From Deltaproteobacteria bacterium (GTDB lineage: Bacteria > Desulfobacterota > Syntrophia > Syntrophales > UBA8958), in NCBI GenBank assembly GCA_026388335.1, contig JAPLJZ010000161.1, positions 1 through 47,542 on the forward strand: 47,542 nt of DNA, written 5' to 3'. The notes under the pieces were generated by a model. That model was given only the letters and a program-made list of their open reading frames with translations, searched no databases and was not told the origin of the DNA. Positions 1 through 47,542 of this stretch are shown here, piece after piece (position 1 is the stretch's first letter; each line of letters begins with the position of its first letter). The position numbers and the translations under genes were made by a program.

Positions 1-2
1 AA

Positions 3-1748
3 ATGGATATTTTCAAGCGCCTCTTGGGCCTGGCAAAGCCCCATGCGGGACGATTTATGATGGCACTCGGCTGCATGCTCGTCGTGGGGGCATCCACCTC
101 GGGCCTCGCCTTTCTCGTACAACCCGCTCTGGATGATATCTTTCTCAGGAAAGACATCCAGACCCTCATCTGGGTTCCCATTGCGGTCGTGTTTATTTAC
201 GCGGCCAAGGGCCTATGCAGTTACGGACAGACCGTCCTGATGAACCAGATCGGTCTGCGGGTGGTAGCCGATCTGCGCAACAAGCTTTACCAGCAGATTC
301 AGAAGCAATCCCTTTCCTTTTTTACAAAACATCCTACCGGAGTGTTGATGTCCCGGATCACAAACGATGTCGGCGCCCTCCAGGGTGCGGTTTCCGATGC
401 CGTCACTAGTATGTTCAAGGATACGTTTTCATTGGTTGGCCTTGTTTTTGTCATTTTTTACCGGGATTGGAAACTGGCCGCCATCGCCATGTTTATTTTC
501 CCCCTCATCATCTATCCCATCGCCAAGTTCGGCAAAAAGATGCGCAGTATAGCCACCCGCTCCCAGATTACCATGGGCACCCTGACCACTCTCCTCCATG
601 AAACGATCTCCGGCACGCGGATCGTCAAGGCCTTCGGAATGGAAGACTATGAAAACAGGCGCTTTTCCGAAGAAAACGAACGTTTTTTCAGATTGAATAT
701 CAAGGCTGTATCCATCAATGCGGCCTCAAGTCCCTTCATGGAGTTCTTGGGTGGAATCGGCATCGCGGTGATTGTTTTTTATGGCGGCCTCCAGGTTATC
801 AAGGGCGGCGCCACCCCCGGCACCTTCTTTTCCTTTTTAGCGGCGTTGATCCTGCTTTATGAGCCCGTCAAACGCCTGACGAACGTGAACAATACGATTC
901 AACAGGGCATTGCCGGGGCCGAGCGGGTATTCAGCATCATTGATGTGGAACCGGAAATCAGAAACAGCGAGCAGGCGGTCCCACTTCCCAGAATCTCCCA
1001 GAGCATAGATATCGAAAACGTCACCTTCCGCTACGAGGAAACACCCGTTCTGAAAAACATCAACCTTTCCATCAAGTCCGGCGAGGTTGTGGCCTTTGTC
1101 GGCATGAGCGGCGGCGGAAAAACCACCCTGGTAAACCTCATCCCCCGTTTCTATGATGTCTCGGCAGGACGGTTACTGATCGACGGGTACGATGTCCGGG
1201 ACGTTACCATCGAATCCCTCCGCGAACAGATTGCGATGGTAACGCAACAGACCATCCTCTTTAATGACACGGTGAAAAATAACATTGCCTACGGGGATAT
1301 TCAAAGAAGCGAGGAAGAAATTATCCAGGCGGCCCAAGCCGCATACGCCCACGACTTCATCATGCAGCTTCCCCTGGGATATGATACCATTATCGGGGAA
1401 CAGGGAACGAAACTTTCCGGCGGCGAGAGGCAGCGGGTTTCCATCGCCCGAGCCATCCTCAAGGACGCCCCGATTCTCATCCTGGATGAGGCCACCTCCT
1501 CCCTCGACACCGAGGCGGAAATTGAAGTACAAAAGGCCCTGGATAACCTTATGGCCGGCCGGACCACCCTGATGATCGCCCATCGCCTCTCGACGATCAG
1601 AAACGCCGACCGGATCATTGTCCTTGTTAACGGCAAGATCGTCGAGGAGGGAACCCACGAATACCTTCTTGACAGAAAGGGCGAATATTTCAAGCTCTAC
1701 CAGATGCAATTCAGCGAGGATGAAGATTCCTCATCTAATCCTCGCTGA
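3..1748 (+). CDS. msbA: Lipid A export permease/ATP-binding protein MsbA
   Basis: This inner-membrane ABC half-transporter flips core-lipid A from the cytoplasmic to the periplasmic leaflet as a homodimer. The N-terminal ~320 residues form a six-helix ABC exporter membrane domain. The nucleotide-binding domain follows, with Walker A GMSGGGKT (about 367-374), signature LSGGERQRVSIARA (about 470) and Walker B ILILDEATSSLD (about 488). The 581-residue length is normal for MsbA. The ATG lies two bases from the window edge, so its ribosome site cannot be seen, but the protein start looks complete. lpxK and an lpxL-like gene follow on the same strand, which supports the lipid A role over a drug exporter. 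Confidence 0.93.
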   Translation: MDIFKRLLGLAKPHAGRFMMALGCMLVVGASTSGLAFLVQPALDDIFLRKDIQTLIWVPIAVVFIYAAKGLCSYGQTVLMNQIGLRVVADLRNKLYQQIQKQSLSFFTKHPTGVLMSRITNDVGALQGAVSDAVTSMFKDTFSLVGLVFVIFYRDWKLAAIAMFIFPLIIYPIAKFGKKMRSIATRSQITMGTLTTLLHETISGTRIVKAFGMEDYENRRFSEENERFFRLNIKAVSINAASSPFMEFLGGIGIAVIVFYGGLQVIKGGATPGTFFSFLAALILLYEPVKRLTNVNNTIQQGIAGAERVFSIIDVEPEIRNSEQAVPLPRISQSIDIENVTFRYEETPVLKNINLSIKSGEVVAFVGMSGGGKTTLVNLIPRFYDVSAGRLLIDGYDVRDVTIESLREQIAMVTQQTILFNDTVKNNIAYGDIQRSEEEIIQAAQAAYAHDFIMQLPLGYDTIIGEQGTKLSGGERQRVSIARAILKDAPILILDEATSSLDTEAEIEVQKALDNLMAGRTTLMIAHRLSTIRNADRIIVLVNGKIVEEGTHEYLLDRKGEYFKLYQMQFSEDEDSSSNPR

Positions 1749-1937
1749 CCTGAGACCTTTGAAAAATGGCTTCGCTACGGTTCAAAAATCTTTTTCGCTT
1801 CTGGTAAGTTTATGTGTAATTATGATTAATAACATGATGTTAAGCTCAATCTCGAAACGGCGAAAAACATTTGATTCGCCGCTTGCGAACCATCTTTCTG
1901 CTGTTGTGCAAAGCACTCGACCCTTACCTGATGAGCA

Positions 1938-3029
1938 ATGAATCGTCTGTATACTAAAATCGGGCAATACTGGTATCCGGAAGGACCACTGGCGCGGACC
2001 CATCCTTTCCTGATCTCTATGCTGCCTTTATCCCTTCTTTACGGGATGATTGTAGCGTTCAGCAACCACCTCTATGATCGGGGCATTCTCAAACAGGTTA
2101 AACTCTCCTGTCCGGTGATTAGTATCGGGAATATTACCGCCGGAGGCACAGGAAAGACACCCATGACGATCCTCACCGCCAACGGACTGAAAGCGCGCGG
2201 ATTCCACCCCGCCGTCCTGAGCAGGGGCTATGGAGGCCGCCTGACAACCAGCGGCAATGTCGTCTCTGATGGAGTAAGCATCCTCCTGAGTCCCGAGGAG
2301 GCAGGCGATGAACCTGTTTTGATCGCCACGGCTGCCCCTGGCATTCCCGTGCTTACCGGTCCTGATCGCTGCGTTTCGGGCCAATTAGCCATCGAAAAAT
2401 TCGGCGCCGATATCCTTGTTCTTGATGACGCCTTCCAGCACCGGCAGCTCTTTCGGGACGTCAATATTGTGCTGCTGGACGAGGATAGACCTTTCGGCAA
2501 CGGGCGACTGTTGCCCGCGGGACCCCTCCGTGAATTGCCGGCCGCCCTCAACCGTGCTGACGTTATCGTGGAAACGGGAATTTCGAGGGGAGAGAAAGTA
2601 AGAAAGAAACCAGCTGTGCCTGATAGCATACCTGTTTTTCGAGCACGATATCAACCACTGGATATCATTCGAGGAAAGGACAACCAGATTCTTCCTCACG
2701 GCGCGCTTCAGGGCAAGAAGGTCTACGCCTTTACCGGTATCGCCGCGCCCGACAAATTCCGCACCACCCTGGAGGAACTGGGGGCAAAGATCATAAAATT
2801 CCTTGCCTTTCCCGATCATTATTTCTACAAGCAAGACGACGTGCAGGCGATCGCCGGGGAAGCAAAAGCCCTGAATGCGGAAATACTTATAACAACAGAA
2901 AAAGACGGGGTGAAACTTTTAAAATTTCAGGATTTTTATCAGAAAATCGTCATCCTGAGAGTTGGACTCCGGATGGATCCTGATGAAAAAACTTTTCTTG
3001 ATACCCTGATAAATCTATTGAAAAGATGA
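1938..3029 (+). CDS. lpxK: Tetraacyldisaccharide 4'-kinase LpxK
   Basis: LpxK phosphorylates the 4' position of the tetraacyldisaccharide 1-phosphate to give lipid IVA, on the cytoplasmic face of the inner membrane. The 363-residue protein has the family's N-terminal hydrophobic stretch (LISMLPLSLLYGMIV) and the P-loop ITAGGTGKTP at about residues 66-75. The family motifs LSRGYGG, GDEPVL and DDAFQH follow. Its TGA overlaps the ATG of the next acyltransferase gene by 4 bp, so the two are probably translationally coupled. No strong Shine-Dalgarno sequence precedes this ATG, and a 189-bp gap separates it from msbA. Confidence 0.93.
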   Translation: MNRLYTKIGQYWYPEGPLARTHPFLISMLPLSLLYGMIVAFSNHLYDRGILKQVKLSCPVISIGNITAGGTGKTPMTILTANGLKARGFHPAVLSRGYGGRLTTSGNVVSDGVSILLSPEEAGDEPVLIATAAPGIPVLTGPDRCVSGQLAIEKFGADILVLDDAFQHRQLFRDVNIVLLDEDRPFGNGRLLPAGPLRELPAALNRADVIVETGISRGEKVRKKPAVPDSIPVFRARYQPLDIIRGKDNQILPHGALQGKKVYAFTGIAAPDKFRTTLEELGAKIIKFLAFPDHYFYKQDDVQAIAGEAKALNAEILITTEKDGVKLLKFQDFYQKIVILRVGLRMDPDEKTFLDTLINLLKR

Positions 3030-3904
3030 AAAAAGAGAAATCCACAAGCATCATTATATATTTGTTCAAATGCGTCCCTTTATCCTGGCGAAGGCTTTTC
3101 TTCCGTGGCCTGTTGCGGCTTTTTTATCATCTCTCGGCAAAGCAGCGCCTGATTACCCTCCATAACCTCCACCGGGCCTATCCGGAAAAAGACATGGCGG
3201 AGCTCGTCCGCATCGCCAAAGGGGTTTATCGCCATTTGGGCCTTGTGGCGGCAGATTTCTTCGAGATCCCATATATTACCAGGGATAATGTTCATGAATG
3301 GGTGGAATTCGAGGGTATGGAGCACATTGACGAGACCTTTGCAAAGGGAAAGGGATTACTCTCGATCGTCGCCCATTTCGGCAACTGGGAGATGATGACG
3401 GTGGCCTTCCCTATGGTTAGGAAACCGATGAATATCGTTTACCGTCCCCTGGATAGCCCCGTACTCGAAAACCTCACCGCCTGGGTACGGACGCTTAACG
3501 GCAATACGGTCATTCCCAAGGGCGGTTCCGGCAAGACAATAACCCGTCTCTTGGGAGAAAACAATGCCCTCGGTATTCTAAGTGATCAAAATGTTTCGGC
3601 GCGGGAAGGTGTTTTTGTGGACTTTTTCGGGAGACCGGCCTGCACCGCCGTGGGGCTGGCCGTCCTGGCCATGCGTACCGGGGCGCCGGTGATCCCGGCC
3701 TTCATGCCCCGGATGCCCGACGGGAGATACCGCTTCATTATCCAGGAGGCAGTCCCGATCGATGACACGGGCGATTATGAAAAAGACCTCTTTACCAATA
3801 CCCAACGCTTCACGAAAGTCGTTGAAGCCATGGTGAGGCGCTATCCAGATCAATGGTTCTGGCTCCACCAGCGCTGGAAGACAAAAACATGCCAGAAAGA
3901 GTAA
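3026..3904 (+). CDS. Lipid A late acyltransferase, LpxL/HtrB family
   Basis: This is a 292-residue member of the LpxL/LpxM (HtrB/MsbB) lysophospholipid acyltransferase family, which adds secondary acyl chains to Kdo-lipid A at the inner membrane. The catalytic H-X4-E motif is seen as AHFGNWEM at about residues 115-122. The downstream family block LGILSDQNVSAREGVFVDFFG and the C-terminal QWFWLHQRWKT are both clear. A basic, hydrophobic N-terminus fits membrane attachment. The start overlaps the lpxK stop by 4 bp. Which acyl position or chain length it serves cannot be told from sequence alone. Confidence 0.9.
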   Translation: MKKEKSTSIIIYLFKCVPLSWRRLFFRGLLRLFYHLSAKQRLITLHNLHRAYPEKDMAELVRIAKGVYRHLGLVAADFFEIPYITRDNVHEWVEFEGMEHIDETFAKGKGLLSIVAHFGNWEMMTVAFPMVRKPMNIVYRPLDSPVLENLTAWVRTLNGNTVIPKGGSGKTITRLLGENNALGILSDQNVSAREGVFVDFFGRPACTAVGLAVLAMRTGAPVIPAFMPRMPDGRYRFIIQEAVPIDDTGDYEKDLFTNTQRFTKVVEAMVRRYPDQWFWLHQRWKTKTCQKE

Positions 3905-4414
3905 AATCATAAATATATCCTGTAGATCCATCCCCTTCAAGGGTCAGGGTGGGTAAATATTGGAACAGCACCCCCTATTTATTTGGCTACCACATCATCA
4001 CCTATCCCTTTGAAGGAAATTGATATTCTGCAACTGCACCGATGCCCTTGAAGAGGATGAGGAATTGTACTCAATTATTTCATTAACATGCCCGTGTAGG
4101 CGTATAATTATGGATTTAACTTCCTTCTGAAAGCAGTAAATAATCGCCAACCGCGACTAAGATACGGGACTTCGAAAGCAATCACTGCTGTTCTTTCCCT
4201 CCCTAATTATGATATGGGTAACGGAAATATTGGCGGCTGAATTTAAAGGACCGGGGCCGACGGATACATAGTTGAAGCAGCGTGGCGCTATCGGGAAACC
4301 ATGCGGTTAAGGGGAAAACAAACGTCAACCTGTGAGATCGGGAAAGACCAGACTACTATATTCAAAAACAAGCTTCCTATGCGGCCTGACAAGATAGGTA
4401 TAAGGGGGTACAAA
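3905..4414 (+). other. 510-bp gap before the caspase cassette
   Basis: No convincing gene was found in any frame. The ORF-track call starting at 4301 covers its end only because it uses a start upstream of the better one at 4415. A perfect TATAAT occurs at 4103-4108, and GGGGG at about 4404-4408 is the ribosome site of the next gene. No strong hairpin followed by a T-run was seen after the acyltransferase stop. Confidence 0.5.
4079..4108 (+). promoter_or_regulatory. Candidate sigma-70-like promoter for the caspase cassette
   Basis: The -10 hexamer TATAAT (4103-4108) is perfect. The -35 is poor: either TTCATT at 4079-4084 with an 18-bp spacer, or TTAACA at 4083-4088 with a short 14-bp spacer. 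The position, about 300 bp upstream of the caspase gene and after the lpxL-like stop, suits a separate promoter for the cassette. Support rests on the hexamer alone. Confidence 0.3.
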
Positions 4415-6592
4415 ATGAAAAGGCTGATCACAGTCGTAACTTTGTTGATGTTGCTGATCCTGTCGGTTCTGTTCATGCTTCCAGCCGGGGCGGGAGAGAA
4501 AATTGGTTACTACAATATTGAAAGTGTCCTTATGAATTCAATTGTAGGAAAAGATACTGGTGAGAAGTTAAAAAGCATATATCAAGATCGAAAAAACCAA
4601 ATAGCGGATATGGAAAAAGATCTTCAAAGGAGAAAAGACGAATTAGAAAAACAAAGACCTGTACTAACTGAAAAGGCACTGGGTAAAAAAGAATTAGATT
4701 ACAAAGATAGATTTATAAAATATCAAGAATTGGTGAAGCAAGCAAATGAAGAAATACAAAAACCACGACAATCATTCCTGGATGATAATGTACCCAAAGT
4801 ACTGGCTATAGTCGAAGATATAAAACGCAAAGAAGCATATAGTAATATAATCGAAATTTCTAAAGAAGGCAAAAAACCAAGCAATTATAAACATGAGCAA
4901 GATATAACTGTCAGGGTTACTCAACGTTTTAATTCAGAAATAGCTTCAAATAAAAGCTCGCCGCAAACAACGGTAAAGAAAAATGTTCCTATCTCTCCGC
5001 CAAATTTATCGGCGACACTTGCTTTCTCCGAACCCTCGGGGAACAACATTCTCGATGCCGGGGAGATGGGAAAGCTGATAATTACCGTGAAAAACAGCGG
5101 TAAGGGCGACGCTTTCGACGTGACGGGGGAGATTCAGGCAGGCAGTTCCAGATCGGCACTCGCCTTTGACCGGACGATATCCTTTGGGACAATTGCTGCA
5201 GGCGCCGAGGTCAAAAGAGAAATCTCCATCCAAGCCAAGGAGGAAACGCCCACGGCAGATGCAGCCCTGACCGTGGAGCTGAAGGAGGCCAACGGTTTTG
5301 ACGCCCAGCCACTACGGGTGGCCTTCAAGGTCAAGGCCTTTGTGCCGCCCCAGTTGGTGGTTGCCGACATGGGAATCAACGACCAGAGTGGAAATTCCCG
5401 GATAGAGCCGATGGAAATGGTGGAGGTAACCGCCCGGATTCAGAATATTGGCCACGGGGACGCCAGGAATGTAACCGTGGATGTGGAAACCGGGGCCAAT
5501 GTCTTTTTGGCGGGGGACAGCGACAGCCGCAGCCATTTCGAGATCGGGGGCCTACCGGCGGGAAAATTCCAGGATGTAAAATTCACCTTTTACACAAATA
5601 CCCGGATCAAAAACGGCGAACAGATTCCCCTGACCCTGCGCCTGCGGGAAGCAAGGCCGCAGTTCAACGCTTCCCATCCCCTGCAATTGGCCATGAACGC
5701 CCCGGCCAAGGGGACACAGGATTTTGTAGTTACAGCAAAAGATGCCAAACAGGAAGACATCCATTTGGCCACGGGATTGAGCGTGGATGTGGACAGCCGA
5801 ATTCCGGAAGGGAAAAAGGCCATGGAAAATGACGTCGCTGTGATCATCGGCAACCGGCATTACACCGCCCGAGGGGTGCCGGAGGTGGCCTACGCCGATC
5901 GGGACGCAAAAATCATGCGGGAATACATGATTCAAACCTTTGGTTTCAAGACAGATAACGTGATTTACGAGGAGAACGCGACCCTCTCGAAATTCAACGA
6001 ACTCTTCGGAACGGTGGACAAACCCAAAGGCAAGGTCTTCAACTGGATGAAGAAAGGGGCCAATCTCTTCATCTATTACGTCGGCCACGGGGCACCGGAC
6101 CTGGAAACCCAGGATGCCTACTTCGTCCCCGTGGACGCCAATCCCCAGTATATTGCGACCAACGGCTACCGCCTCCAGACCTTCTACGCCAACCTGGGAA
6201 AAATTCAGGCGAAAAAGATCACCGTCGTCATTGACGCCTGTTTTTCAGGCAATTCCGACCGGGGCTTCCTCTTCAAGGAGATCAGCCCTGCCCTTGTGAA
6301 GGTGAAGACGGGCTACCGAGGGCCGCAGAACGCCTTGGTCATGACGAGCGCCGCCGAGGACCAAGTTTCGAGCTGGTACAAGGACAAACGCCATTCCCTG
6401 TTCACCTATTACTTTTTAAAAGGCATTCAGGGGGAGGCGGACGTGAACAGCGACGGCCGGATCACTGTCGGGGAGATGAAGGCCTATCTCACCGAAAACG
6501 TGCCGCACATGGCCCGACGCCTCAACAACGTCGAACAACACCCCGTCATCGTGGGGAATGACCAGGAAATTTTAGTGTCGCTGAAAAAGTAA
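4415..6592 (+). CDS. Secreted OmpH/Skp-like plus caspase (peptidase C14) fusion protein
   Basis: The protein has 725 residues from the chosen ATG, which follows TAAGGGGGTACAAA; the track's longer start at 4301 lacks such a site. Domains in order: a signal peptide (about 1-25); an OmpH/Skp-like helical, coiled-coil segment (about 26-180, opening KIGYYNIESVL); and two Ig-like CARDB/NEW3-type domains (about 195-460). A caspase-fold domain follows, with catalytic His558 in YYVGHG and Cys609 in DACFSG, then an EF-hand-like DVNSDGRITVGE loop (676-687). It should be a periplasmic or surface Cys protease, possibly calcium dependent. The OmpH part is clearly AT-richer than the rest, which suggests a recent domain fusion. 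Substrate and partner are unknown. Confidence 0.85.
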   Translation: MKRLITVVTLLMLLILSVLFMLPAGAGEKIGYYNIESVLMNSIVGKDTGEKLKSIYQDRKNQIADMEKDLQRRKDELEKQRPVLTEKALGKKELDYKDRFIKYQELVKQANEEIQKPRQSFLDDNVPKVLAIVEDIKRKEAYSNIIEISKEGKKPSNYKHEQDITVRVTQRFNSEIASNKSSPQTTVKKNVPISPPNLSATLAFSEPSGNNILDAGEMGKLIITVKNSGKGDAFDVTGEIQAGSSRSALAFDRTISFGTIAAGAEVKREISIQAKEETPTADAALTVELKEANGFDAQPLRVAFKVKAFVPPQLVVADMGINDQSGNSRIEPMEMVEVTARIQNIGHGDARNVTVDVETGANVFLAGDSDSRSHFEIGGLPAGKFQDVKFTFYTNTRIKNGEQIPLTLRLREARPQFNASHPLQLAMNAPAKGTQDFVVTAKDAKQEDIHLATGLSVDVDSRIPEGKKAMENDVAVIIGNRHYTARGVPEVAYADRDAKIMREYMIQTFGFKTDNVIYEENATLSKFNELFGTVDKPKGKVFNWMKKGANLFIYYVGHGAPDLETQDAYFVPVDANPQYIATNGYRLQTFYANLGKIQAKKITVVIDACFSGNSDRGFLFKEISPALVKVKTGYRGPQNALVMTSAAEDQVSSWYKDKRHSLFTYYFLKGIQGEADVNSDGRITVGEMKAYLTENVPHMARRLNNVEQHPVIVGNDQEILVSLKK

Positions 6593-6622
6593 GTGTAATA
6601 TCAAGAGATTTTTGGAGTAGTT

Positions 6623-6883
6623 ATGGAAATGAAATTTGTATTGTGCATAGACGACGGCGGTTATCCTGAGGCCTTGAAAGTCAGGAAATTATATGAAGTC
6701 AGAGAGGATACGGAAGCCGAGAGAAAAGGTATGATCAGGGTCATTGATGAAAGCGGCGAAGACTACTTGTATGCCCGAGATTTTTCCTCTTTGCGGAGCT
6801 TTCCCCAGCAATCAGGGATCCCTTGGCGGCAAAAGCGTTGTGACGATTCAATAATGATCACCGGTTTATCACCTTGCCGATAA
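6623..6883 (+). CDS. Small conserved hypothetical protein, probably frameshifted near its end
   Basis: The 86-residue ORF is preceded by GGAG and sits 30 bp after the caspase gene. Its core (KVRKLYEVREDTEAER, then RVIDESGEDYLYA) matches, from memory, a widespread small protein of unknown function whose C-terminus usually reads like YFVPIELP. Here frame 0 diverges after YLYARDF. Adding one T to the T5 run at 6781-6785 would instead give FFLFAELSPAIRDPLAAKAL and a stop at 6841-6843, which fits the family much better. The annotated tail (about 6786-6883) is therefore probably out of frame. No function is claimed. Confidence 0.65.
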   Translation: MEMKFVLCIDDGGYPEALKVRKLYEVREDTEAERKGMIRVIDESGEDYLYARDFSSLRSFPQQSGIPWRQKRCDDSIMITGLSPCR

Positions 6884-6911
6884 ATAGCTTGACGTTCAGG
6901 GGGAAGCAGCG

Positions 6912-7763
6912 ATGAAGATTTTGAGAAAACAATTATTGGTGCCGCTTGTTTTAATAGTCTTGGCGATGTTCCCGGCAGCGGTAGTTTTCTCCCAGGCCAA
7001 CGGGCCTCACCAGGGAGAAACTATCAAGGGCGTCACGGCGGAGGCCGCCTGTGCCATTGTCGGAATGAGCGCCGAACAATCCCAGACGCTGGCTCTCCAG
7101 CGGGCCCGGACAGGGGCCATAGAGCAGGCTGCCGGGGTGTCGGTGTCTTCGGCGACTTTGGTCACCAATGCCGCCGTCGCTGTCGATCTGATCAAGACCT
7201 ACGCCCGGGGCTTCATCATCCGGGAGGAGGTCCTGTGGCTACCCCTGGGTCAGTATCAAAAGGATGCTTCCCAGCCCCCCATTCCGGAGTATCGCCTGAA
7301 GCTTACCGCCGATGTCTTTGTCCCCCGGAAGCGCATTCCGTCCCTGCATCTCCAGGCAAAATTGAATAAATCCGTTTTTCAGGCCGGCGAAAAGGCCCGG
7401 ATTACAATAAGCGCCGAACGCCCCACCCGGATTGCTCTCTTCAATCTCATGGCCGACGACCGGGTGGCCATGAACTTTCCCAATGATCATGAACGCCGGA
7501 ACGTCATAGAGGCCGGGCAGACGATTTCCCTCCCCGCCGCCGACAGTCCTATCGAACTGGAAATGCAGACCCTTCCCGGCCATGAGCGGGACGCCGAGGC
7601 CTTTCTCGTCGTTGCCGTTGATCAAGGTGCACAACCAGTCGATTTTCTGAAGCTCTTTCCATCCCACTCTCCCATGTCCATGCCCGCCTTTTTCCAAAAC
7701 CTTTCCACCATAGCCGACATCTGCGAGGAAGTCATCCTCCCCTATGAAGTGAATAAAGAATAA
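6912..7763 (+). CDS. Secreted DUF4384-domain protein
   Basis: This 283-residue protein has an N-terminal signal peptide (basic MKILRKQ, then a hydrophobic run ending near FSQA). The mid region resembles LPP20/FlgT-like N-terminal folds (ALQRARTGAIEQAAGVSV). The C-terminal half is a DUF4384 domain, recognisable from NKSVFQAGEKARITI, FNLMADDRVAMNFPN and LEMQTLPGH. DUF4384 proteins often occur beside caspase-like or envelope stress proteins. Here it is two genes downstream of an OmpH-caspase fusion, which suggests a joint envelope role. The start follows GGGGGAAGC at a good distance. The biochemical function is unknown. Confidence 0.75.
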   Translation: MKILRKQLLVPLVLIVLAMFPAAVVFSQANGPHQGETIKGVTAEAACAIVGMSAEQSQTLALQRARTGAIEQAAGVSVSSATLVTNAAVAVDLIKTYARGFIIREEVLWLPLGQYQKDASQPPIPEYRLKLTADVFVPRKRIPSLHLQAKLNKSVFQAGEKARITISAERPTRIALFNLMADDRVAMNFPNDHERRNVIEAGQTISLPAADSPIELEMQTLPGHERDAEAFLVVAVDQGAQPVDFLKLFPSHSPMSMPAFFQNLSTIADICEEVILPYEVNKE

Positions 7764-7802
7764 ACAGGGGGGGTTCAGGAATAAATAGAAATATGGGAAA
7801 TT

Positions 7803-8903
7803 ATGAAAAGTTTTTCAGCTATGCAAAGAGCTCAAATATCGGTACCACTGATCGTCCGGGGCAACAAGCGCCTCCCTCTTGATGGTATCCGGACGATACT
7901 GGTAAGAGGGACAAACTGGATCGGCGACGCCGTCATGACCCTACCTGCTCTCGCTGCTATCCGCAGAACCTGGCCACAGGCGCAGATTTCCGTCCTCGCT
8001 AAACCCTGGGTAGTGGATATCTATCGGGAGTCAGCGGACGTTAACCGAATAGTAATTTTTGAAGAGCCGGGTCGTCATAGTGGCCCGACAGGGAAGATTC
8101 GTCTCGCAGGCGAACTTCGGCAATACCGCTTCGACATGGCAATCCTTCTTCAAAACGCCATTGAGGCCGCCATCATTGCCCGCTTGGCGGGAATCCCTAT
8201 CCGTGCAGGTTATAACTCCGACGTCCGGGGATGGCTGCTGACCCATTCTGTTCATCGCACACCGGCCATCCGACAGATCCATCAAATCGATTATTACCTG
8301 GAGATGGTCAAGGCCCTCGGCTGCGATTCCGCTGGACGGAATCTCCGCTTGGAGCTGCGGTCGGATACCCGTTCTTTGGCAGATGGATGGTTAAAAATAC
8401 CGGAGAGTCAGCATCAGCTGATCATCGGTATGGCGCCGGGCGCCACCTATGGTCCGGCCAAAAGATGGCCGGTGGATCGCTTCGCCGCCGTTGCGGCAGA
8501 AATCATCAGGGAATATGGGGCAACTATCATTCTCTTCGGGAGCAAGCAGGATCAGGATGTCACAGACGCCATCGCAACAACCATTCAGGGCCACTGCCTG
8601 AATCTCGCCGGAAAAACATCGGTCCGGGAGGTCATGGCCCTCATCGCCCGCTGTCACGCCTTTATTACCAATGATTCTGGTCTGATGCACGTTGCCGGCG
8701 CCATGAATGTGCCAACCGTGGCTATTTTTGGCTCGACGAATCCCGTCACTACTTCTCCGCCTGGGGAGAGGAATATTATCATCCAGAAACCCGTGGATTG
8801 CAGTCCCTGCCTAAAGACCGTTTGCCCAACTGATTTCCGGTGCATGAACCTCATCGGCGTCGAAGAGGTCCTCGCCGCCGTTGGGCAAGCAATTAAAATA
8901 TAA
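7803..8903 (+). CDS. waaF: Lipopolysaccharide heptosyltransferase II (GT9)
   Basis: WaaF transfers the second L-glycero-D-manno-heptose to the inner core on the cytoplasmic face of the inner membrane. The 366-residue GT9 protein shows ILVRGTNWIGDAVMTLPAL near the N-terminus, typical of WaaF (WIGD). It also has GATYGPAKRWP in the donor-binding half, ITNDSGLMHVAGA, and the C-terminal DCSPCLKTVCPTDFRC cysteine cluster of many GT9 enzymes. About 30 residues precede the usual start, so initiation at a downstream codon is possible. gmhB and waaC follow directly and make the heptose donor and add the first heptose. Confidence 0.9.
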   Translation: MKSFSAMQRAQISVPLIVRGNKRLPLDGIRTILVRGTNWIGDAVMTLPALAAIRRTWPQAQISVLAKPWVVDIYRESADVNRIVIFEEPGRHSGPTGKIRLAGELRQYRFDMAILLQNAIEAAIIARLAGIPIRAGYNSDVRGWLLTHSVHRTPAIRQIHQIDYYLEMVKALGCDSAGRNLRLELRSDTRSLADGWLKIPESQHQLIIGMAPGATYGPAKRWPVDRFAAVAAEIIREYGATIILFGSKQDQDVTDAIATTIQGHCLNLAGKTSVREVMALIARCHAFITNDSGLMHVAGAMNVPTVAIFGSTNPVTTSPPGERNIIIQKPVDCSPCLKTVCPTDFRCMNLIGVEEVLAAVGQAIKI

Positions 8904-8927
8904 ACCAAGAGAGGCAATAATGGGGTA

Positions 8928-9497
8928 ATGACCAAATTCGCAGCGGTTTTTCTTGACAGGGATGGAACGATCAATGAAGAGGTGGGTTATCTGGACAGCC
9001 TCGAGAAACTGCATGTGTTTCCCGAGGCCTTTGAGGCCGTGCGACTGATTAATCAAGCCGGGCTGAAAACCGTAGTGATCACCAACCAGTCAGGTATTGG
9101 GCGGGGATTTTTTGACGAAGCTTTCGTCGACATAGTTCATGAAGAAATGCGCCGTCTTTTCCTGAAAGAAGGGGCCGTGATTGATGGCGTTTATTACTGC
9201 CCCCACCATCCAACAGAGGGTATCGGCCCATACCGTCAAACCTGCTCCTGCCGGAAGCCGGAAACGGGGCTCCTTTTAAAGGCGGCAAAAGATTTGGTTA
9301 TAGATCTTGGCAAGTCGTACATGATCGGAGATGTGCCCAAGGACGTGGAGGCGGGACAAAGGGCGGGGGCGAAAGGAATCCTCGTCCAGACGGGTTACGG
9401 AAAGGTCGTCGATATGGGATCAACCCACCCGGATTATATTGCGCAGGATATCCTTGAGGCGGTCAAGTGGTTACTGAGCAACAGGGAAACATCGTGA
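8928..9497 (+). CDS. gmhB: D-glycero-beta-D-manno-heptose 1,7-bisphosphate 7-phosphatase GmhB
   Basis: GmhB removes the 7-phosphate from heptose 1,7-bisphosphate during ADP-heptose synthesis in the cytoplasm. The 189-residue HAD-superfamily protein has the nucleophile motif FLDRDGTIN at about residues 8-16 and ITNQSGIGRG. The zinc-binding cluster YYCPHHPTEG...CSCRKPETG is diagnostic of GmhB-type phosphatases, and the acidic loop MIGDVPKDVEAG follows. It lies between two heptosyltransferase genes. Its stop overlaps the next gene's GTG start as GTGA at 9494-9497. Confidence 0.93.
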   Translation: MTKFAAVFLDRDGTINEEVGYLDSLEKLHVFPEAFEAVRLINQAGLKTVVITNQSGIGRGFFDEAFVDIVHEEMRRLFLKEGAVIDGVYYCPHHPTEGIGPYRQTCSCRKPETGLLLKAAKDLVIDLGKSYMIGDVPKDVEAGQRAGAKGILVQTGYGKVVDMGSTHPDYIAQDILEAVKWLLSNRETS

Positions 9498-10564
9498 ATA
9501 TTCTGATTGCCAAACTCAGCGCCATCGGAGACGTGGTTCATACCCTGCCCTCACTTGCGGCCTTACGGCAGCTTTACCCGCAAGCCCACATCACTTGGGT
9601 TGTCGAAGAAGCGGCCGCTGATCTTATCGATGGTCATCCCCATCTGGATCGCGTCCTGATCTCCCGAAGAAAGCACTGGCAGCAGGATTTTAAAAAGGGT
9701 AATTTCAGTAAAAACATCCAGGAAATCAGGTTCTTTGTAAATGCCTTGAGAGATCGTCCCTATGACCTGGTCATCGACTTTCACGGACTTTTTAAAAGCG
9801 CCGTGCTTGTCTGGCTGAGCGGCGGCACCAGGAAACTGGGTTTCGATAGCATGCAGGAAGGGAGCGGGTTATTCTACACCGAAAAGATCCCGGAAGATAT
9901 GGGCAAGCATGCCGTGGATCGGTATCTGGATTTTCTGGCCTACCTGGGGGCCAAAAGCGGTAAGGCAGATGGAGTGAACGCTCCGGAGTTTCTCATTCCT
10001 TCCGACGATCGCAACATTCAAAAGGTATCCGCACTGCTTAGTAAAAGTCATCTTGACATCGATGAGCCCTTTGTGGCCATAAATCCGGTAGCCTTATGGG
10101 ATACCAAGCTCTGGCGGGAAGACAGATTTGCCATGCTGGCAGACAGGATCGTCGGAGAACTGAATATTCCTGTTGTCATAACGGGCAGCGCCGATGAAAA
10201 ACCCTATACCGAATCGATTATCAAGGAAGCTAAAACAGCAAAGGTCGTTGATCTGGCCGGACAGACGACCTTAAAGGATCTGGCATGTCTTTACCGGCAA
10301 GCCGCCGTAGTCGTGACCACCGACTCCGGACCGATGCATATCGCCGCCGCAGTCGGCACACCCGTCGTAGCCCTTTTCGGGCCCACGGAACCCAGGAGGA
10401 CGGGCCCTTACGGCGCTGGTCATACTGTCATCAGCAAGAAGCTGCCGTGCAGCCCCTGCTTCTTGAAGCAGTGCCGTACGAGGGAATGCATGGAGGGAAT
10501 TACCGTGGAAGAGGTCTTGGAAGGGGTTAAGGAAAAACTGGGGGAAAAGACTGAAACTGTTTAG
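9494..10564 (+). CDS. waaC: Lipopolysaccharide heptosyltransferase I (GT9)
   Basis: WaaC adds the first heptose to Kdo2-lipid A. The ORF track starts at 9467, but the GTG at 9494 is preferred. It gives MNILIAKLSAIGDVVHTLP, the usual N-terminus, lies behind AGGGAAAC, and overlaps the gmhB stop as GTGA. The product is then 356 residues. GT9 features include the N-terminal GDVVHTLPSLAALR, VVTTDSGPMHIAAAVGTPVVALFGPTEP and the C-terminal PCSPCFLKQCRTREC cluster. It is translationally coupled to gmhB, so heptose synthesis and transfer are probably co-expressed. Confidence 0.9.
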   Translation: MNILIAKLSAIGDVVHTLPSLAALRQLYPQAHITWVVEEAAADLIDGHPHLDRVLISRRKHWQQDFKKGNFSKNIQEIRFFVNALRDRPYDLVIDFHGLFKSAVLVWLSGGTRKLGFDSMQEGSGLFYTEKIPEDMGKHAVDRYLDFLAYLGAKSGKADGVNAPEFLIPSDDRNIQKVSALLSKSHLDIDEPFVAINPVALWDTKLWREDRFAMLADRIVGELNIPVVITGSADEKPYTESIIKEAKTAKVVDLAGQTTLKDLACLYRQAAVVVTTDSGPMHIAAAVGTPVVALFGPTEPRRTGPYGAGHTVISKKLPCSPCFLKQCRTRECMEGITVEEVLEGVKEKLGEKTETV

Positions 10565-10587
10565 GCGGGAAAGAAAGAGGAAAAACT

Positions 10588-10758
10588 ATGACTATCAGTA
10601 AAGAACTACTTGAAATTCTGGCCTGTCCCAAATGCAAGGGAGAGATTATACTCAACGAAGGTCAGGATGGCCTAATATGCCATCCCTGCAAACTGCTCTA
10701 TGAAATCAGGGAAGGCATCCCGATCATGCTCATTGACGAGGCGAAACCGCTCGCATAA
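10588..10758 (+). CDS. Trm112-family small zinc-ribbon-like protein (YcaR type)
   Basis: This 56-residue gene is too short for the ORF track. It begins at an ATG behind AAAGAGGAAAAACT, 23 bp after waaC. The product contains LLEILACPKCKG, then LICHPCKLLYEIREGIPIMLIDEA, the Trm112p pattern of two Cys-x2-Cys knuckles followed by Y-x-I-R-x-G-I-P. In many Proteobacteria such genes sit in lipid A/Kdo operons; some family members act as methyltransferase partners, but the role here is unknown. Its last 29 bp overlap the 3' end of the opposite-strand GT9 gene. Confidence 0.85.
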   Translation: MTISKELLEILACPKCKGEIILNEGQDGLICHPCKLLYEIREGIPIMLIDEAKPLA

Positions 10759-11842
10759 TCGCCTCCTTCACGCTGTCGACGCTCATGTTTTCCAGGCACC
10801 GGCTGCGACCTCGTCCATCGCAGCCTTTTTGATGGCAGGGCGAGCAATCCATACCCATAGTTACTACCTGGTGCTGTTCACCCACCGGCGCCCAGTCCCG
10901 CCAGTCGGACGGTCCGTAAAGAGTGATGGTGGGTGTTCCCACGGCGGCAGCGATGTGTGGGGCGGCACTGTCCACCCCCACATGCAGACGGCTGAGGCTG
11001 AGTAAGGCCGCTAACTCCGTCAGGTTTGTTTCACCGGCCAGATTGTGTATTTTCACCACACCGCTCACGCTTTTCACCAGCGCTTCCGCCCGCGCTCTCT
11101 CCATCGCCGACCCGACAATTACAGCGGGAAGGCGATATTCCGTCCATAACCACGCACCGATGGCAACCCAGTTATCCAGCGGCCATTCCTTGTAAGACCA
11201 GCGCGAAAAAGGGTTTAAGGTAACAAAGCCGGTCGGGGTGTCGTCTTGCGCCTGGGAATAAACACCATGATCATTTATAAGATTTCTCATCCTTCCTAGG
11301 ATTTCCGGCTTAATAAATAACTTCGGGACGGTATCTCCCGTGGGAATCCCGAATCCCCTGACAATCCGCAGGGATTGTTCAGCCGCTCCAAGACAGATAC
11401 GGATATTTTCTACGGCCGGATAAACAAGGTGGGTAAAAAGTCGATTCCTATAAAAAGGTGCGTCCCGGTATACCAGCGAGGCACGGAACGGTGCCCCCGT
11501 CAACCTTGCCATAAAAGCACCCCGTTCGTCGGAGCGCAGGTCAAAGACAAGATCGAATCCGGCCTCCCGGACTCTTTTCAGGAAAGCCAGCTGCGCCGGC
11601 AGTCTGACCCCAAGGGTTCCCTGATACCGCTTTACTTCGAATACCTCCTTAACGGCAGGGTCGGTATCGAACAGGTTGCCGATCCCTTCCCGGATGAGCA
11701 GGGACAGATTCGCATCCGGATAGGCATTCTTGACCGCCCTAAAGGTGGGAATAGACCAGACGACATCGCCGATATCGCCGAGCTGAATAATAAGGATATT
11801 TTGGATGTCTTCCGGAAGGGTGTGGTGACGCCGAATGTCCAT
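10730..11842 (-). CDS. Third family-9 heptosyltransferase
   Basis: This 370-residue GT9 enzyme has NILIIQLGDIGDVVWSIPTF at the N-terminus, HVGDSAAPHIAAAVG-like text (HVGVDSAAPHIAAAVG) in the donor half, and the C-terminal cysteine cluster DCSPCHQKGCDGRGRSRC. It probably transfers a heptose (or related sugar) to the LPS core, in the manner of WaaQ or a third heptosyltransferase. It is the last gene of the long - strand cluster and converges on the Trm112-family gene with a 29-bp 3' overlap. A 131-bp gap separates it from the WecA-like gene. AGAGG lies about 13 nt before the ATG, which is rather far. Confidence 0.85.
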   Translation of the reverse strand: MDIRRHHTLPEDIQNILIIQLGDIGDVVWSIPTFRAVKNAYPDANLSLLIREGIGNLFDTDPAVKEVFEVKRYQGTLGVRLPAQLAFLKRVREAGFDLVFDLRSDERGAFMARLTGAPFRASLVYRDAPFYRNRLFTHLVYPAVENIRICLGAAEQSLRIVRGFGIPTGDTVPKLFIKPEILGRMRNLINDHGVYSQAQDDTPTGFVTLNPFSRWSYKEWPLDNWVAIGAWLWTEYRLPAVIVGSAMERARAEALVKSVSGVVKIHNLAGETNLTELAALLSLSRLHVGVDSAAPHIAAAVGTPTITLYGPSDWRDWAPVGEQHQVVTMGMDCSPCHQKGCDGRGRSRCLENMSVDSVKEAIMRAVSPRQ

Positions 11843-11973
11843 CGAACACTTTTTGCCTCTTGGGGTTTATGGTAATTAAAAAGTGTGCCACCCTGACCAG
11901 ATCACTTGATGCAGAGAGCTGTGACTGGCAAAGATGCAGAAAAATCGCGGGATTTCCGACCTTTTCCCGTAGA

Positions 11974-13080
11974 TCACAAAGAACGACCATGCTTGGTTTG
12001 TTCATCAGATAACACTGAGACACTGAGTTGACGGCGTACTCGTATTCGCACAGTAGTAGTAAGCACAACAAACGACAACAAGGTGCAAGTGAGATAAATG
12101 ATGACGGGACAGATACCATATGGTCGGATAACAATCATACCGATGCCAATCAACAACTGGCACAAACCATAGCCGGCAGAGACCTTCCAGTGGGCAATCT
12201 CCATTTCGTTTGCAAGAATCTGGTACAGATGTCGCCGGTGAGGCTCAATTAAATTTTCGCGATCCTTCAATCGAACGATCATGGTTGTTAACTCATCAGC
12301 ATAAAAAGGAAAAAGAAAGGTCGATAAACAAAGAATATCAAAATAGTCTCGGGAAAAAGCAACAACTATAACAGCAAAAGTAAAACCAAGGAGAATGCTC
12401 CCCACATCTCCCAAAAATACCTTTGCTTTCGGAATATTAAAAGGGATAAACCCGATGCAGGCAAGGGCAACATATATGGAAAATAAGGAAAGTTGGCTGA
12501 ATGAAGCGTCTTGCCCTTTGACAAAGCCATACATGCCTAATAGCCCGAAACAAATGGTTCCGCTGATACCCGCAATACCATTGATGCCATCCATGAAATT
12601 AAAAAAATTCGCACTGCCGACGATATAGATAGCGGTTACAATGGGAATCAATACAATAAGAAGGAAAAACAAGTTTGGATGGGATTGTAAATAAGAAGAC
12701 GTGATATTGGGCAAGAGAGAAAATACAACAAAAAAAGCAGCAGATAATTGAACAATTAATCGAAATCGTACAGACAGCTGAAAAAAATCGCCGTAGAAAC
12801 CAATCATTGATACAACAATAATAGGGAACAAAAAATTGGTCGGTAATTTCAGGGCAAGACCTGCCAGAATGACTGCTAGAAAAATCCCGATGCCACCCCC
12901 CCTTGGGGTTGGGACAGAGTGCGAGCTACGATCATTCGGCCAATCCATGAGACTCAATCTCATCGGTGTTCTACTGATAAACCATGCACCGGCACCACCG
13001 AGAAAAAGGCAGCTCATGGATAGCAGGAAGTACTTATATTTGAGGATCAGCGCAAGACCAAGACCAGTATAATCAATCAT
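11974..13080 (-). CDS. WecA/WbpL-like polyprenyl-phosphate sugar-1-phosphate transferase
   Basis: This polytopic membrane enzyme (368 residues, about ten helices) belongs to the MraY/WecA family. It should load a HexNAc-1-phosphate onto undecaprenyl phosphate to start O-antigen synthesis. Key motifs are visible: NFFNFMDGINGIAG (158-171), FLGDVGS (222-228) with the catalytic-site Asp, and HRRHLYQ (281-287), which is typical of WecA/WbpL rather than MraY. Its start overlaps the upstream SDR gene's stop as ATGA. This SDR-plus-transferase pairing recurs in O-antigen clusters. The exact sugar is not determinable here. Confidence 0.88.
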   Translation of the reverse strand: MIDYTGLGLALILKYKYFLLSMSCLFLGGAGAWFISRTPMRLSLMDWPNDRSSHSVPTPRGGGIGIFLAVILAGLALKLPTNFLFPIIVVSMIGFYGDFFQLSVRFRLIVQLSAAFFVVFSLLPNITSSYLQSHPNLFFLLIVLIPIVTAIYIVGSANFFNFMDGINGIAGISGTICFGLLGMYGFVKGQDASFSQLSLFSIYVALACIGFIPFNIPKAKVFLGDVGSILLGFTFAVIVVAFSRDYFDILCLSTFLFPFYADELTTMIVRLKDRENLIEPHRRHLYQILANEMEIAHWKVSAGYGLCQLLIGIGMIVIRPYGICPVIIYLTCTLLSFVVLTTTVRIRVRRQLSVSVLSDEQTKHGRSL

Positions 13081-14108
13081 CGCAGGTGTCCTATGTACTT
13101 CATCTCATTTATTGTTTCATGCCAACCGGTTTGAAGATCGTATTGAGGTGTGAATCCTAATTCTTTTTGCATCAAATTGCCGTTAACGGCGATATCTTCA
13201 GTATACTTATCAACCATCTCTGGCGTAACCGGAGACGTTAAACCGAAGATGCGATATCCCCCTTCTATTGCACCAGCCACAGAACGTATAATTCCACAAG
13301 GTAATGACAGCCGGGGCGGTTTGCGACCAAGGGCAGAGCAAATGGATTCAATGATTTCGTTCAGGGTATGAAACGCACCATCAGTTACATTGAAGATCTT
13401 ACCCGCTGCGGCAGGATGAGAAACGGCCAAAACAGCCGCACGACCGACGTCCTTATCATAAACCAGCGTCCGCCGATTGAGACCATTTCCGACAGGGATA
13501 AAACGATTGCGTGCCAAGGCACGTGTCAACCTCTCGTAGTTTCCCTTGATGCGGGAACCATAAATCGCGCCCAGACGCAACACAGTTCCCAAAGGTTGAC
13601 CATCGCGGCCTTTTGCCTTCAACACAATCTCTTCAGCCGCTAGTTTCGTCTGTGCGTAAATTGTATCAGGACGAGCCAATGACTGCTCATCAAGTACGCA
13701 ACCGCCTGCCTGTCCATACACCGCAATCGTACTGAAGAATACAATGCGCATGGCGCCTGCGACAATTGCAGCATCGACTATATTCGCTGTGCCGCCGACA
13801 TTTATAAACTCGTATTTTTCGCGCATATCTGGTAGCGGATTGACAATATGCAAAAGCGCCGCCAGATGAACGACTGCATCCACACCTTGCATTGCAGATT
13901 CAACATCCGCCTTCTTCGTAACATCGCCGATAATAACATCCACGTGCGGAGGAAACATTCCTGATGCGGGAGCATCGACAGAGAATGTGCGAATTCGACA
14001 TCCGGCATGATACAGCGCGTGGACAACACGGGGCCCGATGGCACCGGTAGCGCCGGTAATAATGACGAGTGGTTTGCTGGATGCCGGTTCTAAAGTTTCA
14101 TTAATCAT
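13077..14108 (-). CDS. NAD(P)-dependent sugar epimerase/dehydratase (extended SDR)
   Basis: The 343-residue protein is an extended short-chain dehydrogenase/reductase. It has the Rossmann motif GATGAIGPRV near the N-terminus and the catalytic YAQTK (YxxxK). A GalE/WbpV-like acyl-sugar binding half follows. It should act on an NDP-hexose, often to make a UDP-HexNAc epimer used by the adjacent WecA-like transferase. A GAGG lies about 10 nt before the ATG. Its stop overlaps the WecA-like start by 4 bp. Whether it epimerises or dehydrates cannot be settled by eye. Confidence 0.82.
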   Translation of the reverse strand: MINETLEPASSKPLVIITGATGAIGPRVVHALYHAGCRIRTFSVDAPASGMFPPHVDVIIGDVTKKADVESAMQGVDAVVHLAALLHIVNPLPDMREKYEFINVGGTANIVDAAIVAGAMRIVFFSTIAVYGQAGGCVLDEQSLARPDTIYAQTKLAAEEIVLKAKGRDGQPLGTVLRLGAIYGSRIKGNYERLTRALARNRFIPVGNGLNRRTLVYDKDVGRAAVLAVSHPAAAGKIFNVTDGAFHTLNEIIESICSALGRKPPRLSLPCGIIRSVAGAIEGGYRIFGLTSPVTPEMVDKYTEDIAVNGNLMQKELGFTPQYDLQTGWHETINEMKYIGHLR

Positions 14109-14150
14109 TGCGGTTTGCCTCAGGCGGCATGGGCTTTTCTCCCGGTTTCA

Positions 14151-14285
14151 TTAAACCCGGTCGTTATGATGCCTGACTGACGGTTTACACGTTTCACGTC
14201 GCTTTTTTTCACAGGGTACTCTCACAATTGCCGGACCTGCTGCCACATATACACCTGCCGGTAAAATCAGCAAACTAAAATCGAT
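14151..14285 (-). pseudogene. Possible remnant of a bactoprenyl sugar transferase N-terminus
   Basis: The 176-bp gap between the GT4 stop and the SDR start contains an open frame without a start codon. It reads IDFSLLILPAGVYVAAGPAIV and then a basic stretch, ending at a TAA. The hydrophobic run after a D-F-S start resembles the membrane hairpin at the N-terminus of PglC/WcaJ-type sugar transferases. Only about 44 codons remain and the similarity is judged by eye, so this is a weak call. An imperfect inverted repeat (CCCGGTTT...AAACCCGG) lies at 14141-14160. Confidence 0.25.
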
Positions 14286-15431
14286 CTATCGACTTCGTGG
14301 CTGTAACAAACGATTATACAGTGAAATAGTCTCATCGATAACTTTCTCCTGGGAAAACTCATTTTCAACAATTTTTCTCCCCGTTTCGCCCATCCGTGAG
14401 CGCAATGCATGGTCCATTATGAGATTCTTTAAGGCGTGGGCAAGAGCCTTAATGTCTTTGACAGGCACGAGTAACCCATTTATCTGGTCACGAACGATCT
14501 CCCTGCAACCGGGCGTGTCTGTCGTCACGATGGGCAGACCACACGCCGCCGCCTCCAGAAGAACCTTGGGAAGACCTTCCCGATAGGAAGGCAAGCAGGC
14601 AATATGCGCACCTTGAAACACCTCAAGCATATTTTTTCGATGACCCCAGTATTCGACAACTTTACCATCTTGCCATTCTTTCAGTTTTGATGCCGGAACG
14701 GCGGAAGGATTCTCATGATCGATATCTCCAACCAAAACAAACCGCGCCGCCACACCTTCCTGTTGCAAGATTTTTGCTGCCGCGACGAATTCACCAACAC
14801 CTTTGTCCCATAGCATCCGCGAAGCCATTAGAACGACAGGCGTTCTTTCTTTGTTTGGAGATGGTTTAAAAACAGTTGTATCAACACCTGACCCCTTAAT
14901 GATCACCAGTGACCGCTCCTTCACGATATTTTGCAATAAATTGAAATCGTCAGGATTTTGAACAATCGTAAGGGTATTCTCTCCGCCAAGCAAAAAGGAA
15001 AATGCCATCTTAATAAACGGTCTTACAAGCTTCGCCTGGAGATGATTGGATGTAAATACGTACCCCATACCAGCCAAGGCGTTCACGATGTAAGGGACTC
15101 CCGTGAGGCGGGCGGAGATGGACCCGTACAGGACGGGCTTCATGGCAACATGATGGACGATGTCGGGACGTTCTTTCCTGTAGATTTCGAACAGATCCAC
15201 AATAGCAAGGAGTTCCTGCAGGGGATTCCTGCTCTTTCGACTGAGCCGGATCGGGATCAGTTTAAAGCCTTCTCTGCGGATCAGCTCCCCATGATCCTGA
15301 ACGTGCGTCGCAATGACGACATCAAAGCCCTGAACCCGCGCAGCGCGGGCGATGGGCAAACGATGGGACCAGAAATACCAGTCTTCCGTGATTATGAACA
15401 GCAGTTTTGGTTTTATTGTGCCTCCAGCCAT
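14286..15431 (-). CDS. Glycosyltransferase family 4
   Basis: This is a GT-B fold cytoplasmic glycosyltransferase of about 381 residues. The N-terminal half opens with KLLFIITEDWYFWSHRLPIA, as in many O-antigen GT4 enzymes. The C-terminal half has the E-x7-E region YREGLPKVLLEAAACGLPIV and GVDTTVFKP. The track uses a GTG at 15455; the ATG at 15431 (MAGGTIKPK) is equally plausible and is used here, since neither has a clear ribosome site. Either start overlaps the asnB end (43 or 19 bp). It should extend the lipid-linked O-unit; donor and linkage are unknown. Confidence 0.85.
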   Translation of the reverse strand: MAGGTIKPKLLFIITEDWYFWSHRLPIARAARVQGFDVVIATHVQDHGELIRREGFKLIPIRLSRKSRNPLQELLAIVDLFEIYRKERPDIVHHVAMKPVLYGSISARLTGVPYIVNALAGMGYVFTSNHLQAKLVRPFIKMAFSFLLGGENTLTIVQNPDDFNLLQNIVKERSLVIIKGSGVDTTVFKPSPNKERTPVVLMASRMLWDKGVGEFVAAAKILQQEGVAARFVLVGDIDHENPSAVPASKLKEWQDGKVVEYWGHRKNMLEVFQGAHIACLPSYREGLPKVLLEAAACGLPIVTTDTPGCREIVRDQINGLLVPVKDIKALAHALKNLIMDHALRSRMGETGRKIVENEFSQEKVIDETISLYNRLLQPRSR

Positions 15432-17395
15432 AACTGAAACATCAGGATCGTCCACAAATCATACTGCCAATTTTTCCGTCCGGAGAGATGTTCCCGCCAT
15501 TTCTGTCGTATCGGTTCAGGGTGAAAGTATCCCTCACGCTGCAAGCGCTTTTCATCAAGAAGCGCCTCCGCCCAAGGCCGCAGTTCTTCCCTCAGGAAGA
15601 CACCGATGGGGATCCCGAATCCAGTTTTGGGCCTTTCAATGAGATGCTTGGGAACATAATTATCAAGGACCTTTCGCAGGAGCCATTTCCCCTGACCATT
15701 GCGGACCTTCATGGTCTGAGGGAGCCGCCAGGCAAAAGACACGACATGGTGATTGAGATAAGGGGCTCGTGACTCCAAGCTCACCCCCATGCTGGCCCGA
15801 TCTACTTTAACGAGTATGTCATCGGGCAGATAGGTGACAGCGTCGAGGAACATCATCCGGTCTAAAAAGGAAGGCAATGAGGACCAGCATTCACTGTTTG
15901 AGAGGACCGGTTCCTTTTCTTGTCCATTGATAATAACGGATGCAGGGTTCTGCCATGTGGACACCAGACGCCGATAAAGTTCTTCCGGGTTCCTGACGGA
16001 CAGAATCTCAGCGAGTTTGTACATTTTGTCGCCGGGCATACGCTGTTTGATCCGTTGCGGAACCAAGGGATCCAGTGATTGGAAAAGACGATCCCAAGCA
16101 TCCGGGGGAGGAATAGTCAGGGTTTTGGCCAATACCTTTCTCATCCCTTCGGGGATCCACCCGATCCGCCGCCAGATGTCGGGACCCCAGAAGTATCTGT
16201 TATAACCGCCGAAAATCTCATCCGCGCCGTCGCCGGACAGGCTGACAGTGACGTGCTGGCGTGTCATTTCGGAGACAAGATACGTGGGAATCTGGGAAGA
16301 GTCAGAGAATGGTTCGTCATACAGGTAAGGGAGCTTGGGAATAACCGACATGACTGCTTCCGCCTTGACGTAGAGTTCCGTGTGCTCCGTCCCCAGATGC
16401 CGGGCAACAGCCTTTGCATAGACGGCTTCATTGTAATCGTCCTCATGGAAACCGATCGTAAACGTTCTGACAGGACGACTGCTCTGTGTCTGCATGAGAG
16501 CAACAATGGCCGACGAATCCACGCCACCGGAAAGGAACGCCCCCAGGGGGACATCGGCCTCCATTTGTTCCCCGATGGCCTTTCGCAGCAAGGCGTCAAG
16601 CTCATCAATGGCCTCTACATCCGTTCCGGTAAATGGGTGTTTAAGACCCTGCTCAGCTATTTCCAAGGCGTCCCAGTATTTACTAATTTTTGGGGGACTA
16701 CCTGGCGCATTCATGAGTGAGATGGTGACAAAACACCCCGGGGGAAGCTTCCAGATGCCTTTATAAATGGAATAAGGGGCAGGGATATAATTATATCGAA
16801 CATAGAGGCAAAGGGCCTCGCGGTCGATCTCCCAGGGCTGCCGGCCCGGTGATGCCACCACGGGATAGGCTTTGAGGGCTTTGAGTTCGGAACCGAAAAG
16901 GAAGCTGTTGCCCAGCCAACCATAGTAAAGGGGTTTTTCCCCGAGGCGGTCGCGGGCAAGGGTCAGTTCTTTCTTTTCCCGGTCCCAGAGGGCAAAGGCA
17001 AACATGCCCGTGAATTTTTTCAGGGCTGCTTCCACGCCCCAGACCCCGATGGCTTCCAGCATGATTTCCGTATCGGAATGGCCTTGCCAAGAGATGGATA
17101 TCCCCCGCGACGATTCGAGTTCCTTTCGGATTTCCCGATGATTGTAAATTTCCCCATTGAAGACGATCACGTAATTCCCGTTGTGGGCGGTCATGGGCTG
17201 GTGACCCATAGGCGTCAAATCCAGGATGGACAACCTCCTGAACCCCAAAGCCACGGCACCATTCGGATCTGTCCAAGCACCGCCGTCGTCGGGACCCCGG
17301 TGATGGAGAGTATCTGCCATGCGCACGACGTTTGCTTTCATCATTTCGCGAGACATGGAGCTTGACTGGTTAATGAAGCCTACAAAGCCACACAT
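15413..17395 (-). CDS. asnB: Asparagine synthase-like glutamine amidotransferase (AsnB family)
   Basis: The 660-residue protein has an N-terminal Ntn glutaminase domain whose nucleophile is Cys2 (MCGFVGF), with HRGPDD and FNGEIYNH. A synthetase domain follows with the pyrophosphatase loop SGGVDSS at 289-295 and LSGDGADEIFGGYNRY. Classically it makes asparagine from aspartate, glutamine and ATP. Within polysaccharide clusters, relatives such as WbpS amidate hexuronic acids. With a UDP-sugar dehydrogenase about 7 kb away in the same transcription unit, amidation of a sugar carboxylate is a reasonable inference. Confidence 0.85.
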   Translation of the reverse strand: MCGFVGFINQSSSMSREMMKANVVRMADTLHHRGPDDGGAWTDPNGAVALGFRRLSILDLTPMGHQPMTAHNGNYVIVFNGEIYNHREIRKELESSRGISISWQGHSDTEIMLEAIGVWGVEAALKKFTGMFAFALWDREKKELTLARDRLGEKPLYYGWLGNSFLFGSELKALKAYPVVASPGRQPWEIDREALCLYVRYNYIPAPYSIYKGIWKLPPGCFVTISLMNAPGSPPKISKYWDALEIAEQGLKHPFTGTDVEAIDELDALLRKAIGEQMEADVPLGAFLSGGVDSSAIVALMQTQSSRPVRTFTIGFHEDDYNEAVYAKAVARHLGTEHTELYVKAEAVMSVIPKLPYLYDEPFSDSSQIPTYLVSEMTRQHVTVSLSGDGADEIFGGYNRYFWGPDIWRRIGWIPEGMRKVLAKTLTIPPPDAWDRLFQSLDPLVPQRIKQRMPGDKMYKLAEILSVRNPEELYRRLVSTWQNPASVIINGQEKEPVLSNSECWSSLPSFLDRMMFLDAVTYLPDDILVKVDRASMGVSLESRAPYLNHHVVSFAWRLPQTMKVRNGQGKWLLRKVLDNYVPKHLIERPKTGFGIPIGVFLREELRPWAEALLDEKRLQREGYFHPEPIRQKWREHLSGRKNWQYDLWTILMFQLWLEAQ

Positions 17396-17422
17396 ATGGT
17401 TAGTAATCCGAGAACATCATTT

Positions 17423-19501
17423 TTAGGGATTCTCCGCCGGAGCATTGACTTTCCATGGCAGGGAGAGGGGATGATGGCGCAGGACATGTGCCGCCAGCAT
17501 GATCGTCACGATGGCTGAAAGGTCCCATCCGAGAAGATCATAGCGGAATTTTGTTTCAAAAACAAAGAGCATGGGGAGGTGAGCAGCCAGGGCTATCCAT
17601 GCCAGTATGGCAACACGAGGGATCTTCCTGCCGGGAATAAACAGGGCCACTATCGTTATCAATAATGTCAATAAACGCAAAAACAAAAGCAATCCCAAGC
17701 CCGTATGTAAAGGAAATTGAGTTACCGGTGGTGTCCAAAGCCATCCTTTGATTTGTTCAACGGCATGTGTCAGATGTATTCCTTGCCAATTGCCTGTCAA
17801 TAATTCCCCGGCTGCTTTTAGATAGGTCAATGGAGACAAGGTTACAGAAACAGTAGCACCTGCCTCAGAGATCAGGTAGAATTCCTGGCCATAAAAAATA
17901 TTGTGAAGGGGCATACAAAGACCGAGGGCAAGTCCGGCAAAAGCCCCAATGGCGATCGGGAATTGACGGTTTGGTTTTTGCAAGCTTATATATATGAAAA
18001 TCATGCCGAGTATAGCAACGGCAAGGGCATAATTCGGCCTGAGAAAAACAGAGACGGCCAGGCAGGCCCCGCCGATGAAAGTGGCACCCATATGGATTTC
18101 GCCACCCCAGCGAGGCTGAGTTTTTAAAAACAGGAACAGTCCGAGCAGAAAGAGGCCGCTAGCAAAAGGTTCTGCATATCCAAGCATTCCGTTAAAGATA
18201 TATTGAATGAAAGAAAAACTAATCGGTGAAAAAAGATAAACGCCCGTTCCGATGAGAGCCCATCGGAGGCCACAAAGCCGGGAGAGGATCAAATGGATGA
18301 ACAAAGGCAGACAGGCCAGAAAGGCTGTCAGACCGAGATTGGTGTCACCGAAAAAGACCCTTTCCAAAGCACGGGCGTAACGCATGCCCGGGGTCGCATA
18401 ATAGACGTCTTCGAATCCACGCAAAGCATCCCTAACATTCCATTGAAAAATCATACGGGCGATATCTCTTCCCCACGACTCATGGGAGTACCCGTCATCT
18501 CCCCCTCCGTGGGGGGTGTAGAGGGCGCCGAGGGGTTTACCACCGCTAACGTAGATGCTAATGTAAATTAATACCAGAGCAACGGCTACAATAGCTGAGG
18601 CGGTCAAGAATGGACGCCAACGGACCCGAACTGTCAAAAGGAACAGAACCAGGATACCAATAATCGTCAGGGCATTACCAGCATTCCTGCTCGCGGCGAG
18701 CTTATGGTTGAGCTCCAGATAAACGGGAAACTCGGGCTTTATCTCCGGCAAAAAAAGGATATAGACTTTCCGCCCGATATCCCCGGGGGAAACCATCCGC
18801 CCTTCCGGTTTTTGGTGAACGATCTTTTCAAAGGTACCACCATCCCTTTCCCAGAAAAGGCTGCCCTGCCAGTGTAGAGTGCTGCCGACGGAAGGCTCAG
18901 TAAATTCATACATGGCGAAAAAGGGCATCTTCCGCCGATCAGGGGTCCCCCGAAACCACGTGCATCCATATTTATATTCATTGGCAAACCCGCCTCTGAA
19001 TTCAGCAAGATCTCTGAAGCATATTGTGTCGATTTTACGGGAGTATTTTGCCGGGCGCCAGAGGGCGTCTGAGGACCAAGTGTATACCTTGTCAGGAAGA
19101 CCACCCCCGGAGGCGTTATAACGCCATGAATATTGTTCGTAAGGCGGGTTTTGAGGAGGGTAGGCTTTGTCGAATTCCTGCCGCCAGTCGTTGAAGATTA
19201 CCTTTGGGAGGGATCGCTGCAAAGGCTCTCCCTCCTTGAGGTAACGGAAGATATTGTGACCTTCCTCAATACCTGCGACCGGGAGAATCGTTTTAATAAT
19301 CAGTATGAGAAGAACAATGCTTCCCGCCCATAGGATTCGTTTTTTCTCGGGGCGAATATCGCTGTGGATCAAGGCGATAATGCCTGCCAGAAGGACAAAC
19401 ATCTTCCATGCTTCCACAATGGGAAGGCCGAGCAGGAACAGCAGTATGCCGATGACGATAATCTTCCCGGAAATCTGACAGAACCTTTTTGACAAGGGCA
19501 T
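17423..19501 (-). CDS. Large GT-C-type membrane glycosyltransferase with N-terminal extracytoplasmic domain
   Basis: This 692-residue polytopic membrane protein has two or more N-terminal helices, then a soluble extracytoplasmic stretch (about residues 80-285), then a GT-C-like module with about ten helices. The putative catalytic acidic loop is HGGGDDGYSHESWGRD (about residue 340), where GT39/PMT-type enzymes place their Asp after the first helix. The protein thus looks like a GT-C fold with a ~280-residue front extension. It probably uses a polyprenyl-linked sugar donor in the periplasm; a polymerase role cannot be excluded. It lies between asnB and a C-methyltransferase gene, with short gaps on both sides. 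Confidence 0.6.
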   Translation of the reverse strand: MPLSKRFCQISGKIIVIGILLFLLGLPIVEAWKMFVLLAGIIALIHSDIRPEKKRILWAGSIVLLILIIKTILPVAGIEEGHNIFRYLKEGEPLQRSLPKVIFNDWRQEFDKAYPPQNPPYEQYSWRYNASGGGLPDKVYTWSSDALWRPAKYSRKIDTICFRDLAEFRGGFANEYKYGCTWFRGTPDRRKMPFFAMYEFTEPSVGSTLHWQGSLFWERDGGTFEKIVHQKPEGRMVSPGDIGRKVYILFLPEIKPEFPVYLELNHKLAASRNAGNALTIIGILVLFLLTVRVRWRPFLTASAIVAVALVLIYISIYVSGGKPLGALYTPHGGGDDGYSHESWGRDIARMIFQWNVRDALRGFEDVYYATPGMRYARALERVFFGDTNLGLTAFLACLPLFIHLILSRLCGLRWALIGTGVYLFSPISFSFIQYIFNGMLGYAEPFASGLFLLGLFLFLKTQPRWGGEIHMGATFIGGACLAVSVFLRPNYALAVAILGMIFIYISLQKPNRQFPIAIGAFAGLALGLCMPLHNIFYGQEFYLISEAGATVSVTLSPLTYLKAAGELLTGNWQGIHLTHAVEQIKGWLWTPPVTQFPLHTGLGLLLFLRLLTLLITIVALFIPGRKIPRVAILAWIALAAHLPMLFVFETKFRYDLLGWDLSAIVTIMLAAHVLRHHPLSLPWKVNAPAENP

Positions 19502-19509
19502 CCCTACTT

Positions 19510-20784
19510 CTATTCCAGAATATGCGGCTCAGGCAGGGGACAGATGAATTTACCTTTGAAACCTTTTTGTTTTAGCTTGGGCACTAGTTCGTCGGCGATA
19601 TGCCAGGAAAATAAAAGGGCATATTCTGGTTGATCTTCGAATAGGCGCGATTCCTCAAGGACGGGAATGATGGTTCCGGGCACATACTTGCCGATCTTAT
19701 GGGAACCTTGTATTTCGAGGACATAATCGATAATCCCATCGTCCAGACCAACATAATTAATAAGCGTGCTTGCACGGGATGGCGCACTGATTCCGTAAAT
19801 GCGTCCCCCTTTTTCCTTGATTTCCAGAAGCATTTTTTGAAGGCGTAGCTTGGAAATGATAACTCTTTTTTTGAATTCCAAAAGGTTTTTCTTATCCAGG
19901 ACAACAGGGGCCTCTTCTGCGAGAAGTGCGGCAACCGTCGGATTGATGGGATAGTCTCCTTTTCGTGCGGCATAAACGCGAACTGAACCACCATGTGTTG
20001 GGATACGCTTGGCATGAAAGATCTCCAGGCCGTGAATTTCCAATAGATATTGTATGCTGTGGAGGGAATAGTAACGGAGGTGCTCGTGATAAATGGTATC
20101 GTACTGGAGCGTTTCTATAAGAGGCAGAAGGTAATGAGATTCGGAAATAAAGACACCGCCAGGCTGCAGGATCTCCATGATCAGATCGACGATATGATTG
20201 ACTTTTTCTATGTGGGCGAAGACATTCGTTGCTGTGACTATTCGTGCCTTTCCATATTCAGCCAGGACCCGTGAGACGGATTTTTCCGAGAAATAATCGA
20301 TGATCGTCGGTATTCCGCGTTCTATTGCTATGCGGCCGATCTCCTCAGGTGTGATCCCCAGAACCCGGTGATGATCCCTGAAATTGCTAAGTAGATTCCC
20401 ATCATTGGATCCGATGTCCACGACAAGATCGTCCTTTTTCAGGCCGATGATCGTCGTACATTCTGAATAGAGCTCTGCAAAGTTTTCCCGCAGAATCTTG
20501 GTGGTGCTGCTCGTATAGGGATATTCCGGCGGGAACAGAACCTGGGGATCGACGATCAGGCCGAGCTGAACAAGGTGACATCGGGGACAGTACATGAACT
20601 GGGCCGGGTAGCCTGGTTGTTCATGGGGCTTTTCGCCAATCAGGCTCATGCGGTTTACTGGTGGCAGGTAGCCAAGGAAGAGGATTGATTCCAAGTCGGG
20701 ATAATCGCATATCTGGCAGCGATCGACAACGACGCTCGATCCGGTTCCGGCGGCACATGCGGTGGATTGATTCTCGGTGGTCAT
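19510..20784 (-). CDS. Zinc-binding sugar C-methyltransferase (TylC3/NovU type)
   Basis: The start is moved from the track's 20898 to the ATG at 20784, which follows AAGGAGTATCTCT and clears the upstream SDR gene. The product has 424 residues. An N-terminal putative zinc-binding domain carries CQIC and CPRC knuckles. A class I SAM fold follows (VVDIGSNDGNLLSNF), and then the C-terminal C-methyltransferase domain (GISAPSRASTLINY, GKYVPGTIIPV). This three-domain layout belongs to enzymes that C-methylate NDP-4-keto sugars. Here it should make a methyl-branched sugar together with the adjacent SDR. Confidence 0.85.
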   Translation of the reverse strand: MTTENQSTACAAGTGSSVVVDRCQICDYPDLESILFLGYLPPVNRMSLIGEKPHEQPGYPAQFMYCPRCHLVQLGLIVDPQVLFPPEYPYTSSTTKILRENFAELYSECTTIIGLKKDDLVVDIGSNDGNLLSNFRDHHRVLGITPEEIGRIAIERGIPTIIDYFSEKSVSRVLAEYGKARIVTATNVFAHIEKVNHIVDLIMEILQPGGVFISESHYLLPLIETLQYDTIYHEHLRYYSLHSIQYLLEIHGLEIFHAKRIPTHGGSVRVYAARKGDYPINPTVAALLAEEAPVVLDKKNLLEFKKRVIISKLRLQKMLLEIKEKGGRIYGISAPSRASTLINYVGLDDGIIDYVLEIQGSHKIGKYVPGTIIPVLEESRLFEDQPEYALLFSWHIADELVPKLKQKGFKGKFICPLPEPHILE

Positions 20785-20797
20785 AGAGATACTCCTT

Positions 20798-21784
20798 TCA
20801 CGAAGGTTTATTTGCCATATACCAGGACACAGTCCTGACCAGTCCGGAAGCGAGGTCAACCTGAGGTGTGAAGCCGAGTCCGGATAGCTTCGAAACATCG
20901 GGGCAGCGTCGGGGCGTGCTTCCCAACATCAACTGGCCCGGTATGATCCGAATTTCCCTTTTGAAGCAGCGGGCCGTCATTTCTGCGAGCTCACGGATAG
21001 AAATCTCCTGGTTTGTTCCGATATGATAGATATTGAGGTGTTCCCCCTTTTCGATGACGCGAAGCAAGGCTGTAACGAAGTCATCAATGTAGATAAAGGC
21101 CCTTGTCTCATCACCATTTCCTTGTATCGGAAAATCGACGGTCCCTTCCGTTTCGAAGAAACACTTTTTCATGCGCAAGGCAAACTGGGGAATTACGTGT
21201 TCCCATCCCATATCCGGTCCATAGACGTTGTGAGGTCTGAAGATAATGGCCCGGTCAAAAAACTTTCTCCCGTAATTGACCAGGAGAAGTTCGCTGATGA
21301 TTTTGCCACCGCCATAAGAATATCGTGGATTCAGGACGTCCGGGACGATCAGGGGAACCGATTCATCCGTCGGGATGAAAGGCGGCAACTGGTAGACTTC
21401 GGAGCTGGAGGCCAGGATAATTTTTTTTACACCCTCCGCAAGGCAAGCATCCAGGACGTTCATCATGCCTTTGACTGCAACCTCCAGAATAACATCCGGT
21501 TTCTCATAGAAGAACTCTGTCCCATTGATATAGGCCAAGTGACACACACAATCCATTCCAGCGATGGCTTTCCGGACGATAGCGGGGTCGCGAACATCGC
21601 CGGTGACAATTTCAATCTGTTCGGCAGCAACACCCAGTTTGCGGCGGGCCCCACGGGAGTCATTGTCCAATGAGCGGACAATCCCCCCGGATTTCAGGAG
21701 TCCTGCTATCAAACCGCTACCGATAAAACCGGTACCTCCGGTGACGAGAAAGCGCTTATTCTTAATCTCAAATGTTTCTTTCAT
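20798..21784 (-). CDS. NAD-dependent sugar epimerase/dehydratase (extended SDR)
   Basis: The 328-residue extended SDR has GGTGFIGSGL at the N-terminus (about 16-25), a YSYGGGK active site fitting YxxxK, and RPHNVYGPDMGWEHV in the substrate half. The family acts on NDP-sugars as epimerases, dehydratases or decarboxylases. Its start overlaps the upstream GT2 stop as ATGA, and a C-methyltransferase follows after 13 bp. The pair could supply a modified 4-keto or epimerised sugar. Reaction type is not assigned. Confidence 0.83.
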   Translation of the reverse strand: MKETFEIKNKRFLVTGGTGFIGSGLIAGLLKSGGIVRSLDNDSRGARRKLGVAAEQIEIVTGDVRDPAIVRKAIAGMDCVCHLAYINGTEFFYEKPDVILEVAVKGMMNVLDACLAEGVKKIILASSSEVYQLPPFIPTDESVPLIVPDVLNPRYSYGGGKIISELLLVNYGRKFFDRAIIFRPHNVYGPDMGWEHVIPQFALRMKKCFFETEGTVDFPIQGNGDETRAFIYIDDFVTALLRVIEKGEHLNIYHIGTNQEISIRELAEMTARCFKREIRIIPGQLMLGSTPRRCPDVSKLSGLGFTPQVDLASGLVRTVSWYMANKPS

Positions 21785-22557
21785 CGATAATAATCCGGTA
21801 TTTTTATTTTAATCGAAGGCTTGCCGCCTCCTGAATTCATCCATGCATGGCGAAGGCCCCAGAGAAACCAGCGCGAATACTCAAGAACCCAGGGACCGAG
21901 ACGGAAAGAGGATTCACCACCGTAGAGACGATCGATGGAAACAATGGGAACTTCTCCCAGTCGAAACCCCGCGTGCTGTGCCTTGATGGCCATCTCGAAG
22001 GCCACCGCCCAACCGATAGGTCGGCATTGGAGATCGAGTCTGGAAAATACATCTCTGCGGAACATCTTGATCCCCGTGGTGGCGTCAGAGAAGGGTGATC
22101 GGGAAAGGCGGTGGAAAAGCCTGTTGGCATTTCGAGATAAGACGCCTCCAATCCAAGACCCCCCAAGGCGTCTGCCGCCATGAGCGTAACGCGTGCAACT
22201 CACAAAATCGCAATGATCGTTCATGAGGCTGATCATGTCTTCTATGGCCAATACCGGTCCTACTTCATCGGCGGCAAAGATTAGGACATATTCCCCTCTC
22301 GCTGCTTCAACACCGCTTTTGATTGCGTTAACGACACCACATCCCAAGGTGTTGTGGACGAGATATAATTCCGGGTAACTTTTCTGGATTTCCTGAACAA
22401 CGGGGATGCTTTCATCATCGACCGTGTCATGAATAACGATCACCTCATGGGAATACTCCACAACAGCGCGGAGAATCTTCAGCATCAGCTTCAGGTTGAT
22501 CCCTTCGTTACGGACGGGAAGGAGAATAGATAGGATCGTTCGGTTTATGCAATTCAT
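21781..22557 (-). CDS. Glycosyltransferase family 2 (dolichol-phosphate-mannose-synthase-like)
   Basis: The 258-residue GT-A protein starts ILLPVRNEGINLKLMLKIL and has VIHDTVDDES and VLIFAADEVGPVL where the family carries its metal-binding DxD. TGIKMFRRDVF is typical of DPM1/GtrB-like enzymes. No C-terminal membrane helices are obvious. It may load a sugar onto polyprenyl phosphate for one of the GT-C enzymes, or extend the O-unit. It sits between a DegT aminotransferase (10 bp away) and an SDR gene (4-bp overlap). Confidence 0.82.
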   Translation of the reverse strand: MNCINRTILSILLPVRNEGINLKLMLKILRAVVEYSHEVIVIHDTVDDESIPVVQEIQKSYPELYLVHNTLGCGVVNAIKSGVEAARGEYVLIFAADEVGPVLAIEDMISLMNDHCDFVSCTRYAHGGRRLGGSWIGGVLSRNANRLFHRLSRSPFSDATTGIKMFRRDVFSRLDLQCRPIGWAVAFEMAIKAQHAGFRLGEVPIVSIDRLYGGESSFRLGPWVLEYSRWFLWGLRHAWMNSGGGKPSIKIKIPDYYR

Positions 22558-22567
22558 GCGGGAATCC

Positions 22568-23668
22568 CTATTTATAGAAGTTCCGAATAAGATCGCATAC
22601 GTATCTCACGTCATCATCCGTTAGCTGGAATGCCGAGGGAAGCCAGATGGCTTTCGGAATGAAACGGGTGCTATTCGGAAAGCGGTCGTCAGGTTCCTTA
22701 TACGGTTGCTGGGTGTGGATAGGATACCAGTACCTGCGGCAGCAGGCACCCTGGATGCTCAAATAGGTGTCGAGTTCATCGCGCCTTTCTGCCAGAGCAT
22801 CTGTCCACTGGGGTACTTCCCCTTCTTGCGTATTGAAGGGGAAAACACTGATACCCCGGGTTTCTTGTAGTTCATCCCGATAGAGCTCGTAGATTCGCTT
22901 CTGCCTTTCTATTCTCCTGTCGAGATAAGTGATTTGCCCAAGACCGACGGCGGCCTGCAGGTTGGTTAATTTGAAATTGAAGCCAATGCTTGCGTGGACA
23001 TCGTCTCCTCCTGTCCCCCGGACCGGTCGCCCTTGATCTTTAAGTTCGCGGAGCCGGTTATGGATGATCCGGTCGTGCGTGACGATAATCCCTCCCTGCC
23101 CCGTCGTGATGGTCTTGTTCGGCGAGAAGGAGAAGCATCCTGTGGCCCCGAATGTGCCAAGACACCGTCCATGGAAGCGGGAAAGAAGGGCTTCCGCCGC
23201 ATCTTCCACAACAGGCAGGTTGTATTTCTGCGCAACCGCCATTACCTCCAAAAGAGAGCCACCCCTGCCGCTGACGTGAACGGGAATGACGGCCCTGGTC
23301 TTCTTTGAAATGGCTCTTTCAAAAGCCATGGGGTCCATCGACAGGAATTCGGGGACAACATCTACAAGGACCGCCTTTGCACCGGTCATGGTCACGGCAT
23401 TGGCGGTGGCGATAAAGGTGACATCGGGAACTATGACCTCATCTCCGGAGCCGATGCCAAGGGCCATCAACGAAAGGTAAAGGGCGGTGGTACCGCTTGT
23501 GACGGCAACGGCATACGGAACATCCAGCCTGGCAGCGATTAGCTGTTCAAACCGGGTTGTAACATCGCCATCATTTAGGTAGTTGCTTTCGATGACGTCC
23601 TGGACGAGTTGTATCTCATCCAGACCCGTTTCCGGTTGCCACCAATGGATTTCACGCGATTCGCCCAT
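22568..23668 (-). CDS. DegT/DnrJ/EryC1/StrS PLP-dependent sugar aminotransferase
   Basis: This 366-residue aspartate-aminotransferase-fold enzyme aminates keto groups of NDP-sugars. TSGTTALYLSLMALGIG and DEVIVPDVTFIATANA form the PLP pocket, VEDAAEAL follows, and SFSPNKTITTGQGG contains the Schiff-base Lys185. The ATG follows AAGGAGTAAAGCG, where the Shine-Dalgarno overlaps the stop region of the upstream acyltransferase gene. Together with the neighbouring hexapeptide acyltransferase and UDP-sugar dehydrogenase it predicts an N-acylated amino sugar, probably an aminouronate. Confidence 0.88.
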   Translation of the reverse strand: MGESREIHWWQPETGLDEIQLVQDVIESNYLNDGDVTTRFEQLIAARLDVPYAVAVTSGTTALYLSLMALGIGSGDEVIVPDVTFIATANAVTMTGAKAVLVDVVPEFLSMDPMAFERAISKKTRAVIPVHVSGRGGSLLEVMAVAQKYNLPVVEDAAEALLSRFHGRCLGTFGATGCFSFSPNKTITTGQGGIIVTHDRIIHNRLRELKDQGRPVRGTGGDDVHASIGFNFKLTNLQAAVGLGQITYLDRRIERQKRIYELYRDELQETRGISVFPFNTQEGEVPQWTDALAERRDELDTYLSIQGACCRRYWYPIHTQQPYKEPDDRFPNSTRFIPKAIWLPSAFQLTDDDVRYVCDLIRNFYK

Positions 23669-23672
23669 CGCT

Positions 23673-24218
23673 TTACTCCTTGTGAAAATAATTCCTTAGT
23701 TGTTCAACCTGCTTCAGGACTCTATCCCGGTTTCTTATACCGATCAAGCGAATGGGTGTTCCGGCATAGACAGACCAAGGCTTAAAAAGAAAGGCAGGTG
23801 GTACAAAACTGAGCGCGCCGATAACAGTCCCTTCAGGGATGCAATTCTGAGGCATGACTACGGAATTGGCGCCGATACCAGTGTAATGGCCGATGGAGAC
23901 ATTTCCTTCGACAGGTTGGACATCTTCCAGACCGAGGCCCGGGGGATTAATGACGACAAGATCGTTGACGAAGTCATTACTCCTGCACCAGATCTTCACC
24001 CCTGAGGAAAGACTGGAAAAATCTCCCATCTCGAAAGAAAAATGTTCCCCCCCAGCAATACTGCAGCCGGACGCGATATGGCAAGAGATACCAATACGAA
24101 TCTTTGTCGAGAAGTAGCAGAAGTCGTCGACGATGGAATAGGTACCCACTTCGAAGTATTCCGGATAGCGGATACGGATATTTGGAGAAATAATAGATCT
24201 CAGAGCTATATCCGACAT
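23673..24218 (-). CDS. Left-handed beta-helix acyltransferase (hexapeptide repeat)
   Basis: The 181-residue protein shows hexapeptide-repeat periodicity (GISCHIASGCSIAGGE, GHYTGIGANSVVMP, IPEGTVIGALSFV) and ends with the usual C-terminal helix. It resembles O/N-acetyltransferases of sugar pathways that follow DegT aminotransferases. Its ATG directly abuts the upstream dehydrogenase stop (TAAATG), and the DegT gene follows after 4 bp. Acetyl transfer to an amino sugar is the likely job; the acyl donor cannot be read from sequence. Confidence 0.82.
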   Translation of the reverse strand: MSDIALRSIISPNIRIRYPEYFEVGTYSIVDDFCYFSTKIRIGISCHIASGCSIAGGEHFSFEMGDFSSLSSGVKIWCRSNDFVNDLVVINPPGLGLEDVQPVEGNVSIGHYTGIGANSVVMPQNCIPEGTVIGALSFVPPAFLFKPWSVYAGTPIRLIGIRNRDRVLKQVEQLRNYFHKE

Positions 24219-25415
24219 TTATATCTTTTTTGTATTGGGCATATTCCACATATCAATTACTTCAACAGTGTCCGGGAATAGAAAGGTTTTATAGGCATTA
24301 TGAGGGACGCCGATAATGACGATATCGGACTGCCGGACAAGCTCTTCTTTGGAAATAAAGGTCGTGTCCTTCACGTACTCATCGGAATACAGGATCGTAG
24401 CTCCCATGAAGCGCAGGATTTTCCCGAGTTTGTAGGAGAGGGAATCCCGAATGTCATCGCTCTCTGCCTTGAAGGCCATGCCGAGTATCCCGATTCTTTT
24501 TTGGCTTAAATCGTACTTCCTTGAAAGCCGTTCGACGATAAAGTTCGGAAGGCCTTCATTAATGGTCATGGCAACTTGCCCAAGGATGAAGTTTTGCTTT
24601 TCGAAGGCAAAAAGCTGCATTGTATCTTTCATCAGACAAGGGCCGGCAGCGAAACCCGGACCAGGAATACTTTCCATGCGGGGATAACCTGTCTTCATCT
24701 TAAGAAGAAGCTCGTTATAATTAAGTCCCGCCGATTCGACCATCATGTAGAGTTGGTTTGTTGCGGCAAACTGGATATAGCGATATGCATTACAGATCAG
24801 TTTGGCAAATTCGGCTTCCTTCGGTGTCGCCTCGACGATTTCCGGAGCGATCCTGCGGAATATATCGCCTGCGATCCGGACGGCGGCGGGTGTCGTGCCG
24901 CTGATTATCTGCGGGAGGGCCTGGATCTCTTCGATCGCCTTTCCCTGGACAACTCGTTCCGGACAGAAGGCAATTCTTGTTTTCTTGCCCAAAGATTTGA
25001 GATAGCGGTCCAAATACTCCGTAGCGCCGGGAGCGACGGTGGAGCGGAGTATGATCGTCTGTTCATCGGACAGGAAGGGGATCATACTATCTATGCAGCG
25101 GGTGAGGAGGCTGAAAACGGGGTTATGAAACTCATCAATCGGCGTACCAATAGTCAATATCAGGACAGGAATGCCGGAAATATCCTTTATGTTCGGAGTA
25201 AAGCCCAGGACCTTTCTGTCAATAACTCCCCGGAGCATGGTTTTACCCCCCTCTTCGATAAAGGGCATCTCTCCTTTGGTCAGGATGTCCATCGCTTCCT
25301 CGTTGATATCACAGATCAGCGTGCGCATCCCCCTGTCAGCGAGCACAATAGCCAGCGGTGCTCCTACATGCCCCGCTCCGCCAATTACACAAACATCATA
25401 ATCATATTGTTTCAT
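24219..25415 (-). CDS. UDP-glucose/GDP-mannose dehydrogenase family protein (UDP-sugar 6-dehydrogenase)
   Basis: This 398-residue NAD-dependent enzyme oxidises the C6 of an NDP-hexose to a uronic acid in two steps. It has the Rossmann motif VIGGAGHVGAPLA (10-22), the middle-domain PERVVQGKA, and the catalytic Cys260 in GPGFAAGPCLMKDT. A C-terminal UDP-binding domain follows (GILGMAFKAESDDIRDS). The sequence is closer to WecC/WbpA-like enzymes acting on UDP-HexNAc than to UDP-glucose dehydrogenase, but this is judged by eye. AAAGGA lies about 10 nt before the ATG. The acyltransferase and aminotransferase follow without gaps. Confidence 0.87.
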   Translation of the reverse strand: MKQYDYDVCVIGGAGHVGAPLAIVLADRGMRTLICDINEEAMDILTKGEMPFIEEGGKTMLRGVIDRKVLGFTPNIKDISGIPVLILTIGTPIDEFHNPVFSLLTRCIDSMIPFLSDEQTIILRSTVAPGATEYLDRYLKSLGKKTRIAFCPERVVQGKAIEEIQALPQIISGTTPAAVRIAGDIFRRIAPEIVEATPKEAEFAKLICNAYRYIQFAATNQLYMMVESAGLNYNELLLKMKTGYPRMESIPGPGFAAGPCLMKDTMQLFAFEKQNFILGQVAMTINEGLPNFIVERLSRKYDLSQKRIGILGMAFKAESDDIRDSLSYKLGKILRFMGATILYSDEYVKDTTFISKEELVRQSDIVIIGVPHNAYKTFLFPDTVEVIDMWNMPNTKKI

Positions 25416-25453
25416 GTCACAATAATCCTTTTAGTTGATTGGAGTATCCTCTA

Positions 25454-25996
25454 CTATCTGTTCCAAGCCGTCAAGTCAATACCATTAAGGATGGCGGCGG
25501 CATATATGCCCAGATGAAGCTGTGTCTTGAACTCTACAGATGTAATCATCAAGACAAGCTCTTCCGGTGTGACGTATCTGACGCTCAAACCCTGTTCAGG
25601 ATTTGAAAGATCCGGTTTGGATGCTCTCGCGAAAAAAGCATGAGAGTCCACTTGTAGGCGTCCCGTATCAGGATGAAAATTCCCAAGATAGATCAATTCC
25701 CGGACGCAGAGACCGGTCTCTTCTTCTACTTCTCTTTTTGCCGCTTCTTCCGGTGTCTCGCCGGTATCTACCGTCCCACCGGGAAACTCCCAAGTATAGG
25801 CCTCAACACAGGGTCTGTATTGACGGATAAGAGGGATACTGCCGTCCTCTATCTGTGTCAAAACACCTACATAGGCCGGCTGGGTGATACAATAGAAAAG
25901 TTCTGGCTTTTTGTCATGATTAAGGGATACTTTCTTTTCGATAAGCTGTAGCCATGGTGTTGAATGAAGAACTCTACGGGACATAATCTTAGGCAT
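25454..25996 (-). CDS. Nudix hydrolase
   Basis: The 180-residue protein contains a Nudix box, GGTVDTGETPEEAAKREVEE (with ETG following), at about residues 71-93. The front resembles ADP-ribose/NDP-sugar pyrophosphatases (VGVLTQIEDGSIPLIRQYRPC). Such enzymes hydrolyse nucleoside-diphosphate sugars with a divalent metal. GAGGATCAG before the ATG is a good ribosome site. In an O-antigen cluster it may control a nucleotide-sugar pool, or it may be unrelated cargo. The substrate is unknown. Confidence 0.82.
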   Translation of the reverse strand: MPKIMSRRVLHSTPWLQLIEKKVSLNHDKKPELFYCITQPAYVGVLTQIEDGSIPLIRQYRPCVEAYTWEFPGGTVDTGETPEEAAKREVEEETGLCVRELIYLGNFHPDTGRLQVDSHAFFARASKPDLSNPEQGLSVRYVTPEELVLMITSVEFKTQLHLGIYAAAILNGIDLTAWNR

Positions 25997-26003
25997 CTGA
26001 TCC

Positions 26004-26093
26004 TCAAAAAACTACTTTTATTAGTCCCCTCAAGAGCACTGGACGGGGGACCTTCGTCAAACAGACATCCTGTAATCCTGCCTGTTCCATCAT
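26004..26093 (-). pseudogene. Possible C-terminal remnant of a methyltransferase
   Basis: In the 166-bp gap before the Nudix gene a 29-codon frame reads MMEQAGLQDVCLTKVPRPVL and then LRGLIKVVF before its stop. This looks like the end of class I SAM methyltransferases (E-A-G-F-x-x-V ... basic-hydrophobic tail). The stop leads straight into the Nudix ribosome site. No matching upstream half exists in the gap. It could be a coincidence or a true short peptide. Confidence 0.25.
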
Positions 26094-26162
26094 CGTTCAT
26101 ATTTCTTCTCTCTTTAATCGACACTTAAGGCAATTACCGAGACGGTCGAGGCTTTAGTTCTT

Positions 26163-27269
26163 CTAACGCAGAAGAAGTTCTTTGTACATCTTTAATGTTT
26201 CCACCGCCGTATTGGTCCAAGTGAAATCATGAAAACGTTTTTCTGCCCATACAAGTGTCTCATGTCGCAGAGATGGGTTCGTCAGATGCTTGTAAATTAT
26301 CGCTGCCATTCCATCAGGGTCATGAGGATTGAATTGTGCGTCGGGAAAATCTAACAGTTCCTGAAATACCTCGATGTTGGAAACAACGAAGGGGACACGG
26401 TGGAAAGAAACCTCCAAAAGCGGAATTCCAAACCCTTCATAAAGAGAGGGGAAAACGAAGAGATCTGTATGTTTATAATATGCCTGCAACTGATAATCAT
26501 CAATTGCGCCGGTAAAGATGACTCTTTCCGGCTTCGTACAGAGTGACCTTATGTTGTCAAAGAATTGTGGAGAAGAATAGTTTTTGCCTATAATAACAAG
26601 ATCATGTTCGAAATCGGGTCGATCGAGGAGCTTGTTGAAGGCGAGAATCAGGTTTTTGTGGTTCTTGTGAGGAACAATATGTCCGACAGTCATTATATAT
26701 GGCCGTTGATGCGGTCTGGATGGGGTTATGCCATCACAGGACGATTTGTTGCTGAAGCCATGATAAACTCGCGACACTTTTCCATCACAAAAAGGATAGT
26801 GATAGACCAGTCTATTTATAGTAAAATCAGAGACAGATATGATGTGGTCCGCACGCCGTAAACTCCGGGACACAATACTCATCCGCAGGCCGTTTTTTAG
26901 GGGGTTAAACAATTCAGGAAGGTCATTTTCTTTGAAATCATGAACCGTCAACATAACCTTACCTGTGAATCTTGGGATTGGAAAACTAAAACAATGCAGG
27001 ACATCGATACGTGGGCGGTGTTTTTCAATGGTGTCATCAAATAAAATGGTTTGCGGATATCGTAGAATACTTGGCGACGAAGGTATCTTTGTCATCACAC
27101 ACCTCTCCCTGCCGAAAAAAGCGAAGGCATCTTCTCCTGCATCCGTGGGAAGGAAAATGATGTAGTTGTTCTTTTTATCTATTTCAACTAAGTGTTGGAA
27201 GAGATTGCGAGAGTATTCTCCAACACCAGAGTATTGCTGGTAAGGGATAAGGACAAAGCCTATGTTCAT
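26163..27269 (-). CDS. Glycosyltransferase family 4
   Basis: This 368-residue GT-B enzyme has the donor-site block VFPSLYEGFGIPLLEVSF with the E-x7-E pair, MTVGHIVPHKNH, and an N-terminal glycine-rich turn GVGEYSRNLFQHL. It resembles mannosyl- or rhamnosyltransferases of O-antigen and exopolysaccharide clusters. GCGGGAACGAAT precedes the ATG. The pentapeptide-repeat gene lies 49 bp upstream, and the possible methyltransferase remnant and Nudix gene follow. The donor sugar cannot be assigned. Confidence 0.87.
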   Translation of the reverse strand: MNIGFVLIPYQQYSGVGEYSRNLFQHLVEIDKKNNYIIFLPTDAGEDAFAFFGRERCVMTKIPSSPSILRYPQTILFDDTIEKHRPRIDVLHCFSFPIPRFTGKVMLTVHDFKENDLPELFNPLKNGLRMSIVSRSLRRADHIISVSDFTINRLVYHYPFCDGKVSRVYHGFSNKSSCDGITPSRPHQRPYIMTVGHIVPHKNHKNLILAFNKLLDRPDFEHDLVIIGKNYSSPQFFDNIRSLCTKPERVIFTGAIDDYQLQAYYKHTDLFVFPSLYEGFGIPLLEVSFHRVPFVVSNIEVFQELLDFPDAQFNPHDPDGMAAIIYKHLTNPSLRHETLVWAEKRFHDFTWTNTAVETLKMYKELLLR

Positions 27270-27318
27270 ATTCGTTCCCGCTGAGTTAATTGATTGTTCC
27301 TGTCATGAATGTCGCAGA

Positions 27319-28071
27319 CTATTTTTTGCACTCCCTGATAGACCCCTTTTTACATTTTGAACCGTCTGTCCAGGTTGCCCCTGTCAGGTTTGCATCGCTC
27401 CAGTATGCCCCGCACAGGCTTGCATTGTTCAACTTTGCCCCGGCCAGGTTTACCGCGCTCAGGTTTGCACCGCACAGGTTTGCATTGTTCAGCTTTGCCC
27501 CGGCCAGGTTTGCCTCGGCCAGGTTTGCACCGATCAGGTTTGCACCGATCAGGTTTGTCTTGAGCAGCTTCGCCTTGCACAGGTTTGCACTTTTCAGGTT
27601 TGCCCCGATCATGTATGCCCCCATCAGGTTTGCCCATGTTAAGTCTGCCCCGTGAAAGTTTGCACCGATCAGATTTGCCTTGATCAGGTTTGCACCGCTC
27701 AGGCTTGCATTGCTCAGGTCTGCCCCGATCAGGAGTGCCATGCTCAGGTTTGCCATGCTCAGGTTAGTCTTGAGCAGCTTTGTCCCGCGTAGGTCTGCCC
27801 TACTCAGGTTTGCACCACGCAAGTCTGCACCACTCAGGTTTGCCCCGATCAGGAGTATCCTGCCCAGGTTTGCACCTCTCAGGTTTGCACCTCTCAGGTT
27901 TGCCCCAATCAGGTTTGTCTTGAGTGGTTTTGCACCCTCCAGGTCACAGTCCTGACACTGATTGGTATCTTTTAATTGTTGTAATTGCACCGGATCAAAC
28001 GCCGTGGCTCCGCCGGTGATCAAAAGCATCCCCAGAAACGTCATGCAAATCAATACAAAAATTCTTTTCAT
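27319..28071 (-). CDS. Secreted pentapeptide-repeat protein
   Basis: The 250-residue protein has a clear signal peptide (MKRIFVLICMTFLGMLL..., cut near ATAF). A Cys pair follows in LKDTNQCQDCDLEGA, then about 35 near-continuous pentapeptides of the A(N/D)LxX type (GANL, GADL, KANL) that should fold into a right-handed quadrilateral beta-helix. A short tail DGSKCKKGSIRECKK adds further cysteines. It is presumably periplasmic or outer-membrane associated. Function is unknown; such folds can mimic DNA or act as scaffolds, but nothing here shows either. An AGG lies close before the ATG, and the 181-bp leader suggests its own promoter. Confidence 0.88.
   Translation of the reverse strand: MKRIFVLICMTFLGMLLITGGATAFDPVQLQQLKDTNQCQDCDLEGAKPLKTNLIGANLRGANLRGANLGRILLIGANLSGADLRGANLSRADLRGTKLLKTNLSMANLSMALLIGADLSNASLSGANLIKANLIGANFHGADLTWANLMGAYMIGANLKSANLCKAKLLKTNLIGANLIGANLAEANLAGAKLNNANLCGANLSAVNLAGAKLNNASLCGAYWSDANLTGATWTDGSKCKKGSIRECKK
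27370..27960 (-). repeat. 15-bp-period coding repeat (pentapeptide array)
   Basis: The DNA shows a roughly 15-bp period, seen on the + strand as recurring CAGGTTTGC and GATCAGGTTTGC units. It encodes the pentapeptide repeats. The repetition also creates long periodic shadow ORFs on the + strand (for example 27290-27655), which are not genes. The near-identical units make the array prone to expansion or contraction. Confidence 0.85.
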
Positions 28072-28252
28072 AAGACCTGCTTCTATTCTTATCTTATTGT
28101 TTTACCCTAACGGCCTACGGCATGTATGCAGTATTCTATGGTGTTAGCAAGTCTTATCTTTCCCTCTGAATGCTCATCCCTGCCAATATCATGGGTGAAA
28201 AGGAGATGATCACCCCGCATCATCTGGAACGATTAACACTGTTCAGGGGTGG

Positions 28253-29539
28253 TCAATTTTCAGTTGTCATTTCCAAGTTCAAAATGTAACGGATGGTCAG
28301 AAACCATCCAAATGTTGCGGGGCCAAGCAGCAGTGTGTACGCCGCGAGTTGGACCCTGACATCCCATTCCCGCTGAAAAAGACTGACCATCGTAAAGATG
28401 GAAAAGGACATAAATGCCAGTCCGATTGTAATTTTTCTTTGATCGTTTTTGAGAAACAGGGCAAATAGAGTGCCCAGTAGCATATATGTAGAAAAAACCC
28501 GGTCAATAATAACATATCTCCATGACATCAAACCATCCCGAAAAGTTGAAGGAATCATGACGGCAACATATCTCAGGGCAACAATCCCGGCGACTTTTAG
28601 AGGGTCATCCTGAAGCCTGCGGAGACCTATTTGAGACGCCCAGTACCAATGATTTCTCCCTTTAGGATCTTCTTTGGACAGTTTGCCACCGTCCGCAAAA
28701 AGAGAAACCAAAACTTTATCGACATCCCGCGGATTGGTCGGCGTTGGAAGAGTGCCGATATACAATCCACATCCCACATGCATATGAGAAAGAATTTTTT
28801 CTTTAACATGTTCATGAGATTGTACATACCACCCTGAAACGGCGATGAAAGAAATGGATAGGAACACCATGGCGGCTGCGACAGTAAGGGGCCTCTGACG
28901 CCAGTCGGATGCCTTGCGAATAATAAATACGAAGACAGCGGCGATTGTTACCATTACACCCTCCGGTCTAACAAGGGAAAGCGCTGCACCTGCGGCGAGA
29001 AGACCTGCGACGGAAAGGGGCGTTGTTTTCTTCCAGGCAAGAATGGAACAATACATGAGGATCGCCAAATGGAAATGAAAGGCTGCATCGGCAAGAGCCC
29101 AGTTAAACCAGAATGCAATCTGCGGTTGGACGGCGTAAACAAGCGATGCACATAGAGCGCAGAGTCGGCCGTACACTTTTCCCGCGGAAAGATAGATGAA
29201 CAGGATGGTCCCGGCTACAAAGGCTTGGTGAAGACAGAAAACATAGACGCTGTCTTGCCAGTTGAACAGGTACATGGGGGCAAGCCAGAGGGAATAAACG
29301 GGCTGAAGAAAGCGCCCGTGGGATAAATACTGATCCCAGTTTCCATCGGCAATGGCCTTCGCCATAAAAAGGTAGCCGTCGCCGTGCCGAATGAGGCCGG
29401 TCCAGTTGCGATACCAGACGCACGTACGGACGGCAAAGGCGACAAGAAGAATGGCTGCAAGGTGGTAAGGAACGGGAATTCCCATTATCACCCCGGCAAC
29501 CCTGGTTAACAGACTTCTGACGTAACCACGAAACGTCAT
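28253..29539 (-). CDS. GT-C-type membrane glycosyltransferase (paralog of the 36.5 kb gene)
   Basis: The start is moved from 29737 to the ATG at 29539, which follows CAGGAGTGGGCAACC and avoids a long overlap with the upstream SDR gene. The product has 428 residues and about ten predicted helices. RNWTGLIRHGDGYLFMAKAI after the first helix matches the acidic loop of GT39/PMT-like GT-C enzymes. Its layout and C-terminus (QREWDVRVQLAAYTLLLGP) parallel the gene at 36505-37749. It probably transfers a sugar from a polyprenyl-phosphate donor in the periplasm. Confidence 0.72.
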   Translation of the reverse strand: MTFRGYVRSLLTRVAGVIMGIPVPYHLAAILLVAFAVRTCVWYRNWTGLIRHGDGYLFMAKAIADGNWDQYLSHGRFLQPVYSLWLAPMYLFNWQDSVYVFCLHQAFVAGTILFIYLSAGKVYGRLCALCASLVYAVQPQIAFWFNWALADAAFHFHLAILMYCSILAWKKTTPLSVAGLLAAGAALSLVRPEGVMVTIAAVFVFIIRKASDWRQRPLTVAAAMVFLSISFIAVSGWYVQSHEHVKEKILSHMHVGCGLYIGTLPTPTNPRDVDKVLVSLFADGGKLSKEDPKGRNHWYWASQIGLRRLQDDPLKVAGIVALRYVAVMIPSTFRDGLMSWRYVIIDRVFSTYMLLGTLFALFLKNDQRKITIGLAFMSFSIFTMVSLFQREWDVRVQLAAYTLLLGPATFGWFLTIRYILNLEMTTEN

Positions 29540-29630
29540 GGTTGCCCACTCCTGCTGTGCGAGCAAGTCCCGGTGGTGAACGGAACATTGTCCGGATGAA
29601 AGAAACAACTTCTCATTCTTGGCAGATCTC

Positions 29631-30578
29631 CTATGCGACCATGCTCTGCATATTTTTTCTAAACCACGCCACCGCTTCTCTGAATCCCTGATCGAAGCCG
29701 TACCGGGGATGCCAACCGAGTTCCTCCTGAATGGCACGAGTATCGGCCGTCCATATCGATGTGTCCCATATCCGGTCCGTCATGGAACCCCAAACCGGCT
29801 CGGTTTTGATATCCATCACTTCACAGGCCGTTTCCACGACTTCGCGAATAGATGTCTGCACACCCGTACCGACATTGTAGACGGCTCCCCGCAGACGGTG
29901 GGCCAAATCTGCTGCCAGCAGGTATGCCGTAATTACATCTTCCGTGAAGACGAAATCTCGGGCAATTTCCGGGCTGACAAGGGGCGGCAGCTCTCCCCGG
30001 AGCCCCCGTGAGATAAGAGTGGGGATAAGACGCGTCGATTCCTCCCAGGGACCATAAACTGAGTAGAGCCTGAGTGTTAAAAGGGGCAAGTGATGATACA
30101 TGGCCGCATAGGTACAGAAAAGGGTCGCCGATGCCTTGGTAACGGCGTAGTGACTGTTCGGTTCCAGCCACTCCTTTTCCGACGGTGGGTGATCCTTGAA
30201 CCCGTATTCAGAAGATGATCCGGTGTGTATGAACGCTTCGCAGCCTGTTTTTATGCACGCCTCAACAAGGTTGACCGTCCCGATGAAATTGGTTTGAATC
30301 ATCTGTTGAAAATCCTTCTGGTCCGAGTAGGCGCCATATGCAGCCATATGAAAGATGCGGTGGGGCTGAATGTCGCGAACCAGTCCGGCGAGTCTTTCCG
30401 AATGGGCAAAATCCGTGATATGAAGATTAATTTTCTTAAGGATGGAATCAATACGCCAGGGTCTGAAATTTTCCCTGACAAGCAGATGGACCTCGTGACC
30501 GTCACCGCACAAGCGGTGCGTCAGATTGGCACCCACAAAGCCCGTCGCTCCGGTAATTATAATACGCTTGTTTTTCAT
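29631..30578 (-). CDS. NAD-dependent sugar epimerase/dehydratase (extended SDR)
   Basis: The 315-residue extended SDR has GATGFVGANL near the N-terminus, the catalytic YAVTK (YxxxK) and LRLYSVYGPWEESTRL. It ends with a typical C-terminal helix region (LGWHPRYGFDQGFREAVAWF). It is closest by eye to GDP/CDP-sugar reductases and epimerases of O-antigen clusters. Its start overlaps the end of the broken methyltransferase gene as ATGA. The exact reaction is open. Confidence 0.83.
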   Translation of the reverse strand: MKNKRIIITGATGFVGANLTHRLCGDGHEVHLLVRENFRPWRIDSILKKINLHITDFAHSERLAGLVRDIQPHRIFHMAAYGAYSDQKDFQQMIQTNFIGTVNLVEACIKTGCEAFIHTGSSSEYGFKDHPPSEKEWLEPNSHYAVTKASATLFCTYAAMYHHLPLLTLRLYSVYGPWEESTRLIPTLISRGLRGELPPLVSPEIARDFVFTEDVITAYLLAADLAHRLRGAVYNVGTGVQTSIREVVETACEVMDIKTEPVWGSMTDRIWDTSIWTADTRAIQEELGWHPRYGFDQGFREAVAWFRKNMQSMVA

Positions 30579-30838
30579 GATAAGCGCCTTGCAGCCATAA
30601 CATAAACGGCACAGGCCAAGGCATTGAGGACAGGAATAGCTTCTATGGCAGGTTCCATTGTTTTCATCAGTCTGGCTAGTCGGTCCGGGCAGAACATCGG
30701 AACGAACCCGGCGAACTTCTCATAGTTCACTTCACCCCCCGCCTTCTCAACCCAATACCTAAGGCGGCGGGACGAGTATGATTTTTCCCCGTGTTCTCGA
30801 TGGTAACGGGATATTTTCTCAATGATTTTCAGCCCCAT
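30575..30838 (-). CDS. C-terminal fragment of a frameshifted methyltransferase
   Basis: This 87-residue ORF is the natural continuation of the gene at 30855-31295 in another frame. Reading its frame upstream of the ATG gives RVAPLILIHEPNGNN and then MGLKIIEKISRYHREHGE, the usual post-core segment of class I methyltransferases. Removing one T from the TTT run at 30890-30892 (GAAAGG to GAAGG on the coding strand) would join both halves into a single protein of about 239 residues. Its stop overlaps the next SDR start by 4 bp, so the gene was or is part of the operon. Confidence 0.7.
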   Translation of the reverse strand: MGLKIIEKISRYHREHGEKSYSSRRLRYWVEKAGGEVNYEKFAGFVPMFCPDRLARLMKTMEPAIEAIPVLNALACAVYVMAARRLS

Positions 30839-30854
30839 GTTGTTTCCGTTCGGT

Positions 30855-31295
30855 TCATGAATGAGAATTAGAGGAGCAACCCGGAAGCCTTTCGCGGATT
30901 ATCTCCATCGGACTGTCACTGTGGTGGAGAATGCTCTGGATGAGAACCATGTCGAAGGCATCGTCGTGGAAAGGCAGCCACCGCGCATCACTCACGACGA
31001 ACTGAAGGCGACGCTCCCGCGAGTTCATCCTGGCAACATGAATGGCTTGGGGAGCAGCGTCGACAGCAGTGATGATCCGGGGCATTCCCCTGTCAAAAAA
31101 CCGGACCGTGTAGAATCCGTCTCCGCACCCAAGATCGAGGATGGAGCAATCCGACATGGTGACCGCCTGGAGAATGATGTCCGTTGTCCGCTGCGTGGCC
31201 ATCTGCGCACTGAGGGGCGCATCTTTCGTATACAGGTACCCGCCGTGCTGTGCCGCGTCGGTGTCAAATACTGATATTTCATTCACAGGTTTCAT
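30855..31295 (-). CDS. N-terminal fragment of a frameshifted class I SAM methyltransferase
   Basis: The 146-residue ORF contains the SAM-binding motif ILDLGCGDGFYTVRFF, the acidic VDAAPQ end of beta2, and FDMVLIQSILHHSDSPMEIIRE. Frame 0 then turns into RLPGCSSNSHS and stops. A one-base change near 30890-30892 would let it continue into the 30575-30838 ORF. It overlaps the upstream methyltransferase stop by 4 bp. If the shift is real, the C-terminal half of the enzyme is lost and activity is doubtful. Confidence 0.75.
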   Translation of the reverse strand: MKPVNEISVFDTDAAQHGGYLYTKDAPLSAQMATQRTTDIILQAVTMSDCSILDLGCGDGFYTVRFFDRGMPRIITAVDAAPQAIHVARMNSRERRLQFVVSDARWLPFHDDAFDMVLIQSILHHSDSPMEIIRERLPGCSSNSHS

Positions 31296-32227
31296 GTCAC
31301 TCCCGCATGGTTCCGTTCAGATTTCCCGGCGATCAGGCAGATATTACCGAGGGGAACGGTGACCCGCATGGATCGGAACGGCCATGTCCGGAGCAATCTC
31401 AATAATCCATTTTTTATCGGCCCCGGCATAGGGAGAAGCCGGGCCAGATAAAGGGGAGAATAGGTGTTCCAGGCCGGTTCCGTTTCCAAAACAGTGAAAC
31501 CTGCCGCTGAAAAAAGGCGAGGCAACGTTTTAGGACTATATAAATAGGTGTGTTCAATATCGACGACAGGACTGCGTTCTCCGAGGATTTTTGCCGACAC
31601 GGCGTCGATGTTGTGGTTAATGCACAGCACGAGACCGCCGGGCCGCAGAACTCGCATACATTCATCGAGCAGCAACCTGGGATCGGGAATGTGATCCAGC
31701 ACCTGGAACATGCATATGGTATCAAATCGATTTTCCGGAAATAATCCCGGGCGCATGATATCGCAGACAATCCACGGGCGGATGTTCGCCCCAGCTCTAT
31801 TGGCCGCATCGACACTGGGTTCTACTCCCGTTATGCTTCCGTATTTCTGACGAAGCGCCTCTTCAAGAAAGAAACCGTTCCCGCAGCCGATTTCAAGCAA
31901 TGCCCCTTTTCTGAGGCTGTATTTTTCCAGTTTTTTTAAATAACGACCGTAGGAGCGCTTCAGATTATCCGCTTCTTCACCATATTCAAAGGTGCTCTGT
32001 GCGTAGAGATGATTCAGGATTTGAGGTGGAGCAATGGGATCGGAGCGGACCAACCCGCAGCGGTTGCATCTGACCATGCGGAAATGAATACGGTCAGGCA
32101 TCCGTCTTGCCGAAAAGACGGCGGGGCTCAAAGCATCCATGTTGAAGCCTGCGGGATAAAGTTCCGCAGCATTCCCCTCCGTTCCGCATATGGCACAGCG
32201 CGTCGGGTACAATTCACATGGCATCAT
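31292..32227 (-). CDS. Class I SAM methyltransferase with N-terminal zinc-ribbon-like part
   Basis: The product has about 311 residues from the ATG at 32227; the track begins at a TTG at 32251. N-terminal CAIC and CNRCGLVRSDP resemble the small zinc-binding module found before many polysaccharide methyltransferases. The SAM site is LLEIGCGNGFFLEEA, followed by FDTICMFQVLDHIPDP and RVLRPGGLVLC. It should O- or C-methylate a sugar or cap a chain. It overlaps the GT2 gene upstream and the split methyltransferase downstream (4 bp). Confidence 0.82.
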   Translation of the reverse strand: MMPCELYPTRCAICGTEGNAAELYPAGFNMDALSPAVFSARRMPDRIHFRMVRCNRCGLVRSDPIAPPQILNHLYAQSTFEYGEEADNLKRSYGRYLKKLEKYSLRKGALLEIGCGNGFFLEEALRQKYGSITGVEPSVDAANRAGANIRPWIVCDIMRPGLFPENRFDTICMFQVLDHIPDPRLLLDECMRVLRPGGLVLCINHNIDAVSAKILGERSPVVDIEHTYLYSPKTLPRLFSAAGFTVLETEPAWNTYSPLYLARLLPMPGPIKNGLLRLLRTWPFRSMRVTVPLGNICLIAGKSERNHAGVT

Positions 32228-33209
32228 GAATTTTCTTGTTGGTTGATTCAACGGCGGAATCCGGTCTGTTCAGAATACTGTCCACGATGAAGGGAGGGCG
32301 CTTTTTGACTTCATCGTAGATATGCGACAGATAGGATCCTATGATGCTTAAACACAGCAACTGGATACCCCCGATGAAAAGGATGAGGACAATGATGGTT
32401 GAAAACCCAGGCGGTACGAGTTCCGGCGCTATGACGCGCAGAATGATCTGGGCCGTTGTGGCAAAGAGGGATACAACAACCGTAAAAAAAGCCAGGAATG
32501 TAATAAATTCGAGGGGAATGTAAGAAAATGAGAATATCGCCTTACGAGCCCATCCCAGGTTTTTTAAAAGCGAGTTTGTTGTTCTCCCAAACATGCGTTC
32601 AGGACGGACATAGGGGATGCCTGTCTGTTTAAAGCCAATCCAGGCCCTTAATCCCCGCATGAAACGATTGTTTTCCGGAAGGCTGTTCAGTGCGTCAACG
32701 GCTCGTCGATCAATCAGGGAAAAATCCCCGGCATCCAGAGGCATCGGGACATAGGAGGCGGAACGAAAAACACGGTAAAACAGTTTGTACGCGAATTGAA
32801 GAAATACGGTTGCATCACGTTTGACGCGAATTCCATAGACAATGTCGTATCCTTCCTGCCATTTCTGGTAGAATGATTCGATCAGCTCTGGCGGATCCTG
32901 GAGATCTCCGTCCAGTAAAACGACGGCATCTCCCGTCGCGATGCGCATGCCGCTCGTAAAAGCGTTTTGCGACCCGAAATTCCGGGTATGGTTGATGACA
33001 ACCACCTGCTTATCCTGACGGGCAAGTTCTGCGAGAACCTCTGCGGCATTGTCAGGGCTCCTGTCGTTGACAAAAATGATCTCATACTGGACACGAAGCT
33101 TGGCGAATACGGCTTTTAAGCGCTCATACATGAAGGGCACCGCCGGTGCATCGAGGTAACAGGCTACGATCGCGCTGATTTTAATATCCGAAGATGGTTT
33201 TGTAGTCAT
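32214..33209 (-). CDS. GtrB/ArnC-like polyprenyl-phosphate glycosyltransferase (GT2)
   Basis: The ATG at 33209 (MTTKPSSDIK) is preferred to the track's 33341, because the latter would overlap the transketolase gene by 125 bp. The 331-residue protein has a GT-A domain with VNDRSPDN, VVLLDGDLQDPPEL (DxD) and two C-terminal membrane helices (FLAFFTVVVSLFATTAQII, IIVLILFIGGIQLLCLSII). It ends SYLSHIYDEVKKRPPFIV, as in GtrB, ArnC and YfdH. It should make an undecaprenyl-phosphate sugar as the donor for a periplasmic GT-C enzyme in this cluster. Confidence 0.87.
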   Translation of the reverse strand: MTTKPSSDIKISAIVACYLDAPAVPFMYERLKAVFAKLRVQYEIIFVNDRSPDNAAEVLAELARQDKQVVVINHTRNFGSQNAFTSGMRIATGDAVVLLDGDLQDPPELIESFYQKWQEGYDIVYGIRVKRDATVFLQFAYKLFYRVFRSASYVPMPLDAGDFSLIDRRAVDALNSLPENNRFMRGLRAWIGFKQTGIPYVRPERMFGRTTNSLLKNLGWARKAIFSFSYIPLEFITFLAFFTVVVSLFATTAQIILRVIAPELVPPGFSTIIVLILFIGGIQLLCLSIIGSYLSHIYDEVKKRPPFIVDSILNRPDSAVESTNKKIHDAM

Positions 33210-33216
33210 AGAACGA

Positions 33217-34149
33217 TCATTCCCCCGGCATTTTTCCCAGTAACTCGAGGCCCTTTTCGGCAATTTGTCGTCCGCTGATTCCATTGAGCGTATGCATACA
33301 TGACTGGCTACCCGATAAACCATTTGGAAAGGTTCTGACACCGCAACGAAGGACTTTGCACGGCAGTCCGTTTTCCGCGACCACTTCTGAAATCAGGGAA
33401 CCCAAGCCTCCATTCACAAAATGTCCTTCCACCGTTATTGCAAGACAAAACATTTTTAGAACATCTGCAAGATTATCACGCATGGAGTCATGAATATGCG
33501 ACACCACCATGAGTGTGCCTTGTACACCCCTGCCTTCAAGGATTTTAAGAGCTTCAGCGGCTTCGTTTGTGACGTTCCCGATTGAGACGATTAAAATATC
33601 AGTCCCCTTTCCGATAAGTTGGGGGATAGCGAATTCAAAGCGTCCGTCGAGACCGGCAATGGTGTTGACCTCATCTTTGCCGAGGCGGTAATAGACGGGC
33701 ATCGGGAGATTCCAGGTTGATTTCAGCGCTTCGCAGGCTTGAAGGTGATCGGCTGGTGCAACAATGTTCATACCGGGCAGAATTCTCAGAATACCGATGT
33801 CTTCAAGACCGTAATGGGAGATGCCGTTGGTGCCGTAATCGAATCCACCACCTATACCTATGATTCGAACAGGCAACGCATGATCCATGGGTCCGTTTCT
33901 GATAAATTCATAGGGCCGCAACACAGCGAAAGGGACAATCGAATAAACAAAGGGAATAAAACCAGCTTCCGCCAGCCCCGTAGCCACTCCCATCATGTTC
34001 TGTTCCGAAACCCCTACATTGAAAAAGCGATCCGGAAAACTTTCCGAAAATGTTTCCAGGGCCATGAATCCCAAGTCCGCCGTTAACAAAACGATACGTT
34101 CGTCCTTACGTGCGAGCTCAGTTAATGTTCGAATAAAGGGTCTACGCAC
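33217..34149 (-). CDS. Transketolase C-terminal subunit (split transketolase)
   Basis: The 310-residue protein carries the pyrimidine-binding and C-terminal transketolase domains. VGVSEQNMMGVATGLAEAG holds the catalytic Glu that activates thiamine diphosphate, and it ends with a typical transketolase C-domain. It starts with GTG and overlaps the N-subunit stop by 8 bp, so the two subunits should be made in a fixed ratio. The pair would transfer a two-carbon ketol unit. In an O-antigen cluster the acceptor may be a sugar nucleotide or precursor rather than a pentose phosphate. Confidence 0.87.
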   Translation of the reverse strand: MRRPFIRTLTELARKDERIVLLTADLGFMALETFSESFPDRFFNVGVSEQNMMGVATGLAEAGFIPFVYSIVPFAVLRPYEFIRNGPMDHALPVRIIGIGGGFDYGTNGISHYGLEDIGILRILPGMNIVAPADHLQACEALKSTWNLPMPVYYRLGKDEVNTIAGLDGRFEFAIPQLIGKGTDILIVSIGNVTNEAAEALKILEGRGVQGTLMVVSHIHDSMRDNLADVLKMFCLAITVEGHFVNGGLGSLISEVVAENGLPCKVLRCGVRTFPNGLSGSQSCMHTLNGISGRQIAEKGLELLGKMPGE

Positions 34150-34936
34150 GATGATCTATTTCCCTGAGTGCTATTTCGTATTCTTCATCGTTCATGGGCA
34201 TATAGTGCCACTTGATTTGCCTTTCCATGAAGGATACGCCTTTACCGAATGTTGTATGGGCAATTAGCACATGAGGTATCCCACGTGTTTCTTTCAGGGT
34301 TTCAATGGTGTCAGTCATGGCCTGGATATCGTGTCCGTCCACATCACGGGCATCCCAACCGAAAGCACGCCAGCGTTCGCTCATGGAATTCATCGCCAGG
34401 ACATTCCTTGTGTAGCCCAATGCCTGCTGTCCATTCAAATCGATTATGGCAATCAGGTTATCAAGACCATGATGGGCCGAGAACATGGCGGCCTCCCAGA
34501 CGGATCCTTCGTTGCATTCTGCATCGCTCAACAGGACAAAAACCCTGCGTTTGGATGTCTGCATACGGGCTGCCAGCGCTGCACCAGCACCCATCGTTAA
34601 TCCCATCCCCAATGATCCCGTTGAAAAATCAATTCCCTTGAGCTTGTGGTCCGGATGAACGCCAAGGTAACTTTCGTTACAGCAATAGGTGTTCAGCTCT
34701 TCCTGATTGAGCCACTTTTTCATATAAAAGGCGGCATACAAAGCAAGGGCGGCATGACCCTTGGAAAGAATGAAGCGGTCACGGTCGGGATCGCCGGGTG
34801 ATGGAATGCGCAGGACACGCATATACAGGGCGGTAATGATATCCACTACTGACAGTGCAGATCCAATGTGGCCGACATTGGCCCGTTTGGACTGCTCCAG
34901 TATAATTCTCCTGCAATCCGCAGACAAGCGATCCAT
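34142..34936 (-). CDS. Transketolase N-terminal subunit (split transketolase)
   Basis: The 264-residue protein is the thiamine-diphosphate-binding half of a two-gene transketolase. It has GHIGSALSVVDIITALYMRV, SKGHAALALYAAF, HPDHKLKGIDFSTGSLGMGL, and the metal/TPP motif region LLSDAECNEGS (about 136-145) ending at Asn168 in DLNGQQ. The usual GDG start of that motif reads SDA here: the Asp is kept and the glycines are not. GGGAG lies 8 nt before the ATG. It heads a tightly linked gene pair and has a good promoter candidate 35 nt upstream. Confidence 0.87.
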   Translation of the reverse strand: MDRLSADCRRIILEQSKRANVGHIGSALSVVDIITALYMRVLRIPSPGDPDRDRFILSKGHAALALYAAFYMKKWLNQEELNTYCCNESYLGVHPDHKLKGIDFSTGSLGMGLTMGAGAALAARMQTSKRRVFVLLSDAECNEGSVWEAAMFSAHHGLDNLIAIIDLNGQQALGYTRNVLAMNSMSERWRAFGWDARDVDGHDIQAMTDTIETLKETRGIPHVLIAHTTFGKGVSFMERQIKWHYMPMNDEEYEIALREIDHRA

Positions 34937-34970
34937 CGTTACATGCTCCCGGGAGTTTTTAACAGGGCTC

Positions 34971-35000
34971 CTGATACTTTGATCGAATAATGGTTGTCAA
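34971..35000 (-). promoter_or_regulatory. Candidate sigma-70-like promoter upstream of the transketolase genes
   Basis: On the - strand a perfect -35 TTGACA (35000-34995) is followed after 18 bp by TATCAG (34976-34971), which matches four of six -10 positions. It sits in the 101-bp gap between the methyltransferase stop and the transketolase N-subunit ATG, which starts 35 nt beyond the -10. This is one of the few real gaps in the cluster, so an internal promoter is plausible. Confidence 0.45.
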
Positions 35001-35037
35001 GACAAAAGTGACCGCTTTACGATCATGAGCTTTTTAA

Positions 35038-35766
35038 CTACTCGATTTGACAAACGGCATGGACGGCCAGCCCGCCAAGGCGGTTGAATCGGGCCCATCG
35101 GTTTTCCATGCTGAAAATGGACAGAAGCAACCTGTTCATAATGGGGTGTGCGGGCCTGAGATCCGAAGCGGCAGGCCGGTCATCCTTTTTTTTCATCAGG
35201 CGGATCAGGAAGACCATGGGCAGGATGGACGCACCATAATAATAAATAGTCTTTAATTTCAAGAATGGCACTTTGCAAATGAGTGCCTGCAGGGTTTCCT
35301 TGTTATAACGTCTGCGATGGCCAAGAAAAACATCATGAGACGACCAGAGGGACTGAAATGCCGGCACGGAAATGAACAGGAAGCCGCCTTTCCGGCAGCG
35401 GATGGAAACAGACTTCAGCGCCGATGCATCGTCCTCAATGTGTTCCAGGACATGCATCATTAAAATGACATCAAATAATCGATCATCGGGAAAAGCAGGA
35501 TATATAAAGGTGTTTCCGTCGGCAACGGGTGTTTTTACGGAAAAGGCAGAATCAATTCCACGCAGTTGATCCGCCCTGAGAATGCCGGATTTCTCGAGCA
35601 TCATCAGATAAAGGCCGATTCCGCAGCCAAAATCGGCCACCTGCATTGTCCGGAGCGGAATAGGCAACGATCTGATTACCCCTGCCAGATGCCTGAACTG
35701 AGCCCGGTAGTACCAATGCTCCATGGCCTCCGCGCAGGTCAGCTGTCCCTGTTCGACAACATCCAT
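35038..35766 (-). CDS. Class I SAM methyltransferase
   Basis: The 242-residue protein has the SAM site VADFGCGIGLYLMML, FDVILMMHVLEHIEDD and RKGGFLFISVPAFQSLWSSHDVFLGH, typical of small methyltransferases paired with GT2/GT-C genes. GAAGAAAAAAA precedes the ATG, which overlaps the end of the ALG5-like GT2 gene by 28 bp. It probably acts on a sugar or a lipid-linked glycan intermediate. The substrate is not known. Confidence 0.82.
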   Translation of the reverse strand: MDVVEQGQLTCAEAMEHWYYRAQFRHLAGVIRSLPIPLRTMQVADFGCGIGLYLMMLEKSGILRADQLRGIDSAFSVKTPVADGNTFIYPAFPDDRLFDVILMMHVLEHIEDDASALKSVSIRCRKGGFLFISVPAFQSLWSSHDVFLGHRRRYNKETLQALICKVPFLKLKTIYYYGASILPMVFLIRLMKKKDDRPAASDLRPAHPIMNRLLLSIFSMENRWARFNRLGGLAVHAVCQIE

Positions 35767-36527
35767 TTTTTTCTTCTTTTTCTGATGTAGAAAAGGCTTT
35801 TCACCATTCGTGCCGAATCCTTCAGGAGAGACACCTTGCTGCCGGGGATATCCTGCCAGTCTACGGGAATTTCCTCGAGTTGGTACCCGGCATCGGACAG
35901 GGCTGCAATAAGCTCGCTGTCAAAGGCGAATCTATCTTCCTTCAAGATGCTACAGATCATCTTGAAGGCCTCTGCGGGAACAACCTTGAAGCCACACTGG
36001 GAATCGTAAATAGATTCATTGATGACGAAGCCAACCAACGTGGCATAGATACGTCCCGTCACATGGCGTTTCCAGTGTCTTTCCACGGAACGGCCAAGCA
36101 TCCTGATGCGGGAACCAAAGAAACAGCGGGAGCTGTCATTGTGAGCAATGATCATGTCAAAAACCCGGACCACCTCCTGGGCCGGCGTCGCCCCATCGGC
36201 ATCGGCAAAAGCCAGCCATGAAGCTGATCCACCAGCGCTCCACCCGGAACGGACGGCAAACCCTTTTCCCCTGTTACACTCAAGAAACAGAGGTTCAACA
36301 ATGAAATCGTTATTTTTTCTCATTTCATGAAGCGTGTCACGAAGTTTCTTTCTTTCCGCTTCACTTGATCCGTCGTCGACTACCAGAATGTGCGTGCGGT
36401 ATTCCTTAGTTTTTAGCAGTGAAGCGAGTTCTGAAAGGTATGAAGGAAGGCGCTTGCTTTCCTCATAACAGGGGATCACCAGATGAAATAATGGAAGAGG
36501 TTGATTATTTAGATGTTTCATGGCCAT
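35739..36527 (-). CDS. ALG5-like glycosyltransferase family 2 (polyprenyl-phosphate glucosyltransferase type)
   Basis: This 262-residue GT-A enzyme starts LFHLVIPCYEESKRLP and has LVVDDGSS. The metal site is WLAFADADGATPAQEV (DAD), and YDSQCGFKVVPAEAF is typical of dolichyl/polyprenyl-phosphate glucosyltransferases. No membrane helices are obvious. Its gene overlaps the GT-C gene upstream by 23 bp and the methyltransferase downstream by 28 bp. A donor-maker and user pair with the GT-C enzyme is therefore a sensible inference. Confidence 0.85.
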   Translation of the reverse strand: MAMKHLNNQPLPLFHLVIPCYEESKRLPSYLSELASLLKTKEYRTHILVVDDGSSEAERKKLRDTLHEMRKNNDFIVEPLFLECNRGKGFAVRSGWSAGGSASWLAFADADGATPAQEVVRVFDMIIAHNDSSRCFFGSRIRMLGRSVERHWKRHVTGRIYATLVGFVINESIYDSQCGFKVVPAEAFKMICSILKEDRFAFDSELIAALSDAGYQLEEIPVDWQDIPGSKVSLLKDSARMVKSLFYIRKRRKKWMLSNRDS

Positions 36528-37749
36528 TCCGCCGAATCATGGAGTATAGTTGGAACCAACCAAAGGGAGCGACAATGGAAAAAAGAATGTGTATTGACAG
36601 GGGAACGCGGTAATCCAGTTCCCGTTGAAACAGACTGATGGCCATGGCAAGGGTCATTCCCATAATCGTTATGCCGGTGGCCTGAAACCTTCTTTCGCTT
36701 TTCAGAACGACAGCAAGAACGGAACCGGCGAAGAGAATGAAGGATAGGGTAAAACTGTATATATTATTTTTTACCGAACACCAAGGACAATAGAGCGAAG
36801 GAAAGATAATGGATGTTAGACGTAAAAAATACATTTTGAGCCATGTCACAGGTTTTTCTCTTATGAAACTCATCCCTTCCATGGACAGGGCATAGTTTGG
36901 AGAGATAAAACCGGGACGGCTCTGTGCCCTTTCGATGACATGCCCCCTGGAATCGTACGCAGCCGATTGTTCCGCAGGACTATTGGTGGACATGCGCGTA
37001 GATATGTAAAGGGCGTAGGCGACGTGTATGTTGGAGAAGAAGGCTTCCCGGACCTGTTTATGATACGTCAGTGTTGCGGCGGCGGTACTTGCGCCGAAAA
37101 AAACGAGGCAAATCAAAACCAGCGCGTTTTTCTGAAGAGAAAGACCCCGTATTGAAAGGATGCGAAATAAAAGAATGAGGAATGCAACCACCACTACGAA
37201 GAAGCCCTCCGGTCTGGTCAGCGTGCATATGAGTCCGGAAACGAAGAAGAGAAAAACGCTGGCAGGCCGCGGGTTCACCCAGGCGCTGACGGTGCAGAAG
37301 GCGAACCAAGCCAGAAAGAAGTGAAAGGGGATGTCGCCCGATGTCCAAGGAAACCAGTAGGCCATCATCAAGTTTACGGCGACGAGAAAGGCGGCTATTT
37401 TGCCGCATTTGGGATCAAGAAACTCCCTTGTTGTCTTATAGACAAGATAGATGGTTCCAAGAGACAACATGGTATGCAGAACGAAGACATAAACGGCCAG
37501 GCGGATATGCAGGAGGTATGCAGGGCTCAAAAGAAGACCGTACACCGGCTGATGAGGGCGGTTCGCCTTGAAATACAATCCCCAATTTCCCTGGAGGATC
37601 GTCTGCGCCATTGTCTCGAACTCGCACGCATCGTTTCCCTTGTATCCCCCCTGATACCACCAGGAAAAGGACCGTATAGCGAGTCCAATAAGGAGAATAG
37701 ATAAGAGAACGAACCTATCGGAGCGGAGCAATTTTACTATTTGGGTCAT
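36505..37749 (-). CDS. GT-C-type membrane glycosyltransferase (paralog of the 28.3 kb gene)
   Basis: This 414-residue polytopic protein has an acidic first loop, YKGNDACEFETMAQTILQGNW, and C-terminal QRELDYRVPLSIHILF. Both align by eye with the 28253-29539 product (HGDGYLFMAKAIADGNW and QREWDVRVQLAAYTLLL), so the two are paralogs. It should act in the periplasm with a polyprenyl-linked sugar. Its ATG overlaps the stop of the GT4 gene upstream as ATGA, and the ALG5-like gene follows with a 23-bp overlap. Confidence 0.72.
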   Translation of the reverse strand: MTQIVKLLRSDRFVLLSILLIGLAIRSFSWWYQGGYKGNDACEFETMAQTILQGNWGLYFKANRPHQPVYGLLLSPAYLLHIRLAVYVFVLHTMLSLGTIYLVYKTTREFLDPKCGKIAAFLVAVNLMMAYWFPWTSGDIPFHFFLAWFAFCTVSAWVNPRPASVFLFFVSGLICTLTRPEGFFVVVVAFLILLFRILSIRGLSLQKNALVLICLVFFGASTAAATLTYHKQVREAFFSNIHVAYALYISTRMSTNSPAEQSAAYDSRGHVIERAQSRPGFISPNYALSMEGMSFIREKPVTWLKMYFLRLTSIIFPSLYCPWCSVKNNIYSFTLSFILFAGSVLAVVLKSERRFQATGITIMGMTLAMAISLFQRELDYRVPLSIHILFSIVAPFGWFQLYSMIRRNGHETSK

Positions 37750-39119
37750 TGTGTTGGCATTGCCTTGGAGAAAAAGCGCCGGAATAGCGATTCGTAGGTC
37801 TTCCTTTCATGTTCGGTCAGTTTTACAGGATCCATCATTTCCAAAATGAGTGCCTTGGCGTTTTCGCCCATACGCTTTGCGTAACCGGGGTCTCGCAGAT
37901 ATTTTTCAACAGCGTCTGTCATAGCCTGCCAATCTTTGTAAGGAACCAATTCGCCTGTTATTCCCGTTTGGATCAGTTCGCCCTGCCAGTCGATATCATA
38001 GGCCACAATAGATCGTCCACCAAGCGCTGCCTCCGTGAGGGCTCGGCCCATGAAAGGGGATATAATAACGGTTGCATGGGGAATCACCGTGGCCAACCAT
38101 TCCTGGTTGCGGTTCCCGGCAAACACCATTTGTCCGGAAATGTCAAGTTCTTTCGCCATGACCTCAAGGGAGGGGCCCATGGAACCCTCACCGGCGATGA
38201 TGGCGTTTAATATATATCCCCGCTTTTTCAGTTCTGCGATGACGCGCAGAATATCATCAGGATGTTTCAGTGGCTCAAGCCTGGAGATGGTGAAACTGAA
38301 AGGCTTTTGCCAGACCCCCAAAGGTTCCAGAATTTCTTGCGGAGAAGGCCGTTTCTCCTGTGGCACAAAGTGGGCGGAGTGGATCAGATTCCCGTAGCGA
38401 AAGATTGTTGCATATTCTTTTCTCGCACCATTGGCGATGGCAAAGTCGAGATTATCCTGATTGGCCCCTGCCACAAGATCCATCCGCTTCAGAGTATAAC
38501 GGTCGATAAGTTTTTCTATCCATCTTTTCCTGAATAGACGGGGAAAGGCAAGGTTACCTGTAGAGGCGTAGAACGCATCATAATTGACATTCACCCGCAC
38601 AGCGCAAGGTATTTTGCACACACGGGAAATCAGAACGGCCCAGAGTCCCAGATAATAAGGATCACCGGCCCGGACGGCGCAAATATGTTCTTTCCTGATC
38701 AGGTTGATCAGGTAACAATAAACATGCCATTGTGACAGGAGGAAATTCAATAACGGAAAGGATTTCAACAGATCATAACGACCTATTTTCCCTTCCGCTA
38801 TGGTATGATTTTCTGCTAAAGACGTTTCCTCTACCGGTCCATAAAGATCCATCGGATTGCTCGGAGGGATAACCGTGGCGCAGGGGTGAACCGACCAAAC
38901 ATGTTCAAAGTAGCCATTCAAATCGCGACAAGTGACAGCTTCATGGAGCTGGCGTTCCCTGACCATTTCCAGGGTATAAGCCATATCAAGGACAAGGAGT
39001 TTTCTCCGCAGTTGCCGGGGACGCCGTCCTGTTAGCACGTTAACACCCATAACGGACAGGATGAATATCAAGACAATGAGTGCGGAGGAGACATCCAGTA
39101 TCTTTAATAAGATTCTCAT
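37746..39119 (-). CDS. Membrane-anchored glycosyltransferase family 4
   Basis: The 457-residue protein begins with a membrane helix (VSSALIVLIFILSVMGVNVL), followed by a GT-B glycosyltransferase. The donor half is recognisable from SRLEPLKHPDDILRVIAEL and IIAGEGSMGPSLEVMAKEL. The usual E-x7-E block reads SPFMGRALTEAALGGRSIV, so the first Glu is replaced while the second is kept. Its start overlaps the upstream methyltransferase stop as ATGA. It should extend an O-unit at the inner membrane; the altered donor motif makes activity and donor uncertain. Confidence 0.82.
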   Translation of the reverse strand: MRILLKILDVSSALIVLIFILSVMGVNVLTGRRPRQLRRKLLVLDMAYTLEMVRERQLHEAVTCRDLNGYFEHVWSVHPCATVIPPSNPMDLYGPVEETSLAENHTIAEGKIGRYDLLKSFPLLNFLLSQWHVYCYLINLIRKEHICAVRAGDPYYLGLWAVLISRVCKIPCAVRVNVNYDAFYASTGNLAFPRLFRKRWIEKLIDRYTLKRMDLVAGANQDNLDFAIANGARKEYATIFRYGNLIHSAHFVPQEKRPSPQEILEPLGVWQKPFSFTISRLEPLKHPDDILRVIAELKKRGYILNAIIAGEGSMGPSLEVMAKELDISGQMVFAGNRNQEWLATVIPHATVIISPFMGRALTEAALGGRSIVAYDIDWQGELIQTGITGELVPYKDWQAMTDAVEKYLRDPGYAKRMGENAKALILEMMDPVKLTEHERKTYESLFRRFFSKAMPTQ

Positions 39120-40114
39120 TGAGCGGGTACTCCGGTCTTTTTCACGACCAAACAGATCCCCGCCACAGCAAGGTCCCTGCTTGGTACAGTCCGATAATCT
39201 GCTGCCAGCTCATGCCGCCATTTATCGACAATCGCTACTGGCGTTTGCCATTGTTCCGAAGATATTTGATCGATTCTGACCAATTGGTCGAGTTCAATCC
39301 CCCCGACGAGGAACCATGCATAGAAATCATAAGATATGGTATTGTCCCGCGACAGATCATCAAGAACCTTGCGGTAGTCATGAATAAGAACCCTGTTCTG
39401 GTCCCCGGAATATCTTGTCATCATTCGATAGAGTGATCGAGGAACTGTGAGATATTTCAGAGGATGATAGCGAGGCTCAAACATGCCATGGTCTCTGAAA
39501 TCGATGCAATGGATCATCGTCCCATCTTCTTTCAGGCATTTGGTCATGTCGATCAGGCATCCCAGAGGATCATAAAGGTGTTCCATGACTGCGCAGGAAA
39601 CAATGGTGTCAAACATAGCGCCACTTTCGGCGACCTGCCGGAAAAAGTCTTCCGCGGGAAGTCCGATCTTCCATTCTATTCCATGGAGGTTTTTTTCGTC
39701 CCATGCCATTCCGTTTTTCAAGAATGCCAAGTCGAATTTATTAGATAGGACCTCATAGATACGCTTTTGCTTTTCCATATCGCGGGGTGCGTAGAACCGG
39801 TCAATCAGTTTCACTTCATCCGCGCCGGATTTCCGCATCAGCATCGCAACACCCGCACTATCTCCAGGACCAACTTCTACACAAACACCCATGAAACGGG
39901 AAAGATCTCCGTATTGACAATACCGCTGAAAAATATTTTCAATATGGCGGATTGATTCATCTATGCTAAGCTTGGCGTGGGAATGTCCACCGCCACCCCG
40001 GATCATGCCGAACTTCTGACGAATCTTCCAGAGAAAATTAGAAGCAATATAATTTAAGATACGAATGCCATAATGCCTGCGAAGGTGGCTGATTCTACTT
40101 GTACTTAGCACCAT
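39116..40114 (-). CDS. SAM-dependent methyltransferase-like protein
   Basis: The 332-residue protein has a Rossmann-type site CVEVGPGDSAGVAMLM (a variant with GPGDS), an acidic KLIDRFY after beta2, and FDTIVSCAVMEHLYDP with LKEDGTMIHCIDF, typical of class I methyltransferases. A C-terminal ~100 residues add a domain not recognised here. It follows the next methyltransferase gene after 3 bp, so two methyltransferases are adjacent. The substrate is unknown. Confidence 0.78.
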   Translation of the reverse strand: MVLSTSRISHLRRHYGIRILNYIASNFLWKIRQKFGMIRGGGGHSHAKLSIDESIRHIENIFQRYCQYGDLSRFMGVCVEVGPGDSAGVAMLMRKSGADEVKLIDRFYAPRDMEKQKRIYEVLSNKFDLAFLKNGMAWDEKNLHGIEWKIGLPAEDFFRQVAESGAMFDTIVSCAVMEHLYDPLGCLIDMTKCLKEDGTMIHCIDFRDHGMFEPRYHPLKYLTVPRSLYRMMTRYSGDQNRVLIHDYRKVLDDLSRDNTISYDFYAWFLVGGIELDQLVRIDQISSEQWQTPVAIVDKWRHELAADYRTVPSRDLAVAGICLVVKKTGVPAQ

Positions 40115-40117
40115 GTT

Positions 40118-40849
40118 TCAAAAATTTTTTTCGCAAAGAAAAAAGAGATTTGGAGAAACGATCTGCTCTCCCAGGCGACCCAACACGTAACGTAGAATTG
40201 ACTTCATGAGCAATTTTGGATGAATGCGAGCCCAATCAGGAAAAGCCCGGGGGTATGCTTCTCGGATGCAAAAACCACCTGTCGACAGAAGCGAAACCAA
40301 CTTATTCTTATCGAAACACTGATGATGGCCCCAGCGATGAAATACGATGTGGCAGCAAGGGCAGATAACCCGGTTTGCATTTAGATCTTCGTTGTAAGGA
40401 ACCGTACCGATAAAAATCCCTCCAGGCTTCAGAACACGACGAACTTCCGCTACTGCTTGAATTAGGGCATCGTCCATCAAGTGCTCGAGAACCTCGGTCA
40501 TAATAACGCCATCGAAGGCATTTGATGGAAAAGGGATGGCCTGGCAATAGCCGACTTGAGCTTTACTCCCCAATGGGATTTTTTCTTTCAACTGTTCAAT
40601 GGCTTTTTCGGAGGGATCAAGGGTATGGATGTCGATACCGTTCTTATGTAATCGTTCTTCCAGATAGCCATTGCCAACACCGATGTTCAGGATAGATTGA
40701 CCGTTTTTGAAATGTGACGCCAAGAAATCCAGGCGCGGGTAGCTCAGGTCAAAATATAAAACTGCGTCGCTCTGATAGTGTTCCCAAAGACAATCCTGCA
40801 TCTTTTGCGGGGTCGTTTCGTGACTGTGTGTAGGGCAAGGATCTTTCAT
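40118..40849 (-). CDS. Class I SAM methyltransferase
   Basis: The 243-residue protein has ILNIGVGNGYLEERL as the SAM site, LDPSEKAIEQL, FDGVIMTEVLEHLMDD and RVLKPGGIFIGTVPYNEDL. It carries a CPCC-H cysteine cluster (VICPCCHIVFHRWGHHQ) where many such enzymes have CPHCG followed by HFHRW. No clear ribosome site precedes the ATG, and a 281-bp gap lies upstream. It probably acts on sugar or glycolipid intermediates. Confidence 0.82.
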   Translation of the reverse strand: MKDPCPTHSHETTPQKMQDCLWEHYQSDAVLYFDLSYPRLDFLASHFKNGQSILNIGVGNGYLEERLHKNGIDIHTLDPSEKAIEQLKEKIPLGSKAQVGYCQAIPFPSNAFDGVIMTEVLEHLMDDALIQAVAEVRRVLKPGGIFIGTVPYNEDLNANRVICPCCHIVFHRWGHHQCFDKNKLVSLLSTGGFCIREAYPRAFPDWARIHPKLLMKSILRYVLGRLGEQIVSPNLFFLCEKNF

Positions 40850-41130
40850 GTTTAACGCGATAAAGCCTGTTTTGAGGGCCTTTGATGTTCAGAGGGGATT
40901 TTCGATTCCCCAAGAATACGCTGGATATTCGGATTATGGGACATAGGTTCCTCGACTCCTTCTGCAAACCGGTCAGGGTGATCCCCTATTCCAGAGATCC
41001 TGCCTATATGCAAGAAAATCTTTACCATATGTTTATTTATGGGACGCATTGGCAAATATAGAAAGGTCCCCGGAACTCATAAAAGGAATACGCATGAAGT
41101 ATCTCCTTGCTGACCAGCGGTGCAGTTTTA
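40850..41130 (-). other. 281-bp gap between flippase and methyltransferase genes with possible decayed coding
   Basis: On the - strand the gap holds an excellent ribosome site (AAGGAGATACTTC) before an ATG that opens only a 20-codon frame (MRIPFMSSGDLSIFANASHK). Overlapping it is a 34-codon frame starting MSYDKTAPLVSKEILHAYSF. A 67-codon ORF (40852-41055) follows. None matches a family recognised here. A broken former gene or a leader region are both possible. Confidence 0.3.
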
Positions 41131-42651
41131 TCATATGACATGGGGAGTCCTTTCTCGAAATCCATTGATATATTGGATAAATAAGCGCCGGACCTCAAGG
41201 GTGGACATTGATGTGACGATAATAGAAACCAAGGCCGTTACCAATATACCAATAAGCATGATCCAGATGTTTGTTATTGGATCAAGAATTATTCTGCCGA
41301 TCAGGGTGACGGCAAGTGCTGCAAACAACGGTCGACCTACATCTTGAGTGTACCAAAGCCCTAATTCCCCCGGTAGAGACTGCCGATGAATGATATGAAT
41401 AAGGGATAAGGTGTAGCTAATGTGGACTGCAACTAAACCAACAGCAGCGCCGTATACGCCATACATTTTTGTCCCGGCATATATAGTAACGGCCATGACC
41501 AGCATCACTATGAAGCTGATGAAAAAGATCGCCTTTACTCTACCGTTAGCATATTGCAGGCTTAATGACAGGTGTGATAGGCCATTTATCAATGTTGCGA
41601 TTGTCAGCAGCACCATGATTAAATATGTTTTTTGAGCAGTCAAAAGATCCTGTGTCCAGATCAACAGAATCTCTTTGGGAAAAAAAACCATAATGAGGCT
41701 TACCGGGATAATAATAACAGACATCAATTGACAACTTACATGATACAATCTGCGTAGCGAGACTGTATCATGTAACGCCACAAGCTGTACCATTCTTGGA
41801 TAAACTGCAATTACCAAAGGACTAATAAGACGACTGAAACTTGTCGCTGCTGTACTTGCGAGAGAGTAATAGCCAAACATTTCCAGGGATAGCAGTTTGC
41901 TTAAAATGATCTTGTCCATCTGTGAGATCAGCAGTCCTGCGATTGAGCTTCCCCCGGCACCTGCCGTAAAATGCCAGGTCCCTTTTAACAAACTCGTCTG
42001 AAATTGAGATTTCACACCTGTAGAGGGGATCTTTTCCCAAAGAAAGAGGGCGAGAATGCTTGTTTGGACAAAACTCGCCAGAATTTGCCAGGCAAAAAAG
42101 GCATTGAGCGTTGGGGAAATGAGCCAAAGGACAAGAATCGTACCAATGCAACGGAATGTAGCCATTCCTGCGGTGATAGCATTCAACAGGATCTGGTGCT
42201 GCAGACCGTTTAAGCCGGAAATGTAGAAACTAGACGGCCATTGTAGCGCAATAGATACACCCATGAGGATAACAGCATACTGGACAGTCTGTAAGGGCAG
42301 CTTGCCCGTTTTCAACCAGTCGTGGGCTATGGTATGGGATGCCGTAATCATGACCGTGCCTAACAACAAAGCGATCAGCCAAACAGGTATTTCAAGGGAT
42401 CGGACAAGATCTCGCGCTTCCTGCACTTTGCCTGGAAGTGCTGACAGACGTGCCAATTCTCGACCAAGGGTGACGGTCATCCCCATATCCAGGATGGAAA
42501 ACAGGGAGAAGAACATCACCGAAATTCCGATCAGGCCGTAGGCTTCAATTCCGATGAAATAAATATAGACGGGGATGACGATGATCGACAGCAAGGCCGA
42601 CCAGCCGTTCCCGGCAAGATTTGCAATGACGTTCCGTTTTATGAGACTCAT
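41131..42651 (-). CDS. wzx: O-unit flippase, Wzx/MATE-like polysaccharide transporter
   Basis: The 506-residue protein has about 12-14 predicted helices and the conserved N-terminal NVIANLAGNGWSALLSIIVIPVYIYFIG of polysaccharide-biosynthesis (PST/MOP) transporters. It should flip undecaprenyl-pyrophosphate-linked O-units across the inner membrane. It lies 16 bp after the large GT-C gene. With the WecA-like transferase this supports a Wzx-dependent pathway rather than an ABC route. No Wzy or Wzz partner was identified in the window. Confidence 0.85.
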   Translation of the reverse strand: MSLIKRNVIANLAGNGWSALLSIIVIPVYIYFIGIEAYGLIGISVMFFSLFSILDMGMTVTLGRELARLSALPGKVQEARDLVRSLEIPVWLIALLLGTVMITASHTIAHDWLKTGKLPLQTVQYAVILMGVSIALQWPSSFYISGLNGLQHQILLNAITAGMATFRCIGTILVLWLISPTLNAFFAWQILASFVQTSILALFLWEKIPSTGVKSQFQTSLLKGTWHFTAGAGGSSIAGLLISQMDKIILSKLLSLEMFGYYSLASTAATSFSRLISPLVIAVYPRMVQLVALHDTVSLRRLYHVSCQLMSVIIIPVSLIMVFFPKEILLIWTQDLLTAQKTYLIMVLLTIATLINGLSHLSLSLQYANGRVKAIFFISFIVMLVMAVTIYAGTKMYGVYGAAVGLVAVHISYTLSLIHIIHRQSLPGELGLWYTQDVGRPLFAALAVTLIGRIILDPITNIWIMLIGILVTALVSIIVTSMSTLEVRRLFIQYINGFRERTPHVI

Positions 42652-42667
42652 GGGAGTGGACGTCTTG

Positions 42668-44341
42668 TCAAGGGATGGTTTTGCCCCGTATCATTATTTT
42701 CTCGATGGCAAACGCAAACCCTGAACAGATAATAATCATATAGAATCCGTATCTAAGACGGGAAAGGGTTCCCACATTGGCATAAACGTAGGTAAAGACA
42801 ATAAGCCCAAAGGTGCTGTGGAGGGTAATGAGCCAGAATAGAAGGTTACTGCGGTTTTCCCAGAGGCACCAGATGAAGAACAAAAGACATGTATAAAAAA
42901 TAATCATCATGCCTCCTATCATGCGCTTACCTAAAGTACTTGCAGGCGTGCTGCCTTGCCTAAACCATTCCGACGGAAAGGGGCTGAGAAATGCGATCTG
43001 CATGGCACGGGGGAGATATTTCACAACAGCAACAAACGAGTTTAAGGAGGTGTAGCGGTCAATCGAAGTATTTCCTCCCGCACTGGCTGTTCCGAGACGG
43101 TACACCCACAATCCATATAGTTTATTATCTATGAAGGACGGTATATAGGAGGTTTGCTGCCAGTTGAGTACTTTATTTCTTTTTTCATTAAGTGCTTTAT
43201 TCCATTCCATGAGTCCCTCATGCCAAATAATTAGATCATGTAAATACTGTTTCTTCTCTTCTTTGGACAGTTGTCCAAGATTCACCTGACTGACCTTTTT
43301 CTTTTCAACAACCGTCCTAACTGCATTTATATTTTCTTCCGTTTTGTATTGGAAGAGATATTGGTGCTTTTCCTCTAAATACGTATGCAATGCTACTAAA
43401 TGGTGCAATATCTCTTTTATTTGGTTAGTATCTAACAATTTTTCCTGTTCAGTGATCCACCACTTTTCTTTTATTTGGTTAGTCTCAAATGATTTTTCCT
43501 GTTTGGTTATCTGCAGCTTTTCTTTTTCGGCAGCAGCCTGGCTTTGAGCATTCCATTCTGCACCCAGGAACATGAAAGGAACCTGAATGCCAATCATCAG
43601 ACAACTGGTTACGATGGTTGTCAAAAGCCAAGATGGATGATAATCCTTCACATGAATTAATACATAAATCACAATGACAGCAAACAGCAGGATGCATGCT
43701 ACAATGGCAACTTGATTCCAGTAAGGCCTTGATGCCCAGATGCCTAGCGACCCGGCAATAGTAAGCAGGAGGGAATATAAAAAATAGGTCCGTCGTTTTT
43801 TGATTAGGCCCTTAATTAAAAGATACCAGCCTGTCAGCATCATCAAATTCCCAAGGATATAAGTACCGTCTCGGTGGATTTGTGACGTCCATTCAAGAGA
43901 TGCCGGATTAAGCACAAAGAGACCGGCACCGCATGCTGCCGCCAGACGATTCCGGATAAAGGAGGAAAGCAGGAGATACACAAGACAGCCGGATGTTGCA
44001 TGAAGAACGGCATTAAATGGGATCATCGCATATGGTTCAGGCTTCCACAAATAATAAAATATGGATGTGATGCCGGCGGGATATAGCAACTGGGGACGTA
44101 GCTCCCAGGCAGTCCACCCTTTCTGCGCCATTTCCAGGGCTTTCCGGACGCCGATTCGGTGAAAGCCGGTAGAATCGGGCACGAATATACCGTGAGCCCA
44201 GAAAATACTCGGCATTACATGGGGTAAAATCATCTGAATGACAAGAGCAGAAAAGACTGTATAGGTAAAAAAAATGACCCACAGGCCCCACCAGGTGGTG
44301 CATAGAGAATGGATTGTTGCTTTTAAATTATTGGGTTGCAT
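42668..44341 (-). CDS. GT-C-like membrane protein with a charged helical insertion
   Basis: The product has about 557 residues from the ATG at 44341; the track's GTG at 44380 would overlap the upstream gene by 17 bp. The first extracytoplasmic loop carries FVPDSTGFHRIGVRKALEMA, placed as in GT-C catalytic loops, and LNPASLEWTSQIHRDGTYIL follows. A highly charged Lys/Glu/Gln-rich segment (about residues 275-390) interrupts the helices and contains two copies of IT(K/E)QEK..(E/D)TNQIKE. A GT-C glycosyltransferase is most likely. It could instead act as a polymerase, since none is otherwise seen. Confidence 0.6.
   Translation of the reverse strand: MQPNNLKATIHSLCTTWWGLWVIFFTYTVFSALVIQMILPHVMPSIFWAHGIFVPDSTGFHRIGVRKALEMAQKGWTAWELRPQLLYPAGITSIFYYLWKPEPYAMIPFNAVLHATSGCLVYLLLSSFIRNRLAAACGAGLFVLNPASLEWTSQIHRDGTYILGNLMMLTGWYLLIKGLIKKRRTYFLYSLLLTIAGSLGIWASRPYWNQVAIVACILLFAVIVIYVLIHVKDYHPSWLLTTIVTSCLMIGIQVPFMFLGAEWNAQSQAAAEKEKLQITKQEKSFETNQIKEKWWITEQEKLLDTNQIKEILHHLVALHTYLEEKHQYLFQYKTEENINAVRTVVEKKKVSQVNLGQLSKEEKKQYLHDLIIWHEGLMEWNKALNEKRNKVLNWQQTSYIPSFIDNKLYGLWVYRLGTASAGGNTSIDRYTSLNSFVAVVKYLPRAMQIAFLSPFPSEWFRQGSTPASTLGKRMIGGMMIIFYTCLLFFIWCLWENRSNLLFWLITLHSTFGLIVFTYVYANVGTLSRLRYGFYMIIICSGFAFAIEKIMIRGKTIP
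43414..43521 (-). repeat. 54-bp tandem duplication inside the GT-C-like gene
   Basis: Two adjacent copies begin at 43414 and 43468 (CTTTTATTTGGTTAGT on the + strand), giving a 54-bp period. They encode ITKQEKSFETNQIKEKWW followed by ITEQEKLLDTNQIKEI. The unit length is a multiple of three, so gain or loss of copies keeps the frame. Differences between the copies show the duplication is not very recent. Confidence 0.8.
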
Positions 44342-44363
44342 TGATATACTCGTTATGGTTTTT

Positions 44364-45053
44364 TTAAATTTTCCAATCACTCAGGAAGTAGTTAAACCGC
44401 GAGATGGGGTCCTGAATAGCGGATCTGTTTTTACGATAAAGGGAGTCAAACTCTCCTATATTGAGCTTTTCAAAGTAATCCATGTAACGAACTGATTCCT
44501 TAACAATTCCATTTAAATCGACCGCCTTGGTCTGCCATTGTGATGCAATAATATCCTTAATGGATGCTGATCGATTCGCTTTGTCAACAAACATCGTTCG
44601 TCGGTAAACATCGTATAAATGCCAGTCGTTATTGAAGTAAACTGCGGTAACGATGATGTGATTCGGTTTCGCTGCCGCAGGGCCATTGCATCTAAGCATA
44701 AATGCCTTTATACCGGCATAATTTGTGAGAGTAGCGAATACATCAGCCATCTGATCTTCAACACCATATCCACGAACGATGATGTGCCAGACGTGGTCGT
44801 CTATTATCGGCAGTTGTGGCGGTTGTTTTGCCACATGGCGGATCGTCCAGTTAAATATAGCTTCAACTTTCTGCTGATCATCCATTTTCTCCGTAACAAT
44901 CTGATTGACCAGCCATCGATAATGAAAGTGGCGCTCAAACAAGTCAAATGCCTTGAGGTATAGAGGAATGCGAATGGACTGGGTTTGATAATTGACGCCC
45001 TGCCGGGTGGTCGTTTCGATCGTGAAAAAAAATACAGAAAAATACAAATGCAA
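44364..45053 (-). CDS. Transglutaminase-fold protein lacking the catalytic Cys; N-terminus frameshifted
   Basis: The ORF-track frame (229 residues, TTG start) contains a transglutaminase-like core: QKVEAIFNWTIRHV, then RGYGVEDQMADVFATLTNYAGI, then HIIVTAVYFNNDWHLYDV. The place where active enzymes have Cys (G-x-C-x-x) reads Glu (E99), while the His and Asp positions are kept, so it looks like a pseudoenzyme. The better start is a GTG at 45094 behind GGGAGG, giving MLKKKQLFKYIAVSCICIFL, a membrane anchor, in another frame. One extra base in the A8 run at 45025-45032 would join them. It sits between GT2 and GT-C genes. Confidence 0.7.
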   Translation of the reverse strand: MHLYFSVFFFTIETTTRQGVNYQTQSIRIPLYLKAFDLFERHFHYRWLVNQIVTEKMDDQQKVEAIFNWTIRHVAKQPPQLPIIDDHVWHIIVRGYGVEDQMADVFATLTNYAGIKAFMLRCNGPAAAKPNHIIVTAVYFNNDWHLYDVYRRTMFVDKANRSASIKDIIASQWQTKAVDLNGIVKESVRYMDYFEKLNIGEFDSLYRKNRSAIQDPISRFNYFLSDWKI

Positions 45054-45100
45054 CTGACGGCAATATACTTGAATAATTGTTTTTTCTTTAGCACGATCAT
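45025..45100 (-). other. 5' end and homopolymer tract of the transglutaminase-like gene
   Basis: An A8 run (T8 on the coding strand) at 45025-45032 separates a well-placed start (GTG at 45094, with GGAGG seven bases before it) from the frame of the transglutaminase core. From that start, one extra base in the run would put LYFF and FTIETTTRQGVNYQ in one frame. The tract length could therefore switch the gene on or off, or it may be a base-calling error. Confidence 0.6.
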
Positions 45101-45129
45101 TCCTCCCGAAGGCATTGCCAATTGTCCAT

Positions 45130-46065
45130 TTATGTTGGCAATGGAACAGGAATTTTTAGATTCAGGCTTTGAAATACTTTTTTCGCTACTGTAGTGCCAA
45201 ATAATTTTCCCATTCCGTAGAACAGGATTTTCCGAAGGATGATCCTTGATTCGATTATAAAAAGCTCCGTCATGGCCTGAATCTTTTCCCACGCGCCAAG
45301 GGGTGATCGTAAAACGGAATAGGCTTGATTATAAGCCATTACAAAAAAAGGCAGATAAAACTTTGGATAGTGGTTTTGCGGATTCAGAAATTTATAATGC
45401 TGTGCAGGAGTTCGTACTTTTTCCCTTCCAAAATACCAAAAAAGGACCTCCGGTACCTCTGCAAATTTACCATAAAGGGACAATTCATTAAAAAAAGCTA
45501 TGTCCGATCCTAAATAATTTCTCCAGAGTCTCGTCTTTCGTGCCGCATCAGCTCTGATAAGTGCATAGAAAGCAACACAGGCAATTTCCTCCCCTGTACG
45601 ATAGGCGGCCAAAAAACGATCGACAGGTTTTGCCAGGCCTACAAGAGGTGTTATGTTCACATATTTTAACAAGTTATCCACATCATGAAGCACTAACGCT
45701 ATTTTTGATTGGCAAAGGACAACACCTTCATCTCTTTCTATTTCCTGGACACATTTCCGGATATAGGCGGGATGGCGTCGATCGTCCTGAGCAACCCAAG
45801 TGAAATATTTCCCTTTGGCCAAATGGAATGTGCGATTAAAATTGGCAACGGCGCCTGAGTTTTTTTGCATGGGATGGTATGATATCCTATTGTCTTTTTG
45901 CATCCAGCGGCGGCATATTTCAGGTGTTTCATCCGTAGAACCATCATCGGAAATAATGATTTCGATGTTCTGATACTCGGAAGCCACCATAGATGCCAGT
46001 GTAGCATCCAGCGTTTTTTCACCGTTATAAACAGGCATGCATATGCTGACTAAAGGATTACACAT
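45130..46065 (-). CDS. Glycosyltransferase family 2
   Basis: This 311-residue GT-A enzyme opens PLVSICMPVYNGEKTLDATL and has IIISDDGSTDETPEICRRW. The metal site is YFTWVAQDDRRHPAYI (QDD). It ends without membrane helices, so it is probably a cytoplasmic O-unit glycosyltransferase. Its ATG directly abuts the upstream methyltransferase stop, so the two are probably co-translated. The donor sugar is not known. Confidence 0.87.
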   Translation of the reverse strand: MCNPLVSICMPVYNGEKTLDATLASMVASEYQNIEIIISDDGSTDETPEICRRWMQKDNRISYHPMQKNSGAVANFNRTFHLAKGKYFTWVAQDDRRHPAYIRKCVQEIERDEGVVLCQSKIALVLHDVDNLLKYVNITPLVGLAKPVDRFLAAYRTGEEIACVAFYALIRADAARKTRLWRNYLGSDIAFFNELSLYGKFAEVPEVLFWYFGREKVRTPAQHYKFLNPQNHYPKFYLPFFVMAYNQAYSVLRSPLGAWEKIQAMTELFIIESRIILRKILFYGMGKLFGTTVAKKVFQSLNLKIPVPLPT

Positions 46066-47037
46066 TTACTGAGCTGCCAAATACAAACATACCTGGTCAC
46101 CCAAACCCCGTCGGTTGTAATATAACGCCCTCAATTCGTCGAACTGCCTTGCGGGCAACTGCATCATGAATCTAATTATGCTTCTATGCTGAGCTCCGGA
46201 AATCAATGATTTGCCCTGACAGTACAAACGGCTGCCCCAGAATTGGAAACCGCTTGAATCATACCGAATTTTTCGGATCTTCAAGCCGGCCCGGTTTGCT
46301 ATCAGATTGATGCCCTTAATTGAATGCAGAAAAAGATGCCTGGGAGCATCAAGTTGGACCCATTCCTTTCCAAAAATAGACCACGCTTGTGAGCCCGCAA
46401 GGGGAATACGCATAATGATTTGACCGTTATCAGCAAGAAGTCGCTTCGCGTGATGTAGGGCGTTCTGCGGCAAAGCTAAATGCTCAAAGCTGTGATTGAA
46501 GATAATGATGTCATAGTGCTGATTGTCATCCATCTGTGAAATCTCTGACCGCTGAAAGGCATGGTCGGCGTCTTGCAGTAAATATTCCGGCAAAAAAGGA
46601 TCAATGCCGAATGCATTACCAAAACCGGAAATACGCAGTCGCTTTACATAAGTACCATTTCCACAACCCACATCAAGAATGCGCATCGCGGGAAACGGGG
46701 AGGGCGAAAGACGGAAAAATGCTTCAAGTCCAAGATCGACAGAGATAAAGGGATTCAATATCGTGTGGCATATATCCGATGTCAACTCCCCCTTTTCTGC
46801 CAACCATTTGGACAGCTTAGTGACCATTGATTCACGTGCGGTCAATTGATTCGAATGCGGACAGTAGGTACCTCTATAATATTTTCCCAACTCCTTAGAA
46901 GTTTCTTTAATATGCAATGTCCCACAGACTGAGCATTCAATATAGTCAAACTCGTCATTCGTTCCAAAATACTTTTCGCGAAAAACATGTTTTCGATTAT
47001 CCTTTTTATTCTGACAAATTCTGCAAGCCTTTTCCAT
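46066..47037 (-). CDS. Class I SAM methyltransferase with N-terminal zinc-ribbon
   Basis: The ATG at 47037 (MEKACRICQNKK) is preferred to the track's TTG at 47040. It overlaps the upstream stop as TGATG, and 323 residues result. CRIC and CSVCG form a small zinc-binding module. The SAM site is ILDVGCGNGTYVKRL, followed by YDIIIFNHSFEHL and LLADNGQIIMRIPL. Such enzymes methylate sugars in O-antigen clusters; the acceptor is not known. Confidence 0.83.
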   Translation of the reverse strand: MEKACRICQNKKDNRKHVFREKYFGTNDEFDYIECSVCGTLHIKETSKELGKYYRGTYCPHSNQLTARESMVTKLSKWLAEKGELTSDICHTILNPFISVDLGLEAFFRLSPSPFPAMRILDVGCGNGTYVKRLRISGFGNAFGIDPFLPEYLLQDADHAFQRSEISQMDDNQHYDIIIFNHSFEHLALPQNALHHAKRLLADNGQIIMRIPLAGSQAWSIFGKEWVQLDAPRHLFLHSIKGINLIANRAGLKIRKIRYDSSGFQFWGSRLYCQGKSLISGAQHRSIIRFMMQLPARQFDELRALYYNRRGLGDQVCLYLAAQ

Positions 47038-47417
47038 CAATTATCGCCTAGGCCTGCTTTTTCCCCATTCACCATATCGAGTCGTTTTTTGAGCATTGCC
47101 AAAAATGAATTAAATGTCCCCTTGACGTAACCGATTAATTTACCTATATCCATAATGAAGCCGACCAAGGGTAAGGTTAATATGGACAAGGGCTGCTCAT
47201 AAAAAAGGCGGAGGGTTTGAGATTTAAAAATAGGGATAATATATCCTCGTAAAATAATATAAATTGAACAAAGAATCAGTCCCGTCCTAATGTTGATATA
47301 TTGCAATAATTTGTCAATATGTGCGAGAGGGATATAATCATTGTATGGCCATGGCCTTAGAAATCCAACCTTTATAAAATAAAGGGCCGCTATAACTAAA
47401 ACCTGAATCCGTGGCAC
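47037..47417 (-). CDS. Unrecognised membrane-associated protein, possibly the C-terminal part of a larger gene
   Basis: The ORF begins at a GTG after an in-frame stop at 47430 and encodes 126 residues with two or three hydrophobic stretches (VLVIAALYFIKVGF, TGLILCSIYIILRGYIIPIF, ILTLPLVGFIMDIGKLIGYV). The text FLRPWPYNDYIPLAHID and its basic tail look like the end of a longer enzyme, perhaps a glycosyltransferase, with the front lost or in another frame. Its stop overlaps the methyltransferase ATG by one base (TGATG), which suggests it is translated. The remaining bases to 47542 hold only an overlapping ORF of doubtful meaning. Confidence 0.45.
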   Translation of the reverse strand: MPRIQVLVIAALYFIKVGFLRPWPYNDYIPLAHIDKLLQYINIRTGLILCSIYIILRGYIIPIFKSQTLRLFYEQPLSILTLPLVGFIMDIGKLIGYVKGTFNSFLAMLKKRLDMVNGEKAGLGDN

Positions 47418-47542
47418 TAAATGTGCGAGTTAGCTGAAATAGCCAAAAATCAACCCTTGATCGATTTATCCTCATTCGAAGATAGAACGGTCTGCCCATT
47501 ATCCAGCGATCAGAGAGGGACATGATGCTTCAACTCATCAAT

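Follow-up and report, generated by a model that had tools for sequence, protein, structure and literature searches.

A small family of Cys-less transglutaminase-fold proteins in surface-polysaccharide gene clusters, and a frame break at a T8 tract in one member

Introduction

Two described proteins serve as precedents for the function of the gene analysed here. In budding yeast, Cyk3 carries a transglutaminase-like domain that lacks the Cys and stimulates chitin synthase (PMC4758748). In Caulobacter, HvyA, which belongs to the BTLCP family, is an active, exported protein that restricts capsule formation (PMC4241560). A third point of comparison is the regulation of genes by homopolymeric tracts close to their 5′ ends, as in the phase variation of inlA (PMC2831843).

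The locus described here lies on the minus strand of one entire contig of 47,542 bases (the window), which is part of a genome assembled in 268 contigs and 4.06 Mb. The initial annotation described a transglutaminase-fold pseudoenzyme whose best start is separated from its core by a run of eight A, and proposed that slippage in this tract could switch the protein on and off. The analysis bears out most of this account of the protein and does not support the switch.

Organisation of the assembled locus

Just upstream of the gene lies the Shine–Dalgarno-like sequence GGGAGGA (45101–45107), within which GGAGG occupies positions 45106–45102. Two start codons follow. The GTG at 45094 is the better-spaced start, since it lies 7 nt from GGAGG compared with 1 nt for the ATG at 45100, but it is the ATG that gives the N-terminal length seen in the homologs. 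The ribosome-binding site and anchored start proposed in the initial annotation are thus both present, with the qualification that the spacing favours GTG over ATG. From either codon, frame 0 encodes MIVLKKKQLFKYIAVSCICIFLYFF ahead of the tract; the anchor-coding segment (45033–45100), beginning MIVLKKKQLFKYIAVSCICIFLY, comprises basic residues, three of them lysines, followed by a hydrophobic stretch.

The segment ends at a T8 tract (45025–45032; A8 on the plus strand), the point at which the frame breaks. Beyond it, frame 0 runs into an unrelated tail with a stop at 44804, so that the product as assembled (44804–45100) is a 98-residue protein made of the anchor and this tail, while the transglutaminase-fold core (44364–45024) continues in frame −1 relative to the anchor. 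The core frame offers no start before an internal TTG (45051–45053), from which it runs to 44364 and encodes 229 residues. The mean hydropathy over 19 residues is 1.67 for the T8 reading and 2.04 with the two frames joined. The arrangement of anchored start and core in different frames with A8/T8 between them is therefore as originally described, coordinates included. GATCGTG, close to the start, and CACGATC, immediately past the T tract, form an inverted repeat (45019–45098, minus strand) that might pair across the start region, but this pairing does not reach significance (z −1.58; 15 of 200 shuffles).

Relatives and the ancestral reading frame

Three relatives were found, two in Candidatus Omnitrophota contigs (L002 and L003) and one in G137 (L005), with 29–38% identity (over the best segment, 39% for L002 and 34% for L003). 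All three start with Met, continue through basic residues and a single hydrophobic segment, and run in frame into the motif TRQ(G/A).NF/Y. The number of residues that precede TRQ is 31 in L002, 31 in L005 and likewise 31 in the window copy when its frames are joined from ATG 45100. A gapless alignment of the frame-0 anchor with L005 scores 20 (reached by 1.5% of shuffles) versus −3 for the other frame; the same comparison with L002 is not significant (10.8% of shuffles). The frame mismatch is real, because the homologs are continuous across the site of the tract. Judged from these alignments, the frame that carries the anchor is the ancestral one, and the break in the assembled sequence lies in the T run or close to it. 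None of the three relatives begins at the internal TTG, which supports the earlier proposal that the upstream, anchored start is the true one.

Across the core, where the frame has no other interruption in 219 codons, the window copy keeps 39 of the 57 residues (68%) that are invariant in the other three members; the corresponding values for the others are 75–89%. No copy of the gene was found in 155 genomes of the same genus, family, order and class, nor in viral contigs or plasmids. Three remote matches (L006, L007 and L009) were left out of the family, as they look like ordinary Cys-bearing transglutaminase-like proteins. A further match in G103 (L008, 1005–1262) is a truncated N-terminal piece of the family, in which the anchor and THQGVNY... 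give way to unrelated sequence, near other small genes. It is probably a gene remnant, and this truncated copy indicates that the family gene is lost elsewhere too.

The core and its triad positions

Pfam model PF01841 (Transglut_core) matches residues 48–148 of the TTG-start protein over the full length of the model (E-value 4.2e-6; 27.4 bits against a curated cut-off of 23). The relatives score 24.2 (L002), 29.2 (L005) and 22.8 (L003, slightly under the cut-off). An AlphaFold2 model has a low mean pLDDT of 61.6; its top Foldseek matches are transglutaminase-like cysteine proteases with probabilities of 0.96–1.00, none at E ≤ 0.001. A sequence search of solved structures returned none of relevance.

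Aligned together, the four members share the pattern P..DDH..hIIxRGxGxEDQxADVF. The position of the catalytic Cys is occupied by E/E/E/S (window copy followed by the three relatives), that of His by H/N/V/Y and that of Asp by D/D/H/D. In the window copy, the catalytic Cys is replaced by Glu, while His and Asp are core residues 122 and 138. Profile comparison with a relative in G444 that has Cys, His and Asp (96.9% probability) places the Glu opposite the Cys, and the His and Asp opposite their counterparts. The G444 protein (L097, 9500–11032) is a longer transglutaminase-like protein with the full Cys–His–Asp set that aligns to the family core, and is a candidate catalytic relative.

No member of the family has the Cys–His–Asp catalytic triad of active transglutaminases and BTLCP peptidases. 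Catalysis has been lost in the family as a whole, because Cys is gone in all four copies, His is present only in that of the window and Asp in three of the four. Loss of the nucleophile is common to the whole family and the triad overall is not maintained. A transglutaminase-fold core with Glu in place of the catalytic Cys, as first read from the window alone, is supported by the Pfam match and by the profile alignment to the Cys-bearing relative. The accompanying statement that the core keeps His and Asp is correct for the window copy but does not extend to the family.

Gene neighbourhood and proposed function

The start region lies within 36 nt downstream of a family 2 glycosyltransferase gene (45130–46065; PF00535, 6.2e-30). 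On the other side, the core stop is overlapped by the start of a gene (42668–44380) that encodes a large membrane protein matching no known family and is followed by a Wzx-type polysaccharide flippase (41131–42651; PF01943, 1.1e-15). The large membrane protein has 570 residues and a repetitive middle rich in Lys and Glu (QITKQEKSFETNQIKEKWWITEQEKLLDTNQIKE). The window copy is thus placed among glycosyltransferases and a Wzx-type flippase. In G137 the neighbours are an asparagine synthase-like gene, a flippase and glycosyltransferases; L002 sits by an ABC transporter and an asparagine synthase-like gene, and L003 by glycosyltransferases with DUF218. Surface-polysaccharide genes surround the family gene in all four loci, in agreement with the link to glycans that had been suggested for the protein.

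These results point to a small family, so far without a name, of Cys-less transglutaminase-fold proteins that are anchored in the inner membrane and encoded in surface-polysaccharide clusters, and to an ordinary one-base indel in its window copy; we put the probability of this reading at roughly 0.62. By the positive-inside rule, the basic N-terminus and single hydrophobic segment would leave the intact protein facing the periplasm. By analogy with Cyk3, it would be non-catalytic and bind a glycan-assembly enzyme or the glycan, which suggests that it assists the assembly of glycans on the outer side of the inner membrane.

Origin of the frame break

A one-base indel in the T run near the 5′ end would leave the assembled allele with nothing but the 98-residue anchor fragment. 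Such an indel could be a real null mutation (or the consensus of a strain mixture), or a consensus error. Given the open core and the retained invariant residues, the allele would have to be recent if it is a null; the share of retained residues, slightly below that of the other members, is compatible with recent loss without being evidence of it. A second gene on the same contig, encoding a methyltransferase (30578–31295, minus strand), is broken independently near 30888–30892, in GAAAGGC, where there is no long homopolymer: Pfam methyltransferase matches to its N-terminal part stop short, the C-terminal part is picked up in the next frame, and the G021 homolog L012 spans the break without changing frame. 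With two genes broken within one contig of 47.5 kb, ordinary indels, decay, a mixture of strains or errors in the consensus fit better than a tuned switch. Along the same lines, Antonov et al. (PMC3711429) expect sequencing errors or recent indels to account for most single, unclustered frame-shifted genes that have homologs. Two attempts to obtain a background were set aside. A codon-model scan for frame shifts in 0.96 Mb reported two sites but neither of the breaks known in the window, so it gives no background rate; testing each A/T run of at least eight in turn was uninformative because the codon bias of the cluster is weak.

That the break is no break at all, and that the gene is intact from TTG 45053 as a soluble 229-residue protein to which the upstream start is irrelevant, is very improbable. 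The core frame is indeed open from this TTG and further upstream, and a tblastn search with L005 extends upstream in the core frame with weak similarity. Against this, no Shine–Dalgarno-like sequence precedes the TTG, the N-terminus of each of the three homologs is longer and includes a hydrophobic anchor, and a protein begun at the TTG lacks any membrane-spanning stretch (19-residue mean hydropathy 0.42).

The remaining alternatives give the T8 itself a role. In the form originally proposed, replication slippage would alter the length of the T run and turn the anchored protein on (in-frame length) or off (T8) within the population. The position is suitable, as the run lies within 25 codons of the start in a gene of a surface-polysaccharide cluster; prokaryotic genes carry an excess of poly(A)/poly(T) tracts at their 5′ ends, and those of inlA mutate about 1000-fold faster than average (PMC2831843). 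The tract, however, is no longer than the genomic background: 0.96 Mb of the genome contains 273 A/T runs of 7, 77 of 8, 6 of 9 and 1 of 10 (7 of at least nine), and since runs of eight are this common, the T8 is in itself unremarkable. The drop in counts beyond eight matches the general bacterial avoidance of nine, the length from which selection against slippage is evident in many bacteria according to Baranov et al. (PMC1088944). Within the window, five A8/T8 runs lie in genes, and the other four are in unbroken frames. No homopolymer tract occurs at the corresponding place in L002, L003 or L005, a weak test given how distant these homologs are. Only a single allele is seen, that of this assembly, with no second length state, and the unrelated gene of the same contig is broken without a tract. 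The claim of a switchable contingency tract is hence not supported, and phase variation is a quite doubtful account of the locus.

Alternatively, the T8 allele could be stable and still yield part of its product at full length, by a −1 slip of the ribosome on U_UUU_UUU (45032–45026) or by slippage of RNA polymerase on the T8 template. We regard this as unlikely. The heptamer has the required phase (codons TAT TTT TTT TCA), the −1 product would be the homolog-like anchored protein, and the core carries no other disruption; human apoB offers a recorded case of a frameshift rescued within a run of eight A's (PMC1088944). To this extent, some full-length product could come from the T8 allele, which counts against its being a null. 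Yet chance alone puts an in-phase heptamer in two of the three phases of a run of eight, downstream folding is no better than in shuffles (z 0.46 and 1.08), no Shine–Dalgarno-like stimulator lies just upstream, the homologs show no conservation, and eight is below the nine of Baranov et al. Of the hallmarks of programmed −1 frameshifting, then, the slippery heptamer is present, and a stimulatory element and conservation are not. The broader proposal, that a Cys-less anchored transglutaminase-fold protein regulates surface-polysaccharide assembly non-catalytically and that its output is varied by T8 slippage at the DNA, RNA or ribosome level, is likewise rather unlikely. The question of a switch matters less than the family; the tract currently looks like the site of an ordinary indel.

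Relation to known systems

The window tract shares with inlA-type tracts a frame change in an A/T run near the start codon, and differs in its ordinary length, the lack of a second allele and the lack of conservation (PMC2831843). For the protein, the features shared with the superfamily are as follows: the window core matches Transglut_core at full length and above the cut-off, the best structural matches of its low-confidence model are of the same kind, and its profile aligns to the Cys–His–Asp relative. What sets the family apart is the replacement of Cys by Glu (Ser in one relative) and a His that is not conserved. The signature P..DDH..hIIxRGxGxEDQxADVF makes it searchable.

HvyA is similarly an exported bacterial transglutaminase-like protein, is encoded with capsule genes and regulates capsulation, but it depends on Cys, His and Asp (the C192S/A variants are dead), while no member of the present family has the Cys (PMC4241560). 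Cyk3, in turn, lacks a catalytic Cys, retains His and Asp as does the window copy, and is tied to a polysaccharide-making glycosyltransferase; unlike the family, it is eukaryotic and cytoplasmic, carries an SH3 domain and has no anchor, and its His and Asp are conserved and needed (PMC4758748). By analogy, the family resembles HvyA in place and Cyk3 in chemistry. If this reading is right, it would be a bacterial counterpart to yeast Cyk3, in which a Cys-less fold is retained next to the enzymes of glycan assembly, where it presumably serves for binding or activation.
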